64,000 bases of DNA, taken from Siphonodentalium dalli. Taxonomy: Eukaryota > Mollusca > Scaphopoda > Gadilida > Siphonodentaliidae. Positions 1 to 64,000 of this stretch are shown here, piece after piece; the first letter of the stretch is position 1, and each line of letters opens with the position of its first letter. The translations under genes were made by a program, and so were the position numbers. The notes beneath the pieces were generated by a model, which made no database searches, had not been told where the DNA came from, and saw only the letters and a list, made by a program, of their open reading frames with translations. The stretch covers positions 247,785,827 to 247,849,826 of the forward strand of contig CP136064.1 of the NCBI GenBank assembly GCA_032622095.1, written 5' to 3'.

Positions 1-47
1 CATAATTCTGCTGTGTTTAAGGAGTCGATTACTTAGGGCATTACTGT
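1..47. repeat. Right end of a palindromic MITE, cut by the window edge
   Basis: This stretch matches 28118-28164, the right arm of a complete 211-bp palindromic element, with a few substitutions. Both end in GGGCATTACTGT. Only the right arm is visible because the window begins inside the element. Confidence 0.7.
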
Positions 48-135
48 AGGTATCCTAACTAACGTTGGTCTCGGTAAAAAGAACTTTTAAATTCATTATA
101 CTTTAAACATGCTCTAACTCTTCGTGGCAGCACTT

Positions 136-165
136 CAAACAACAACAACAACAACAACAACAACA
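136..165. repeat. (CAA)n microsatellite
   Basis: About ten uninterrupted CAA triplets. They create a Thr/Asn/Gln-rich open frame that is not a gene. Confidence 0.95.
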
Positions 166-280
166 TGTTATGAAGCTTCATTTCAAGGAACGTTTCAATT
201 ATTACCTCAATTATTATCACCAAAAAAAACACACATTATACACGACATATTCTATATTATATACCATTTGGAAGAGGAAC

Positions 281-283
<3 letters not shown>

Positions 284-313
<30 letters not shown>
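284..313. repeat. (AT)n microsatellite
   Basis: Uninterrupted AT dinucleotides, about 15 repeats. Confidence 0.95.
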
Positions 314-315
<2 letters not shown>

Positions 316-429
316 CACCAGAATACGGAACAGATGTGGCCCAGGGTTGTCCACCAAGTGATAGAGATTCTCAGATTCACCCCAAGACCTCCCCCGTTAT
401 TTACCCAGAATGAATCATAATTCACAACT

Positions 430-645
430 AAGAGATTGAGTTATTCCCCTTCCATAGAGGATAAGTGGCAGTACAGACTATAGATCGAAATTAAGCACAG
501 AACACACGTCTGTACCTTGACAAAAACAACATGCTCACAGTTTATTCGACCTGATAAGTTGATAATACAATGTTTTGGAGCTTCCTCTTTCAAATGGACT
601 ACGTTGCATATAATGTGATCCGGTAATTCGAAAATTAAGTAGGCA
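430..645. repeat. Dispersed repeat, diverged copy of 28560-28782
   Basis: Shares blocks in the same order with 28560-28782, including GAGTTATTCCCC, ACAAAAACAACATG, AAGTTGATAATACAAT and TTCGAAAATTAAGT. Each copy lies a few hundred bases to the right of the same palindromic MITE end (1-47 and 28118-28164), so a longer ancestral repeat is likely. Confidence 0.6.
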
Positions 646-857
646 TTTAAACGAAAGATTTATAAAAAAAATTGTTATATTATTCTCAAAATATCCACAT
701 TTTCTCTCTCAAGTCATAGAAAATAATTAGAGAAAAATTGCATATCTTGGTGACAGAAGCTCACGTTGACTGGACTAAAAATTAGTATCCCTCGATCCAC
801 ATGTGCGACCGAAGGAAATGGTGGGTATACTGGAATATATACATGTACGTCCGATTC
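646..857. other. No recognisable feature
   Basis: AT-rich sequence with no convincing coding, RNA or repeat signal. Confidence 0.5.
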
Positions 858-1021
858 GATCGTTGTTCTGGTTTTCCATTCTAGAGTTATTCATCTTTGT
901 TTATCTGAAATGAGTTTTTTTGGCCGTCTGCTCGATTACCTCGTCCATGGGTAATACACGATGTAATTTAGTGACCCGCCATATCAAATCCAGTCGTAAG
1001 TCGGGATTTTTTTTACCCTGT

Positions 1022-1090
1022 GCCAATGCATTCTCTTATATATGCAAGTCGACCATAGGTCGCCTCGCATATATAAGAGAATGCATTGGC
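1022..1090. repeat. H palindrome, copy 1
   Basis: 69-bp near-perfect palindrome. It begins GCCAATGCATTCTC, has a dyad centre CGACCATAGGTCG and ends GAGAATGCATTGGC. A T/C mismatch beside the centre gives it orientation. Confidence 0.95.
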
Positions 1091-1308
1091 CTAACAATTT
1101 TTTATAATATTTTTTAAATAAATGTTTCTTACAATTTTTAGGACATAAAATAAAAAACATCCATTACCCTGAAGGGAGCCCCACACATATATAGAAGCAT
1201 ATAGAAGAGTGTCGTCTGCTCATGTTTGTCTGGGGCTCTGTATGGGTGAAATTATAAAATTGTTAAAGAATACAAGAAAAAATTATTAAAATTGTAAAAA
1301 ATTGTTAG

Positions 1309-1377
1309 GCCAATGCATTCTCTTATATATGCGAGGCGACCTATGGTCGACTCGAATATATAAGAGAATGCATTGGC
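1309..1377. repeat. H palindrome, copy 2 (opposite orientation)
   Basis: Same 69-bp palindrome with the orientation-marking mismatch reversed, as expected for the second arm of the foldback element. Confidence 0.95.
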
Positions 1378-1537
1378 ACAGGGTAAAAAAAAATCCCGAC
1401 TTACGACTGGATTTGATATGGCGGGTCACATTTAGTATGGATGTTCATCAGCATAAGTGCCTTCAACGTAGTAGAAGACATAATATAATGAGCATTGAAG
1501 ATCTCTGTGTCGAGTTAAGTGGAGCTTCCTAAATACT

Positions 1538-1842
1538 TGCATATATAAGAGAATGCATTGGCCTAACAAATTTTATATATTTTTTTTATAATTGTTATAA
1601 AATGTAAGAAAAATGAAAACAATAATAAAAAATTGTTAACGAATGTAAGAAATAATAATAAAAAATGATAAACATTGTTAAAGAATGTAAGAAAAAATTG
1701 TAAAAAAAAAATGATTAAAATTGTTAAAGAATGTAAGAACTAATGATAAAAATGATAAAATATAGAACAAAATGATAAAAAATATAAAAAAAATAAAATT
1801 GTTAGCCCAATGCATTCTCTTATATATGCGAGGCGACCTATA
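1538..1842. mobile_element. Foldback remnant bounded by two half-H palindromes
   Basis: Right half of H at about 1541-1567 and left half at about 1806-1842, facing inward across an AT-rich spacer rich in GTTAAAGAATGTAAG repeats. The outer halves of both palindromes are missing. It sits in the same degenerate tandem repeat as the 459-bp element. Confidence 0.6.
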
Positions 1843-2509
1843 CTTGCACCTCCGATTCGATCGTTGTTCTGGTTTTCCATTCTAGAGTTATTCATCTTTG
1901 TTTATCCGAAAATGATTTTTTTGTCCGTCGGCTCGATTACCTCGTCCATGGGTAATACACGATGTAATTTAGTATTAGTATTAGTATGGATGTTCATTAG
2001 CATAAGTGCCTTCAACGTAGTAGAAAACAGTGTTGTTCTGTTTTAGATTGATTCATCTCTGTTTATCTGGAAATATTGATTTTTTTTTTGCCCGTTCGTC
2101 TGAGTTCTCAGGCTTGGGTTATTGGATCCTGATGATATTTGGCATGAACATGTATGTGCACTATCACAACGGCTTTCAATGAAGTGTCAACCAGAGTTGT
2201 TTGCATTTTTCATTCCATAGTTATTCTCATTCGTTTATGTGGAAAAATGTTCTCGTCCGTCCGTACAAATATCTCAGTGGGATTTCAGATCTCATAAAAT
2301 TTGGTATGAGTGTTAACTATAATGAGGACTTCCAAAACAGTTTTTGTTTGCATTCTTCATTGTCGGATTATTTAACTTTGTTTATATATATATATAAATG
2401 TTCATATTTTGTCTGACTGCATGAATGTCTCAACCATGGGTCATCAGATCTCAATGGAATTGGGTGGAGATATTTAAAACAAGAACAGCTTAAACAAGAG
2501 CATCGCTAG

Positions 2510-2965
2510 GGCGTGGCTAAATACCCCCGTGGTAATTTCAACAATGGGCCATAGCTCAGGTGAAAATTGGCGAGCGGAACCCAAATCCGAACTTGACCTT
2601 TATTTTGTGCTAGTTAACTCACATACCAAATTTCATTCCATTCAATTCAGACTTATTAAATTATCACCCGGAAACGAAAATTGAGTGCAAATTCCAACAA
2701 AAAGAGCCGCAAATCTGGTGACAATTTGCGGGCGGAACCTAGATTCGAACTTCACCTGGAGTTTGTGCTAATAAACCCACATACCAAATTTAAGTCCATT
2801 CAGTTCAGACTTACTAAAGTTATCATCCGAACAAAACGAACGGACGGACAGAAGAACGGACGGACAGACAGACCAATGACATAATACGTCCGTTGATGCG
2901 ATTACGACCCTGTGACTTCGGTGTATGCACCGGACGACACCCCAGCTTTTGTTATTTTATACCCC
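2510..2965. repeat. Two ~145-bp tandem units plus GGACGGACAGA tail
   Basis: Two diverged units near 2546-2690 and 2691-2835 share GGCGGAACC, CACATACCAAATTT and CATTCARTTCAGACTTA. They are followed by a GGACGGACAGACAGAC tract and a run ending TTTTATACCCCC. Related sequences occur near 18230-18890 and 26340-26745. It is a non-coding interspersed repeat. Confidence 0.6.
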
Positions 2966-2981
2966 CAAATATATACAGACC

Positions 2982-3132
2982 CAAGCCTTGAAATAGTGTG
3001 CCTGTCATTTTCAGAATTAGGTCCCCAGAGGGTGAATTTGGTGATGCTAGCCCGCTATGTGGGGTAGCATCACTAAATTCACCCTCTGGGGACCTCATTC
3101 TGCAAATGACAGACACACTATTTCAAGGCTTG
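2982..3132. repeat. 151-bp palindromic foldback
   Basis: Inverted arms run from CAAGCCTTGAAATAGTGTG to its near-perfect complement ending CAAGGCTTG. The short centre is GCTAGCCCGCTATGTGGGGTAGC. Probably a MITE or a palindromic rearrangement inside the preceding repeat; no clear target duplication was seen. Confidence 0.8.
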
Positions 3133-3289
3133 ACCGTTCAGGGGGACGCATCGTCGGATAGCATGTTGCATGAGATGGTGGATGGACGTGTAATAAACAC
3201 AGAACACCACACATGTTATAATGACCGATAAACTATTATAATACCTTGGTGCTGTCACGGAAGTCTAACTATCATTATTTTTATGGTAG

Positions 3290-3385
3290 GCGTCGCTTTG
3301 GTGGCCGTGTGGTATTGACGTCGGACTTTGAGACGCAAGGCGAGCTCATCGTCACCGACCCGGGTTCGGATCCCACCCAATCCAA
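3290..3385 (+). repeat. tRNA-derived SINE head (putative)
   Basis: An A-box-like TGGCCGTGTGG (3302-3312) and a B-box-like GGTTCGGATCC (3363-3373) are spaced as in a type 2 tRNA. The acceptor and T stems do not pair fully, so it is not a functional tRNA gene. It lies just before the splice acceptor of the UBE2E exon. Confidence 0.5.
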
Positions 3386-3407
3386 ACAAAATTTGCACTG
3401 TCTCTAA

Positions 3408-3773
<366 letters not shown>

Positions 3774-4500
3774 TGAAAGTGGCTATACGTGCTTGTGATT
3801 TCGTGAAATTCTACAGGGATATTTAATGTCATAAGCGAGTTTTTTTCGTTTGATGATCATCTCATTGAACGATTAGGTGCCGTTTTATCAAGGTTCATGA
3901 ACTTGGAGAAGTTGTGACTTTGAGCATGTTGATTGGTCGATAATCTTGATCGACGTTTTGAGATGCACACGAAGCTGATTGTTGTGGGTGGTTGTATCGT
4001 TTTCACAGATTGGGCTCTTCGGGAGAACTACGGCTGCCTAAGCACAGGGGAATGGAAATGAACCACCTGTTATGGATGGTGTATTCATGATGGTCGAATG
4101 TTTGTGATACCTTTTATTAACAGCATTGAAATCGAGAGAGAGTTGGCAGTTGTGTTGCCGCCTTTTCATGTGCGCAGTTTCCGCACTAAGTATTTCTGTT
4201 GAATGATAAATGACCACAATGTTGTAAGTGCGCTGTGTGATCATATGAATGTTGTATATCATGAGAGCATAGATGAACAGCATATATAGGAACAGAAGAG
4301 CAAATGTTTTAGCTAAAATTCATCACATGTAATCCTTCCACAAAGCACTCTTTTTTTATTCTTTTTTGAGATTCTATGATACGAGAATTTGGCTGAATAT
4401 GTCATCTAAATTTCAAAACGACTGATTTTCTAGATGCTGAAATGTATGGGAATTTCATGACCATTTAGACTGCATTCACTGTGGTATCATATATATATCT
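3774..4500. other. 3' flank of UBE2E exon; no recognisable feature
   Basis: Probably 3' UTR grading into intergenic DNA. No clear AATAAA signal close to the stop codon was identified. Confidence 0.4.
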
Positions 4501-5106
4501 AGCCCAAGTAACTTCGATGTAAACCAGCTAGCGAAATTGGTTTGATTAGATGTTTTGCGTCGAAGCCCCGTGTATATATCTTTCAATAACAGACTTTACG
4601 TCCAGTGGCGGGAATTTTTGTCGGCTTTAATCGATTTTACCTTGCAAATCAATATATAACACTATATATACATCAGAAAGAGTGACATCTTACGGTCACA
4701 ATGACATGTTATAATCTAACTTTCATGTTAAATTGCGCATAGCATATGCCTTGAATATACGAGCAACCTCGGTTTGTTTACATTTAATTGACAGTCATTT
4801 CGCGAGGTCAAATGAGTTCGTATTATGTAAATAATATGATAAATATATATTTTTCACATTGCATTACTACTTTCAATTGAAAACTGTTATGGAGTTCAGA
4901 AGATATATAATATTGTCTATGAAACAAACCGATTTGCTGTCACAATCGTGACATAGTAGTATTACAGTTATTGTGGATTTAAAGGTGAGCTGATTGTTAC
5001 CCACAACGCTAAACCCCGATATAGAAATGCATATACACGCGGGGCTTCCCCTTTAAACAGCATTACACCAACCGACGTCACTAGCTGGTTTGCGTCAACT
5101 TGGACT
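4501..5106. mobile_element. 606-bp Mutator-like MITE
   Basis: Ends are AGCCCAAG and CTTGGACT. Imperfect inverted arms share ACCAGCTAG and GAAGCCCCG. Interior blocks match the subterminal parts of the 2.75-kb element at 50847-53595: 4595-4760 resembles 50955-51120, and 4780-4990 resembles 53255-53495. It is therefore a short relative of that element lacking its middle. Flanks share an ATATCATAT-like string, but the target duplication is not clean. Confidence 0.6.
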
Positions 5107-6221
5107 ATATCATATCATGCACATTATACCAAGGTATTGTGTTGGTATCAGATTGGAAAGGCCTGCTGGGATCACATTTAATTTCCACGTCTTTTGAGTC
5201 TGAATGTATACCTACATCGATGAACCCCAATAATGACGCCATTTATTTTTAAGTTATAACTAGCCTTAGTTGATATTCAATTATGCTGCCCTTAACTGAT
5301 CCTGCACACGATCGGATTGTCCATGCCATTAAAAATCGCATTTGCACAGCAAAATTATAATTAGTAACTCAACTTCCAGTTATGTAATTGACGCTGCTAT
5401 CTCAACAAACAATATCCCCCAGTTTTGAACAGAGTTTTATTAAAATTTATCGAAATATATACAAAGTACACGTGACGTGTGATTATATCGTTAACGCCAA
5501 CCAGTCTTGATTCGACAGCCCTCATTAAAGGTTTGAGTCAACAAATATATTTGAATCCACATAATCAGTTATCCATATATAAATATAAATAGAATTCTGC
5601 TGCCTGGAAAAGAATTCAGCACAATTCCAGGGCGTTCTGTGAAACAAGCTATCAACATGAAGATGGATAACTCTATATATATTTAGAAACAATGAAAAAG
5701 GCTTTGTATTTGTTACTTTAGCTATATCTGCGTTTGAAATATAACGCTCTATACGTTGAACCAAAATCTCAATGTTTCCACCCCATTCAAACTCTAATCC
5801 ACGGTACAACTTCGAGATTTGTGTACCCAACGTATATTATAATATCTTCAACTGGTTTGATATATGTTCGAGGGTCGTCGGAACTGGTTTGGTGGCATAC
5901 CCAACATTCATATCGAATTATTCGGTAATTTTGACCTCATTTTGAAAACTAGTCGACAGGAAGAATGCGTATTATTGAAATCTTATTATTATTGTGACAA
6001 TTTGAACTATTTGTATAAAATGTTATAATGAAAATATAAACTTCTACTTGTTTGTACATAAATGCACCCAGCCCGTAGATAATGCAATGAATCTCTACTC
6101 TATGATTTTCTGAGAGGGAACTTAAAAATATTGAACAAACAAGGCAGGGAATATATTTCTTTGTTAACACTTGTTCCTCAAATATCTACTTCACATTAGG
6201 GGGTGGTGCGAGCTCGAGAAT
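5107..6221. other. No recognisable feature
   Basis: AT-rich DNA; short open frames on both strands have no recognisable product or convincing splice signals. Confidence 0.5.
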
Positions 6222-6559
6222 GCATGCTTTTTGCGACTTTCTTGAGCCGATATAGCAATAAACTTTGAATTAATTACCCGGGAGAAAGTCCATAATTGTA
6301 AGCGACGCAAAGCAAACTCGCTCACAAAGTCTTCTAAAATCATGCAATTTCAAGTTCTAAAATCATGCAATTTCAAGTTCCTTCTTCGCCTACAGGGAAG
6401 TACATTATTAAGTAACAGGTAATAACTATAATCAATATATTACATACACTTTTTTTCAATGGTATATACTTCCCTGTCACAACATAAAAAATCCCAGGTT
6501 TTGTACTGTGGAACATGATCTATTCGGGCGTAGCTAGACCATAGATTCATGGCATGATC
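6222..6559. repeat. Partial copy of the 49658-50110 foldback element
   Basis: About 6236-6325 is the inverse of part of 49800-49890, sharing AATTGTAAGCGACGCAAAGC. The right end (AGATTCATGGCATGATC, to 6559) matches 50094-50106. A 22-bp internal tandem duplication (ATCATGCAATTTCAAGTTC twice, 6341-6379) is present. The left end is lost. Confidence 0.55.
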
Positions 6560-7557
6560 AACCAGCCCCGGTCTACTGAGATTCCCTTCAGCTTGCTGGC
6601 ACGCTACGCAGTCATATGTGTGAAAGTATTATGTGGGCGGTTTGAAGAAAATATACTTATATTACATGAAGGAGTGTTGAGACGAGTCCGTGACGTATAT
6701 ATGTTGCCATGGTTCCTGCGTAGATACGATCCGTTGTCTACGTCAAGCTGTTCACACGAGCGCGTGCGTAGCGTTATAACGCGGAGTTTCCGATTAATAA
6801 TTGGAGCTAATAAGTTCGAAATTGGAATAAATGCAATATTGCATATAAATCTATCTGTAATAAATTAATTGTATATACGATCGATAATGTCAAACATGAG
6901 AAATCCAAGTAACTATAACACTGTATATTGACACTGATAAATATATTCCTTCGCTTCGAAGACAGTCGCCATCTGTTGTCGATTGAAAACAAGAACTGTC
7001 TCGACGCACGCCATATAAGGTACACTGAGAAAAGCCTTAGTACCTTTTGCCTAAGATTGATAAGTCAGATTTGTGTCCGTAACTCAACTAACTTTTCTTA
7101 GTCATTCCGACTAATTTATATCTTAGTCATGATGACCAATTCGTAACGTAGTCACAATTACTGACATGCTAGCTTTATTGAGCCCTAATAACTGTTAGTC
7201 AAGTGCTGGGAAGGTGAACATCCAGGTGATATTATTATCCAGAATCAGAGAAAGAGTTGAAAGAAGGACAAGCTTTCAATCAATTCTCTAAAACGCATAT
7301 TCCAATACTGGTCTTTTGGGAGGTATAACATTAGTTTGTGGAATAGGTCTGTTTAACTAGTTTATTTTCCATAGAGGTTTGTGGTGTCTATGATATCAGA
7401 ATCATATACTGTAGCCTTTGGTGTGGGAGTGAACTTCTGATATATAAGCCATTACATCCTTCCATCACACTCGTTCAATTATTGATCTAATCTAATTGCG
7501 ATGCGGTGGAAATTGTACATTTAGTATCAGCATTTATCAATGAATATTCAGCATCTT
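6560..7557. other. No recognisable feature
   Basis: A 104-codon open frame at 6554-6868 has no recognisable domains and partly overlaps a repeat end, so it is not called a gene. Confidence 0.4.
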
Positions 7558-7587
7558 TTAACCCTTTACCCAACAGAACGGCCCTGT

Positions 7588-7656
7588 GCCAATGCATTCT
7601 CTTATATATGCGAGTCGATCATAGGTCGCCTCGCATATATAAGAGAATGCATTGGC
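7588..7656. repeat. H palindrome inside TTAA MITE copy A
   Basis: 69-bp palindrome, about 98% like the other H copies. Confidence 0.95.
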
Positions 7657-7735
7657 TTAACACATTAAAAATTATAAAATTGTTAAAGAATGTAAGAAAA
7701 AATGGTAAAAAGGGTTAAAAAAAGATTTTTTTTAG

Positions 7736-7804
7736 GCCAATGCATTCTCTTATATATGCGAGGCGACCTATGGTCGACTCGCATATATAAGAGAATGCAT
7801 TGGC
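7736..7804. repeat. H palindrome inside TTAA MITE copy A, reversed
   Basis: 69-bp palindrome with the opposite orientation mark. Confidence 0.95.
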
Positions 7805-7948
7805 ACAGGGCATAACTGTAACTATCACAATGTGGTCAAGGAGCCGGTTCCAATGATATCCATATTTGTATGGTTCTATTGAGACAGACCGAAGATATTT
7901 TAGGCTGTTGAAGCTTTTTTTGGCCGGTTTTTTGGGGTAAAGGGTTAA

Positions 7949-8849
7949 GGCAGTGTTGAAATTAGAGTTATTGTGTTACTGTGACTGAGGCCAAAGTTAG
8001 TCATATATAGTGACTTGCTGAAAGGTGTGGGTTAGTCATGTGTTATGCTTTACGTTGAGGAGGTTAACAATAAACTTACTGCCTATCCAATTCCAACGCA
8101 ACGTGCGGAACGATATACTTAAGTAATGCTCACTTCTATCATAGTGTGTCATGCTCTAAGCGATCCAAATGGGTTGATAAATACAGGAAATATTTTTGTA
8201 CGGCATTTGTATTCCGTATATACCTATTTAAGTCATGGACATCAAGAAAAATTCAGCAAAAAACAACGAGCAGTGAAATAAAAGAGCGCTTGCGGATTGG
8301 CCCACTTCAGTCTGTATCATGTACCATGTGCCATGAATATCGACGGAGAATAAAGCATTAATTTTTAAATTAAAACGGTTGATAATCGTAAAAGATTGTA
8401 AATCCAACAGCACTAAGCACGTGAAACCCCTATTATATATAAAAAATGTCCATCACATATTTCCTTATGTTACATAGTGTATGTCACTAGTGAGGAATAA
8501 GCACGTGCCTCCCGTCAATTTGGCAGCGCGCCAATAAAATAACTTTACATTGATTAGGCGGATCAATACTATTTTGAAAAGCCGCGCATGACACAAAAAC
8601 CAGACAATACAAAATGCTTGATTTGTTCATCAGAGTAAAATTCGTTGCACTAACGAAAATAGGCACAAAAACAAAGAGGCAAATTGGGGGACTATATTTT
8701 TCGTCGCAATCCTTAGCTAGCAATACTGTCGTATACGGTTGTGAAGCGTCTCAGCCAACGATGTAAATGTATGCATGTTTAAGTTTCTTTTAAAGATTTT
8801 GTTTTGTTAAAAAGTCATAAAGCTCTAGTTTTGTTCATGTGATATACAA
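7949..8849. other. No recognisable feature
   Basis: Nothing coding or repetitive could be supported. Confidence 0.4.
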
Positions 8850-8996
8850 GATCTTCAACTCGTTATGTTGGGATGTAAGATTTTATGAAAGTCGTTTGAT
8901 AAATTTGATTCACAACTCTTCTAAGACTCGTTGCGAATCAAATTTATCAAACTCGTTTCATAAAATCTTATATCCCAACATAGCTCGTTGGAGATC
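8850..8996. repeat. ~147-bp palindromic foldback
   Basis: Arms run from GATCTTCAACTCG through TATGTTGGGATGTAAGATTTT and TTTGATAAATTTGATTC, mirrored on the right with a few mismatches. The loop is about 20 bp around CTCTTCTAAGACTCG. Confidence 0.8.
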
Positions 8997-9739
8997 CTCT
9001 ATATATAAATAGACTGTGTCTCCAATGGCGAGATGTCGCATGTTCAAACCATTCTTATGCATGTTTACAAACAATATTGTTAGAGTGCCAGCCATTTTAT
9101 CAACAATTAGTTGAACAAATTCTGATAAAATCATTAATATTTTTTTTGTAACAAAAGGTCAGAGCAATGAAAAATATTCCAGTAAACACAGATTCTCAAA
9201 CTAAAAACATTTTATTTGTAATTTAAGTTTGTGATGTTTCTTTGATTTCAGATTCTCACCTCTACTCACTGCGAGTGCCTTTGTCCCTTTAACGTTTTGC
9301 TACCAAATGACATGTATTTCCGCACCGTGAAATGAACTGTTATTGTTTATCCTTCTCTGAGTCATATATACAGCATGTCTAATGAGGAATTGTATAGAGT
9401 GGCAGCGGGATATAAATTTGGATGCATATTGTCTCTTCTGTTCAATGACCCATACATGATACATGCTGCATGCGTCATTTGAACAGTCGGATTAGTTGTG
9501 TACAGTTGTTCTACTCGGGAGTTGTCGGTTCGCGGTTGAGTCCACCAATCTCTTGTACTGCCCTGATTTAATTGACAGGCCTATTATATATTATCCTCAA
9601 AACGCATGTCATAAGATATTGATCTGAGTATAAATATCAGCATGAGTATTCATTTCTTCAAATGTATTTGCTTCAATGAGCGTAAACAAATTGTCATTTC
9701 TTATCGAAATGGCCATGCAAGTATCGATCATAATGGCAC
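8997..9739. other. Mostly featureless; one weak exon signal
   Basis: A good splice acceptor (TTTCTTTGATTTCAG, ending 9253) is followed by a short open frame beginning ILTSTHCECLCPFN, with a stop about 28 codons on. This is too short to call. Confidence 0.3.
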
Positions 9740-9870
9740 AACAGACTCAGAATAAGTTTGAAAATCGATCTCGATTTTCGCCTGTGTCGGGGTTCGAACA
9801 CGTTCCAACCTCGTCTATAGCCAAGACTGTGGTGATCTTATCAACAACCTTATACCACATCGGTTACGGG
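9740..9870 (-). repeat. Possible tRNA-derived SINE fragment
   Basis: On the - strand a B-box-like GTTCGAACCCC is preceded by a weak A-box-like region. Stems do not pair convincingly. The 93-codon + strand frame across it (9676-9957) is probably spurious. Confidence 0.25.
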
Positions 9871-11096
9871 GCATCATTAAAAAACATCCCAGCTATAGGT
9901 GGCTTCAACATTTCGGTAGCTATTTTCGTCGATTGTGAGTTGAGAACTGTGAGATAATTCTCAATGACTCGGCCATTTCCGCTTCGCTCGGAAATAACCT
10001 CTTCCATTAATAGAAACCACATCTATACCGGACTACAAGTTTGTTGAACTTGAAATAATTATAGCTATTCATTACTATTTATCACTATTTAAAGTATATA
10101 TGGTCAAGTTTGGTACAGCCATGCAGCTTAACTAGTGAATAAATGCCGCTCCATTCACATATATGCGTCAACGAGTCAATGCCATAGCCTTGTTACCAGG
10201 GCCATGTATTGTAGCATTGCGCTAATATGGTTTATATTTATGTAAGAGGTTATTTCCGTTGAGAATGCTGCGGGGAGATGATACTTTGTTCAGCTGGCAT
10301 ACAACCGTGAACCACGACCGATAAATTCACTGTATATGCGTTAGAGTTATTGCTCCTTGTTCCGTTATAAGCGCTCTTGTTGCGATTGTCGGAGGAGGAA
10401 TATCCGCTCGCCAGTCTGCCTGTCTATCAAACTCCATACAGCGCCATCTACGTTATCACTGCGATATAGCACTGCCACAAGGATGGTACTTTGCAGACGA
10501 TAAATTTATTTTTACATATCGTCGCGGAACAATATTTAGTCACCTATTATCTTTTTTTTACCACCAATTTTTTTTTTAAGTTTGCCATAATGGTAATTCT
10601 TTCGGTATTGATAAGAACAATATGAACTGAGCCAGACATAGACAATTTTAATCCTAAAACATAAGAACTAAAAACACGGAAGAAATCCTTACCAATTAAT
10701 GTCCTTATGGCAGTGGTATCTCAGCGGAGCCTGGAGTTTGCCTGTCTATATGTTAAATCATCGATCTATATTTAATAATATACGTTGATGGTTAAATCCA
10801 CATGGCGGGTTGCGCTCCAAAATACATAACATATTAAAATATTTGCCTGTGAATTGTTCCCGGTATCGCAATATATAGGTCGATAAATACATGAACTATC
10901 TTTCTACGAGCATTATATGTGACATATATCATATAAACACCCATTGAAGTCATAAAAATACAACTTCGTACACAATGTTCGGGTCCCGAACAAAAACTAA
11001 CTAGAGATGGGCCTGTCCCAGGTACCCCCGTATTCAACATGTTAATCGAATGAAGTAGCCATTACCATCTATTGGGCATTGAATTGTGTCAACAGG
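9871..11096. other. No recognisable feature
   Basis: AT-rich, with no supported gene or repeat. Confidence 0.4.
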
Positions 11097-11126
11097 TAAC
11101 CCTAACCCCTAACCCTAACCCCTAAA
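11097..11126. repeat. Interstitial telomere-like tract
   Basis: CCCTAA/CCCCTAA alternate about four times, equivalent to TTAGGG with some extra G on the other strand. It is short and internal, so it is an interstitial tract, not a chromosome end. Confidence 0.75.
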
Positions 11127-11460
11127 CATATTAACCGAAAAATTGTGAATGTTGCGAAAATGTTCTGTCGAAAAAGTGGAATAACTCCACACAAAATGTC
11201 GAACAGACGTCATAACCATAGGTGCACAGGTTCACATGGTACTAAATATCTCTGTCAAGTTTAAAAAACATTGACCTAAAATTATAGAATAAAAGCTCGG
11301 ACAAAATTATGCATGTTGCGAAAATTTTCTAAGTCGAAAATGGGCGATAACTCCACCAGAAAAAGTGGGGCAGACGTCATAATCGCAGGTTTATAAATAC
11401 GACTGGTGCAGATGAAAACTAAGTTTGAAAGCACCCTGTGATCTTGACCTTTGGCAAACT
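11127..11460. repeat. Two diverged ~165-bp tandem units
   Basis: Both units share ATGTTGCGAAAAT, GTCGAAAAWG, AACTCCAC and CAGACGTCATAA in order. It is a non-coding repeat of the same general style as the units at 63.6 kb. Confidence 0.55.
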
Positions 11461-11984
11461 ACAATGCACACAAATCGCGACAAACCGTCACCCTTATGTT
11501 AACCACCAGACCTTGTTTCGCTGAAATCATGGGATGTATACAAAAGTTACGGAGCGGACACGAAGGATATATATATAGTGTCTGATACACGAAGTATATA
11601 GTGTCTGGTGACTTGAAGTGACGTGAAACACTCAGGTAGGGTGATCAAATAGAAATATAGAATAATCTTCCTCAAAGTAGTTATTTTTACGAATATAAAT
11701 CCAAATTTACAACAAACACAGTCATTCTTATATATCAATTAAATTCAATGACTCTCGGCGGCGAAATCATTTGCGTTCGTTTATCGCGTTGTTCAGACGA
11801 TGTTTTTCTAAGGAGTGGTGTGGTCTTTAATGTCTTTAATGATAATATGTCATTCGTGACCACATTGTCACATAACACATGAGTACATATAACAAATATA
11901 TAGTACATTACATAAACATGGTAGGTCAATTAAACATATAAACAAATAAACAGGAAATACACATATATAAATGTATAGTTCGTT
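11461..11984. other. No recognisable feature
   Basis: A short local duplication (ATATATAGTGTCTG and ATATAGTGTCTGG) near 11570-11610; otherwise nothing. Confidence 0.4.
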
Positions 11985-11988
11985 TCAC

Positions 11989-12214
11989 CTCTGCATGCAT
12001 GGCCGCTGTAGTCCGAGATATCTTTTGATGAATTTTGTTCCTACCATAGATATGTCGAGTCCGTCCCATTTTTCAAACGGGCTGCTATTAGATTTAATCA
12101 CGCGGGAGGGTTTAAGCACGTTCGGTCCCCAAACCTGGCTTCCTGGTGTGGTCGATTTCGTTGAGATTTTCGGTGATGTTAGTAGAATTTTACATCTCTC
12201 AGTTGGCACAGCGC
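11989..12214 (-). CDS. Candidate internal exon, product unrecognised
   Basis: On the - strand, an acceptor-like TACTCAG precedes an open frame that reads AVPTERCKILLTSPKIS, later VWGPNVLKPSRVIK and FEKWDGLDISMVG, ending at a donor-like AG|GTGAAA. The + strand is also open here (FGPQTWLPGVVDFVEIFGD), and composition is richer than the surroundings, so the coding strand is uncertain. It may be a gene exon or an old transposon ORF fragment. No domain is recognised. Confidence 0.3.
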
Positions 12215-13972
12215 CTGAGTACTAACCCGAACAAGTGCATCATATGTCTTTAATCCAGAGACCTTTGTTTCGTACGGGTAGCTGTTCAACAGCCTGTTCA
12301 CTCAGACTGCGTTGGAAGTAGTTATAGTTGCCCATATCTTCGATAAGTATTCTCGATGCATATAAAGACTGCATATATAAGTAGTCCATGTGTCTATTGA
12401 CCTTTTATGACCCTCGAAACATAACAATGTCTTGTAATTACGATACTTAATTTGAAGCTCGAAGATTAATGATATCAGCATAATTGGGCATACCTCTATT
12501 TGTATCGATTCACAAAGTAAAATTGCTATGTCATTTTCTCAGTCATACTGTCGCGTCTTCTTTCAGAAGGTCAGCTGGCATACATACGTCAAATAAAGAA
12601 CGCTAGCACCCAATGATTCTTCGACGCGGTTCTGTTCATGTTCTCATGCATGGTTCATGATCCCATAAGTCGGCCATATATAACACATATATGTTTTGTA
12701 CGTATGTAAATATTTTACCAATGGTAACAAAAGTCTCCAATCGGATATGCATGGTTTCCTCGTATATTGATCGTGATCTTTGTTAAGAATGTCAACAGCT
12801 ACTGATGTATCGGGTATCCTGTAACACATTGTCATATATACAAGCACTACAAATGGCCTGACAAGCGTGGACACTGTGTGGGATATACCTATCAGCCGTT
12901 CAATATTCTAAGACGCCGGATACGTTTTGTTGCCGCACTCATTATACAGCAGACTCTGTTAAGGATGAATGAGTGTGGAAAGACTTCTATATATTTCTGA
13001 TATTCCTGATGGATAAACGAACCTATTCGATGTATTTCTGATATTCCTGATGGATAAACGAACCTATTCGATGGTTTCCATACCCAGGATTAATCAAAGG
13101 TAACAATTATCCACCGTCAGAACTGTTACAACGGTGCAACCATTTTCAACCATAACATGTTCCAACCTACAGTATAATCACTGCGTATTATTTTTTACCA
13201 GCTTTTATGAGTGCGGGCTGATTGGTTGCGCTGAATGTTTTCGCCCCTGGTCAAGTGGTCGTATTGATATGCTGTGATGCTGGTGGTCCTGCTGAAGTGC
13301 TATTATGCGGGTATGGCAAACTAATTCCGTTACGAAAAAGTACCGTTATTTTTTCTCTAGTTGTCATTTTCGTGGTGTTTGGCGAATCGGAGCGATTTGA
13401 GAAATAACCAGTGTGTGTATGAAACATTCAAGAACATAATTATATATCTATATATATTATTTTTTTTATAAATATAGTAATGCCTGCGCTGGTGTTTCTA
13501 AAACGACGTGAATAACCACCTTGATTATAGTCCATTTTCAAAAGCTAATACAACCACTATTGAAAATATATCAATATGTTTTTGGGTATTTGATACGCAT
13601 AATAGTTTTCCTGGATATGTTCAGATTATCGGAACACCGCGAAAAAGACAGAATAAAGAAATATAACGGTACTCTTTGTTAACAGCATCAGTTTGCCCTA
13701 ACATCATCATAGCAAATCAGCAGGACCCAACCGCATCATAGCACATTAGCAGGACCAGAGGTGGTTTTGTGTAATTTTATTAATTTTGATGAAGGAGAGA
13801 ATCTAATACATGTAGTGAACGCGTATATGTTGATCAGTTTCGTGATTATTAATCCAGGTATATGCTTTTTTTCTTGCCTGCGTGATCCTGGAGATTATTT
13901 GTTCCATGCACAGTGTGTGAGTTGCATTATGGGCACATTAAATTATGATATAATTAAGTGTTATAAAAGTTA
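12215..13972. other. No gene; small tandem duplication only
   Basis: Contains the 41-bp duplication described separately. Short open frames (12644-12874 minus, 13222-13407 plus, 13761-14090 plus) show no recognisable features. Confidence 0.4.
12992..13073. repeat. 41-bp perfect tandem duplication
   Basis: Two identical 41-bp units, each starting TATTTCTGATATTCCTG and ending CTATTCGATG. They look recent. Confidence 0.9.
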
Positions 13973-13994
13973 TCTCATATATATTTTGAAGACC

Positions 13995-14032
<38 letters not shown>

Positions 14033-14604
14033 CTTAATACAAATCTACGATTCTCGACCGATCGGGACGAAACTTGGTGCGTGTATGTAGTTTGACCAGG
14101 CGGTGGTCGTTGTCGTATTGGCGAGCCCGTGCGACGCCCGTGCAGCGCATGCGCAGACGAGATCTCGGAAACGGTGGAGCTATCGACTTGAAATTTGGTA
14201 TGTGAATGTATCTTGCCCCGAGTACGAATTGTATCGGGTCGCCGAGCCCGTGCGACGCCAGCTTCGCGCATGCGCAGACGAGATCTCGGAAACGGGTGGA
14301 GCTATCGACTTGAAATTTGCTATGTGAATGTATCTTGCCCCGGATACGAATTTTATCGGGTCGCCGAGCCCGTGCGACGCCAGCTTCGCGCATGCGCAGA
14401 CAAAATCTCGGAAACGGGTGGAGCTATCGACTTGAAATTTGCTATGTGAATGTATCTTGCCCCGGATACGAATTTTATCTGGTCGCCGAGCCCGTGCGAC
14501 GCCAGCTTCGCGCATGCGCAGACCAGATATCGGAAACGGGTGGAACTATCGACTTGGAAATTTGGTTTTTGAATAGCCCGGACAACGTCGGGCTCATCGG
14601 CTAG
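13973..14604 (+). mobile_element. Helitron copy 1 (distinct subfamily)
   Basis: 632 bp. It shares ends with the others (TCTCATATATATTTTG at the 5' end; a CCCGGACAACGTCGGG hairpin, then CTAG), but its middle is different. After a (TCTG)n tract come about four 122-bp tandem units (about 14100-14570) containing GCGCATGCGCAGAC and GATCTCGGAAACGG. Confidence 0.75.
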
Positions 14605-15225
14605 TCTATTATATATTTTGGAAGATCTGTGTGTCTGTGTGTCTGTCTGTGTGTCTGTCTGTGTGTTCGCGATGAACTCGAAAACGGCCCATCCGATTTC
14701 GATGAAACTTGGTATGTGGGGGTATTTTCGGCCGGGGACGAACATAGGCATATTAATTTGTCCGTGCGACGTGACATTGACCTTGAAATCGGGTCATTTC
14801 AAGGTCAAACGCCCGAATATCACGGGATTTCGATGAAACTTGGTATGTGGGGGTACTTTCTTATGGCGAGTCTCATAAGTATATTCATTTGCCCGTGCGA
14901 GTGACATTGACCTTGAAATCGGGTAACTTCAAGGTCAAATCGCCAATTTTGATGGGATTTCGACGAAATTTGATACGTGGGGTTAGTTTTGTCCACTGAT
15001 TGTTTTGGACGGGTCCAATCGTGACCCCGACCAGACCTTGACCTTCAAAATGATCAATTCAAGGTCATATCGGGTAAAACCGGATGGATTTCGACGGGCA
15101 CGTTTGTCGGGTACTTTTGTCCGGGCAGTGTTTTTGGACTGGTCAAATCGTGACCCCACTTGACCTTCACCTTCAAAATGGACAATTCAAGGTCAAAGCC
15201 CGGACGAAGTCGGGTCACCTTCTAG
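14605..15225 (+). mobile_element. Helitron copy 2
   Basis: 621 bp. Starts TCTATTATATATTTTGG, carries a TGTCTGTG tract, then repeated CGATGAAACTTGGTATGTGG units with TGACCTTGACCTT and TTCAAGGTCAA motifs. Ends with the CCCGGACGAAGTCGGG hairpin, then TCACCTTCTAG. Confidence 0.8.
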
Positions 15226-15847
15226 TCTATTATATATTTTGGAAGATCTGTGTGTCTGTGTGTCTGTCTGTGTGTCTGTCTGTGTGTTCGCGATGAACTC
15301 GAAAACGGCCCACCCGATTTCGATGAAACTTGGTATGTGGGGGTTTTTTCGGCCGGGGACGAACATAGGCATATTAATTTGTCCGTGCGACGTCACCTTG
15401 ACCTTGAAATCGGGTAATTTCAAGGTCAAACGCCCGAATATCACGGGATTTCGATGAAACTTGGTATGTGGGGGTACTTTCTTATGGCGAGTCCCATAAG
15501 CATATTCATTTTCCCGTGCGACGTGACCTTGACCTTGAAATCGGGTAACTTCAAGGTCAAATCGCCAATTTTGATGGGATTTCAACGAAATTTGATACGT
15601 GGGGTTAGTTTTGTCCACTGATTGTTTTGGACGGGTCCAATCGTGACCCCAACCAGACATTGACCTTCAAAATGATCAATTCAAGGTCAAATCGGGTAAA
15701 ACCGGATGTATTTCGACGGGCACGTTTGTCGGGTACTTTTGTCCGGGCAGTGTTTTTGGACAGGTCAAATCGTGACCCCACTTGACCTTGACCTTCAAAA
15801 TGGACAATTCAAGGTCAAAGCCCGGACGAAGTCGGGTCACCTTCTAG
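15226..15847 (+). mobile_element. Helitron copy 3
   Basis: 622 bp, very similar to copy 2 throughout. It contains four TCAAGGTCA sites on the + strand and four TGACCTTGA sites. Confidence 0.8.
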
Positions 15848-16443
15848 TCTATTATATATTTTGGAAGATCTGTGTGTGTGTGTGTGTGTGTTCGCGATGA
15901 ACTCGAAAACGGCCGAGCCGATTTCGATGAAACTTGGTATGTGGTGGTATTTTCGGCCGGGGGTGGCATGGGCCTATTAATTTGTCCGTGCGACGTGACC
16001 TTGACCTTGAAATCGGGTCATTTCAAGGTCAAACGCCCGAATATCACGGGATTTCGATGAAACTTGGTATGTGGGGGTACTTTCATATGGGGAGTCTCAT
16101 AAGCATATGCATTTGCCCGTGCGACGTGACCTTGACCTTGCAATTGGGTCAATTCAAGGTCAAATCGCCAATTTTGATCGGATTTCGACGAAATTTTATA
16201 CATAGGGTTACTTTTGTCTACTGAGTATTTTGGACGGGTCGAACCGTGACCCCCATCTGACCTTGACCTTCAAAATGATCAATTCGAGGTCAAATCGGGT
16301 AAAACCGGATGGATTTCGACGGGAACGTTTGTCGGGTACTTTTGTCCGGGCAGTGTTTTGAACTGGTCAAATCGTGACCCCACTTGACCTTCAAAATGGA
16401 CAATTCAAGGTCAAAGCCCGGACGAAGTCGGGTCACCTTCTAG
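15848..16443 (+). mobile_element. Helitron copy 4
   Basis: 596 bp. Same structure, with a pure (TG)n tract in place of the mixed TCTG/TGTG tract and small internal deletions. Confidence 0.8.
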
Positions 16444-17127
16444 TCTATTATATATTTTGGGAAATCTGTCTGTGTGTGTGTGTGTTCGCGATGGACTCGA
16501 AAACGGCCGAGCCGATTTCGATGAAACTTGGTATGTGGGGGTACTTTCGGCCGGGGACTGGCATGGGCCTATTAATTTGCCCGTGCGACGTGACCTTGAC
16601 CTTGAAATCGGGTCATTTCAAGGTCGAACGCCCGAGTATCACGGGATTTCGATGAAAATTAGTGTCTAGGGATACTTTCGTATGGGGAGTGTCGTAAGCC
16701 TGTCCGTTTGCCCGTGCGACGTAACCTTGATCTTGAAATCGGGTCAATTCAAGGTCAAATCGCGAATTTTGATGGGATTTAGACGAAATTTTATACGTGG
16801 GGTTACTTTTGTCCACTGAGTGTTTTGGACGGGTCGAGTCGTTACCCCGACCTGACCTCAAAATGGACAATTCAAGGTCAAATCGCGCAATTCGCAGAAA
16901 AGCAGAGGGGAAACAGCCCGGACCAATTCAAGGTCAAATCGGGTAAAACCGGATGCATTTCGACGGGTACTTTTGTCGGGTACTTTTGTCATGGCAGTGT
17001 TTTGGATGGGTCAAATCGTGACACCACCTGACCTTGACTTTCAAAATGGACAATTCAAGGTCAAATCGCGCAATTCGCCGAAAAGCAGAGGGGAAACAGC
17101 CCGGACGAAGTCGGGTCCACCTGCTAG
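16444..17127 (+). mobile_element. Helitron copy 5
   Basis: 684 bp, the most diverged of the four alike. Near its 3' end a segment with AGCAGAGGGGAAACAGCCCGG is duplicated (about 16890-16923 and 17075-17104), so the terminal hairpin region is partly doubled. Confidence 0.75.
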
Positions 17128-18066
17128 TCGGGTAACTATATAAATGTTCATTCGGTCCACAGAATAAGTAAAAAAAAAAATAGGCATATAACACCAATTG
17201 TAATACGACCCTGCCTAACTATGCTTAAAAGCCATGTTCTGATTGGCCAGTGGCCCGAGTTACCATGGCTATCTCGTTCCAGTTTTGTGGTACAATTCTA
17301 CTTTTTCCGATTGTACCACGAAAAAAATCGGTTTATTCAGATCACCGCACGCGACTTTTCCCGTCTTTTCTAACTCCGCGCAAACGGGGCATCAACGGAG
17401 TACACCCGCACCCGTAACCCTTTGAATTTTGCTACATCTTGACAATCTTGCGAATTTTCTAGCGATTTGTCGCCAATGAATATGGTCCAAATGATGTTAT
17501 GGTATATTGATATATGTTACGACCAAAGAAAGTTACTTAATAAGTATATTAAATGACAAAATAAATCCATGGGGCCGGGCTGTGCATTCGTCGATTCGAA
17601 TCTCGATCATATTCGATATTTCGGAATCAAGTTGAAAATGAAAGCGTTTGTTCACCAGTACAGAAGGGGGATAAGATTAGTTTAGTAAACTAGATCATTT
17701 AGATCGCTTTGTGTAAGGAAAATTGTCCATAGTCGATGATCATATTCATGTTGTCCCAACAACGTTCAACACAGAAATGACCGCAATCGTATTTCCTGTA
17801 CAATTTAAATGAAAGGCACGGGCGCCGCTGAAAACACATCGTTTTTTAGCCAATCACAACGATTATTTTCTAGAAGAGGTGCCTCGAAAAGTCAACGGGG
17901 GAATTTCATAACAAGACAAGATTACCGGAGTACTCCATGCAAGGAAATCGAGTACGCCCAATACGAATTACACCACGAAATGTTTTCTCACCTGAGACCG
18001 AAAAAGCGCAGTATTTCGTTGACTATTCAGTCGAATTGTGACCATAAACTTTCAGTCGTATTACAA
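17128..18066. other. No recognisable gene; small hairpin
   Basis: A short inverted repeat around TTGTGGTACAAT and ATTGTACCACGAA (17285-17322) shares GTGGTACAA with the palindrome at 18067-18213. An 88-codon frame (17809-18075) runs into that palindrome and is not called. Confidence 0.4.
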
Positions 18067-18213
18067 AAGAAATAAATACACGGTGTATCGGTGTGTATGG
18101 TCAAGTTGTACTACAAAAAACTGATTGTAGGACTCCGCTACGCGTCGTCCTACAATCAGTTTTTTGTGGTACAACTTGACCATACACACCTCTACACCGT
18201 GTATTTATTTCTT
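18067..18213. repeat. 147-bp palindrome
   Basis: Arms from AAGAAATAAATACACGGTG to its complement CACCGTGTATTTATTTCTT. The inner arms carry GGTCAAGTTGTACTACAAAA and its mirror. The centre is about 13 bp (TCCGCTACGCGTC). Confidence 0.9.
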
Positions 18214-18890
18214 AATCAGAAATGGTCAGATCACACCCAAATTCGATCTTGGCCTGGAATTTATCATATGTAGACCACATACCAAATTTCACAAGTCTAT
18301 AGCACCAAGCGTGGTATATAACCTCGACGCTCAGTTTAAAGAGTGGACAAAATTCGTAATTTTTGCTATTGGGTATCACTGTACCAAGGATATTCAAATC
18401 CAACTATTGTTTTCTTGAGTTACAATGTTTTGCACAGACGGAAGCTAGCTGCATGCTGGTTTCCATTTCTAATAAGGCCAATAACTGACGAAACCCGAAA
18501 CTATGTGGCATTCGAAAAAAGGGGCATAAATCCGTATAAAATGAGCGGACCGTGATCATAATCGAACTTGGTCAGCGTATTCTCAAATATCAAGATATTG
18601 TGTTGAATAATTGCTGAAATTATCATCCGGACAACGCAAAAACTTAAATTTCTATGTATGAAAACAAAAATCGAACGGGACCTCAATAAGATGATGGGTA
18701 TTCCTAATATCAAATTTCGTTTGGATCGGATAATTTGAACTGGCGTTAACATCTGGACAAGGAATGGGACGGTCAACCGCTCGAACGCACGCACGTTATA
18801 TCGTTACGACACACGGACGAACGGACGCGGCTGATTACAATATATATAGTCCGCCGAAAATTTAGGGGGATAAAAACGAGCGCTGGACAT
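18214..18890. repeat. Interspersed repeat ending in CGGACGAACGGACG tract
   Basis: Related in style and motifs (ACCACATACCAAATTTCA, CACACGGACGAACGGACG, AGTCCGCCGAAAATTTAGGGGGATAAAAA) to 2510-2965 and 26340-26745. The GGGGGATAAAAA end is the usual terminus of this class. Short open frames here are not genes. Confidence 0.55.
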
Positions 18891-19054
18891 CAGCATACCT
18901 TCCATATGATTATATAAGATTTAAAGATGTCCAATTTGACACATAAAGCCACCTTCTGTACGTGTTCTATACCAGAAAATAATTATATCGGACCCATGAG
19001 CCCATTAATCGGTTTTTATGACCAAATATCGACTTTCAAAAGAGGAAGATTAAA

Positions 19055-19195
19055 GATGTATAATCCGAATTAACGCTCCTAGATTACTATTTCTTTGGCT
19101 TGGGGGGGGGTATTTGATTCGAGTCGATGAACCCACCCATCAAAGCTCGGCGTGATCAGATATCGATTTTTTAAATCTATTATTTTTCACCAACG
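19055..19195. repeat. Dispersed repeat, inverse of 26908-27055
   Basis: Shares TTTCTTTGGCTT/AAGCCAAAG, TTTGATTCGAG, AACCCACC and ATCAAAGCTC, in reverse complement with 26908-27055. It includes a poly(G) run. Confidence 0.6.
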
Positions 19196-19228
19196 GTACA
19201 TGTTAGTGCCCTGGTAAAAGTCGACGAG

Positions 19229-19262
19229 AAGACGGTGTTGTTGCTGTTGTGTTGTTGTTGGA
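19229..19262. repeat. GTT-rich simple repeat
   Basis: Imperfect GTTGTTGCTGTTG run. Confidence 0.7.
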
Positions 19263-20182
19263 ATCTGATGATATGAGACCATGGAATCGGATTGAGTACC
19301 TTTAATTACTTTCAACACGTTTGGAATTTTTGTCAGCCTGGCAAAAATTCCAATGGTCGCCGCTTATAAAGAGCGTCCATGCTTGAACCGTCGCCCAAAT
19401 CGGTGGATGATAAAGAGCGTTATCAGTTATAAGCTTTTGTGGTCGTAATACCAATGATATTCAGATAAGAGTGCAATAGTTGTGAACACTGGTGTGTGTA
19501 TATCTTCTTCTGTTTCGTTTTGTCTCTGTGTCAGTTTGGTTGTTGTTTGTTTGGGGTTTTTTTTATTTGACTTGGCGGGCTCGAATTTGTGTGTGTACAC
19601 ATTAGCAATACCGGTCTTGCGTGAACCCACTCCAATATACGACAAGGTGCGTGACATATACAAGTAAGGCCAAATGACGTATTGAGAATTTGGAACTGTC
19701 AGAGAAACATCACTTGAATTGCAAAGCCGTGTAGATATATTCGTCACCATACCGGTTGACACGTTTGTCGTTAAATCATTGTTGACTTTTCGAAATTCGC
19801 GTTAAATTATTTCTCAACAAACAGCTATTAGGTGTCGCCATTTGTTTGCCCAAACGTGTATCGCTTAAATCAGTAATTCACATTGTTATTCAGATCGAAT
19901 ACTTATTATCTCGACTATAGAGAAACAGTAGAGAGAATTGTTAGAATAGTTAGAATTGTATATATCAGCTCTCAATAATAGCCTCTCATGACAACAAATC
20001 CTCATGCAAATAGGTTCATATCGGACCTAAATATTCACATAGGACATTTTGGACTTCTGAAATAAGCCCACAACATACTTATGCCCGTTATTACGTTGGA
20101 TGGCGAGGACCACAGAGGAAACACATTATAAAAAGCGTCCATCTGGTTTGTCGTGAGTTGGTTTATTCGTGCTATTTTCCAG
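19263..20182. other. No gene; recurring AAAGAGCGT motif
   Basis: Contains ATAAAGAGCGT at 19366-19376 and 19410-19420 (see findings), and a small hairpin TTGGAATTTTTG/CAAAAATTCCAA at 19321-19353. The 111-codon - strand frame at 19427-19762 is not recognised. Confidence 0.4.
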
Positions 20183-20362
20183 CCTGTTCTCACAATACGG
20201 GCTTATTTCATATTGATATATTCCCACAGAGGGCTGTATTAATAGCCAGTGTTTATGGGCCCATATAAAACGTATTTTAGTTTTTCAAATAATGCCAATA
20301 TTAGCTAATTTCGAGAAATTATAAAATAAGCCCGTATCGTGCTTATTTTCACGAGAACAAGC
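20183..20362. repeat. Foldback repeat, ~26-bp arms
   Basis: The left arm CTTGTTCTC-like plus ATACGGGCTTATTT is mirrored by AAATAAGCCCGTAT plus GAGAACAAG at the right. A further AAATAAGCCC lies at 20060. Probably a small MITE. Confidence 0.5.
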
Positions 20363-21239
20363 TGCTCGTGTGTATACAATGCATCAAAACTCCCAAGACA
20401 TTAAAAGAACTGGAGTACATGGAAACGATACTGTGTAATATCCCATATCTGTAATATACGGATATATAGAATGAAAATCACGACTAGGGAAATTTTACTT
20501 TGGCGAGGATGAATGAGGCCAACTAAGTGGCTTTGAAGATTGTGCATTCTCCTGGATCATAAGCTCAATTTGGAGGTCGTAATAGGTTCAAATAATTGTA
20601 TGATGTTCCTTGAAAAATATAGTACAGGGAGCCTAACCTAATATTTTAACAGCTAACAATTATAAATAATAGGTTGGACTCATGTTTGTAGAGGGCTGCT
20701 GAAACAAAACAGAACCCATAGACACCCCTGGTGTGGTTGCATTTCTTAATTTGCAATAATTTATGCACAACATCTCTCACACTTTCATTCATCACATATC
20801 TTAGTGCCTATTTTTATGAATACACTCTCTTTTTCTACATCTCACATTATTTCAATAGTTATTTTCTGGGGGGATATCATGCCATACAAAACTGTTTTGT
20901 CGACATAGTTGATACTGTGGACGAATCAGAATGTGACAGAAGCTAGCATTGCTGTGTATTATTTGGTGCTTCAACCCGCTAAGTGCCTTTCGGTTACACG
21001 TTAAGGGTGACGTGGGGTCTACATGTGAATCGTAGACTGCATTAATGCAATCCCTCGGTTAATACATTTCGTATAGAATTGCGACTCATTAGAGATCCTA
21101 TATACGTAAAATAATGAATGTGAACAATGTATTATCACGAGGACCCTTCAATATTAACAAACTCGGCTTCAATAGGGTCCCGGTGTGTGCAAATGTTTAT
21201 AGATCTTTATACATGTTATTGATTATCTAATAAATTTAC
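20363..21239. other. No recognisable feature
   Basis: AT-rich, with short open frames only. Confidence 0.4.
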
Positions 21240-22322
21240 TTGATCCACCCCCACCTCCCCAACTTTGGTCAAAATGTTCAACAGCTGGAAATGCCATAAT
21301 TGACACAACATTAGTTGGAAATTTCACAGCAACTATATGTTCTCGTAGTTTTATTTTCTAACGAGTAATTACTGGGGAATTTTTAGACTAACAGACATAT
21401 ATTATCATGCTTTTGGTCAAACTTTTTAGACTGAAATGGCCAGTCTAGATGTTATAGGATTTTGCAGTTTTCAGGTCAAGATTTCAAAATATTCTCCCAC
21501 TGAGCCGAGGGGTCCAGGTATTTTTGTTAAATCCAGGCCTGAACTTGCCTGTAGTTAGCCTCGAGATGCTAGGATTACGCAGTTTTCATGTTCAGATTTC
21601 CAATGTTTTATCCACCCCCCCCCCCCCCTCCCATGGTGTCCAATCAAAGACTAATAATCAATTTCAAATACAATTTTTGGGAAATAACAAGCTGGGAAGG
21701 GGATGCTATTGAAATATACGCAAACTTGGAAGAGTGGGATTGTTCAAGTGTTGGGAAGGCAGGAGTTTGAAATTCCAATGTGGACACCCCCCCCCCCCCC
21801 CAACGGAGACCCTGTCCCATGACTTTATCGGAGTAATTTGGCTAAGACAGCATCAATCTATATAATTAAAAAAAAAGTATCAGATGTGTAGCGACATGGG
21901 GTGTCTCACTGCCCCCTCCCGTCAAGCAACTTCTACTTCTACCAAAACTCTCAATAGTTGACAGTTCATACCAGACACAACATTAGTTGGAAATTCATAT
22001 CAAAAGTTGTACTTATTCTGACAGTTTAATGTTCCAACCAATTTAGAGTGAAATGTGTCGTTTATTACTTGACCAAAAATCGAATACTCTTGGTCAAATA
22101 GTTTTTGCCGAATTGGCAAAAATATATACATGGGCGTGTTAGGTTGGGTGGACATTTCCAATATTTGGAAATTTTGAGGCCTCAGTTGGATACCTCAAAG
22201 AAGTGGGGAGTTAAATTTTTCAGACTTGAAAATTAGTATAGGTCTGCTTCGATCAAGGGTTTGCATTTGGAAATTCCAACGTGGACACTTCCATGGAGAC
22301 ACCCAGACACGCCCATGAACAA
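21240..22322. repeat. Degenerate repeats with long poly(C) runs
   Basis: Blocks recur imperfectly: ACACAACATTAGTTGGAAATT near 21306 and 21973, and CAGTTTTCAKGTYMAGATTTC near 21466 and 21579. Pure C runs of 12-15 lie near 21615 and 21788. Non-coding. Confidence 0.5.
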
Positions 22323-22589
22323 TTAACCCTTCCATGACTGGAACTTCAGAAATTTTGAGAAAACTCTGCCAATGCATTCTCTTACATATGCGAGTCTTCC
22401 ATATGGAGCCTCGCACATGTAAGAGAATGGATTGGTCTAAGAATATTTACATTGACCTTTTTTAATCCAGTACTTTCTCTTATATATGTGAGGCTCTCTA
22501 TGGGAGACTTGCATATATAAGAGAAAAGCCCTGCTTGGCACAGGATCTTTAATGCTGCACCGGGGCAGCTCCAGTCATGAAAGGGTTAA
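22323..22589. mobile_element. TTAA MITE family 2 (complete)
   Basis: TTAA at 22323-22326 and 22586-22589 flank a 259-bp body with inverted ends CCCTTCCATGACTGGA and TCCAGTCATGAAAGGG. These ends differ from family 1, yet the body carries two diverged H-type palindromes (about 22368-22436 and 22468-22548). No coding capacity. Confidence 0.8.
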
Positions 22590-23085
22590 GCCGAGTAATT
22601 TGGTCACTAGAATAATAAACTATGAAACATTGTAACAAGTGTGTCTTACTCGCGGAATCGCTGACCTAATATCATATCGACTGTCAACAGGTTTACCACA
22701 CAGAGATATATAGCTGGCATACCCAGGTAAGTTTTATTACAAGACCTCCAGCTGTGACGTAACTCTTCCGTGCATAAAGTTAAATAACCAATTCAATAGC
22801 ACTTAACTGTAATCTATATCGGAATAGATACAAATTATAATGTAGAAATAATCCCCTTCTCTCTAATTTGGACGGTTAGGGCACGAGGTGACAAGTCAAC
22901 GCGAAGCTGTCGCGCTCAGAGTAATCGCAGTGATAAAATGTAAACCGGGTGGAGAACATGGATTACGATTTGCTGGAACTATTTCTGAATCATGACGCTC
23001 ACACATAGAAGTTTTGAGGACCCTTTAGTTATCCTTACGGATAGAGGACATCACGTTTTACAGTGAGTAGAGTTTTTAGGACCCT

Positions 23086-23555
23086 TTAACCCTTTGAGTG
23101 CCAGGGGCCGATCTCACCGGCCCTAATTCACGGTGTGTAAAATCGGCCCTAAAAAAAAAAAAATTAGATTTTTTTTTGGGGTTGAATTTTTTTGGGTTGA
23201 ATTTTTTTTTGGGTATGCTTAAGCATGCTATAGCGAATTTAAAAACAAACTGGATAAAACCTTAGGGGCATGTTATAACTCAAAACTATCACCAAGTATT
23301 CATAGTAATAATTTTGATGCCCATGAAAAACATAAGATTCCCTGGCACTAAACCTACAAAATAAGTCTGTTAAAAAATATAAGAAAAAATTATTAAAATT
23401 GTAAAAAATTGTAAAAAATGATGAAAAATTGTTAGGCCAATGCATTCTCTTATATATGCGAGGCGACCTATGGTCGACTCGCATATATAAGAGAATGCAT
23501 TGGCACAGTGTATATGGGTTGATACAAAAATCGGACCTGGCACTCAAAGGGTTAA
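23086..23555. mobile_element. TTAA MITE family 3 (complete)
   Basis: TTAA at 23086-23089 and 23552-23555 flank a 462-bp body with inverted ends CCCTTTGAGTGCCAGG and CCTGGCACTCAAAGGG. It holds a single H palindrome (23436-23504) near the right end, preceded by the same AT-rich spacer as in family 1. It is inserted in the 50-60-bp tandem repeat. Confidence 0.8.
23436..23504. repeat. H palindrome inside TTAA MITE family 3
   Basis: 69-bp palindrome, close to the consensus. Confidence 0.95.
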
Positions 23556-24060
23556 TTATCATATACGCTTAGAGGACATCACGTGTTTTACAGTGAGTAC
23601 AGTTTTGAGGACCCTTTAGTTATCATATACGCTTAGAGGGCATCACGTGTTACAGTGAGTATTAGTTATCTTATACGGATAGAGGACTTCACGTTTTACT
23701 GTGAGTAGATTTTTGAGGACCCTTTAGTTATCCTTACACATAGAGGACATCACGTATTACAGTGAGTATATAACCCCCTTCTCTCTTATTTGGACGGTAA
23801 GGACACGAGGTTACGAGTCAACACGAAGCTATCGCGCTCAGAGTAATCGCAGTGATACAATGTAAACCGGGTGGAGAACATGGATTACGATTTGCTGGAA
23901 TTATTTCTGAATCATGACGCTCACACATAGAAGTTTTGAGGACCCTCTAGTTATCTTTACGGATAGAGGACATCACGTTTTACAGTGAGTAGAGTTTTGA
24001 GGACCCTTTAGTTATCCTTACACATAGAGGATAACGTTTTACAGTGAGTATATATCTCTG

Positions 24061-24609
24061 AATCGGTCGCCATCTCGACGTTCGACTTATTGAGTTGGGG
24101 GAGACCCGGAAAAAGTGGATCAGAGTGGATAGCCGGAATTATTTCAATACTAGCAAATGGTTCGGAATCTACCCGTTCTATAAAATAAGGTCGTGACCAG
24201 ATGACAATGCATTAGTTTTTATTCATTTCCGCCGAAAACCAGGTATACTAAAAATTGTGTAGCCCAGTATAACATTTTCGTCGACATTTTTTACGGTTTT
24301 ATCACATTGATCATTCCTGGGCGATTGCGCATGTCGATAATCACATTCCCATCTACTCGAAACACTTTTGTCGGTGTCTAATGCAATATACATGCATTGG
24401 AATATGACAATATTTCAATTTGCAAAGTTTGAGATGACACGCGTTATGCGGATAATTCATGACTCATACCCGGTACACATCATGGGAATTTTGACAATTT
24501 TATTACAACTTCAATGAATTGAAAAAACTCGTATACCTTGTCTGAGTATGTCCATATATTTAAAAACTTGAACTATAAAAATGTTTGAAGGATTTGTGGT
24601 TGATAAAGG
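24061..24609. other. No recognisable feature
   Basis: No supported gene or repeat. Confidence 0.4.
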
Positions 24610-24745
24610 GCAATAAATCAGCCAAATATATGACTCCGACTGAACTAAATATCGTAGATTCCCGTGCCAAGTTTTTAAAATATTTACTGGAAAATGACGG
24701 AATACAGGCTCGGAAAAAAGATGAGTCCCAGGATGTGGAGAAATG
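24610..24745. repeat. Dispersed repeat, direct copy of 26534-26660
   Basis: Shared blocks in order: GACTCCGASTGAACT, ATCGTAG, TTCCCRTGC, TGCCAAGTT and GGAATACAGRCTCGG. Confidence 0.6.
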
Positions 24746-24747
24746 GC

Positions 24748-26532
24748 AATAGAGACCTTTCGCAAAACTCACGTTTACGATTACGGATACGGATAGGGTA
24801 CTACGTCACCAACCTTTGTGTACTTTATAATCGTTCTCGTATTTTACTATCCGTAATAACGGTTACGATTTCATGGTTTCTAATAAGCTCAAATAACACC
24901 TGAAATTTATTTTCTGCAATATATCACTTTACTCCGTTCGAGACTGTATATTTATATCATGTAAACCATCCAGTTGTATTGAGCTACGACCTCGATATTC
25001 TGTTAAGATTGACAATGTCTCTACTCCTCGTCGTGAATCACGAGCGTCCCGCGAAATAAGATCGCTATTCACAACGGATAGCAATCGCTGGCTGCGACAG
25101 AAAACTGTACAGTAAGAGGAGTGCACTATGAAACCAGTCGCCAAAAATATAGTATATATTGTGCGATGCACGAGGAGTTTTGCGTGATTATTATGTGCAA
25201 GATAGTACACAATATATAGTGAAATTTAACAATTATTTAATTCAACAAACAACCCATGGTGGTGTCCTAACGTGTGCCGTTATATAATATTATGCCTCAG
25301 GAGAGCCTAAAGAATGGCATAACCCTATTAATGAACAGATTTTGTGTTCTCTTCCCCTTTCCCGAATTCAATTTAATAATATTCGGTTTTCGGTAGAAGT
25401 TGGGATTTATATATCTCTCTCGTAGAGTCTATAATGCAGGGCATTTTAAAATTACATGGAATTCATAACCGATTTTAAAATTACATGGAATTCATAACCG
25501 AGTTCTAAGTTACATAAAGTACTCTGAGTAATCTGAACCTACTCTGGATCCCGATTCAACTGGTAAGTAGTGATTTCTGCTCCTGAACCGTAACTAAAAG
25601 AATATTTGGCATCATCCACCGACATCACCAGAGCTCAGCAGTCTCTGTCAGTTTTGTTCTTTGCATTTATTTGTAATTTTAAAAAACACGCACAAATGCG
25701 GCATTTAAAGGTACTCAATCCGATTAGATGTCCCCATATCATCAGATTCCAACAACAATTTTTTTTGAAATGCCGCTTCTGTTATCAGAATCGAGTAATG
25801 GCTCAAAATTAATGCTAACTACAGTAACTGTCAACTATATTATAAAATTGCCCAAAACCTGTTATTTATCAACATTTTGTTCAACGAAATTTTGCCGGTT
25901 TGTCAAATATCTGACAAAAAAAGCAACTTGATGCACATCGCTTCTACCTTGTCGACTTTGTTTCAATTTGGTAATAACAAATAAGAAGTGATGCACATCA
26001 GCGAGCTCATCAACCTTATGTCGGATTTCCTAAACCCAAAGAGGTGAAGCCGAAATCGCATTGAAATCAAATCGCGGACTTGAAGGGGCTTGAACGATGG
26101 CGTCGTGGTTGATGTGAGGTCCAAATTCAGGAACCACTCTTCCCCATCAACATAACGTCTATCTGGTCATCCATGCTAACAACGAACTGAATTTCCACCA
26201 CATATGACCTGGCATTTATATCTGTATTGCCACAATATATCACGAGAATCCCGGGTCGTACGTTGTGACTGGTCGAATTATTGACAATATTAACAGGTCA
26301 TGATTATCGAATTGTTGCAAATGAGACGATAAGTGAAGTATTAAGGGACTGTATACCAGACACACGCTTTAAGTTGTAAAAGTGGTACGAAATAATGATC
26401 GTACGTGTTCGTCAAAACTCTTACGCGTAATCGTTTTGCGAAAGGACTTTTTGGCCATACGGATAGACTTACGACTACGAATAGCTATCCGTATTCGTAA
26501 TCGTAAACGTGAGGATGCGAAAGGTCTCTATT
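24748..26532. mobile_element. Possible 1.8-kb element with ~49-bp inverted ends
   Basis: The left arm (24748-24796) starts AATAGAGACCTTTCGCA and contains TTTACGATTACGGATACGG. The right arm (26485-26532) is its inverse with a few mismatches, ending TGCGAAAGGTCTCTATT. The interior shows no transposase. The terminal motif also occurs near 27925 and 30240. No clean target duplication is seen, and the flanks are two copies of another repeat, so two separate copies are an alternative. Confidence 0.4.
25440..25503. repeat. ~29-bp tandem duplication
   Basis: TTTTAAAATTACATGGAATT followed by CATAACCGA occurs twice in a row. Confidence 0.85.
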
Positions 26533-26533
26533 A

Positions 26534-26745
26534 ACTCCAACAAAACGACTCCGAGTGAACTCAAAATCGTAGGTGCGTATAGGTTCCCATGCTAGTTGAT
26601 ATATGTGCCAAGTTAAAAAAAACATGACCAGAAAAATGACAGAATACAGACTCGGACAAAATTCCGGACGCACGCACACACGGACGGGCGGACGAGGGTC
26701 ATTACTATAGTCCTCCGACCGAATGTCGGGGACAAAAAGCATAGT
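26534..26745. repeat. Interspersed repeat with ACACGGACGGGCGGACG tail
   Basis: Its first part matches 24610-24745. It ends in an ACGCACGCACACACGGACGG tract, then AGTCCTCCGACCGAATGTCG and GGGGACAAAAAGC, as in other members of this class (2.9 kb, 18.8 kb). Confidence 0.6.
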
Positions 26746-26907
26746 AACCAAACCATTTGATGGATCTGAATGCACCCTGAGTTATATGTCATGCCTTCAT
26801 GGTAGAGTGCTAATAGTTCTGATAGCCGGTTGCATTTTGTACAAGAACAATAAGTGGTCCAGTATATGTCGGTCGGCTTGTCGAATATTTGCTAGGCCGC
26901 CAAATAT

Positions 26908-27055
26908 TCCAGGTGGTGAAAAATAACAGGTTTCAAAAATCGATATCTGATAACTCTGAGCTTTGATTGGTGGGTTCCTCGTCTCGAATCAAATATTGTT
27001 TACCCCCGAAGCCAAAGCAATAGTAATTTAGGAGAGTTAATTCGGATTATGTATC
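26908..27055. repeat. Dispersed repeat, inverse of 19055-19195
   Basis: Reverse-complement match described at 19055-19195. Confidence 0.6.
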
Positions 27056-27466
27056 TTTAAGCCCTTTATACCGGTAGTGTGTGTATACAACGAACTACAC
27101 TGCCCTTGCTATCAAATCACGTATACATATGTTTTGAAGTTATAAATGAATCATGTTCGTTTGGCGTCTCAGCAGACATAAAAGTACAAGCCACATAAAA
27201 GGCAACAGAAAAAATGCAACACATAAAACATAGAAATAATACTTTATCGAACGCTGGGGTCACATGTTCACTCCTCCCTGAGACCATAGAGGAGGAGGGT
27301 TGAGCTTTATCGAAATTTAAGTATACACGGATTTCATCCACTCGCAACAAAACATTGTATTTACGTAGCACAAGGTATGTCCAACGACCAAAATACCATT
27401 CCTTTTAGATTAATCTAATCATATATAGCTTAAATAAAAAAAAATTGGAACAACAAGATAATCAAA
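27056..27466. other. No recognisable feature
   Basis: Nothing supported. Confidence 0.4.
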
Positions 27467-27541
27467 TCAAGAAGAAGAATAAGAAGAAGATGAGGAGGAG
27501 GAGGAGGAGGAGAAGAAGAAGAAGAAGAAGAAGAAGAAGAA
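27467..27541. repeat. (GAA)n/(GGA)n purine tract
   Basis: About 75 bp of AAG and AGG triplets: polypurine on the + strand, capable of triplex formation. Confidence 0.95.
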
Positions 27542-27721
27542 ACTGCTAAAGTACCGAGTTTGGAATACCGATGAAATTACCAGCCCAAGCAACTCACACA
27601 CTTGTGCCTCAATTCCATGTGTATTAGTAAATATTCTTCAGATACATTAAAATATGCTTACAGTAAAGACTAGAGGAAAATAATATAAACAATCCTTTAT
27701 ATCTAGAGCTGTTTTTTGTAG

Positions 27722-27919
27722 ATGGAACAAAACGTCTCGAAGTGCAACCGATCTCCAAAACCAAGCGACTGCATCAGAGGATGAATCGTGTCCCTCCAGT
27801 TCGCGGTCAGTTCCATATCGCCTACCTAGGCTGGTCTCTCCCAAATCATCACCATCCACATCAGAGGAGTACGACAGCGCGCGAATATATAACCAATACG
27901 GTTACGAAGAGATTATAAG
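27722..27919 (+). CDS. Candidate internal exon, disordered Ser-rich product
   Basis: A strong acceptor (GCTGTTTTTTGTAG) precedes 198 bp, open in the frame that skips one base. It reads WNKTSRSATDLQNQ, then SEDESCPSSSRSVPYRLP, SPKSSPSTSEEYDSARIYNQ and YGYEEII, up to a donor-like ATAAG|GTTAGC. Entry and exit are both phase 2. The Ser/Pro/acidic composition looks like a disordered regulatory segment. A second frame and the - strand are also open, which weakens the call. Sequence after the donor joins a repeat terminus and then a palindromic MITE. Confidence 0.4.
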
Positions 27920-27953
27920 GTTAGCAATAGATACCTTTCGCATTATGAACTAA

Positions 27954-28164
27954 AGTAATGCCCTAATTAATCGACTCCATAACCACAGCAGAATTATGGG
28001 TAACTTTTCAGGATTTAGTCGGAAATATGGCTTGTTGCCATTCATCGGAAAGCTCTCCCCGAGAGCTTTCCGATGAATGGCTACAAGCCATATTTCCGAC
28101 TAAATCCTGAAAAATTACCCATAATTCTGCTGTGGTTATGGAGTCGATTAATTAGGGCATTACT
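27954..28164. mobile_element. 211-bp palindromic MITE
   Basis: Two arms of about 100 bp, almost perfectly inverse, start AGTAATGCCCTAATTAATCG and end with its complement. The centre is GCTCTCCCCGAGAGC. The right end is shared with 1-47. It lies 34 bp beyond the candidate exon donor. No target duplication is clear. Confidence 0.85.
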
Positions 28165-28537
28165 GTACTACTGACAAGAATTACCAATACCTGTAATAGT
28201 AGTCGTAAAAAACCCGTTTCGCAGAATTGACGACCACGAGTCAGTTGGTGAGAAAATAGTACCGTTCAGACTTCTTGCCCATCGCATTAAGGTTATCAGT
28301 TATTATTTTGTACTCAAAGGCCCTTTTAATTTTCGAGTCACCGATTATTTTTCTATAGTGTCTTGATATATGGTTTTAATAACAATATATGCCGTAAAAT
28401 ATGATTAAACTACTATTATTCATCATCAGTTGAAACGGCTGTGTCTCAGAAGATGCCCATAGAGAAATAGAAAGATTTTCCCCCGTTACGGCTCCCAGAT
28501 TTCAAACTAAAATTTGTCTCATGATTTTCATTGGAAG
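28165..28537. other. No recognisable feature
   Basis: Nothing supported. Confidence 0.4.
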
Positions 28538-28782
28538 GGGAATAACTCTATATATTAAGATACAGAGTTATTCCCCATCTATTGAAAATAGTGAAACTTT
28601 AGCAAAGAACAAGCACAGAGCACAGTACAAGTTGATATATCAACAAAAACAACATGTTCACAGTATATTACACCGAATAAGTTGATAATACAATTTTTGG
28701 AGCTTCTTCTTTCTGAAAGTGGTATATAATATGGCATTTGTTTTATATAAAATTATCTGGGGGTTCGAAAATTAAGTGGGCC
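28538..28782. repeat. Small hairpin plus dispersed repeat matching 430-645
   Basis: GGGGAATAACTCT and AGAGTTATTCCCC form a hairpin of about 40 bp, followed by the repeat described at 430-645. Confidence 0.6.
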
Positions 28783-28783
28783 T

Positions 28784-28849
28784 TTAACCCTTTACCCAAC
28801 AGAACGGCCCTGTGCCAATGCATTATCTTATATATGCGAGTCGACCTAT
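28784..28849. mobile_element. TTAA MITE family 1, copy B: left end only
   Basis: TTAA at 28784-28787, then CCCTTTACCCAACAGAACGG and the left half of H. The copy stops at the H centre (28849) and unrelated AT-rich DNA follows. Confidence 0.8.
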
Positions 28850-29206
28850 TTTTTTTATTGGCTGAGAATTGAAACTCAACAAGAGTAAAATTGGATGAGA
28901 GTTCTTTTTTTTTGTGTAGGTTAGGTGAATGTGCAGTGCTGTAGTATGGTATTGTGCATTAAAATATGAAACTTTTATAGGAAGCATGCAGATTTCTAAC
29001 TTTTTCAAATGACAGTTTTGCCAAGAATGTATACACAGACATTTCAGTAGCTCTTTTTGAGAAATTATATTAACCTGGTACACACATAAACTTACTTTTA
29101 AATTGGTAAACAAAGAGGTTTTTTTTACGAGTGTTTCATGAAATTTCAGAAAAATTGCATTTTAATATTTAAAATAATTTAATCATGGTTAGATTAGTCA
29201 GGGTAG
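28850..29206. other. Unrelated AT-rich insert, no recognisable feature
   Basis: A 96-codon - strand frame (28823-29113) begins inside the broken H and shows no recognisable domain. Confidence 0.4.
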
Positions 29207-29872
29207 TGTATACTAAGATGAATAAAGTCTATCTATATTAAACGTACTTCTCATTCAAAGTTACTATGCTTCAAATATGTTGAAACTCTGATGGTAAAAG
29301 AATTAAGTTCTGCCTTGATTTCAAAAATCTGTTAACCCTTCACCCAACAGAAGGGCCCTGTGCCAATGCATTCTCTTATATATGCGAGTCGACCATAGGT
29401 CGCCTCGCATATATAAGAGAATGCATTGGCTTAACACATTAAAAATTATAAAATTGTTAAAGAATGTAAGAAAAAATTGTAAAAAGTGTTAGGCCAATGC
29501 ATTCTCTTATATATGCGAGGCGACCTATGGTGTATACTAAGATGAATAAAGTCTATCTATATTAAACGTACTTCTCATTCAAAGTTACTATGCTTCAAAT
29601 ATGTTGAAACTCTGATGGTAAAAGAATTAAGTTCTGCCTTGATTTCAAAAATCTGTTAACCCTTCACCCAACAGAAGGGCCCTGTGCCAATGCATTCTCT
29701 TATATATGCGAGTCGACCATAGGTCGCCTCGCATATATAAGAGAATGCATTGGCTTAACACATTAAAAATTATAAAATTGTTAAAGAATGTAAGAAAAAA
29801 TGGTAAAAAGTGTTAAAAAAAAGATTTTTTTTAGGCCGATGCATTCTCTTATATATGCGAGGCGACCTATGG
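29207..29872. repeat. Tandem duplication with breakpoint at an H centre
   Basis: Unit 1 is 29207-29530 and unit 2 is 29531-29872. Both start TGTATACTAAGATG and end inside the H palindrome at GGCGACCTATGG. Unit 2 has about 18 extra bases (poly-A/T spacer). Each contains the left end of a family 1 TTAA MITE (TTAA at 29332-29335 and 29656-29659). Apart from that spacer the units are nearly identical, so the event looks recent. Confidence 0.9.
29362..29430. repeat. H palindrome in duplicated unit 1
   Basis: Intact 69-bp palindrome. The second H of this truncated MITE (29493-29530) is only a half. Confidence 0.95.
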
Positions 29873-30056
29873 TCGACTCGCATATATAAGAGAATGCATT
29901 GGCACAGGGCATAACTGTAACTATCACAATGTGGTCAAGGAGCCGGTTCCAATGATATCCATATTTGTATGGTTCTATTGAGACAGATCGAAGATAGTTT
30001 AGGCTGTTGAAGCTTTATTTGGCCGGTTTTGGCCGGTTTGTTGGGTAAAGGGTTAA
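29656..30056. mobile_element. TTAA MITE family 1, copy C (complete)
   Basis: TTAA at 29656-29659 and 30053-30056, a 393-bp body, ends CCCTTCACCCAAC and GTTGGGTAAAGGG, and two H palindromes at 29686-29754 and 29835-29903. Its right part matches copies A and D closely. Confidence 0.85.
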
Positions 30057-30261
30057 TTTAATTTTCAGGACATACATAGTCAGTTGCAGGCTATGTGGTT
30101 GAATGCGGAGCTCGCGTGCCCATTATTGGCTTCTCGAAACCGTGATCGTAACTGCGAATATGCAAACACGACGGATAGAACCAACACAAATTGTAGTGAC
30201 GTAGTACCCTATTCATAAATCTTATCAGTAGAAGTTCATTATGCGAAAGGTGTCCATTATA

Positions 30262-31640
30262 AAAATTCACCCACACATTGAAAACAATTTTTGAAAGAAC
30301 AGTCAATGTTATCATAGAGAGGTTTTCCAAAACTTACTATTACAATTAGCAGTTAGCTCCCATGGCTCAAACATCGTTAAATCATTGGACGACGGGAGAC
30401 AGTCTGTCACTTGCTCACTCAGGAACAGTATATCCAGAGATTATCGTTATCGATCTGTTGCAGACCCAACCTCTGATGAGCAGTGCATTTTATTTGCCGT
30501 AAGGACAACTGGGACTGAAGCTTATAGATATGCGCCATAAATAAACTCTCTCAAATGACTCGGCCCTATTACCGAAGACGGTCTGCTGGCAGATGCACAT
30601 TAAATCTTTGAGGCAAATCATTGTCCATAATTATGAGTCTTTTAAATTCATCCACTATATCAAACATTTTCCTTTATGTTATATTATTGCATATATAGAA
30701 TTACACATGAGGCATTTCATGTGATACCCATGCGTATGGACAGATAGATCACATCACACATTGAAAACAATTTCCGAAAGGCCTGCTACTGTCTTGTCCA
30801 AGTTGTTAAAATCTCACCACATATTGAAACCAATTTCTGAAAGCACAGTAAATTTCCTATCATAGAGATGTTTTCCAAAACTCACGATTACAATTAGCAG
30901 TTAGCTCCCATGGCTCAAATAGCATTAAATCATTGGACGACGGGAGCCAACCTAACACGTATTCACTAACAGTATACTCAGAGAGTATCGACCTGCAGCA
31001 GACCCAACCTCTGATGAGCAGTACATTTTATTTGCTTTAAGGACAACTGGGACTGAAGCTTATATATATGCGCCATAAATAAACGCCCTCAAAGGACTCG
31101 TCCTCATTTAGAACGTCCTGAAGCGGTCTGCTGGCAGATACATGTTAAATATATATGAGGCAAATCATTGTCCATATGGGTGTTTCTCAATTCCTATATA
31201 CACAATGTAATATTCTTTATTTCTTCAAATTAAAGAGCAGGTAAATTTACATGTGTACATTAATTTTATACATTATGTCTGCTATATAGTAGTGTGTTGG
31301 GGCACGACTGAAGCTACAATGTTCACGATATAGCTTAGAACAGTGTCAGTCTAAGTACCAAGAATCAGACGAATAAACATGTGAATGTTGCTTCTAGGAG
31401 AATGGCAGAGTTCCAACTCTGGACAGAGAGAACACATTTAGTAAAATATTTATAAAAAAACTGGCAGTGTCTATGAACATGCAATGAAAATTTCCGTCAT
31501 AAATGGCTGCTACATGTCCTAATTGTTAAACTCCCTTCACACATTGAAAACAATTTCTGAAAGTAATGTCTTATACTAGCGTGGTTTTGTGAACTCACTA
31601 TGATAATTAGCTGTTAGCTCCCTTTGTCCCACCATTTACA
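30262..31640. repeat. Three diverged copies of a ~370-550-bp repeat
   Basis: About 30270-30640 and 30815-31180 share long blocks: CACATTGAAAACAATTT, ATTACAATTAGCAGTTAGCT, CAGACCCAACCTCTGATGAG and ATATGCGCCATAAATAAAC. A third, truncated copy is at about 31538-31625 and a short one at 30750-30780. Tandem segmental duplication; non-coding as far as seen. Confidence 0.7.
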
Positions 31641-31782
31641 TAGCGCCACAAAAAACTTGTTCAGTCACGAGGAAGGCATATCGCGGCTTCCATAAAATCT
31701 GAAATCGATGACGTTTGCCTCTCGGATGTCTACCAGCGTTCGATTTTCCTGTGTGTGTTTTTCAAAAGCACAGATAGGATAA

Positions 31783-32182
31783 TTAACCCTTTACCCAACA
31801 GAACGGCCCTGTGCCAATGCATTCTCTTATATATGCGAGTCGACCATATGTCGCCTCGCATATATAAGAGAATGCATTGGCTTAACACATTAAAAATTAT
31901 AAAAATAAAAATAAAAATTATAAAAATGGTAAAAAGTGTTAAAAAAAGATTTTTTTTTAGGCCAATGCATTTTCTTATATATGCGAGGCGACCTATGGTC
32001 GACTCGCATATATAAGAGAATGCATTGGCACAGGGCATAACTGTAACCATCACAATGTGGTCAATGAGCCGGTTCCAATGATATCCATATTTGTATGGTT
32101 TTATTGAGACAGACCCAAGATAATTTAGGCTGTTGCAGCTTTATTTGGCCGTTTTTGGCCGGTTTGTTGGGTAAAGGGTTAA
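31783..32182. mobile_element. TTAA MITE family 1, copy D (complete)
   Basis: TTAA at 31783-31786 and 32179-32182, a 392-bp body, ends CCCTTTACCCAAC and GTTGGGTAAAGGG, and H palindromes at 31813-31881 and 31961-32029. Confidence 0.85.
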
Positions 32183-32184
32183 CC

Positions 32185-32230
32185 GAGTAGTTATTCGATA
32201 TATAGGAAATGTTTAGATAGTAAGTTCAAC
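32185..32230 (-). repeat. Solo fragment related to the 34-47 kb satellite
   Basis: GAGTAGTTATTC, then TAGGAAATGTTTAGATAGTA and AGTTCAAC, is the reverse complement of most of a satellite monomer, with several substitutions. It lies 2 bp after the right TTAA of copy D and 2.1 kb from the array. Confidence 0.6.
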
Positions 32231-32990
32231 AAACTACCTTCCAATCAATTGAGTAGAAATGGAAAATCAACAGATATATCTAATTGCATGATTATTAGCA
32301 TGGAATATTTGGTTGGGTATTTAACATAATAGTCGTTCATGTGGATAGGGAGTTTCAATAATACTCTGAACTAGATATTGATTCTATACACATTTCATGT
32401 AATGTGCGATAATAGTCAAATATGACTGCTCATATTCTGCTAAATGTTTGGTATTAAGGACATTTCCCCCACCCCCAACACAAGTTTGCTATTTGACTCA
32501 AATTATAGAGTAGAAAAACAGTTAAAATGGAATGCAGAACATACACTGACTTGAGGAAATGATTTTATGTTGCTCAAAATTATAACATTACAATTTACAA
32601 ACATGAACGATGATAATTCATTTCCATTATGAACAAACATGCACCTAATACGCACACGCTTGACTACCAAAAGATAACAAATCGGGGTTCACGATGAGAT
32701 GGCTATTGGCATATAATCGCGACCACGGGAGGCACGCGTGGTTTCGATTGACTATCATATTTAATCTGAATGGTAATAACTCTATAAAGAATGTACATTT
32801 ACGAAATAACGGCGATTTGTATGAGAAATTACAACACCACAATAGATCAACTACGATGAAATATAAGTCAAATTCTTCTATAGGGTGGGTGGGCTTGGGG
32901 AAGACTAAATAATTAACAATTCAATGTGCAACATGATTGTTATTCTTCCAAAGGAGAACAAATGACAATATATGGAAATGAAATTGATGG
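32231..32990. other. No recognisable feature
   Basis: Nothing supported. Confidence 0.4.
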
Positions 32991-33183
32991 AAAATGTGTA
33001 TGTAATCAAGAAATGTGTATGTAATCAAGAAACTGTGTATGTAATCAAGAATGTGTATGTGATCAAGAATGTGTATGTGATCAAGTAAATGTGTATGTAA
33101 TCAAGAATGTATATGTAATCAAGAAATATGTATGTAATCAAGAATGTGTATGTAATCAAGAAAATGTGTATGTAATCAAGAAT
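32991..33183. repeat. 17-19-bp minisatellite
   Basis: About eleven units of AATGTGTATGTAATCAAG, with length variation at the AA run and occasional GATC for AATC. Confidence 0.9.
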
Positions 33184-34307
33184 CATATATATAGAGTACT
33201 TATATGCTTTATGTTTTAACTTATCTTGTATTTTTTTGTTAACTGCCTACATTGGTGTATAACAAAAAACGATCTTATCTTATCCTATGACCATTTATAA
33301 CGGTTATTCAAGTTCCCCAATCAATGATTCGTTCATAAAGTTAACAAGTGTGATGTTATCTTCGTGACACACAAAGTGTTCGAACATTCAGTGTACTAAT
33401 TTACTAATTTAAACCGCATAAAAAATACTGTTCATGTTCTCTGGATTAAAATAGGACTGTATATATAAAAGATATGTCGCCAATGTACAGCACCCAGTGG
33501 TCCTCAAGTTTATTGAGTGATAGAATATATCTCTCTCAGCCATAGATAAAATGGGTATTATCATTTTCTCAATGCTTTTCTCCGGTGTTTCTCTTTATTC
33601 TTGGGTATGGGAATGGAGATAAGTTCGCCTGGCGTGTGATGTGATTGCTGTTTGATACGCTTATATAGCACATAAAACGGAGAGATCAAAAATAAACTTT
33701 GCCGTTTCTTCGATAAAACATTCTTCGTTTTAGATATTTGAGAACTGAATGCAGTTTGAGTGTGTAAGGTTATAACGCTGTGGAGAAGTGGTTCACACTA
33801 AATGTGCTTCAGTTGCCACAACGACATACCCCTAAATTAAACACACTCAAAATATGTTAATAGCTGGGTCCTTATTAACTTCAAACTCGGCTATATTTTG
33901 TTTTCTTAAATCTGTCTGCAGTTTGTGTATTATACCATGCTGCATGGTAAGTTAGCCACAATATTCTACGTGTGAATCACCAATGGTGCCGCGCACTCAA
34001 ATCACGCCCAGTATTCTATCTACAGCAGATACATGCAGGTAAACAAGATGTGATGTTTGTTATGGTATGTTTTATTGGGATATGAAATGCATGACCCAAT
34101 TGGCAGTTAACCAGGCATGATTTAATGTAACACACACACGCACGGGCTATGTAAATATTTTGAAATTACAAGACGACTCCCATGTGTCAACATGTTATAG
34201 CTTCATATTTACAGTGATAAATAATATATAACATAACATGCGTAATATAATTATAGGGTAGAATGTATGTGTATCTTTAACGATTACACCGCTGCTATCG
34301 GAGATCT
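33184..34307. other. No recognisable feature
   Basis: AT-rich, with no gene or repeat supported. Confidence 0.4.
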
Positions 34308-34565
34308 TTAACCCTTCCTATACTAAATGGATTCTCCCATGCACTCACATATAAAAGTATACATTGGAATGGTCTATTATTGATTTGGAGGTGTGTTAAT
34401 GTGGTAAAAACAGACGGCAGATAAATAAAAGTGCAGAAAAGCCCTATTTCTTGAGGGAAATGTTTAGATAATAAGTTCAACTATGGTCGTTTGTTGAACT
34501 TATTATCTGAACATTTCCTATGGGATAACTACTCATCAATGATTCTTTAGTATAGAAAGGGTTAA
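34308..34565. mobile_element. TTAA MITE family 4: source of the satellite
   Basis: TTAA at 34308-34311 and 34562-34565 flank a 250-bp body with inverted ends CCCTTCCTATACTAAA and TTTAGTATAGAAAGGG. Near its right side an inverted repeat (GGAAATGTTTAGATAATAAG against CTTATTATCTGAACATTTCC) forms a hairpin at about 34456-34518. Its last 70 or so bases are the first monomer of the satellite that follows. Confidence 0.8.
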
Positions 34566-37500
34566 ACTTATTATCTGAACATTTCCTATGGGATAACTAC
34601 TCATCAATGATTCTTTTGTATAGAAAGGGTTAAACTTATTATCTGAACATTCCATATGGGATAACTACTCGTCAGTGATGTTTTAGTATAGAAAGGGTTA
34701 AACTTATTATCTGAACATTCCACATGGGATAACTACCCATCAGTGATGCTTTAGTATAGAAAGGGTTAAACTATTATCTGAACATTTCCTATAGGATAAC
34801 AACTCATCAGTGATGCATTAGTATAGAAAGGGTTAAACTTATTATCAGAACATTTCCTATGGGATAATACTGATCAATGATGCTTTAGTATAGAAAGGAT
34901 TAAACGTATTATCTGAACATTTCATATGGGATAACTACTCACCAGTGATGCTTTAGTATAGAAAGGGTTAAACTTATTATCAGAACATTTCATATTGGAT
35001 AATACTGATCAATGATGCTTTAGTATAGAAAGGGTTACATGTTTTATCAGTACATTTCCTATGGGATAACTACTCATCAATGATGCTTTAGTATAGAAAG
35101 GATTAAACGTATTATCTGAACATTTCATATGGGATAACTACTCATCAGTGATGCATTAGTATAGAATGGGTTAAACTTATTATTAGTACATTTCCTATGG
35201 GATATACTGATCAATGATGCTTTAGTATAGAAAGGGTTAAACGAATTATCTGAACATTCCATATTGGGTAACTACTCATCAGTGATGTTTTTGTATAGAA
35301 AGGGTTAATCTTATAATCAGAACATTTCTTATGCGATAACTACTCATCAATGATGCTTTAGTATAGAAAGGGTTAAACTTATTATCTGAACATTTCCTAT
35401 GGGATATCTGCTCATCAATGATGCTTTAGTATAGAAAGGGTTAAACTTATTATCTGAACATTTACTATGGGATAACTACTCATCAGTGATGCTTTATAGA
35501 AAGGGTTAGACTTATTATCTGAACATTTCCCATTGGATAACTACTCATCAGTGATGCTTTATAGAAATGGTTAAACTTATTATCTGAACATTTCCTATGG
35601 GATAACTACTCATCAGTGATGCTTTATAGAAAGGGTTAAATTTATTATCAGAACATTTCCTATGGGATAACTACTCATCAATGATTCTTTAGTATATAAA
35701 GGGTTAAACTTATTATCTGAACATTCCATATGGGATAACTACTCGTCAGTGATGCTTTAGTATAGAAAGGGTTAAACTTATTATCTGAACATTCCATATG
35801 GGATAACTACTCGTCAGTGATGTTTTAGTATAGAAAGGGTTAAACTTATTATCTGAACATTCCATATGGGATAACTACTCACCAGTGATGCTTTAGTATA
35901 GAAAGGGTTAAACTTATTATCTGAACATTTCCTATAGGATAACTACTCATCAGTGATGCTTTAGTATAGAAAGGGTTAAACTTATTATCAGAACATTTCC
36001 TATGGGATAATACTGATCAATGATGCTTTAGTATAGAAAGGATTAAACGTATTATCTGAACATTTCATATGGGATAACTACTCATCAGTGATGCTCTAGT
36101 ATAGAAAGGGTTAAACTTATTATCAGAACATTTCATATTGGATAATACTGATCAATGATGCTTTAGTATAGAAAGGGTTACACGTATTATCAGTACATTT
36201 CCTATGGGATAACTACTCATCAATGATGCTTTAGTATAGAAAGGGTTAAACGTATTATCTGAACATTTCATATCGGATAACTACTCATCAATGATGCTTT
36301 AGTATAGAATGGGTTAAACTTATTAGAATATTTCATATTGGATAATACTGATCAATGATGCTTTAGTATAGAAAGGGTTACACGTATTATCAGTACATTT
36401 CCTATGGGATAACTACTCATCAATGATGCTTTAGTATAGAAAGGGTTAAACGTATTATCTGAACATTTCATATCGGATAACTACTCATCAATGATGCTTT
36501 AGTATAGAAAGGGTTAAACGAATTATCTGAACATTCCATATGGGGTAACTACTCACCAGTGATGATTTAGTATAGAAAGGGTTAAACTATTATCAGAACA
36601 TTTCCTATGGGATAACTACTCATCAGTGATGTTTTAGTATAGAAAGGCTTAATCTTATAATCAGAACATTTCCTATGGGATAACTACTCATCGGTGATGG
36701 TTTAATATAGAAAGGGTTAAACTTATCAGAACATTTCATATTGGATAATACTGATCAATGATGCTTTAGTATAGAAAGGGTTACACGTATTATCAGAACA
36801 TTTCCTATGGGATAATACTGATCAATGATGATTTAGTATAGAAAGGGATAAACGTATTATCTGAACATTTCATATGGGATAACTACTCATCGGTGATGCT
36901 TTAGTATAGAAAGGGTTATTTAAACTTATTAGAACATTTCATATTGGATAATACTCATCAATGATGCTTTAGTATGGAAAGGATTAAACGAATTATCTGA
37001 ACATTCCATACGGGGTAACTACTCACCAGTGATGATTTAGTATAGAAAGGGTTAAACTATTATCAGAACATTTCCTATGGGATAACTACTCATCAGTGAT
37101 GCTTTAGTATGGAAAGGATTAAACGAATTATCTGAACATTCCATACGGGGTAACTACTCACCAGTGATGATTTAGTATAGAAAGGGTTAAACTATTATCA
37201 GAACATTTCCTATGGGATAACTACTCATCAGTGATGCTTTAGTATGGAAAGGATTAAACGAATTATCTGAACATTCCATACGGGGTAACTACTCACCAGT
37301 GATGATTTAGTATAGAAAGGGTTAAACTATTATCAGAACATTTCCTATGGGATAACTACTCATCAGTGATGCTTTAGTATGGAAAGGATTAAACGAATTA
37401 TCTGAACATTCCATACGGGGTAACTACTCACCAGTGATGATTTAGTATAGAAAGGGTTAAACTATTATCAGAACATTTCCTATGGGATAACTACTCATCA

Positions 37501-40500
37501 GTGATGCTTTAGTATAGAAAGGGTTATTTAAACTTATTAGAACATTTCATATTGGATAATACTCATCAATGATGCTTTAGTATGGAAAGGATTAAACGAA
37601 TTATCTGAACATTCCATACGGGGTAACTACTCACCAGTGATGATTTAGTATAGAAAGGGTTAAACTATTATCAGAACATTTCCTATGGGATAACTACTCA
37701 TCAGTGATGTTTTAGTATAGAAAGGGTTAATCTTATAATCAGAACATTTCCTATGGGATAACTACTCATCGGTGATGGTTTAACATAGAAAGGGTTAAAC
37801 TTATTATCAGTACATTTCCTATGGGACAACTACTCATCAATGATGCTTTAGTATAGAACGGGTTTAACTTATTATCTGAACATTTCCTATGGGATAACTA
37901 CTCATCGGTGATGCTTTATAGAAATGGTTAAACTTATTATCTGAACATTTCCTATGGGATAACTACTCATCAGTGATGCTTTATAGAAAGGGTTAAATTT
38001 ATTATCAGAACATTTCCTATGGGATAACTACTCATCAGTGATGTTTTAGTATAGAAAGGGTTAATCTTATAATCAGAACATTTCCTATGGGATAACTACT
38101 CATCGGTGATGGTTTAATATAGAAAGGGTTAAACTTATTATCAGAACATTTCATATTGGATAATACTGATCAATGATGCTTTAGTATAGAAAGGGTTACA
38201 TGTTTTATCAGTACATTTCCTATGGGATAACTACTCATCAATGATGCTTTAGTATAGAAAGGATTAAACGTATTATCTGAACATTTCATATGGGATAACT
38301 ACTCATCAGTGATGCATTAGTATAGAATGGGTTAAACTTATTATTAGTACATTTCCTATGGGATAATACTGATCAATGGTGCTTTAGTATAGAAAGGGTT
38401 AAACGAATTATCTGATCATTCCATATTGGGTAACTACTCATCAGTGATGTTTTTGTATAGAAAGGGTTAATCTTATAATCAGAACATTTCTTATGCGATA
38501 ACTACTCATCAATGATGCTTTAGTATAGAAAGGGTTAAACTTATTATCTGAACATTTCCTATGGGATATCTGCTCATCAATGATGCTTTAGTATAGAAAG
38601 GGTTAAACTTATTATCTGAACATTTCCTATGGGATAACTGCTCATCAATGATGCTTTAGTATAGAAAGGGTTAAACTTATTATCTGAACATTTCATATGG
38701 GATAACTACTCATCAGTGATGCTTTATAGAAAGGGTTAGACTTATTATCTGAACATTTCCCATGGGATAAATACTCATCAGTGATGCTTTATAGAAATGG
38801 TTAAACTTATTATCTGAACATTTCCTATGGGATAACTACTCATCAGTGATGCTTTATAGAAAGGGTTAAATTTATTATCAGAACATTTCCTATGGGATAA
38901 CTACTCATCAATGATTCTTTAGTATATAAAGGGTTAAACTTATTATCTGAACATTCCATATGGGATAACTACTCGTCAGTGATGCTTTAGTATAGAAAGG
39001 GTTAAACTTATTATCTGAACATTCCATATGGGATAACTACTCGTCAGTGATGTTTTAGTATAGAAAGGGTTAAACTTATTATCTGAACATTCCATATGGG
39101 ATAACTACTCACCAGTGATGCTTTAGTATAGAAAGGGTTAAACTTATTATCTGAACATTTCCTATAGGATAACTACTCATCAGTGATGCTTTAGTATAGA
39201 AAGAGTTAAACTTATTATCAGAACATTTCCTATGGGATAATACTGATCAATGATGCTTTAGTATAGAAAGGATTAAACGTATTATCTGAACATTTCATAT
39301 GGGATAACTACTCATCAGTGATGCTCTAGTATAGAAAGGGTTAAACTTATTATCAGAACATTTCATATTGGATAATACTGATCAATGATGCTTTAGTATA
39401 CAAAGGGTTACACGTATTATCAGTACATTTCCTATGGGATAACTACTCATCAATGATGCTTTAGTATAGAAAGGGTTAAACGTATTATCTGAACATTTCA
39501 TATCGGATAACTACTCATCAATGATGCTTTAGTATAGAATGGGTTAAACTTATTAGAATATTTCATATTGGATAATACTGATCAATGATGCTTTAGTATA
39601 GAAAGGGTTACACGTATTATCAGTACATTTCCTATGGGATAACTACTCATCAATGATGCTTTAGTATAGAAAGGGTTAAACGTATTATCTGAACATTTCA
39701 TATCGGATAACTACTCATCAATGATGCTTTAGTATAGAAAGGGTTAAACGAATTATCTGAACATTCCATATGGGGTAACTACTCACCAGTGATGATTTAG
39801 TATAGAAAGGGTTAAACTATTATCAGAACATTTCCTATGGGATAACTACTCATCAGTGATGTTTTAGTATAGAAAGGCTTAATCTTATAATCAGAACATT
39901 TCCTATGGGATAACTACTCATCGGTAATGGTTTAATATAGAAAGGGTTAAACTTATCAGAACATTTCATATTGGATAATACTGATCAATGATGCTTTAGT
40001 ATAGAAAGGGTTACACGTATTATCAGAACATTTCCTATGGGATAATACTGATCAATGATGATTTAGTATAGAAAGGGTTACATGTTTTATCAGTACATTT
40101 CCTATGGGATAACTACTCATCAATGATGCTTTAGTATAGAAAGGATTAAACGTATTATCTGAACATTTCATATGGGATAACTACTCATCAGTGATGCATT
40201 AGTATAGAATGGGTTAAACTTATTATTAGTACATTTCCTATGGGATAATACTGATCAATGGTGCTTTAGTATAGAAAGGGTTAAACGAATTATCTGATCA
40301 TTCCATATTGGGTAACTACTCATCAGTGATGTTTTTGTATAGAAAGGGTTAATCTTATAATCAGAACATTTCTTATGCGATAACTACTCATCAGTGATGG
40401 TTTAATATAGAAATGGTTAAACTTATTATCATTACATTTCCTATGGGATAACTACTCATCAATGATGCTTTAGTATAGAAAGGGTTAAACTTATTATCTG

Positions 40501-43500
40501 AACATTTCCTATGGGATATCTGCTCATCAATGATGCTTTAGTATAGAAAGGGTTAAACTTATTATCTGAACATTTCCTATGGGATAACTGCTCATCAATG
40601 ATGCTTTAGTATAGAAAGGGTTAAACTTATTATCTGAACATTTCATATGGGATAACTACTCATCAGTGATGCTTTATAGAAAGGGTTAGACTTATTATCT
40701 GAACATTTCCCATGGGATAACTACTCATCAGTGATGCTTTATAGAAATGGTTAAACTTATTATCTGAACATTTCCTATGGGATAACTACTCATCAGTGAT
40801 GCTTTATAGAAAGGGTTAAATTTATTATCAGAACATTTCCTATGGGATAACTACTCATCAATGATTCTTTAGTATATAAAGGGTTAAACTTATTATCTGA
40901 ACATTCCATATGGGATAACTACTCGTCAGTGATGCTTTAGTATAGAAAGGGTTAAACTTATTATCTGAACATTCCATATGGGATAACTACTCGTCAGTGA
41001 TGTTTTAGTATAGAAAGGGTTAAACTTATTATCTGAACATTCCATATGGGATAACTACTCACCAGTGATGCTTTAGTATAGAAAGGGTTAAACTTATTAT
41101 CTGAACATTTCCTATAGGATAACTACTCATCAGTGATGCTTTAGTATAGAAAGAGTTAAACTTATTATCAGAACATTTCCTATGGGATAATACTGATCAA
41201 TGATGCTTTAGTATAGAAAGGATTAAACGTATTATCTGAACATTTCATATGGGATAACTACTCATCAGTGATGCTCTAGTATAGAAAGGGTTAAACTTAT
41301 TATCAGAACATTTCATATTGGATAATACTGATCAATGATGCTTTAGTATACAAAGGGTTACACGTATTATCAGTACATTTCCTATGGGATAACTACTCAT
41401 CAATGATGCTTTAGTATAGAAAGGGTTAAACGTATTATCTGAACATTTCATATCGGATAACTACTCATCAATGATGCTTTAGTATAGAATGGGTTAAACT
41501 TATTAGAATATTTCATATTGGATAATACTGATCAATGATGCTTTAGTATAGAAAGGGTTACACGTATTATCAGTACATTTCCTATGGGATAACTACTCAT
41601 CAATGATGCTTTAGTATAGAAAGGGTTAAACGTATTATCTGAACATTTCATATCGGATAACTACTCATCAATGATGCTTTAGTATAGAAAGGGTTAAACG
41701 AATTATCTGAACATTCCATATGGGGTAACTACTCACCAGTGATGATTTAGTATAGAAAGGGTTAAACTATTATCAGAACATTTCCTATGGGATAACTACT
41801 CATCAGTGATGTTTTAGTATAGAAAGGCTTAATCTTATAATCAGAACATTTCCTATGGGATAACTACTCATCGGTAATGGTTTAATATAGAAAGGGTTAA
41901 ACTTATCAGAACATTTCATATTGGATAATACTGATCAATGATGCTTTAGTATAGAAAGGGTTACACGTATTATCAGAACATTTCCTATGGGATAATACTG
42001 ATCAATGATGATTTAGTATAGAAAGGGTTACATGTTTTATCAGTACATTTCCTATGGGATAACTACTCATCAATGATGCTTTAGTATAGAAAGGATTAAA
42101 CGTATTATCTGAACATTTCATATGGGATAACTACTCATCAGTGATGCATTAGTATAGAATGGGTTAAACTTATTATTAGTACATTTCCTATGGGATAATA
42201 CTGATCAATGGTGCTTTAGTATAGAAAGGGTTAAACGAATTATCTGATCATTCCATATTGGGTAACTACTCATCAGTGATGTTTTTGTATAGAAAGGGTT
42301 AATCTTATAATCAGAACATTTCTTATGCGATAACTACTCATCAGTGATGGTTTAATATAGAAATGGTTAAACTTATTATCATTACATTTCCTATGGGATA
42401 ACTACTCATCAATGATGCTTTAGTATAGAAAGGGTTAAACTTATTATCTGAACATTTCCTATGGGATATCTGCTCATCAATGATGCTTTAGTATAGAAAG
42501 GGTTAAACTTATTATCTGAACATTTCCTATGGGATAACTGCTCATCAATGATGCTTTAGTATAGAAAGGGTTAAACTTATTATCTGAACATTTCATATGG
42601 GATAACTACTCATCAGTGATGCTTTATAGAAAGGGTTAGACTTATTATCTGAACATTTCCCATGGGATAACTACTCATCAGTGATGCTTTATAGAAATGG
42701 TTAAACTTATTATCTGAACATTTCCTATGGGATAACTACTCATCAGTGATGCTTTATAGAAAGGGTTAAATTTATTATCAGAACATTTCCTATGGGATAA
42801 CTACTCATCAATGATTCTTTAGTATATAAAGGGTTAAACTTATTATCTGAACATTCCATATGGGATAACTACTCGTCAGTGATGCTTTAGTATAGAAAGG
42901 GTTAAACTTATTATCTGAACATTCCATATGGGATAACTACTCGTCAGTGATGTTTTAGTATAGAAAGGGTTAAACTTATTATCTGAACATTCCATATGGG
43001 ATAACTACTCACCAGTGATGCTTTAGTATAGAAAGGGTTAAACTTATTATCTGAACATTTCCTATAGGATAACTACTCATCAGTGATGCTTTAGTATAGA
43101 AAGAGTTAAACTTATTATCAGAACATTTCCTATGGGATAATACTGATCAATGATGCTTTAGTATAGAAAGGATTAAACGTATTATCTGAACATTTCATAT
43201 GGGATAACTACTCATCAGTGATGCTCTAGTATAGAAAGGGTTAAACTTATTATCAGAACATTTCATATTGGATAATACTGATCAATGATGCTTTAGTATA
43301 CAAAGGGTTACACGTATTATCAGTACATTTCCTATGGGATAACTACTCATCAATGATGCTTTAGTATAGAAAGGGTTAAACGTATTATCTGAACATTTCA
43401 TATCGGATAACTACTCATCAATGATGCTTTAGTATAGAATGGGTTAAACTTATTAGAATATTTCATATTGGATAATACTGATCAATGATGCTTTAGTATA

Positions 43501-46500
43501 GAAAGGGTTACACGTATTATCAGTACATTTCCTATGGGATAACTACTCATCAATGATGCTTTAGTATAGAAAGGGTTAAACGTATTATCTGAACATTTCA
43601 TATCGGATAACTACTCATCAATGATGCTTTAGTATAGAAAGGGTTAAACGAATTATCTGAACATTCCATATGGGGTAACTACTCACCAGTGATGATTTAG
43701 TATAGAAAGGGTTAAACTATTATCAGAACATTTCCTATGGGATAACTACTCATCAGTGATGTTTTAGTATAGAAAGGCTTAATCTTATAATCAGAACATT
43801 TCCTATGGGATAACTACTCATCGGTAATGGTTTAATATAGAAAGGGTTAAACTTATCAGAACATTTCATATTGGATAATACTGATCAATGATGCTTTAGT
43901 ATAGAAAGGGTTACACGTATTATCAGAACATTTCCTATGGGATAATACTGATCAATGATGATTTAGTATAGAAAGGGATAAACGTATTATCTGAACATTT
44001 CATATGGGATAACTACTCATCGGTGATGCTTTAGTATAGAAAGGGTTATTTAAACTTATTAGAACATTTCATATTGGATAATACTCATCAATGATGCTTT
44101 AGTATGGAAAGGATTAAACGAATTATCTGAACATTCCATACGGGGTAACTACTCACCAGTGATGATTTAGTATAGAAAGGGTTAAACTATTATCAGAACA
44201 TTTCCTATGGGATAACTACTCATCAGTGATGCTTTAGTATGGAAAGGATTAAACGAATTATCTGAACATTCCATACGGGGTAACTACTCACCAGTGATGA
44301 TTTAGTATAGAAAGGGTTAAACTATTATCAGAACATTTCCTATGGGATAACTACTCATCAGTGATGCTTTAGTATGGAAAGGATTAAACGAATTATCTGA
44401 ACATTCCATACGGGGTAACTACTCACCAGTGATGATTTAGTATAGAAAGGGTTAAACTATTATCAGAACATTTCCTATGGGATAACTACTCATCAGTGAT
44501 GCTTTAGTATGGAAAGGATTAAACGAATTATCTGAACATTCCATACGGGGTAACTACTCACCAGTGATGATTTAGTATAGAAAGGGTTAAACTATTATCA
44601 GAACATTTCCTATGGGATAACTACTCATCAGTGATGCTTTAGTATAGAAAGGGTTATTTAAACTTATTAGAACATTTCATATTGGATAATACTCATCAAT
44701 GATGCTTTAGTATGGAAAGGATTAAACGAATTATCTGAACATTCCATACGGGGTAACTACTCACCAGTGATGATTTAGTATAGAAAGGGTTAAACTATTA
44801 TCAGAACATTTCCTATGGGATAACTACTCATCAGTGATGTTTTAGTATAGAAAGGGTTAATCTTATAATCAGAACATTTCCTATGGGATAACTACTCATC
44901 GGTGATGGTTTAATATAGAAAGGGTTAAACTTATTATCAGTACATTTCCTATGGGACAACTACTCATCAATGATGCTTTAGTATAGAACGGGTTTAACTT
45001 ATTATCTGAACATTTCCTATGGGATAACTACTCATCGGTGATGCTTTATAGAAATGGTTAAACTTATTATCTGAACATTTCCTATGGGATAACTACTCAT
45101 CAGTGATGCTTTATAGAAAGGGTTAAATTTATTATCAGAACATTTCCTATGGGATAACTACTCATCAGTGATGTTTTAGTATAGAAAGGGTTAATCTTAT
45201 AATCAGAACATTTCCTATGGGATAACTACTCATCGGTGATGGTTTAATATAGAAAGGGTTAAACTTATTATCAGAACATTTCATATTGGATAATACTGAT
45301 CAATGATGCTTTAGTATAGAAAGGGTTACATGTTTTATCAGTACATTTCCTATGGGATAACTACTCATCAATGATGCTTTCGTATAGAAAGGATTAAACG
45401 TATTATCTGAACATTTCATATGGGATAACTACTCACCAGTGATGCATTAGTATAGAATGGGTTAAACTTATTATTAGTACATTTCCTATGGGATAATACT
45501 GATCAATGGTGCTTTAGTATAGAAAGGGTTAAACGAATTATCTGATCATTCCATATTGGGTAACTACTCATCAGTGATGTTTTTGTATAGAAAGGGTTAA
45601 TCTTATAATCAGAACATTTCATATGGGATAACTACTCATCAATGATGCTCTAGTATAGAAAGGGTTAAACTTATTATCAGAACATTTCATATTGGATAAT
45701 ACTGATCAATGATGCTTTAGTATACAAAGGGTTACACGTATTATCAGTACATTTCCTATGGGATAACTACTCATCAATGATGCTTTAGTATAGAAAGGGT
45801 TAAACGTATTATCTGAACATTTCATATCGGATAACTACTCATCAATGATGCTTTAGTATAGAATGGGTTAAACTTATTAGAATATTTCATATTGGATAAT
45901 ACTGATCAATGATGCTTTAGTATAGAAAGGGTTACACGTATTATCAGTACATTTCCTATGGGATAACTACTCATCAATGATGCTTTAGTATAGAAAGGGT
46001 TAAACGTATTATCTGAACATTTCATATCGGATAACTACTCATCAATGATGCTTTAGTATAGAAAGGGTTAAACGAATTATCTGAACATTCCATATGGGGT
46101 AACTACTCACCAGTGATGATTTAGTATAGAAAGGGTTAAACTATTATCAGAACATTTCCTATGGGATAACTACTCATCAGTGATTTTTAGTATAGAAAGG
46201 CTTAATCTTATAATCAGAACATTTCCTATGGGATAATACTCATCGGTGATGGTTTAATATAGAAAGGGTTAAACTTATCAGAACATTTCATATTGGATAA
46301 TACTGATCAATGATGCTTTAGTATAGAAAGGGTTACACGTATTATCAGAACATTTCCTATGGGATAATACTGATCAATGATGATTTAGTATAGAAAGGGA
46401 TAAACGTATTATCTGAACATTTCATATGGGATAACTACTCATCAGTTATGCTTTAGTATAGAAAGGGTTATTTAAACTTATTAGAACATTTCATATTGGA

Positions 46501-47279
46501 TAATACTCATCAATGATGCTTTAGTATGGAAAGGGTTAAACGAATTATCTGAACATTCCATACGGGGTAACTACTCACCAGTGATGATTTAGTATAGAAA
46601 GGGTTAAACTATTATCAGAACATTTCCTATGGGATAACTACTCATCAGTGATGTTTTATTATAGAAAGGGTTAATCTTATAATCAGAACATTTCCTATGG
46701 GATAACTACTCATCGGTGATGGTTTAATATAGAAAGGGTTAAACTTATTATCAGTACATTTCCTATGGGACAACTACTCATCAATGATGCTTTAGTATAG
46801 AAAGGGTTAAACTTATTATCTGAACATTTCCTATGGGATAACTACTCATCGGTGATGCTTTATAGAAATGGTTAAACTTATTATCTGAACATTTCCTATG
46901 GGATAACTACTCATCAGTGATGCTTTATAGAAAGGGTTAAATTTATTATCTGAACATTTCCTATGGGATAACTACTCATCAGTGATATTTAGTATATAAA
47001 GGGTTAAACTTATTATTTGAACATTTCCTATGGGATAACTACTCATCAGTGATGCTTTATAGAAAGGGTTAAACTTATTATCTGAACATTTCCTGTGGGA
47101 TAACTACTCATCGGTGATGCTTTGGTATAGAAAGGGTTAAACTTATTATCTGAACATTTCCTATGGGATAACTACTCATCAGTGATGCTTTATAGAAAGG
47201 GTTAAACTTATTATCTGAACATTTCCTATGGGATAACTACTCATCAACGATACTTTACTATAGAATGGAAAGGGTTTAA
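34490..47279. repeat. 68-bp satellite array derived from a TTAA MITE end
   Basis: About 12.8 kb of tandem monomers, roughly 190 by length. The consensus runs GTTAAACTTATTATCTGAAC, ATTTCCTATGGGATAACTAC, TCATCAGTGATGCTTTAGTA, TAGAAAGG. Each monomer contains the MITE right terminal repeat joined to TTAA. Variants of 61-70 bp recur in fixed order, giving higher-order units. The array ends at GAAAGGGTTTAAT (47268-47280), again on a terminal-repeat/TTAA junction. No coding frame persists. Confidence 0.95.
38199..43970. repeat. Higher-order repeat of ~1950 bp, three copies
   Basis: Marker monomers recur at 1950-bp spacing: ATGATTCTTTAGTATATAAA at 38911, 40861 and 42811; GTTACATGTTTTATCAG near 40079 and 42029. 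In the lines compared the copies are essentially identical. The first copy is one monomer shorter (1882 bp). From about 42811 the sequence then follows the order seen from 35681, an offset of 7130 bp. Confidence 0.8.
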
Positions 47280-47832
47280 TTCATTTAGACGCGTTCAGAT
47301 GGCGTCTAACATTATAAGGCGGATATATATCATATCATATCACACATTTCTTGCATAGCGCACATGTCCCCGAGGTTTCAATGCGCTTGACAAACATATT
47401 ACAATCAAATAACAAATTTATAGTTCAAGCATGTGATAATTCTGTACCACGCACTACAAGCTGGTTCATTAGTTTATCGCCCAAATGTTCAGAATAATTC
47501 CGTGAATACAATATAATCTTCGATCCAAAGATAAACCGAGGGGTTATTACCTTTTGGCACGTTGCGGGGATCAACAGATGATCGCATTAAATACTTCATA
47601 ACGGGCTTTCTCGTATACATATACACATAGGAAAGACGTTTTGAAAAGGTAGACATTGTCGGGTTAGAAAGAATAAAAGGTATTTTTCATCAACACGAAT
47701 AATATTCTATGTTAGTATCTTCCTTTCGCGGTAACAATAAAGAGCGTTTTCCTCACATATATGCGGACCGTCGATCGCTGTTAATCAATTTCAAAAGACT
47801 CTTCGGTGAGTTGTTATAGTGAATATACATTC
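47280..47832. other. No recognisable feature
   Basis: Contains one ACAATAAAGAGCGTTTT motif at 47734-47750; otherwise nothing. Confidence 0.4.
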
Positions 47833-47835
47833 AGT

Positions 47836-48339
47836 ATGTTATATAGACCTACGTATTCAAGAATTTATTTCAGTATATGTTATATAGACCTACGTATTCA
47901 AGTATTTATTTCAGTATGTTATATAGACCTACGTATTCAAGTATTTATTTCAGTATGTTATATAGACCTACGTATTCAAGTATTTATTTCAGTATGTTAT
48001 ATAGACCTACGTATTCAAGTATTTATTTCAGGTTGTTATATAGACCTACATATTCAAGTATTTATTTCAGTATGTTATATAGACCTACGTATTCAAGTAT
48101 TTATTTCAGTATGTTATATAGACCTACATATTCAAGTATTTATTTCAGGTTGTTATATAGACCTACATATTCAAGTATTTATTTCAGTATGTTATATAGA
48201 CCTACGTATTCAAGTATTTATTTCAGTATGTTATATAGACCTACGTATTCAGTATTTATTTCAGTATGTTATATAGACCTACGTATTCAAGTATTTATTG
48301 CAGTATGTTATATAGACCTACGTATTCAAGTATTTATCG
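47836..48339. repeat. 39-bp minisatellite, ~13 units
   Basis: Unit: TATGTTATATAGACCTACGT, ATTCAAG, TATTTATTTCAG. 39 bp is a multiple of three and two frames lack stops, so two overlapping frames stay open (13-residue period, YIDLRIQVFISVC or MLYRPTYSSIYFS). The residue pattern shows no sign of selection and no splice or promoter context was seen, so these are taken as chance frames. Confidence 0.9.
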
Positions 48340-48585
48340 ACCTGTTCACTCCGGTACGTAATAAAGTTACTATAGATTTGATAAAAAGTCTGAAGATTAT
48401 TACACATGTATGTCCTTTAAATGTCGACGTGGTGTTGGTTTAATCGCAATTAAATTGAAGTTAGTAAACACAGAAGAAAGAACTTCCCTGTATATCGTGT
48501 TAAATAAAGAATAAATTCCGCAGAAACATTCAGTTATAATTTGATTTAATTGATCACCTGGTGATATGCTCACGTTTGTAGAATC
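48340..48585. other. No recognisable feature
   Basis: Nothing supported. Confidence 0.4.
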
Positions 48586-48611
48586 ATGATTGCTGTCTAT
48601 TTTTTTTTCAG

Positions 48612-48770
48612 TATTCCGGAACTAATGCCCATTATCAACAGGATGTCAATGCCATCGAAACAGTTACCAAGGCAACATTATAGAATTATACCCAGTTTTC
48701 GGGCAGCTGCAATAACTCCCTCCATCTCAGTTCATCAGAACATGATTTCACAGAGTATCAAAAACGACGG
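48612..48770 (+). CDS. Candidate internal exon, product unrecognised
   Basis: Best splice context in the window: acceptor GCTGTCTATTTTTTTTTCAG and donor GACGG|GTAAGG. The 159 bp between are open in one frame only, entering and leaving in phase 2, so the exon could be skipped without changing frame. It reads IPELMPIINRMSMPSKQLP, then RQHYRIIPSFRAAAITPSIS and VHQNMISQSIKND. Basic and Ser/Met-rich, with no recognised domain. Could join 27722-27919 and 59556-59715 by phase. Confidence 0.5.
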
Positions 48771-49650
48771 GTAAGGAACGTTCACAATATACATGAGAAT
48801 CGCATCCATAGCAGTGTGCCATTTTGTTTGTTTATTTGTTTGTTGTTTTTTTTTATCTATCATTAGGCCAATATAAAACATTGAAACCATGCAGCTTATA
48901 ATAATACAATATTCCATTTGTTTTAATACGTATATTGCTTATAAAAATGTCCCATAGTGTTAGGGGGAATTACCACTACCATTGTGTCATTACCATGAGG
49001 TAGGACATGAAATATTAGATTTTGTTGAAAAAAAATCATTTATAAAAGTAATTAATTAATATTAGATAAAACATAAGGGTCGGTGTTATATTTGGGTAGG
49101 TATGGAGACCACAAACAGTCTTATAGCTCAATTAAGCTACGTGCATAGTTCAGTCCCTGCTACGCATGACTTACCGCTGCCAGCGCCTACACATAGTGTG
49201 AAGAAATCACTCGAAAAACCAGAAATATAAATCCAACAGACAGCCAGTCTATTCCCTGAGAGAGAACATAACTTTACGTTCAGAAGTGAGATATAAACGC
49301 TCTTTATTTTCCCTTATAAGGAATTTGATGACAATTAAAGCTCTTTATTATCTCATATAGGCTTATACTGAGTTGAATTCAAAACTGCAGGCAGATGCAA
49401 TATATAATCGATCTGTAGATTCGATGATGACTTGAATAAGTTTTTCCGCGGCATATGGAGTCCGCATGGGAGTATTTCACGGTATAATGTCAACATACTT
49501 TTATCCCCATGACCGGAATTGATTTGCTTTTTACTAGGAACTAGGTTTAATAGTATGCATTTACGGCCATATTTATATTTTCCATGTGCCATTCGCCACT
49601 GAATATGTTCAATATGTACATGCAATTCTATATTCGTGTATGTTTTATAG
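48771..49650. other. No gene; (GTTT)n and AAAGAGCGT-like motifs
   Basis: A TTTGTTTG run near 48822-48845, and inverse copies of the AAAGAGCG motif at 49297-49307 and near 49338. A weak tRNA-like stretch near 49115-49170 was not called. Confidence 0.4.
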
Positions 49651-50117
49651 TCTTGGGCTAGATCATGTCACGAATCTATACTCTGGCTAACGCCCGTATA
49701 GAGATCATATTCCACCAGTACAAAACCTTGCAACTGTTTTAAGTTTTGACAGGGAACCTTGGTGTGTGAAGTCCTAACTTGAAATTTAAAGATTTGAGTG
49801 AATTTGTGAGCGATTTTGCTTTGCGTCGCTTACAATTATGGAATTTATTCTGGGTAAATAATTCGATGTTTATTGCGATATCGGCTCATAAAAGTCAGAG
49901 AAAATCGTGAAATCCCGTGAGTTGTGATATTTACCTACAGTGAAGTACATTATTAAGGAAGAGATAATAACTAATAAATATATTCCCCGCGTAATATTTT
50001 CGAATTAAAAAGGTTCCCTGTCAAAACTTCAAAAAGTTCTAAGGTTTTGTACTGGTAGAATATGATCTCTACGGACATTAGCCAGAGTATAGATTCATGG
50101 CATGATCTAGTCTTGGG
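49651..50117. mobile_element. 453-bp foldback element, 7-bp target duplication
   Basis: TCTTGGG at 49651-49657 and 50111-50117 flank a body starting CTAGATCATG and ending CATGATCTAG. Imperfect inverted arms of about 100 bp share CTATACTCTGGCTAA, ATCATATTC, CAGTACAAAACC and TTTTGACAGGGAACC. A partial relative lies at 6222-6559. No coding capacity. Confidence 0.7.
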
Positions 50118-50582
50118 CAAGATTATGTCTGTTATTATGCAGAGTATTTATGATAATTTGATACCCATGGGCCATGAACTCTTTGTGTTGACATAATTGC
50201 ATATACTCAGCCAGGACCACCTGGATTCCAGACTATAATTAGAGGTGAGGTAAGTTGTTAATCCATATACCTGGAGTAGATATTCCATTAGATCATGCCA
50301 TGGATCCCGAATCTATTGAGCTTATAGGCCCCGTATTCGGGCGTAGTTATAGAGTAGATTGCGTGGCATTATCTAACATCCCAAATACATTATCATTAAA
50401 TCCAAAGCATTCATTAAAAATAACCAATGCCTGTAATAATTTTGTTTTAGTACTCTTGTGTTTTGTTCGGGTCATTTGTTGTTTATGACATAATAGGTTT
50501 ACAGGTGTAAATATACATGTAGGTAGGTACGTGTCGGCGTAGACTCCATCAATTAAGGTTCCATGTGTAATCCATACACAAC
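50118..50582. other. No recognisable feature
   Basis: Nothing supported. Confidence 0.4.
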
Positions 50583-50687
50583 TCTTGTCGCCCGCTGTTG
50601 GGGGAGACATTGAGATTTGTCACCCGTTCGAGAACGGAATGTCTCCCGAGGAGCGCAGCGGGTGACACATCTCAATGCCTCACAAGA
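50583..50687. repeat. Nested inverted repeats
   Basis: CATTGAGATTTGTCACCCG pairs with CGGGTGACACATCTCAATG, while GGGAGACATT and AATGTCTCCC offer an alternative pairing. GCCCGCTG and CAGCGGGT also pair. Confidence 0.7.
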
Positions 50688-51837
50688 AGGACAACAGCTG
50701 TTTTGTTATCCGACTACTGAAGATATATTCCTTGTCACGATGTTGCAGTGAGTCATCGCATCGCTAGAGTTCTTTCTCTCCAGATAATAGTTTCAGTAAC
50801 TTCATATCGTCCTAGGATGTCAATTCATATAAGTTAGTCAAAACATAGTCCAAGTCTTCTCGTACTAAAACTAGCTAAGATTTTGGGATGGAGATGCTAG
50901 TATTTAGTCCGAGTTCCAGGCCCATGCATTCCTATGACACGAGTTACGTCCAGGCTCTGTGGCGGGAATCTGTGGTGTATTTTACTCGATTTACCTAACA
51001 AAGCAATACATGATGCTATATACATCGGAAAGAGTGACATCTTATGGTCATAATGGTGTATAATAATCTAACTTTAATGTTAAATTACACATTGAATATT
51101 CCGGTTGATTGCCACAAACATCGTTGTTTTTTTCTGTTTGTTTACTTAACTGAAAGCCGAACTCAGGTTCCGAAGAACTTCGGCATTGTCCGGTGTTTGT
51201 TTTGGCCGAGACGAATTTCGATACAAACAAAATGGCGGCCCCCATGATATTCTAATGCTCATTGTCAGGGAGTATAGATAGTCTACTTCAGGGAGTACTA
51301 CAAACTTTTTCCATCCAAAAAGTCCAAATCCATATGACATACCGGGTATTATAATTTCCCATCTATTTCCATTGTTATGCATACCGTACTGGCATACATT
51401 GTATACGTTCGCTTTCATGCATGATGCTTAAGTTAATCGCCCGAAAGATATAAAATCAAATTGACTATGGTATGAATGATCAACAATTGGAACCATTTAA
51501 TTGACTCTCTAGACTCTACAGACAAATATTATATCAGTTAAAATTTAGGTCTAATACATGTATCAGTAATCTTACCCTGTATCCTCCTCCATATCTCCTA
51601 AGTTTGTTGACATTTCAAATTTGCACTACATCATGTGTGTCTTCCTCCATACCTAGAGCTCAACTTAGTGAAGAATCATCTGGTTGACTGCAATCTGCAT
51701 GGCACTAATAACTGAAAAGGCCTCAGTGACCTGAAAGAGCAATAAATAATACTGATGTAGATATTATAGTATTTTAAAATTTGGGCACAGCTGCCAGATT
51801 TTAAATCAGAAGAAAAAAAATTCTGTACCGGTGTAAC

Positions 51838-51972
51838 ACGATATCTTCCCCCCCCCTGGGTATCTTCCCCCGCGGGGGAAGATACCCCGGGGTAACTCCC
51901 CCCCCCCCCGGGGGGGAACATACCCCGGGGTATCTTCCCCCCCACCCTGGGTATCTTCCCCCCCCCACTCGT
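51838..51972. repeat. Poly(C)/poly(G) palindromic cluster
   Basis: Runs of 8-14 C or G alternate with GGGTATCTTCCCCC and its complement GGGGGAAGATACCC. G-quadruplex or hairpin forming. The - strand frame through it is low complexity. Confidence 0.85.
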
Positions 51973-52109
51973 ACATTTTTTTTCCCTCACTTATTTTATA
52001 TTATTATGGTAAGAAATGCTGAGAAAACTATTAAATTTTTTATTTTTTTTGGTTATTTTGAAGTTTAACTTAACCCAGTATTAAATAGCATAAATATGTC
52101 AAAATATTA

Positions 52110-52399
52110 CATTATGATTCTATCGTTTAATTTGCTTTATATAGTCATGAAATGGCGAGAAATTAACTTTATATGAGCAAAATTTGATTGAGTAAGAATT
52201 TGGGGTGGGGGGGGGGGAAGATACCCAGGCCTGAGTATCTTCCCCCCCACCCAGCACCTACATATGACAAAAATTAAACGTATGATTTTATTGCTTAATT
52301 TGCTTTATATAGTCATGAAATGGCGAGAAATTAACTTTATATGAGCAAAATTTGATTAGAGTAAGAATTTGGGGTGGGGGGGGAAGATACCCAGGCCTT
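52110..52399. repeat. Tandem duplication of ~150 bp inside the Mutator-like element
   Basis: TTTAATTTGCTTTATATAGT, CATGAAATGGCGAGAAATTA and the GGGGTGGGGG...GGAAGATACCCAGGCC end occur twice (about 52130-52230 and 52293-52398). Confidence 0.8.
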
Positions 52400-53606
52400 T
52401 TTCAAATCTATATCCTGAAGGCTGAATTTAACATTTTTATCATAGACTCAGCAATTAATGTTTGGCCACAGATGGCACAAGTATTAAATATTACATCAGG
52501 TCTAGAAACTAGCTATTCATACTGAAAGTGAATGAATGGAATTCATGACAAATTGAAATTACAAAACTGCTGAAAAATCAACAAACATAAAGCTATAAAA
52601 TAATAAAATGAATCATATGCATCAATAGTTCATCTTTTTACATCCGTGTTTACCTATGTAACCATAACGCTGAGTTATTGACTTAATTTTCACTGAATTT
52701 AAGATGAAAAATTGAATGACATTACAGATGACTTTCGATTTGGTGTTGATATTTTGGCGGAAACGAAGCGGGGAAATCCTTCCCGCCAGCGGCATTCCAA
52801 ACAAAATAACACCATCATAAATATCATAAATCTCACAAAATACGGAGTGATCAGACTATTCCACTCCATGGACATGTTCAGAATTGATCATTTTATGAAT
52901 GCAACATAATTGACGGTAATTTTAAATCGAAGAAGCGAAAATATTGAGTCACAAAAGTAACCAAAATAACACTGACAGGTATGCGGAAACAGCTGATGAT
53001 ACCGCCAGGAATTCTCCAGTCGGATTTCCGGAAGTGATGAGGAGTTACGTATCCCGTTTATTTATAATCCCTGTCATTGTGTTTACACTGTTTTAAACTG
53101 TGAGATGGTTGTAATTCCCGTAATTTATTTAATGTATTACATTTATATCTTCAATATGTATTTAATCTATGTATTTATTTATTTATTTATTGTCACGTAT
53201 AATTACGATTACAATGGAGAATTCATCGTGCGTGGTTGATTGAAAATCTACGGAATATTTTCACCGGAAAATGCCGAACGCAGTTCGCAAGGTCAACTGA
53301 GTTCGCATACTTTAAAAAATATGTAAACACTGCGGCAAATGTTTCTTTTCACATTAAATTACCGCTTTCAATTCACAACCGATGTTGGTTTCAGATCAAA
53401 TAGCATGTCTTCTGCGGAAACTATCCGTTTATTGTAGCAATTGTGATATTTTATTTCATATAATTGTGGTTTTATTTGAGCGGGTCACTAACGCTTAAGT
53501 CGTGTCATAGGAATGCATGGGCCTGGAACTTGGACTAAATACTAGCATCTCCATTCCAAAATCTTAGCTAGTTTTAGTACGAGAAGACTTGGACTAGTCA
53601 AAACAT

Positions 53607-55283
53607 AATTATTTTGATAATCGCCGTTTATTTATTTATTTATTTAATTAAATTTGTGGTTAAATCGTCATTTAAACCAATAAGCAAGAGCAGTTTGCTT
53701 ATATTTTTCTGCAATTTTGCATATTCACGGACGGCATGTCGTCTTGTTTGCGAAATTTACACGCGATGTTAATTCCATTACGATCTTCCCTAAAGCTATT
53801 GGGAAGTTGTCGATTTCATAATTGTAAATTCATGTGTCAATACTCCCAAACACATCCGCACACAAAATACATCTATGTTGCAATAATAAAAACAACTCTA
53901 ACACGCCGAATAAATCTGGTATATAAGGGATACGCGTACAGTCGAATTAATGCGCAACAAACGCATCTATATTTAAACGTTGTACACCAGCAATAATGTA
54001 TAACCAACCTATACCTCAAGCCATCGACTCGTTCCTATAAAGTATAGTAGTTGCTTACATTTATTTCAATCGATTGGCAGTTTGAAGCCTAAAATTAGTT
54101 AAACTTTTAGTACATTGCGGTCCAGTGTCGGAATCAAAATAGGTCAATTAATACGTTCATTACTCTTACATACGGACTCATACGCCACTGAAAGACACAT
54201 CCAAGACGTATCTTATAATTTAGAAAAACGCGTCCCGACTTTGCAGCATGCAACAATAAAGAGCGTTCCTAGTCATTATGTTCTTTATATGGTAAAATAA
54301 AGAGCGTTCATCTATATTATTTGCGAAAAAATTAAAACAGTTGGAACATTTCCATGACTGGAATGTTAATTTCCCAGATAATAAAAATCCCATATATCGA
54401 TATTTCTTGTAATTACCTATATTATCCTCCTTTTAAATTATACGTTCAAATGAGCCATGTCCGATCCATTACCCCATACCAATCTTGAACATTCCATATT
54501 GTATTTGTGTGTTTAGTCAGAATTTTTGTTTTGTGTTCAACATTTATGCATTTAAATTTTTCTTCTGTGCACCACAATCTTTCTCCTGGGGAGAGGATGC
54601 TCCACCTAAGTTGTTATAACTTGTGCTCCAATCCCCATTCGTTCATCCTACACAAGTCTGTTATAAACATATTTGTTTGAAATGCATATATGGGATGCTC
54701 AATAAAATATGAAACTCAATGTCCGATCAACCGATCTCTCAATGCGAGCTTAATGCCAGTGCACTGAGGGTTAAATATAAATAGAATCGAGAACGATACT
54801 TTATGATACAAGAGTATTGATTTAAGACGTGGTGTATCAAAATACCTCCCGGGGCACTCGTATGTTACCAGAAACAATGTGTGTAGTATTTACACGACAT
54901 CGCGGGGTAACCTATAAATCAACACATTATTTTGAACTGATCTTTTTGTGTTTGGTCTGTTGAGAGGTGTGCATAAATGATTCGCCATAACATTAGGGCC
55001 TCGAGTTGTGTATCGTCTCCGCATGCGTGGTATATGCCACGCGTTGGCTCTTGAAAAATACATCGATATTTAACATCTACCCATATTCGCGTATGGAATC
55101 GTATATTGTCGGGTAAGGTACTACATATATGCCCATCGCATGGCGGTCGCTATGTAAACATTTGGTTGTCAGCACACAATGAAAGTGTCAATGATACTGT
55201 AGCTCAACTTGACATGGGATAGATATTATAACTGATCATTTGATTACTAAATACTCGTTGGAAAGATTAATTTTCCCTTTGAA
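53607..55283. other. No gene; AAAGAGCGTT motifs
   Basis: (TTTA)n near 53628-53646, and ATAAAGAGCGTTC at 54256-54268 and 54297-54309. Open frames at 53736-53996 and 54115-54300 are unrecognised. Confidence 0.4.
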
Positions 55284-55485
55284 GAATATAGTTAGATAAT
55301 AATAAAGTTTGTTGAACTTATTGTATACATTTATAACCCATGAATAGTAATCCTTATGCATGTGCATTATATGTTCATCAGTTTGTCGCCTGATTATATT
55401 ACACCTTCAGACGAACAATAGACCATTCCTATGTATGACTTTACAACTGAATGGTAGAAACCACTCAGTAAATAAGAGGTTAAGG
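55284..55485 (-). repeat. Diverged relative of the family 4 TTAA MITE
   Basis: TTAGATAATAATAAAG, GTTTGTTGAACTTATT and ATAGACCATTCCTATGTAT correspond, in reverse order and orientation, to parts of the element at 34312-34561. Terminal repeats are degraded. Confidence 0.4.
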
Positions 55486-55642
55486 GGAGACGCACGTCTT
55501 GCATAAATCAAGCAAAAATGGCAAGATAATTTCAACAAAGAATTTCTCTGGATCTATCCGGTTACAAATATTGAATTTCACATATCATCTTCATTGTATA
55601 TAGAATCTGAGCAATTATCAAGAGATGACAAAAACAAAGGAT

Positions 55643-55648
55643 TTTATT
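55643..55648 (-). terminator. AATAAA poly(A) signal (- strand)
   Basis: Lies about 66 bp beyond the stop codon of the - strand terminal exon 55714-56154. Confidence 0.45.
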
Positions 55649-55713
55649 ACATTTGATATGTTGAAAATATTAGTGTTTTTTCCCAGTCGGTACCAAAAAC
55701 TGCTATAATAATT

Positions 55714-56154
55714 TTAAATTACACACAACACTATTTGTAAAATGCTGGAATATGTAAAAAAAATGGTGAAAATTGGAATTTTTTTAATAAACAAATCTGC
55801 CAACCATAAACGCTCAGTCGAGTTCCCTGGCTGCCAAATGTGACCATATAATAACATATCCAAAATGGTCATGCGTTTAATGAAGGGAACGTCGTTAATT
55901 TTGTATGAAAATGAAGAAAACATGTAAGAAAATGGTGTCAATTGGAATTTTTGTCTGGGAACCAAGTCGGCCAAAATGCTTCTCCAGACTGGGGCCCCAG
56001 TATTAAACTTGATCCATTTTTCGTAAGGATGTCTGCTCCAACTATTTGATGCTAACGTGTGGCCATGAATGTTACGGGGCAATATGGCGGCAATTTCCTG
56101 GAGTGTACTACCATTCACTACATGGTCCTCTAAATGCATTAATGTGACAGAAAC
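55714..56154 (-). CDS. Candidate terminal exon, 146 codons, product unrecognised
   Basis: On the - strand a strong acceptor (GCGGTTTTTTGTTGCAG) is followed in phase 0 by a long frame: VSVTLMHLEDHVVNG, STLQEIAAILPRNIHGHTLA, SNSWSRHPYEKWIKFNTG, LVPRQKFQLTPFSYM, INDVPFIKRMTILDMLLYGH and WQPGNSTERLWLADLF, ending at TAA. An AATAAA follows 66 bp later. Residue use is like a folded, helical, Trp-containing protein and unlike the repeat-derived frames here. The last ~20 residues are AT-biased and may be past a splice donor. No family is recognised. Upstream exons would lie to the right; 59062-59172 is a candidate. Confidence 0.55.
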   Translation of the reverse strand, partial: VSVTLMHLEDHVVNGSTLQEIAAILPRNIHGHTLASNSWSRHPYEKWIKFNTGAPVWRSILADLVPRQKFQLTPFSYMFSSFSYKINDVPFIKRMTILDMLLYGHIWQPGNSTERLWLADLFIKKIPIFTIFFTYSSILQIVLCVI

Positions 56155-56465
56155 CTGCAACAAAAAACCGCATTATTCCTGTTGCCATAGCATAATTATG
56201 CCTGTCATTTCGTGCATAATTTGACCCTAAAACTATAAAATGGAGAATCCTAATCCATTATAGTAAGTCATATCCCCGACGATTTGACAATTCGGTGTCG
56301 AAACAGTTTTAAAAATGACAGCGAAAATGGCAGTCGGAAGTGAACAATTGAAGTGGGGTTTTTTGTTGTTGATTTTTTTTTACTAAATCTTACGATATCG
56401 TATAGCCAATATGTAGTCATATATACCACCATACGAGTTTCCAAAGCCGCCAATAGTTTCACAAT
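56155..56465. other. Putative intron of the - strand gene; nothing else seen
   Basis: AT-rich, with no repeat or coding signal supported. Confidence 0.4.
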
Positions 56466-57527
56466 ACATAAAATGAGTGTCCCAAACCACACAACGCGAG
56501 TCCGCCAAACCATATACGGAGTTACAAAACCCATCTGGTATCAAAAAAAAACAAACAAACAAACATGTGAGTATCCAAATGCATACGACGGGCGCCCCAA
56601 ATCCAAATATTGTTCTCAACTATCGACGGGGTGTCCCAATCCACAAAACGAGTTCCACAAACCACACAGACTGATGTAGACTGAGGTAGGTAGCTCCCCA
56701 AACGATACTCAACTGGTGTCATTACCACACATATATTCCCCCAAACCATGCATCTGGTATTCCAACTCATCCATAATGAGTGTCCCAAACCACTAAATGA
56801 TTGTCTCAATCGACCTGATTAAGGACCCAGTCCATTCAACAAATGTCCCCAACCCACACCAGTAGTGCTCCATACGTTACAACCTATGTTCGAAACAACA
56901 TAATAGGTGTGTCCCAAGCCATCCAGTAGGTTCCAGAAATATCCCATGAGTGTCCATAACCATCAGATGCGTAAAACATACAATGAGCACCAATTGAGTG
57001 TGTCAAACCACCCAATCAGTGCCCCAAACCACACAGTGGGTGTACCATGGTTACCAAACCGTCCATCGGGTGTTCGAAACCACACGAGAGGCAGGCATCC
57101 AATATGTAGTCCATGCCATATGTCATACAACATACAACTGTCGTCTCAATCCATTCAACTGTAGTGTCCCAAACGGCTCAACCAGTGACCCAATCGGCCA
57201 CGCAGTGTCCCAATGCACATAACCAGTATCTAAAATATATAGCGAGTGTCCCAAACCACTCAATGTGAACACTCCACCCAATTTGTGTCCCAAAAGCATC
57301 CAACTGAAGTCACAAATCACCCAGCGGGTGACCCAAACCATAAAACTAGCATCATAAACCATCCAACAAGTTCCCTATCCATCCAACTGGACAGGACTGG
57401 TGTTACGAACCAACAACCAACTGTCATATCAATACATCTACAATAGTGTACAAAACCCTCCATCGAGTATTTCACACGATCAAGTGAGTTTGTCAAACCA
57501 TCCAATGAGTTTACCAAAACATAGTCT
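56466..57527 (+). repeat. Degenerate ~22-25-bp minisatellite, forward
   Basis: Dozens of imperfect units around GTGTCCCAAACCAYCCAATGAG. The period drifts, and open frames (MSQTTQ-type, both strands) are products of the repeat. Confidence 0.85.
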
Positions 57528-57539
57528 GATATATTTCAT

Positions 57540-58205
57540 GAATGGTTTTGTACACTAGTTTGGGACACCTATTAAATGATGGGACATTCAGTGGGCGGTT
57601 TGAGACACTAGTTGGGCGTTTTAGACACTCCTGGTGGTTTTGATAATCATCGTGTGGCTTGGAACACCCATTGGATGATTATGGACACTCATATGTTGGT
57701 TTTGGGACAGCCATTGGATGGTTTGTGGTACACACTTGATAATTTGAGACACACACTTGTGTGGTTTGGGACACCACGTACATGAATTGGGACACTCGAT
57801 GGGTGACATATGACAATCGTTGGATGGTATGGAACATACATTGGACTGGTTTGGGAACTAATTGGATGGTTTGTGACACTATTTGGGTGGACTGTGTTAC
57901 ATATTATGTGGTTTGGGACACTCGTTGGCTGATTTGGAATGCCCCTTCTATATGGACTGGGACACTCACAGATTGATTTAAACATATTTTAGTATCCCTC
58001 AGTCAATAAACAAAATACAAATAAAGATAGTAGAATTGATGATATGGATGAGATTAATTTGGTATATTATTAAGAAGGCGGTTGAGACACCTGTTGCGTG
58101 GTTTTACACTCATTAGATGGTTTGGGACACGCGTTAAGTTGTGTTTGACACCCATTGGATGTATTTCGATACTAGTTTGGTTGCTGTGGACACTCATCAA
58201 ATTAT
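57540..58205 (-). repeat. Same minisatellite, inverted
   Basis: Units read GGTTTGGGACACTCATTGGATG, the reverse complement of the forward array. An AT-rich interruption lies at about 57978-58077. The two arrays meet head to head near 57530. Confidence 0.85.
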
Positions 58206-59061
58206 ATTCGATACCGGATATGAGAAGATTTAGTTAAAAATCAATGACGAAATAGATATTTTTGACTTTCGATTGCAATAATCGCCGCCATTTTGGGACA
58301 CCGTAGGGACAAATTCTCGACATATACCTCATTATTATCGGATAAGGGTCCGACACCATTTACTGTTGTGCTACTCATTACATGTTTTTTCGTCTAAATG
58401 GAAACAATCTGGTGAACTTTAACGAACATTCCCAATTATACTACTTGCAGTAGCCATAGTGTTCCTATTTTTGAAGTGATTGCCTCGTTTCTGCTAAAAT
58501 GGGCACTAGTGGTTCATATCTGACGTCTAATGAGTATTCAGTACACTGGTGTGTTCGATTTGCGGTTATTCTGGGCATTAAAATAATATTTGATTTTTTT
58601 CTTCGAAATTTAGTACTATCTATTTCGAATTTGAAGGGCCCAAATTCCCAAATCCTCGTGATATGGCTCATAATTATCAGACATTGCTTTAAAATGGTGT
58701 ATGTTGGCACAAATGGCCATTTAAACCAAATTTCTTATAAATGGAAACGATCTGGTGAAATTTAGTGAAAATTGTCCAATTTTACCAATTTCGGTCGCTA
58801 TTTTGTCCGCCATTTTGAATTTTGACAATCAAATTGTACACGAAATAACATACGTCTGTCGTGACAACAATAATAATTTGTTTATGTTGCATATTCCTGC
58901 CATCTGTATAACTTTAATTTAAATGACATTCATGTGTATATTTCATAAGAAACGGTAAATCATACATCAAAAACACAAATAGGACTTTTTTTTCATAATG
59001 CTCTAGAAAATTCCCCCCCCAAAGCGGATTTTATCGGATTTTGGATATCTTGTTCCCCAGG
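58206..59061. other. Two diverged ~330-bp units, no gene
   Basis: GGAAACRATCTGGTGAA occurs at 58399 and 58742, GCCATTTTG at 58291 and 58810, and similar sentence-like blocks between. A degenerate repeat. Confidence 0.4.
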
Positions 59062-59172
59062 TACTGCCCGACAAAATGACACCAAAACAGCTTGTAACCA
59101 GACTATATGGTAGTATCCCCTCTCCAGGTTGAGCTACACTATTAGTTACACTTCCATTAACCAGTACTTGTC
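59062..59172 (-). CDS. Candidate internal exon, product unrecognised
   Basis: On the - strand an acceptor (TTAATTTTGCTTACAG) is followed by one open frame: QVLVNGSVTNSVAQPGEG, then ILPYSLVTSCFGVILSG. A possible donor is GGGCA|GTACCT. The other two frames stop within a few codons. It could be upstream of 55714-56154 in the same gene, but the phase at this donor does not match that exon directly, so another donor or exon would be needed. Confidence 0.35.
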
Positions 59173-59555
59173 CTGTAAGCAAAATTAAGCACTATCAAAT
59201 GTAAATCCCACATATATTCTTGTTGGAGCTTTTTGCCGCCGAGATAATGTACTAAGAAATATGGTCTATATACATGTATCTGTAAACATTGGCACATATT
59301 TTATTGTCCAATAATTGCATAACACGACATTTAGAGAGAAAAGGTGCCAAGAGGTCATCTTTGACAGATCCGAGACACCATACAGTACTCTCCAGATGTC
59401 ATATGTTTTCGTATACAATGGCCCTCCGTTGAGAACCGGTGGTTTTCCGGTTATATATGGTCGCATTTGTAATATAATATGAGCATGTAGCATCTATACG
59501 TAATATCATAATATATATTATGTCATGTACAATGCTGCACGGTTTCACACTACAG

Positions 59556-59715
59556 GTTATCAAGCACTCGACAATCGTCCAGAAACAAGTCAACCACGTG
59601 TCATGGAGAATCAACACCTACCACTACCACCTCAAGGGCGCTGCCATCAGCTAAGTCAATGAAAAGTGTCCATTGGACTCTGGGAAACAGAAACCATGCT
59701 ATGTTCGACAAAAAG
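59556..59715 (+). CDS. Candidate internal exon, Ser/Thr-rich product
   Basis: Acceptor GGTTTCACACTACAG and donor AAAAAG|GTAAAA bound 160 bp, open in a frame entering in phase 2 and leaving in phase 0: LSSTRQSSRNKSTTCHGE, STPTTTTSRALPSAKSMKS, VHWTLGNRNHAMFDKK. The other frames stop near 59655. Composition resembles a phosphorylatable linker. Its entry phase fits the exit phase of 48612-48770. A - strand frame also spans part of it. Confidence 0.4.
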
Positions 59716-60385
59716 GTAAAATTGTAATAGCTTGCCCTGGCTGGTCGTTTTGTCGTTCTGCTTCGTTTTGGTTTCAGGAGAGTCCTCTTCTTATGTGCTG
59801 CTAAACTAACCCTGATCAGCCAATATGTTTTCGCTAATTCAAGTATAATGTCGTTAAAGACATATTGTGGACTTGTTCAAGTGCGCGAAACCGATAAAGT
59901 AGTTCTCACGCGCTACGCCAACATGGGGAATGCATCTGAAAATTTCAAAGACCATACCACTCCATAGAAAACATCGTCTGAACTACCTTCAATTGTAAAT
60001 ATTTACATCTCGATTCGGGACGCAACTTTCGGCGAAAAAAAAAAACTAAGACAAATGTATTCGTCATCGAGAGTCAATGCATTTAATTATGGGTGTGTGT
60101 TGTCAATTTGGATTAATATTCGTAAAAATAACAACTTTGAGCAAGATTTTTCTCCATTTCAATTTGATCACCCTACCGTAGTGTTTCCCATCACTTTAAA
60201 TATAGTGCCATCGACCAGCTGATGTTTTTTTTCTTTTGTTAAGATGATGAAGTTACCAATTGTACACCCTTGCAGAGATATCAGTTCATCACAGCTATGT
60301 GTAGTATCTATATCATGCCATGACTATCTATACTATGGTATGCATGGTTACGCCATTGACTAGCATTCATTAGATGTATATCATA
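59716..60385. other. No recognisable feature
   Basis: Nothing supported. Confidence 0.4.
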
Positions 60386-61377
60386 CTAGAAGGTGATCCG
60401 ACTTCGTCCGGGCTTTGACATTGAATTGACCATTTTGAAGGTCAAGGTCAGGTGGGGTCACGATTTGACCCGTCCAAAACACTCGAAACAATTACCACTA
60501 AGTATCAAATTTCGTCAAAATGCGTCTGGCAGTTTACCAACACCAACACCCCAAAAATGGTGGAAATTGGCCCAGCGGATACCGGGAAATCGGCCCAGCG
60601 GATACCGAGATACCCTATGTATCAAATTTCGTCCGTAAAAATCCGCCAGTTTTACCCGATTTGATTTCCACTAAAGTATATAAACGCGCCTCATATACAC
60701 ACGCTCGTTAATTATCAAGCTTCAACGTAAAGATAAATTAGCATTGTGTAGTAAATTTTAACTAATTATTTTCTCGCCGTCAAAGTTGAACAATGTCGAT
60801 GTTGTTGGCATTGACGGTTTGGGGGCCACCGGTAGATTCCAACAGCGAAATAGCATTTCAGCTAAATGGATTCTTGGAAGATTCCAGACCCGCGGGGTAA
60901 ATGTAAACAACTTGAGCATATGCGTGGTGTAAATATACAAAAAAATGAATCTATCGACAATAGACCTAAGAATCTCAGCTGTAACAAAATTTATATCAGA
61001 AATTGTAAATTATTTATTTTGGGATAGATACACGATTCTTAATAGCCTGCAAATTGACAATATATATTGTAAATGTTATAATTTTGGGGAAAATACACGA
61101 TGCGTAATTGCCTGCAAATTGCGTACGTTCGTCAACGTATGGATATAGAGTTATCCTCCCTGCATCGCAGTGCTAAATTCTGGCGTGTTAGCACTGCGGA
61201 TCCCGAGATATGAGTTTTGAAGGTCAAGGTGACGCCGCACGGACAAATGGATGGGCCCATGTTCGTTCCCGGGTCGAATTACGTGTCGGTACCAAGTTTG
61301 GTCGAAATCGGTCCAGCCGTGTTCGAGTCCATCGCGAACACACACACACACACATATCTTCCAAAATATATAATAGA
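60386..61377 (-). mobile_element. Non-autonomous Helitron, reverse orientation, with foreign middle
   Basis: Read on the - strand it begins TCTATTATATATTTTGG (61377), has a (TG)n tract, and ends with a hairpin CCCGGACGAAGTCGG and CTAG (60386). Flanks give A|T insertion. Both ends match the 14-17 kb array, but about 540 bp in the middle (about 60665-61200) do not. That part contains a + strand frame with TVWGPPVDSNSEIAFQLNG and may be captured host sequence. Confidence 0.75.
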
Positions 61378-61394
61378 TTTTCTGTCTTGTATAG

Positions 61395-61564
61395 GGACGA
61401 GGACGGAAGCAGGGACCATATTCCAGAGAATTCACCGTGACCTGCATGCCTCCACAAAACTGGCTGAGAATGAGGCTGTCGAGAACGAATACTATGTCTG
61501 TGACATGAGTGTTGGGGTTGTAAATTGTCAACATCGTTGTGCTGGACAAAAATATGAGGAATAA
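61395..61564 (+). CDS. Candidate terminal exon, product unrecognised
   Basis: Acceptor TTTCTGTCTTGTATAG lies directly beside the Helitron 5' end. The frame (phase 1 entry) reads TRTEAGTIFQRIHRDLHAST, KLAENEAVENEYYVCDMSVG, VVNCQHRCAGQKYEE, then TAA. The - strand is open as well, which lowers certainty. No domain recognised; Cys-containing tail. Confidence 0.35.
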
Positions 61565-62231
61565 CTCTCAATCTTGACTGAATATTGATTCACCATTCGA
61601 AGAGGGATAACTCTACATTGTGGGAAATGCACACAACGTATTCGTGTGTCTGTTCTGCCACTCTCAGGCCTGCCTGCGTGGAACGAAACGCTCTTTACAA
61701 GCCATTCTTTTATTGTGTTCTCACCAAAGGAGTATTGATATAGTATATAGCTTTAAACTACAATATGAACGCAGGATTGGTCACTTGATCAAGGTACAGA
61801 ACTACAGGTCGAGATAATTATGGTATGACTCCGTTTCCCTGTACGCTGTTTCGGAAAAGACGCGGCTCGCCGTCTAACTTATTAGGAAATATTATGTGTT
61901 GTTTGTTTTAACACGAAAGCTACACCCAGGACATTAACGACCTATTTAAGTATGTCTTTTTTGTAAATAGGTTGATATATTTATTGTGGACCTCCAGTTT
62001 GGAGAAGAATATGTATAGTTCATATAAATGAATGAGTGGGTCCGCCGTGATATGTTCACTGTCTCATATGGTTCAAATATGCACATTTCGATGTGAGAGC
62101 CGAGGTCGACGTTCGAACGTCATGGGTTAATAATGCGACTATTGTCCGCGAATCACTTGACACAAGACGAACAGAAATGAAGCAGTGTCAATAATTATTT
62201 TGTCCATGCATGTGTTGTTCTATTTCCACCG
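61565..62231. other. No recognisable feature
   Basis: One AACGCTCTTTAC (inverse of the AAAGAGCGTT motif) at 61687-61698. Confidence 0.4.
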
Positions 62232-62372
62232 GGTATATATATACTGCATGACATCGGTGCCGAGTAGAAATGCACCAAGTTCGATATCACTTAACGAGTC
62301 TATATACAAAAAGACGGCAACGCCGTATTGGTCAGTTATGTAATCCAGAAAGTCGTTCTCCAGGGAGACAGA
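62232..62372 (+). other. Weak promoter and first-exon candidate
   Basis: A TATATATATA box (62233-62243) is followed about 28 bp on by ATG at 62270 and a basic frame MHQVRYHLTSLYTKRRQRRI up to AACAG|GTTGAA. Nothing confirms expression. Confidence 0.2.
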
Positions 62373-63244
62373 ACAGGTTGAATTACAGTAGCGAATTGCG
62401 TGTATTAACTCATTGTTATTTGTATTTTTTACATGTACAACATGTCAAATTGTTACTATATGTTGTCTTGTTTAGCGACAAGGCAAGATTTCGCAGTTCT
62501 TTATTGTAACGTGGGTAATCTCGCAGGATCCAACATGATGCTGGGTCTCTGTGTACAATTTTAAATACATCGAGATTTCTATCGACGGACACAGATCGGC
62601 ACCATTCTCGATATGATAATTGATGTGTTACATGATATTAATACAATGTAGTTGACATCATCCATCAATTACTTGTGTTGTTGAAAAACTTACCTTGCAA
62701 AATACATAGTTTTGAAGATAAAAAAAACCCCTTCAAATTATCTGTGTACTTAATTCGCATATGTATACGGTACTTTAGCAGCTTGGCTAAAGTACCGGGT
62801 ACTCAAGCCGGGTACTCTAGCCAGTCCGTTAAGTATTTAACCCTAATACAATGTACTGCACTAAAATTGACCAGAAGTTTGTATTTTCACAGACTAAAAT
62901 AAGAACGATCTATAAATTCCATTCTATTTTTTTATATAAAATATTCATATAGTAGATATGCATTTGTATATCAATCATATTTTTTCTTGGTGTAAAAAGC
63001 GGCTTTATCTAAACAAATATAAACAACTATAATTGACGAGAACAGACTGAGACTGGTCGCGTCGTGTCTATCAATCAGGAACTTAACAATGATGTATAGA
63101 GTAGTCCCCCGTCTGTCACAAAACCAGCTGAATGTATTAAAAGCAGTCCTTTTCCGATAGAAATTGCTGAGTCGAGGATTTATGATTTATGCCAAAAGAG
63201 CTAGTGCTTGTATGTAAGATTAATATGGCATTTTCCAATTTATT
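62373..63244. other. No gene; small hairpin
   Basis: GTACTTTAGC and GCTAAAGTAC form a hairpin at 62769-62794; otherwise nothing. Confidence 0.4.
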
Positions 63245-63245
63245 A

Positions 63246-64000
63246 TGCCCCCGATCTCCGATGGAGATTTGGGGGTATATAGTGGAGCCCTCCGTCCGTC
63301 CTTCCGTCCGTCCGCTCTCACCAGAGCGTACTTGTGGGGTGCGATGAAATTAAAAAAAAAATTCCTAACTGTTTTATTCCACAAACATCTCCGTTATTTC
63401 GTTAATATAACATTTCTCAGATTATGTGTTTTTTCTGAAATACGTATTTAGAGAAAAAAAAAATTTAGAAAAACGTAATATTAACGAAATAACGGAGATG
63501 TTTGTAAAACAGTTTATAACACCACTATTGACCGGGTGCACCCCACAAGTCATGCAAACAAAAGATCGCACCTCGCAAGTACCATGTCGTGCGTATAGCC
63601 GTCCTTCCGTCCGTACGAACGTTTCAACTCATAACTTTGGTTTCGCTAACTCAATTCAGTTGATCTTTGGTATGCTAATAGACCAGCCGGGGGGGACAAG
63701 ATTTCCCCATAACTGCGGTTTCGTCCGCCCATTTTTTCCAGAGTTACGCCCCTTTTTTTACTTAGAAAATTGTCCGTACGAACGTTTCAACTCATAACTT
63801 TGGTTTCGCTACCTCAGTTCAGTTGATCTTTGGTATGCTAATAGACCAGCCGGGGGGGGGGACAAGATTTCCCCATAACTGCGGTTTCGCCCGCCCATTT
63901 TTTTCCAGAGTTACGCCCCTTTTTGGACTTAGAAAATTCAGTTTTCTGTGGCATACGAACGTTTCAACTCATAACTTTGGCTTCGCTAATTCAATTCAGT
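63246..64000 (+). repeat. CCGTCCGT-type interspersed repeat, runs off the window
   Basis: Starts TATGCCCCCGATCTCCGATG, then TCCGTCCGTCCTTCCGTCCG. From 63614 come tandem units (63614-63776, 63777-63953, 63954-64000 cut) starting TACGAACGTTTCAACTCATA and containing GGTATGCTAATAGACCAGCC and a poly(G) run. Same class as the repeats at 0.9-3.0, 18.2 and 26.5 kb. Confidence 0.75.
63330..63550. mobile_element. 221-bp foldback inserted in the CCGTCCGT repeat
   Basis: Outer arms ACTTGTGGGGTGC and GCACCCCACAAGT, inner arms CATCTCCGTTATTTCGTTAA and its inverse. It interrupts the repeat between the CCGTCCG tract and the 163-bp units. No certain target duplication. Confidence 0.7.

Follow-up and report, generated by a model that had tools for sequence, protein, structure and literature searches.

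A satellite array apparently derived from the right end of a TTAA-flanked, piggyBac-type MITE in the genome of Siphonodentalium dalli

Transposon ends are listed in reviews among the sources of satellite monomers (PMC12628747, PMC9659126), and the closest described systems provide a context in which the array analyzed here can be placed. In Drosophila virilis, the terminal inverted repeats (TIRs) of the non-autonomous DNA transposon Tetris contain repeats that number three in one allele and four in another, and this difference has been ascribed to unequal crossing over (PMC4079207). The family described here is similar to Tetris and TIR-220 in that the terminal repeats vary in number and form arrays of kilobase size, some of which lack the element (PMC4079207). 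As described there, however, TIR-220 is internal to the TIR and lies beneath an outer flanking domain (PMC4079207), whereas the present unit is the outermost end together with the target site, repeated on one side only of a MITE of ~250 bp. A likeness is also apparent to Xmix/Xstir of Xenopus, a TTAA-site MITE for which MITE, array, and composite forms are described (PMC6004289, PMC12628747, PMC9659126). Xmix differs in being of the T2/Kolobok type, with AGGRR ends and an amplified internal segment (PMC6004289) that is tabulated as a TIR in PMC9659126; here, the ends read CCCT and the terminus plus TTAA is amplified.

Two further systems share part of this architecture. In miDNA4 of Xenopus tropicalis, the unit is likewise found singly or as a variable-number array inside a MITE, and the longer arrays are proposed to become satellites once the ends decay (PMC12628747, PMC9659126). 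This element is of the Tc1/mariner type, and its repeat lies within the element, whereas the present repeat lies at the element end. The CMITE elements of Acropora are piggyBac-type MITEs with TTAA target sites, CC[C/T]T ends, and tandem arrays, as in the present case; as they are described, however, whole MITEs and intervening sequence are repeated (PMC2872659), whereas here only the right end is. Satellites formed from transposon ends or from repeats internal to MITEs are already known, as Tetris/TIR-220, Xmix/Xstir, miDNA4, and CMITE illustrate. The present case differs in that each unit includes the outermost terminal repeat along with the target site, on a single side of the element, and in that one genome offers a long and readable series of such arrays. 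In the double-insertion model that McGurk and Barbash reportedly put forward in 2018, tandem transposon pairs seed satellite DNA, and this model is said to rest on whole-element insertions at one site; by contrast, no nested bodies were found in the arrays read here.

The window, by which we mean the whole stretch of 64,000 nucleotides that was analyzed, is located on contig C4 of a 2.23-Gb genome in nine contigs, and its features are collected in Table 1. The original prediction, made from the letters of the window, placed a complete TTAA-flanked MITE at 34312-34561. This is confirmed by inverted arms at 34307-34327 and 34546-34566, which are 21 nt long, 95% complementary, and partly include the TTAA present on both sides (34308-34311 and 34562-34565). 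Two further arms of 26 nt (34456-34481 and 34493-34518), which are 96% complementary, form a hairpin near the right end of the MITE, and folding of the whole MITE as DNA gives a z of -6.2. The start of the monomer falls inside this hairpin, where the window MITE and the MITE consensus read GTTGAACTT and typical array junctions read GTTAAACTT. A comparison of the window with Rfam gave zero matches, and a description of the element was not found in open-access literature text.

Table 1. Positions of the MITE, its right-end array, and repeated blocks within the window
Feature	Position	Strand	Remark
Left target-site TTAA	34308..34311	+	context CTTTAACCC
Complete 250-bp MITE, CCCTTCCTATACTAAA ... 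TTTAGTATAGAAAGGG	34312..34561	+	6.0% substitutions from 37-copy consensus
Left terminal inverted repeat	34312..34327	+	within arm pair 34307-34327 / 34546-34566
26-nt MITE hairpin	34456..34518	+	overlap of right arm (34493-34518) with monomer start
Unit 1, the MITE right end plus TTAA	34498..34565	+	array segmentation, consensus alignment
Tandem array (units 2-190, most of them 64-68 bp)	34566..47279	+	same direction as MITE right end
Exact 1,950-bp block, ~2.7 repeats	38772..43977	+	3,256-bp exact match at offset 1,950
Runs of 439, 524, 1,087, and 466 bp	35535..38250	+	identical copies at an offset of 7,130 bp downstream (within 42665-45380)
Final unit, its degenerate terminal repeat ending in T-TTAA (47276-47279)	47206..47279	+	

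By segmentation, the array comprises 190 head-to-tail units corresponding to the last 68 bases of the MITE, from the hairpin interior through TTAA. Tandem Repeats Finder delimits it similarly (34493-47265, period 68, 190 copies, 87% matches, score 18,233). The TIR-like match closes on TTAA in 155 of the 190 units and on GGGTTAA in 118 of them; mean identity of the units is 91.6% to their own consensus and 86.9% between pairs. The prediction that the monomers repeat the MITE right end joined to TTAA is borne out by these units, as it is by the single-unit copies discussed below. A further claim, that the array also closes on a terminal-repeat/TTAA junction, holds for the TTAA ending at 47279, but the terminal repeat at this far end contains a small insertion and is followed by one T too many (CTATAGAATGGAAAGGG-T-TTAA).

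When the element is searched for across the genome, the relationship between monomer and MITE becomes clearer. We read 39 further MITE places, the best 40 of 3,281 candidates having been scored; they are distributed over nine contigs and are 83-87% identical to the window copy. Eight entries (L001-L008) had been dropped before counting as the same places as L009-L015 and the window. Alignment of the window copy with 36 others, omitting the duplicates L013, L028, and L041, gave a consensus of 256 bp, from which the copies differ by 7.6% on average and the window copy by 6.0%. The element is short (233-270 bp among scored copies), non-coding, fairly uniform in size, and present in high copy: an exact 28-nt left end has 1,648 matches in the genome, and its reversed control has 0. 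Unmutated ends were found in part of the 39 other copies, with TTAACCC on the left in 26, GGGTTAA on the right in 16, and both in 11. A single unit (n = 1) is found in most of the full-length copies read and a few units in some, as against 190 in the window copy. Further units are present in six of the 39 (L019, L020, L022, L023, L036, and L046), on the right side every time. In the consensus of 30 single-unit copies, the right end is exactly the monomer consensus of all loci. Right ends without monomer similarity, which would have spoken against the original prediction, were absent from the copies read, a weak result in that the query included the right end.

The ends of the element allow it to be placed among known transposon types. 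The hallmark of piggyBac-type elements is a terminal CC[C/T]T motif beside TTAA (PMC2872659), and that of Kolobok/T2-type elements is an AGGRR terminal motif next to TTAA (PMC6004289). The 37-copy consensus has CCCTTTCTATACTAAA at both ends, in agreement with CC[C/T]T, and the TTAA target site is found on both sides of the MITE, the closure of the window array (47276-47279) having one extra T. Membership in the Kolobok/T2 type, as for Xmix, was rejected on the basis of a terminus reading CCC instead of AGGRR. Because the CCCT/TTAA ends fit the former hallmarks and miss the latter, we assign the MITE as piggyBac type and not Kolobok. The piggyBac transposase domain PF13843 has at least 128 matches in the genome, all above the cut-off (116 of 649 candidates scored), and many of them lie in open frames of over 500 aa. 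The piggyBac elements were recognized by these transposase domains, and no autonomous partner carrying the TIR of the MITE was identified. On sequence grounds, a piggyBac-type MITE (TTAA/CCCT) is supported as the origin of the satellite, which stems from its right end.

The window array is one of many. An exact 33-nt junction between units has 4,910 matches in the genome and its reversed control has 0; together with the 1,648 left ends, this is therefore far beyond chance. Another unit begins directly after 2,518 of the 3,537 exact right ends. Since the exact junction is found in 41 of 229 units at 17 fetched loci (~18%), a rough estimate for the whole genome is ~27,000 units, or 1.9 Mb (0.08%). 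Classical satellite DNA forms long homogeneous arrays, usually located in heterochromatin; the arrays here are dispersed and reach ~20.8 kb or more. A longer array than that of the window is present on contig C5, extending from before 255,081,700 to about 255,102,570 with a MITE body at its edge, and may hold about 300 units as judged by its length; its interior, known from pattern matches alone, shows a spacing near 2.1 kb and variants of its own. The proposal that the birth of a satellite is caught in this one locus is not upheld by these observations: the window array is a single long member of a series spread over the genome and is not shown to be a birthplace.

We then considered how consistently arrays and MITE occur together, using 24 independent arrays with at least one exact junction on C1 between 0 and 17 Mb (the junctions listed reach 17.03 Mb). 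Duplicated loci were entered once in array counts. In one locus set, L023 and L036 were replaced by the longer L058 and L059, and L048, L050, L051, and L060 were omitted. The 24 leave aside L053c (which has a full body but is absent from the junction list), two groups at C1 15.378 and 15.380 Mb, and arrays with no exact junction. MITE sequence is kept by 14 of the 24, as anything between the whole body and a short remainder of the hairpin, and is upstream in every case. Arrays with a MITE at their head are a recurrent feature of the genome. The other 10 arrays have no adjoining MITE sequence in the flank read, which for six of them is only 148-484 bp, and the contrary evidence named in the original prediction, arrays unlinked to the MITE, is thus partly present. 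Two of the 10, L053b and L057a, are found 1,230 and 648 bp downstream of a body-bearing array in the same direction and could be distal halves of arrays that an insertion has divided.

It could be argued from these 10 arrays that descent ran the other way, with the MITE capturing a prior satellite or MITEs inserting beside existing arrays. Such arrays occur at high density in C1 1.72-18.45 Mb, a stretch with 0 exact MITE left ends against 12.4 expected. Yet the TIR has the same orientation and position in the monomer as in single-unit MITEs, the first part of the monomer corresponds to a single hairpin arm of the MITE, and remnants of the element are found solely upstream of arrays, and we regard reversed descent as highly improbable. 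As for TIR-220, the monomer is a terminal part of a transposon that is present in low copy in the MITE and also as long arrays. Because arrays carry the MITE upstream and extra units sit at the right end, the best reading is that the MITE is an element with a variable-number right end and that bodiless arrays are its remains.

The right edges of the arrays provide further information. They were reached for 17 of the 24 arrays; six (L052, L061, L073, L070, L079, and L083) close on terminal repeat plus TTAA, most of them with small changes and with shorter variant units after L070, and the other 11 are cut or degraded. For at least six clean edges among 17, P is ~6e-5 if three of the 68 phases count and ~1e-3 if five do, in a comparison chosen post hoc. 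As a separate observation, ACTT stands right after TTAA in two array-bearing elements, L019 and L083.

Insight into how arrays grow and shrink is gained from duplicated loci. L061 and L063, copies of one locus at C1 5.94 and 6.40 Mb, have 8 and 13 units. For seven of those in L061, the best matches in L063 follow in order (units 0, 2, 3, 4, 8, 9, and 12, counted from zero), and unit 1 of L061 holds the same place in L063, yet is closer to other units; the five extra units of L063 form two interior groups of three and two. Similarly, L019 and L043 (C1 24.55 and 28.27 Mb, with flanks 95-98% identical) have six units and one unit, respectively. The one unit present in L043 combines the front of unit 1 with the distinctive end seen in the final unit of L019. 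Units in the middle of L019 resemble the consensus, and the simplest interpretation is therefore that L043 has contracted. Both pairs therefore display a change in copy number by whole units between similar copies. No MITE body was found inside arrays in the interiors read, including that of the window, beyond the 18-27-nt terminal repeat. Since interior differences are whole units, exact 1,950-bp blocks are repeated in the window, and internal MITE bodies are absent, array growth resembles an ordinary outcome of unequal exchange or slippage, a mechanism that we infer from the whole-unit changes observed.

The original prediction had also suggested that transposase cutting or repeated insertion into TTAA helped the expansion. 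Arrays built by transposase, whether by repeated insertion into existing TTAA or by joining of cut ends at TTAA, would account for the terminal repeat and TTAA at every junction, and piggyBac transposases are abundant in the genome. An inverted MITE directly after the last unit of L022, small insertions at TTAA junctions in L061/L063, and one exact-match end at TTAA in the window (43977) point in the same direction. Insertion of whole elements, however, would leave internal left ends, and no body was found in the interiors read. Most exact-match ends in the window array are mid-monomer, although the ends of exact block matches merely bound the true breakpoints, and the duplicated loci differ by whole interior units, a pattern that end joining at TTAA could also yield. 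Because no nested bodies were found in the arrays read here and gains consist of whole interior units, TTAA insertion as the engine of growth is unsupported, and we consider construction by transposase very improbable.

The exact blocks in the window raise the additional question of whether the length of this array is partly an assembly artifact produced by block duplication. The 3,256-bp exact self-match at offset 1,950 could be explained in this way, and a related array, L077, runs into N. The matches at offset 7,130 are nevertheless broken by differences, and the longer C5 array, which has its own variants, is also periodic near 2.1 kb; an artifactual contribution thus appears quite improbable to us.

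A more serious alternative is that the repeats ride on the transposon, such that one ancestral multi-unit element seeded most arrays and these were not born in place. This would be consistent with units being as similar between arrays as within them (in the window, 0.898 within and 0.912 to L058), and the six of 17 right edges at terminal repeat plus TTAA are as would be expected for an inserted multi-unit element. Sharing of unit order, on the other hand, is weak, with 27 of 231 locus pairs at P<=0.05 in a test of low power (the positive control gave P = 0.05 at k=4 and 0.006 at k=5). Unit 1 also shares variants with its own array at four of 12 loci (L061/L063, L062, L069, and L052), where it beats all 2,000 random draws. 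The result is not significant for the window (0.40) and seven further loci, among which L058 is near this level (0.058); L053a, a 66-bp variant, was left out of both the own-array and unit-order tests. The window variants T10A and A41G are rare in the other fetched arrays (six and three of 266 units), which also argues against carriage. A designation of T10A and A41G as private to the window was dropped, because a 26-mer containing A41G has 156 exact matches in the genome, six of them within the window. Although possible, seeding of most arrays by a carried multi-unit element seems to us rather unlikely.

For the window itself, the MITE had been proposed as the source element still at the edge of its array. 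Unit 1 shows no greater similarity to its own array than to other arrays (40% of random draws do as well), and the window MITE therefore cannot be proven as the source of that array. Being nearly the family consensus, unit 1 is hardly informative on local origin. An empty site for the window insertion was looked for and no match spanning the join was obtained; the outer right flank is a dispersed repeat. The evidence on birth in place versus carriage is mixed, and a local origin is better supported at L061/L063, L062, L069, and L052 than at the window.

We conclude that these arrays most probably reflect a non-autonomous piggyBac-type MITE whose right end turned into a variable-number tandem array and grew by slippage or unequal exchange. 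The element can be written as [left TIR - body - hairpin] followed by n 68-bp units, each with hairpin arm, right terminal repeat, and TTAA. Initial duplication of the unit was probably due to slippage or template switching that involved the element end GGGTTAA and the similar hairpin sequence GTTGAA. From two units on, unequal exchange or replication slippage would add and remove whole interior units and, in the window, also blocks of ~2 kb. Arrays would subsequently shed the MITE through decay, deletion, or later insertions.

In a minority of cases, the body might instead be excised precisely by way of an internal terminal repeat, and the array left behind would be an orphan with TTAA at its start. 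Two of the 10 bodiless arrays, L054 and L080, begin exactly TTAA|ACTTAT, and L049 does so nearly; at least two such starts among 10 at random phase have P ~0.009, for a comparison picked after seeing the data. Precise excision is established for piggyBac (PMC7351741, PMC2872659), and the TTAA-starting arrays fit seamless excision of the body via the first internal right end, which is suggestive only. As every monomer has a complete terminal repeat and TTAA, it could be speculated, although we hold this to be unlikely, that the transposase uses any monomer as element end, so that excision sheds a free-standing, TTAA-starting satellite and the excised element reinserts with one unit. If true, this would constitute an active and precise route by which a transposon sheds satellites, as opposed to slow decay.

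This family offers an unusually readable case of a known route from transposon to satellite DNA. One genome spans arrays from one to 190 units, and perhaps ~300 on C5, and duplicated loci reveal individual gains and losses. Such a series permits direct tests of the origin of the second unit, of what drives growth, and of whether cutting by transposase at internal ends frees arrays from their parent element.

Arrays of the 68-bp unit occur at high density in C1:1.72-18.45 Mb, an interval in which no exact left end of the MITE was found, against 12.4 expected. Across contigs C1-C5, array clusters carrying the A41G allele, a monomer variant also present in the window, show a preference for contig ends: 26 of the 44 lie within the outer 15%, versus 13.2 expected.

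An array of the 68-bp monomer longer than that of the window lies at C5:255081700-255102570, with its ends in the fetched regions L091 and L090. If continuous, it would measure about 20.8 kb or more, its interior being known from pattern matches alone, and the same matches show a spacing near 2.1 kb within it. At the edge of this array stands a MITE body whose left TIR has decayed.

Variant units related to the monomer are also detectable. On C1 at 15.38 Mb, a distinct 66-bp variant satellite (L053:14-1130) is 98.9% alike within the array, compared with about 81% identity on average to other arrays. In region L070, a shorter unit of about 45 bp, which lacks the hairpin part, continues the array beyond position 667, after the last full unit.

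Other repeats and copies of the MITE family within the window are listed below. The 39-bp repeat stands past the end of the 68-bp satellite, at a distance of only about 550 bp; the 324-bp duplication is probably recent, because its matches reach 99%; and the repeat cluster has a G+C content above that of its surroundings.

Additional repeats and MITE-family copies in the window
Feature	Window position	Strand	Description
Tandem repeat	47830-48337		39 bp, 13 copies, 95% matches
Tandem duplication	29206-29815		324 bp, 99% matches
Repeat cluster	14122-16823		repeats of 122 and 131 bp with TCTG microsatellites in between
MITE fragment	32185-32230	minus	decayed, same family as 34312-34561
MITE fragment	55401-55483	minus	decayed, same family as 34312-34561

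In the last units of L061 and L063, the two copies of a duplicated C1 locus, the TTAA junction is the exact site of small insertions (TTAAACTTTAAACTT and a longer form), which are possibly traces of TTAA breakage. Numerous piggyBac transposase genes are present in the whole genome as PF13843 matches, and these include groups of open frames of equal length with near-equal scores, a sequence pattern that suggests recent piggyBac activity.
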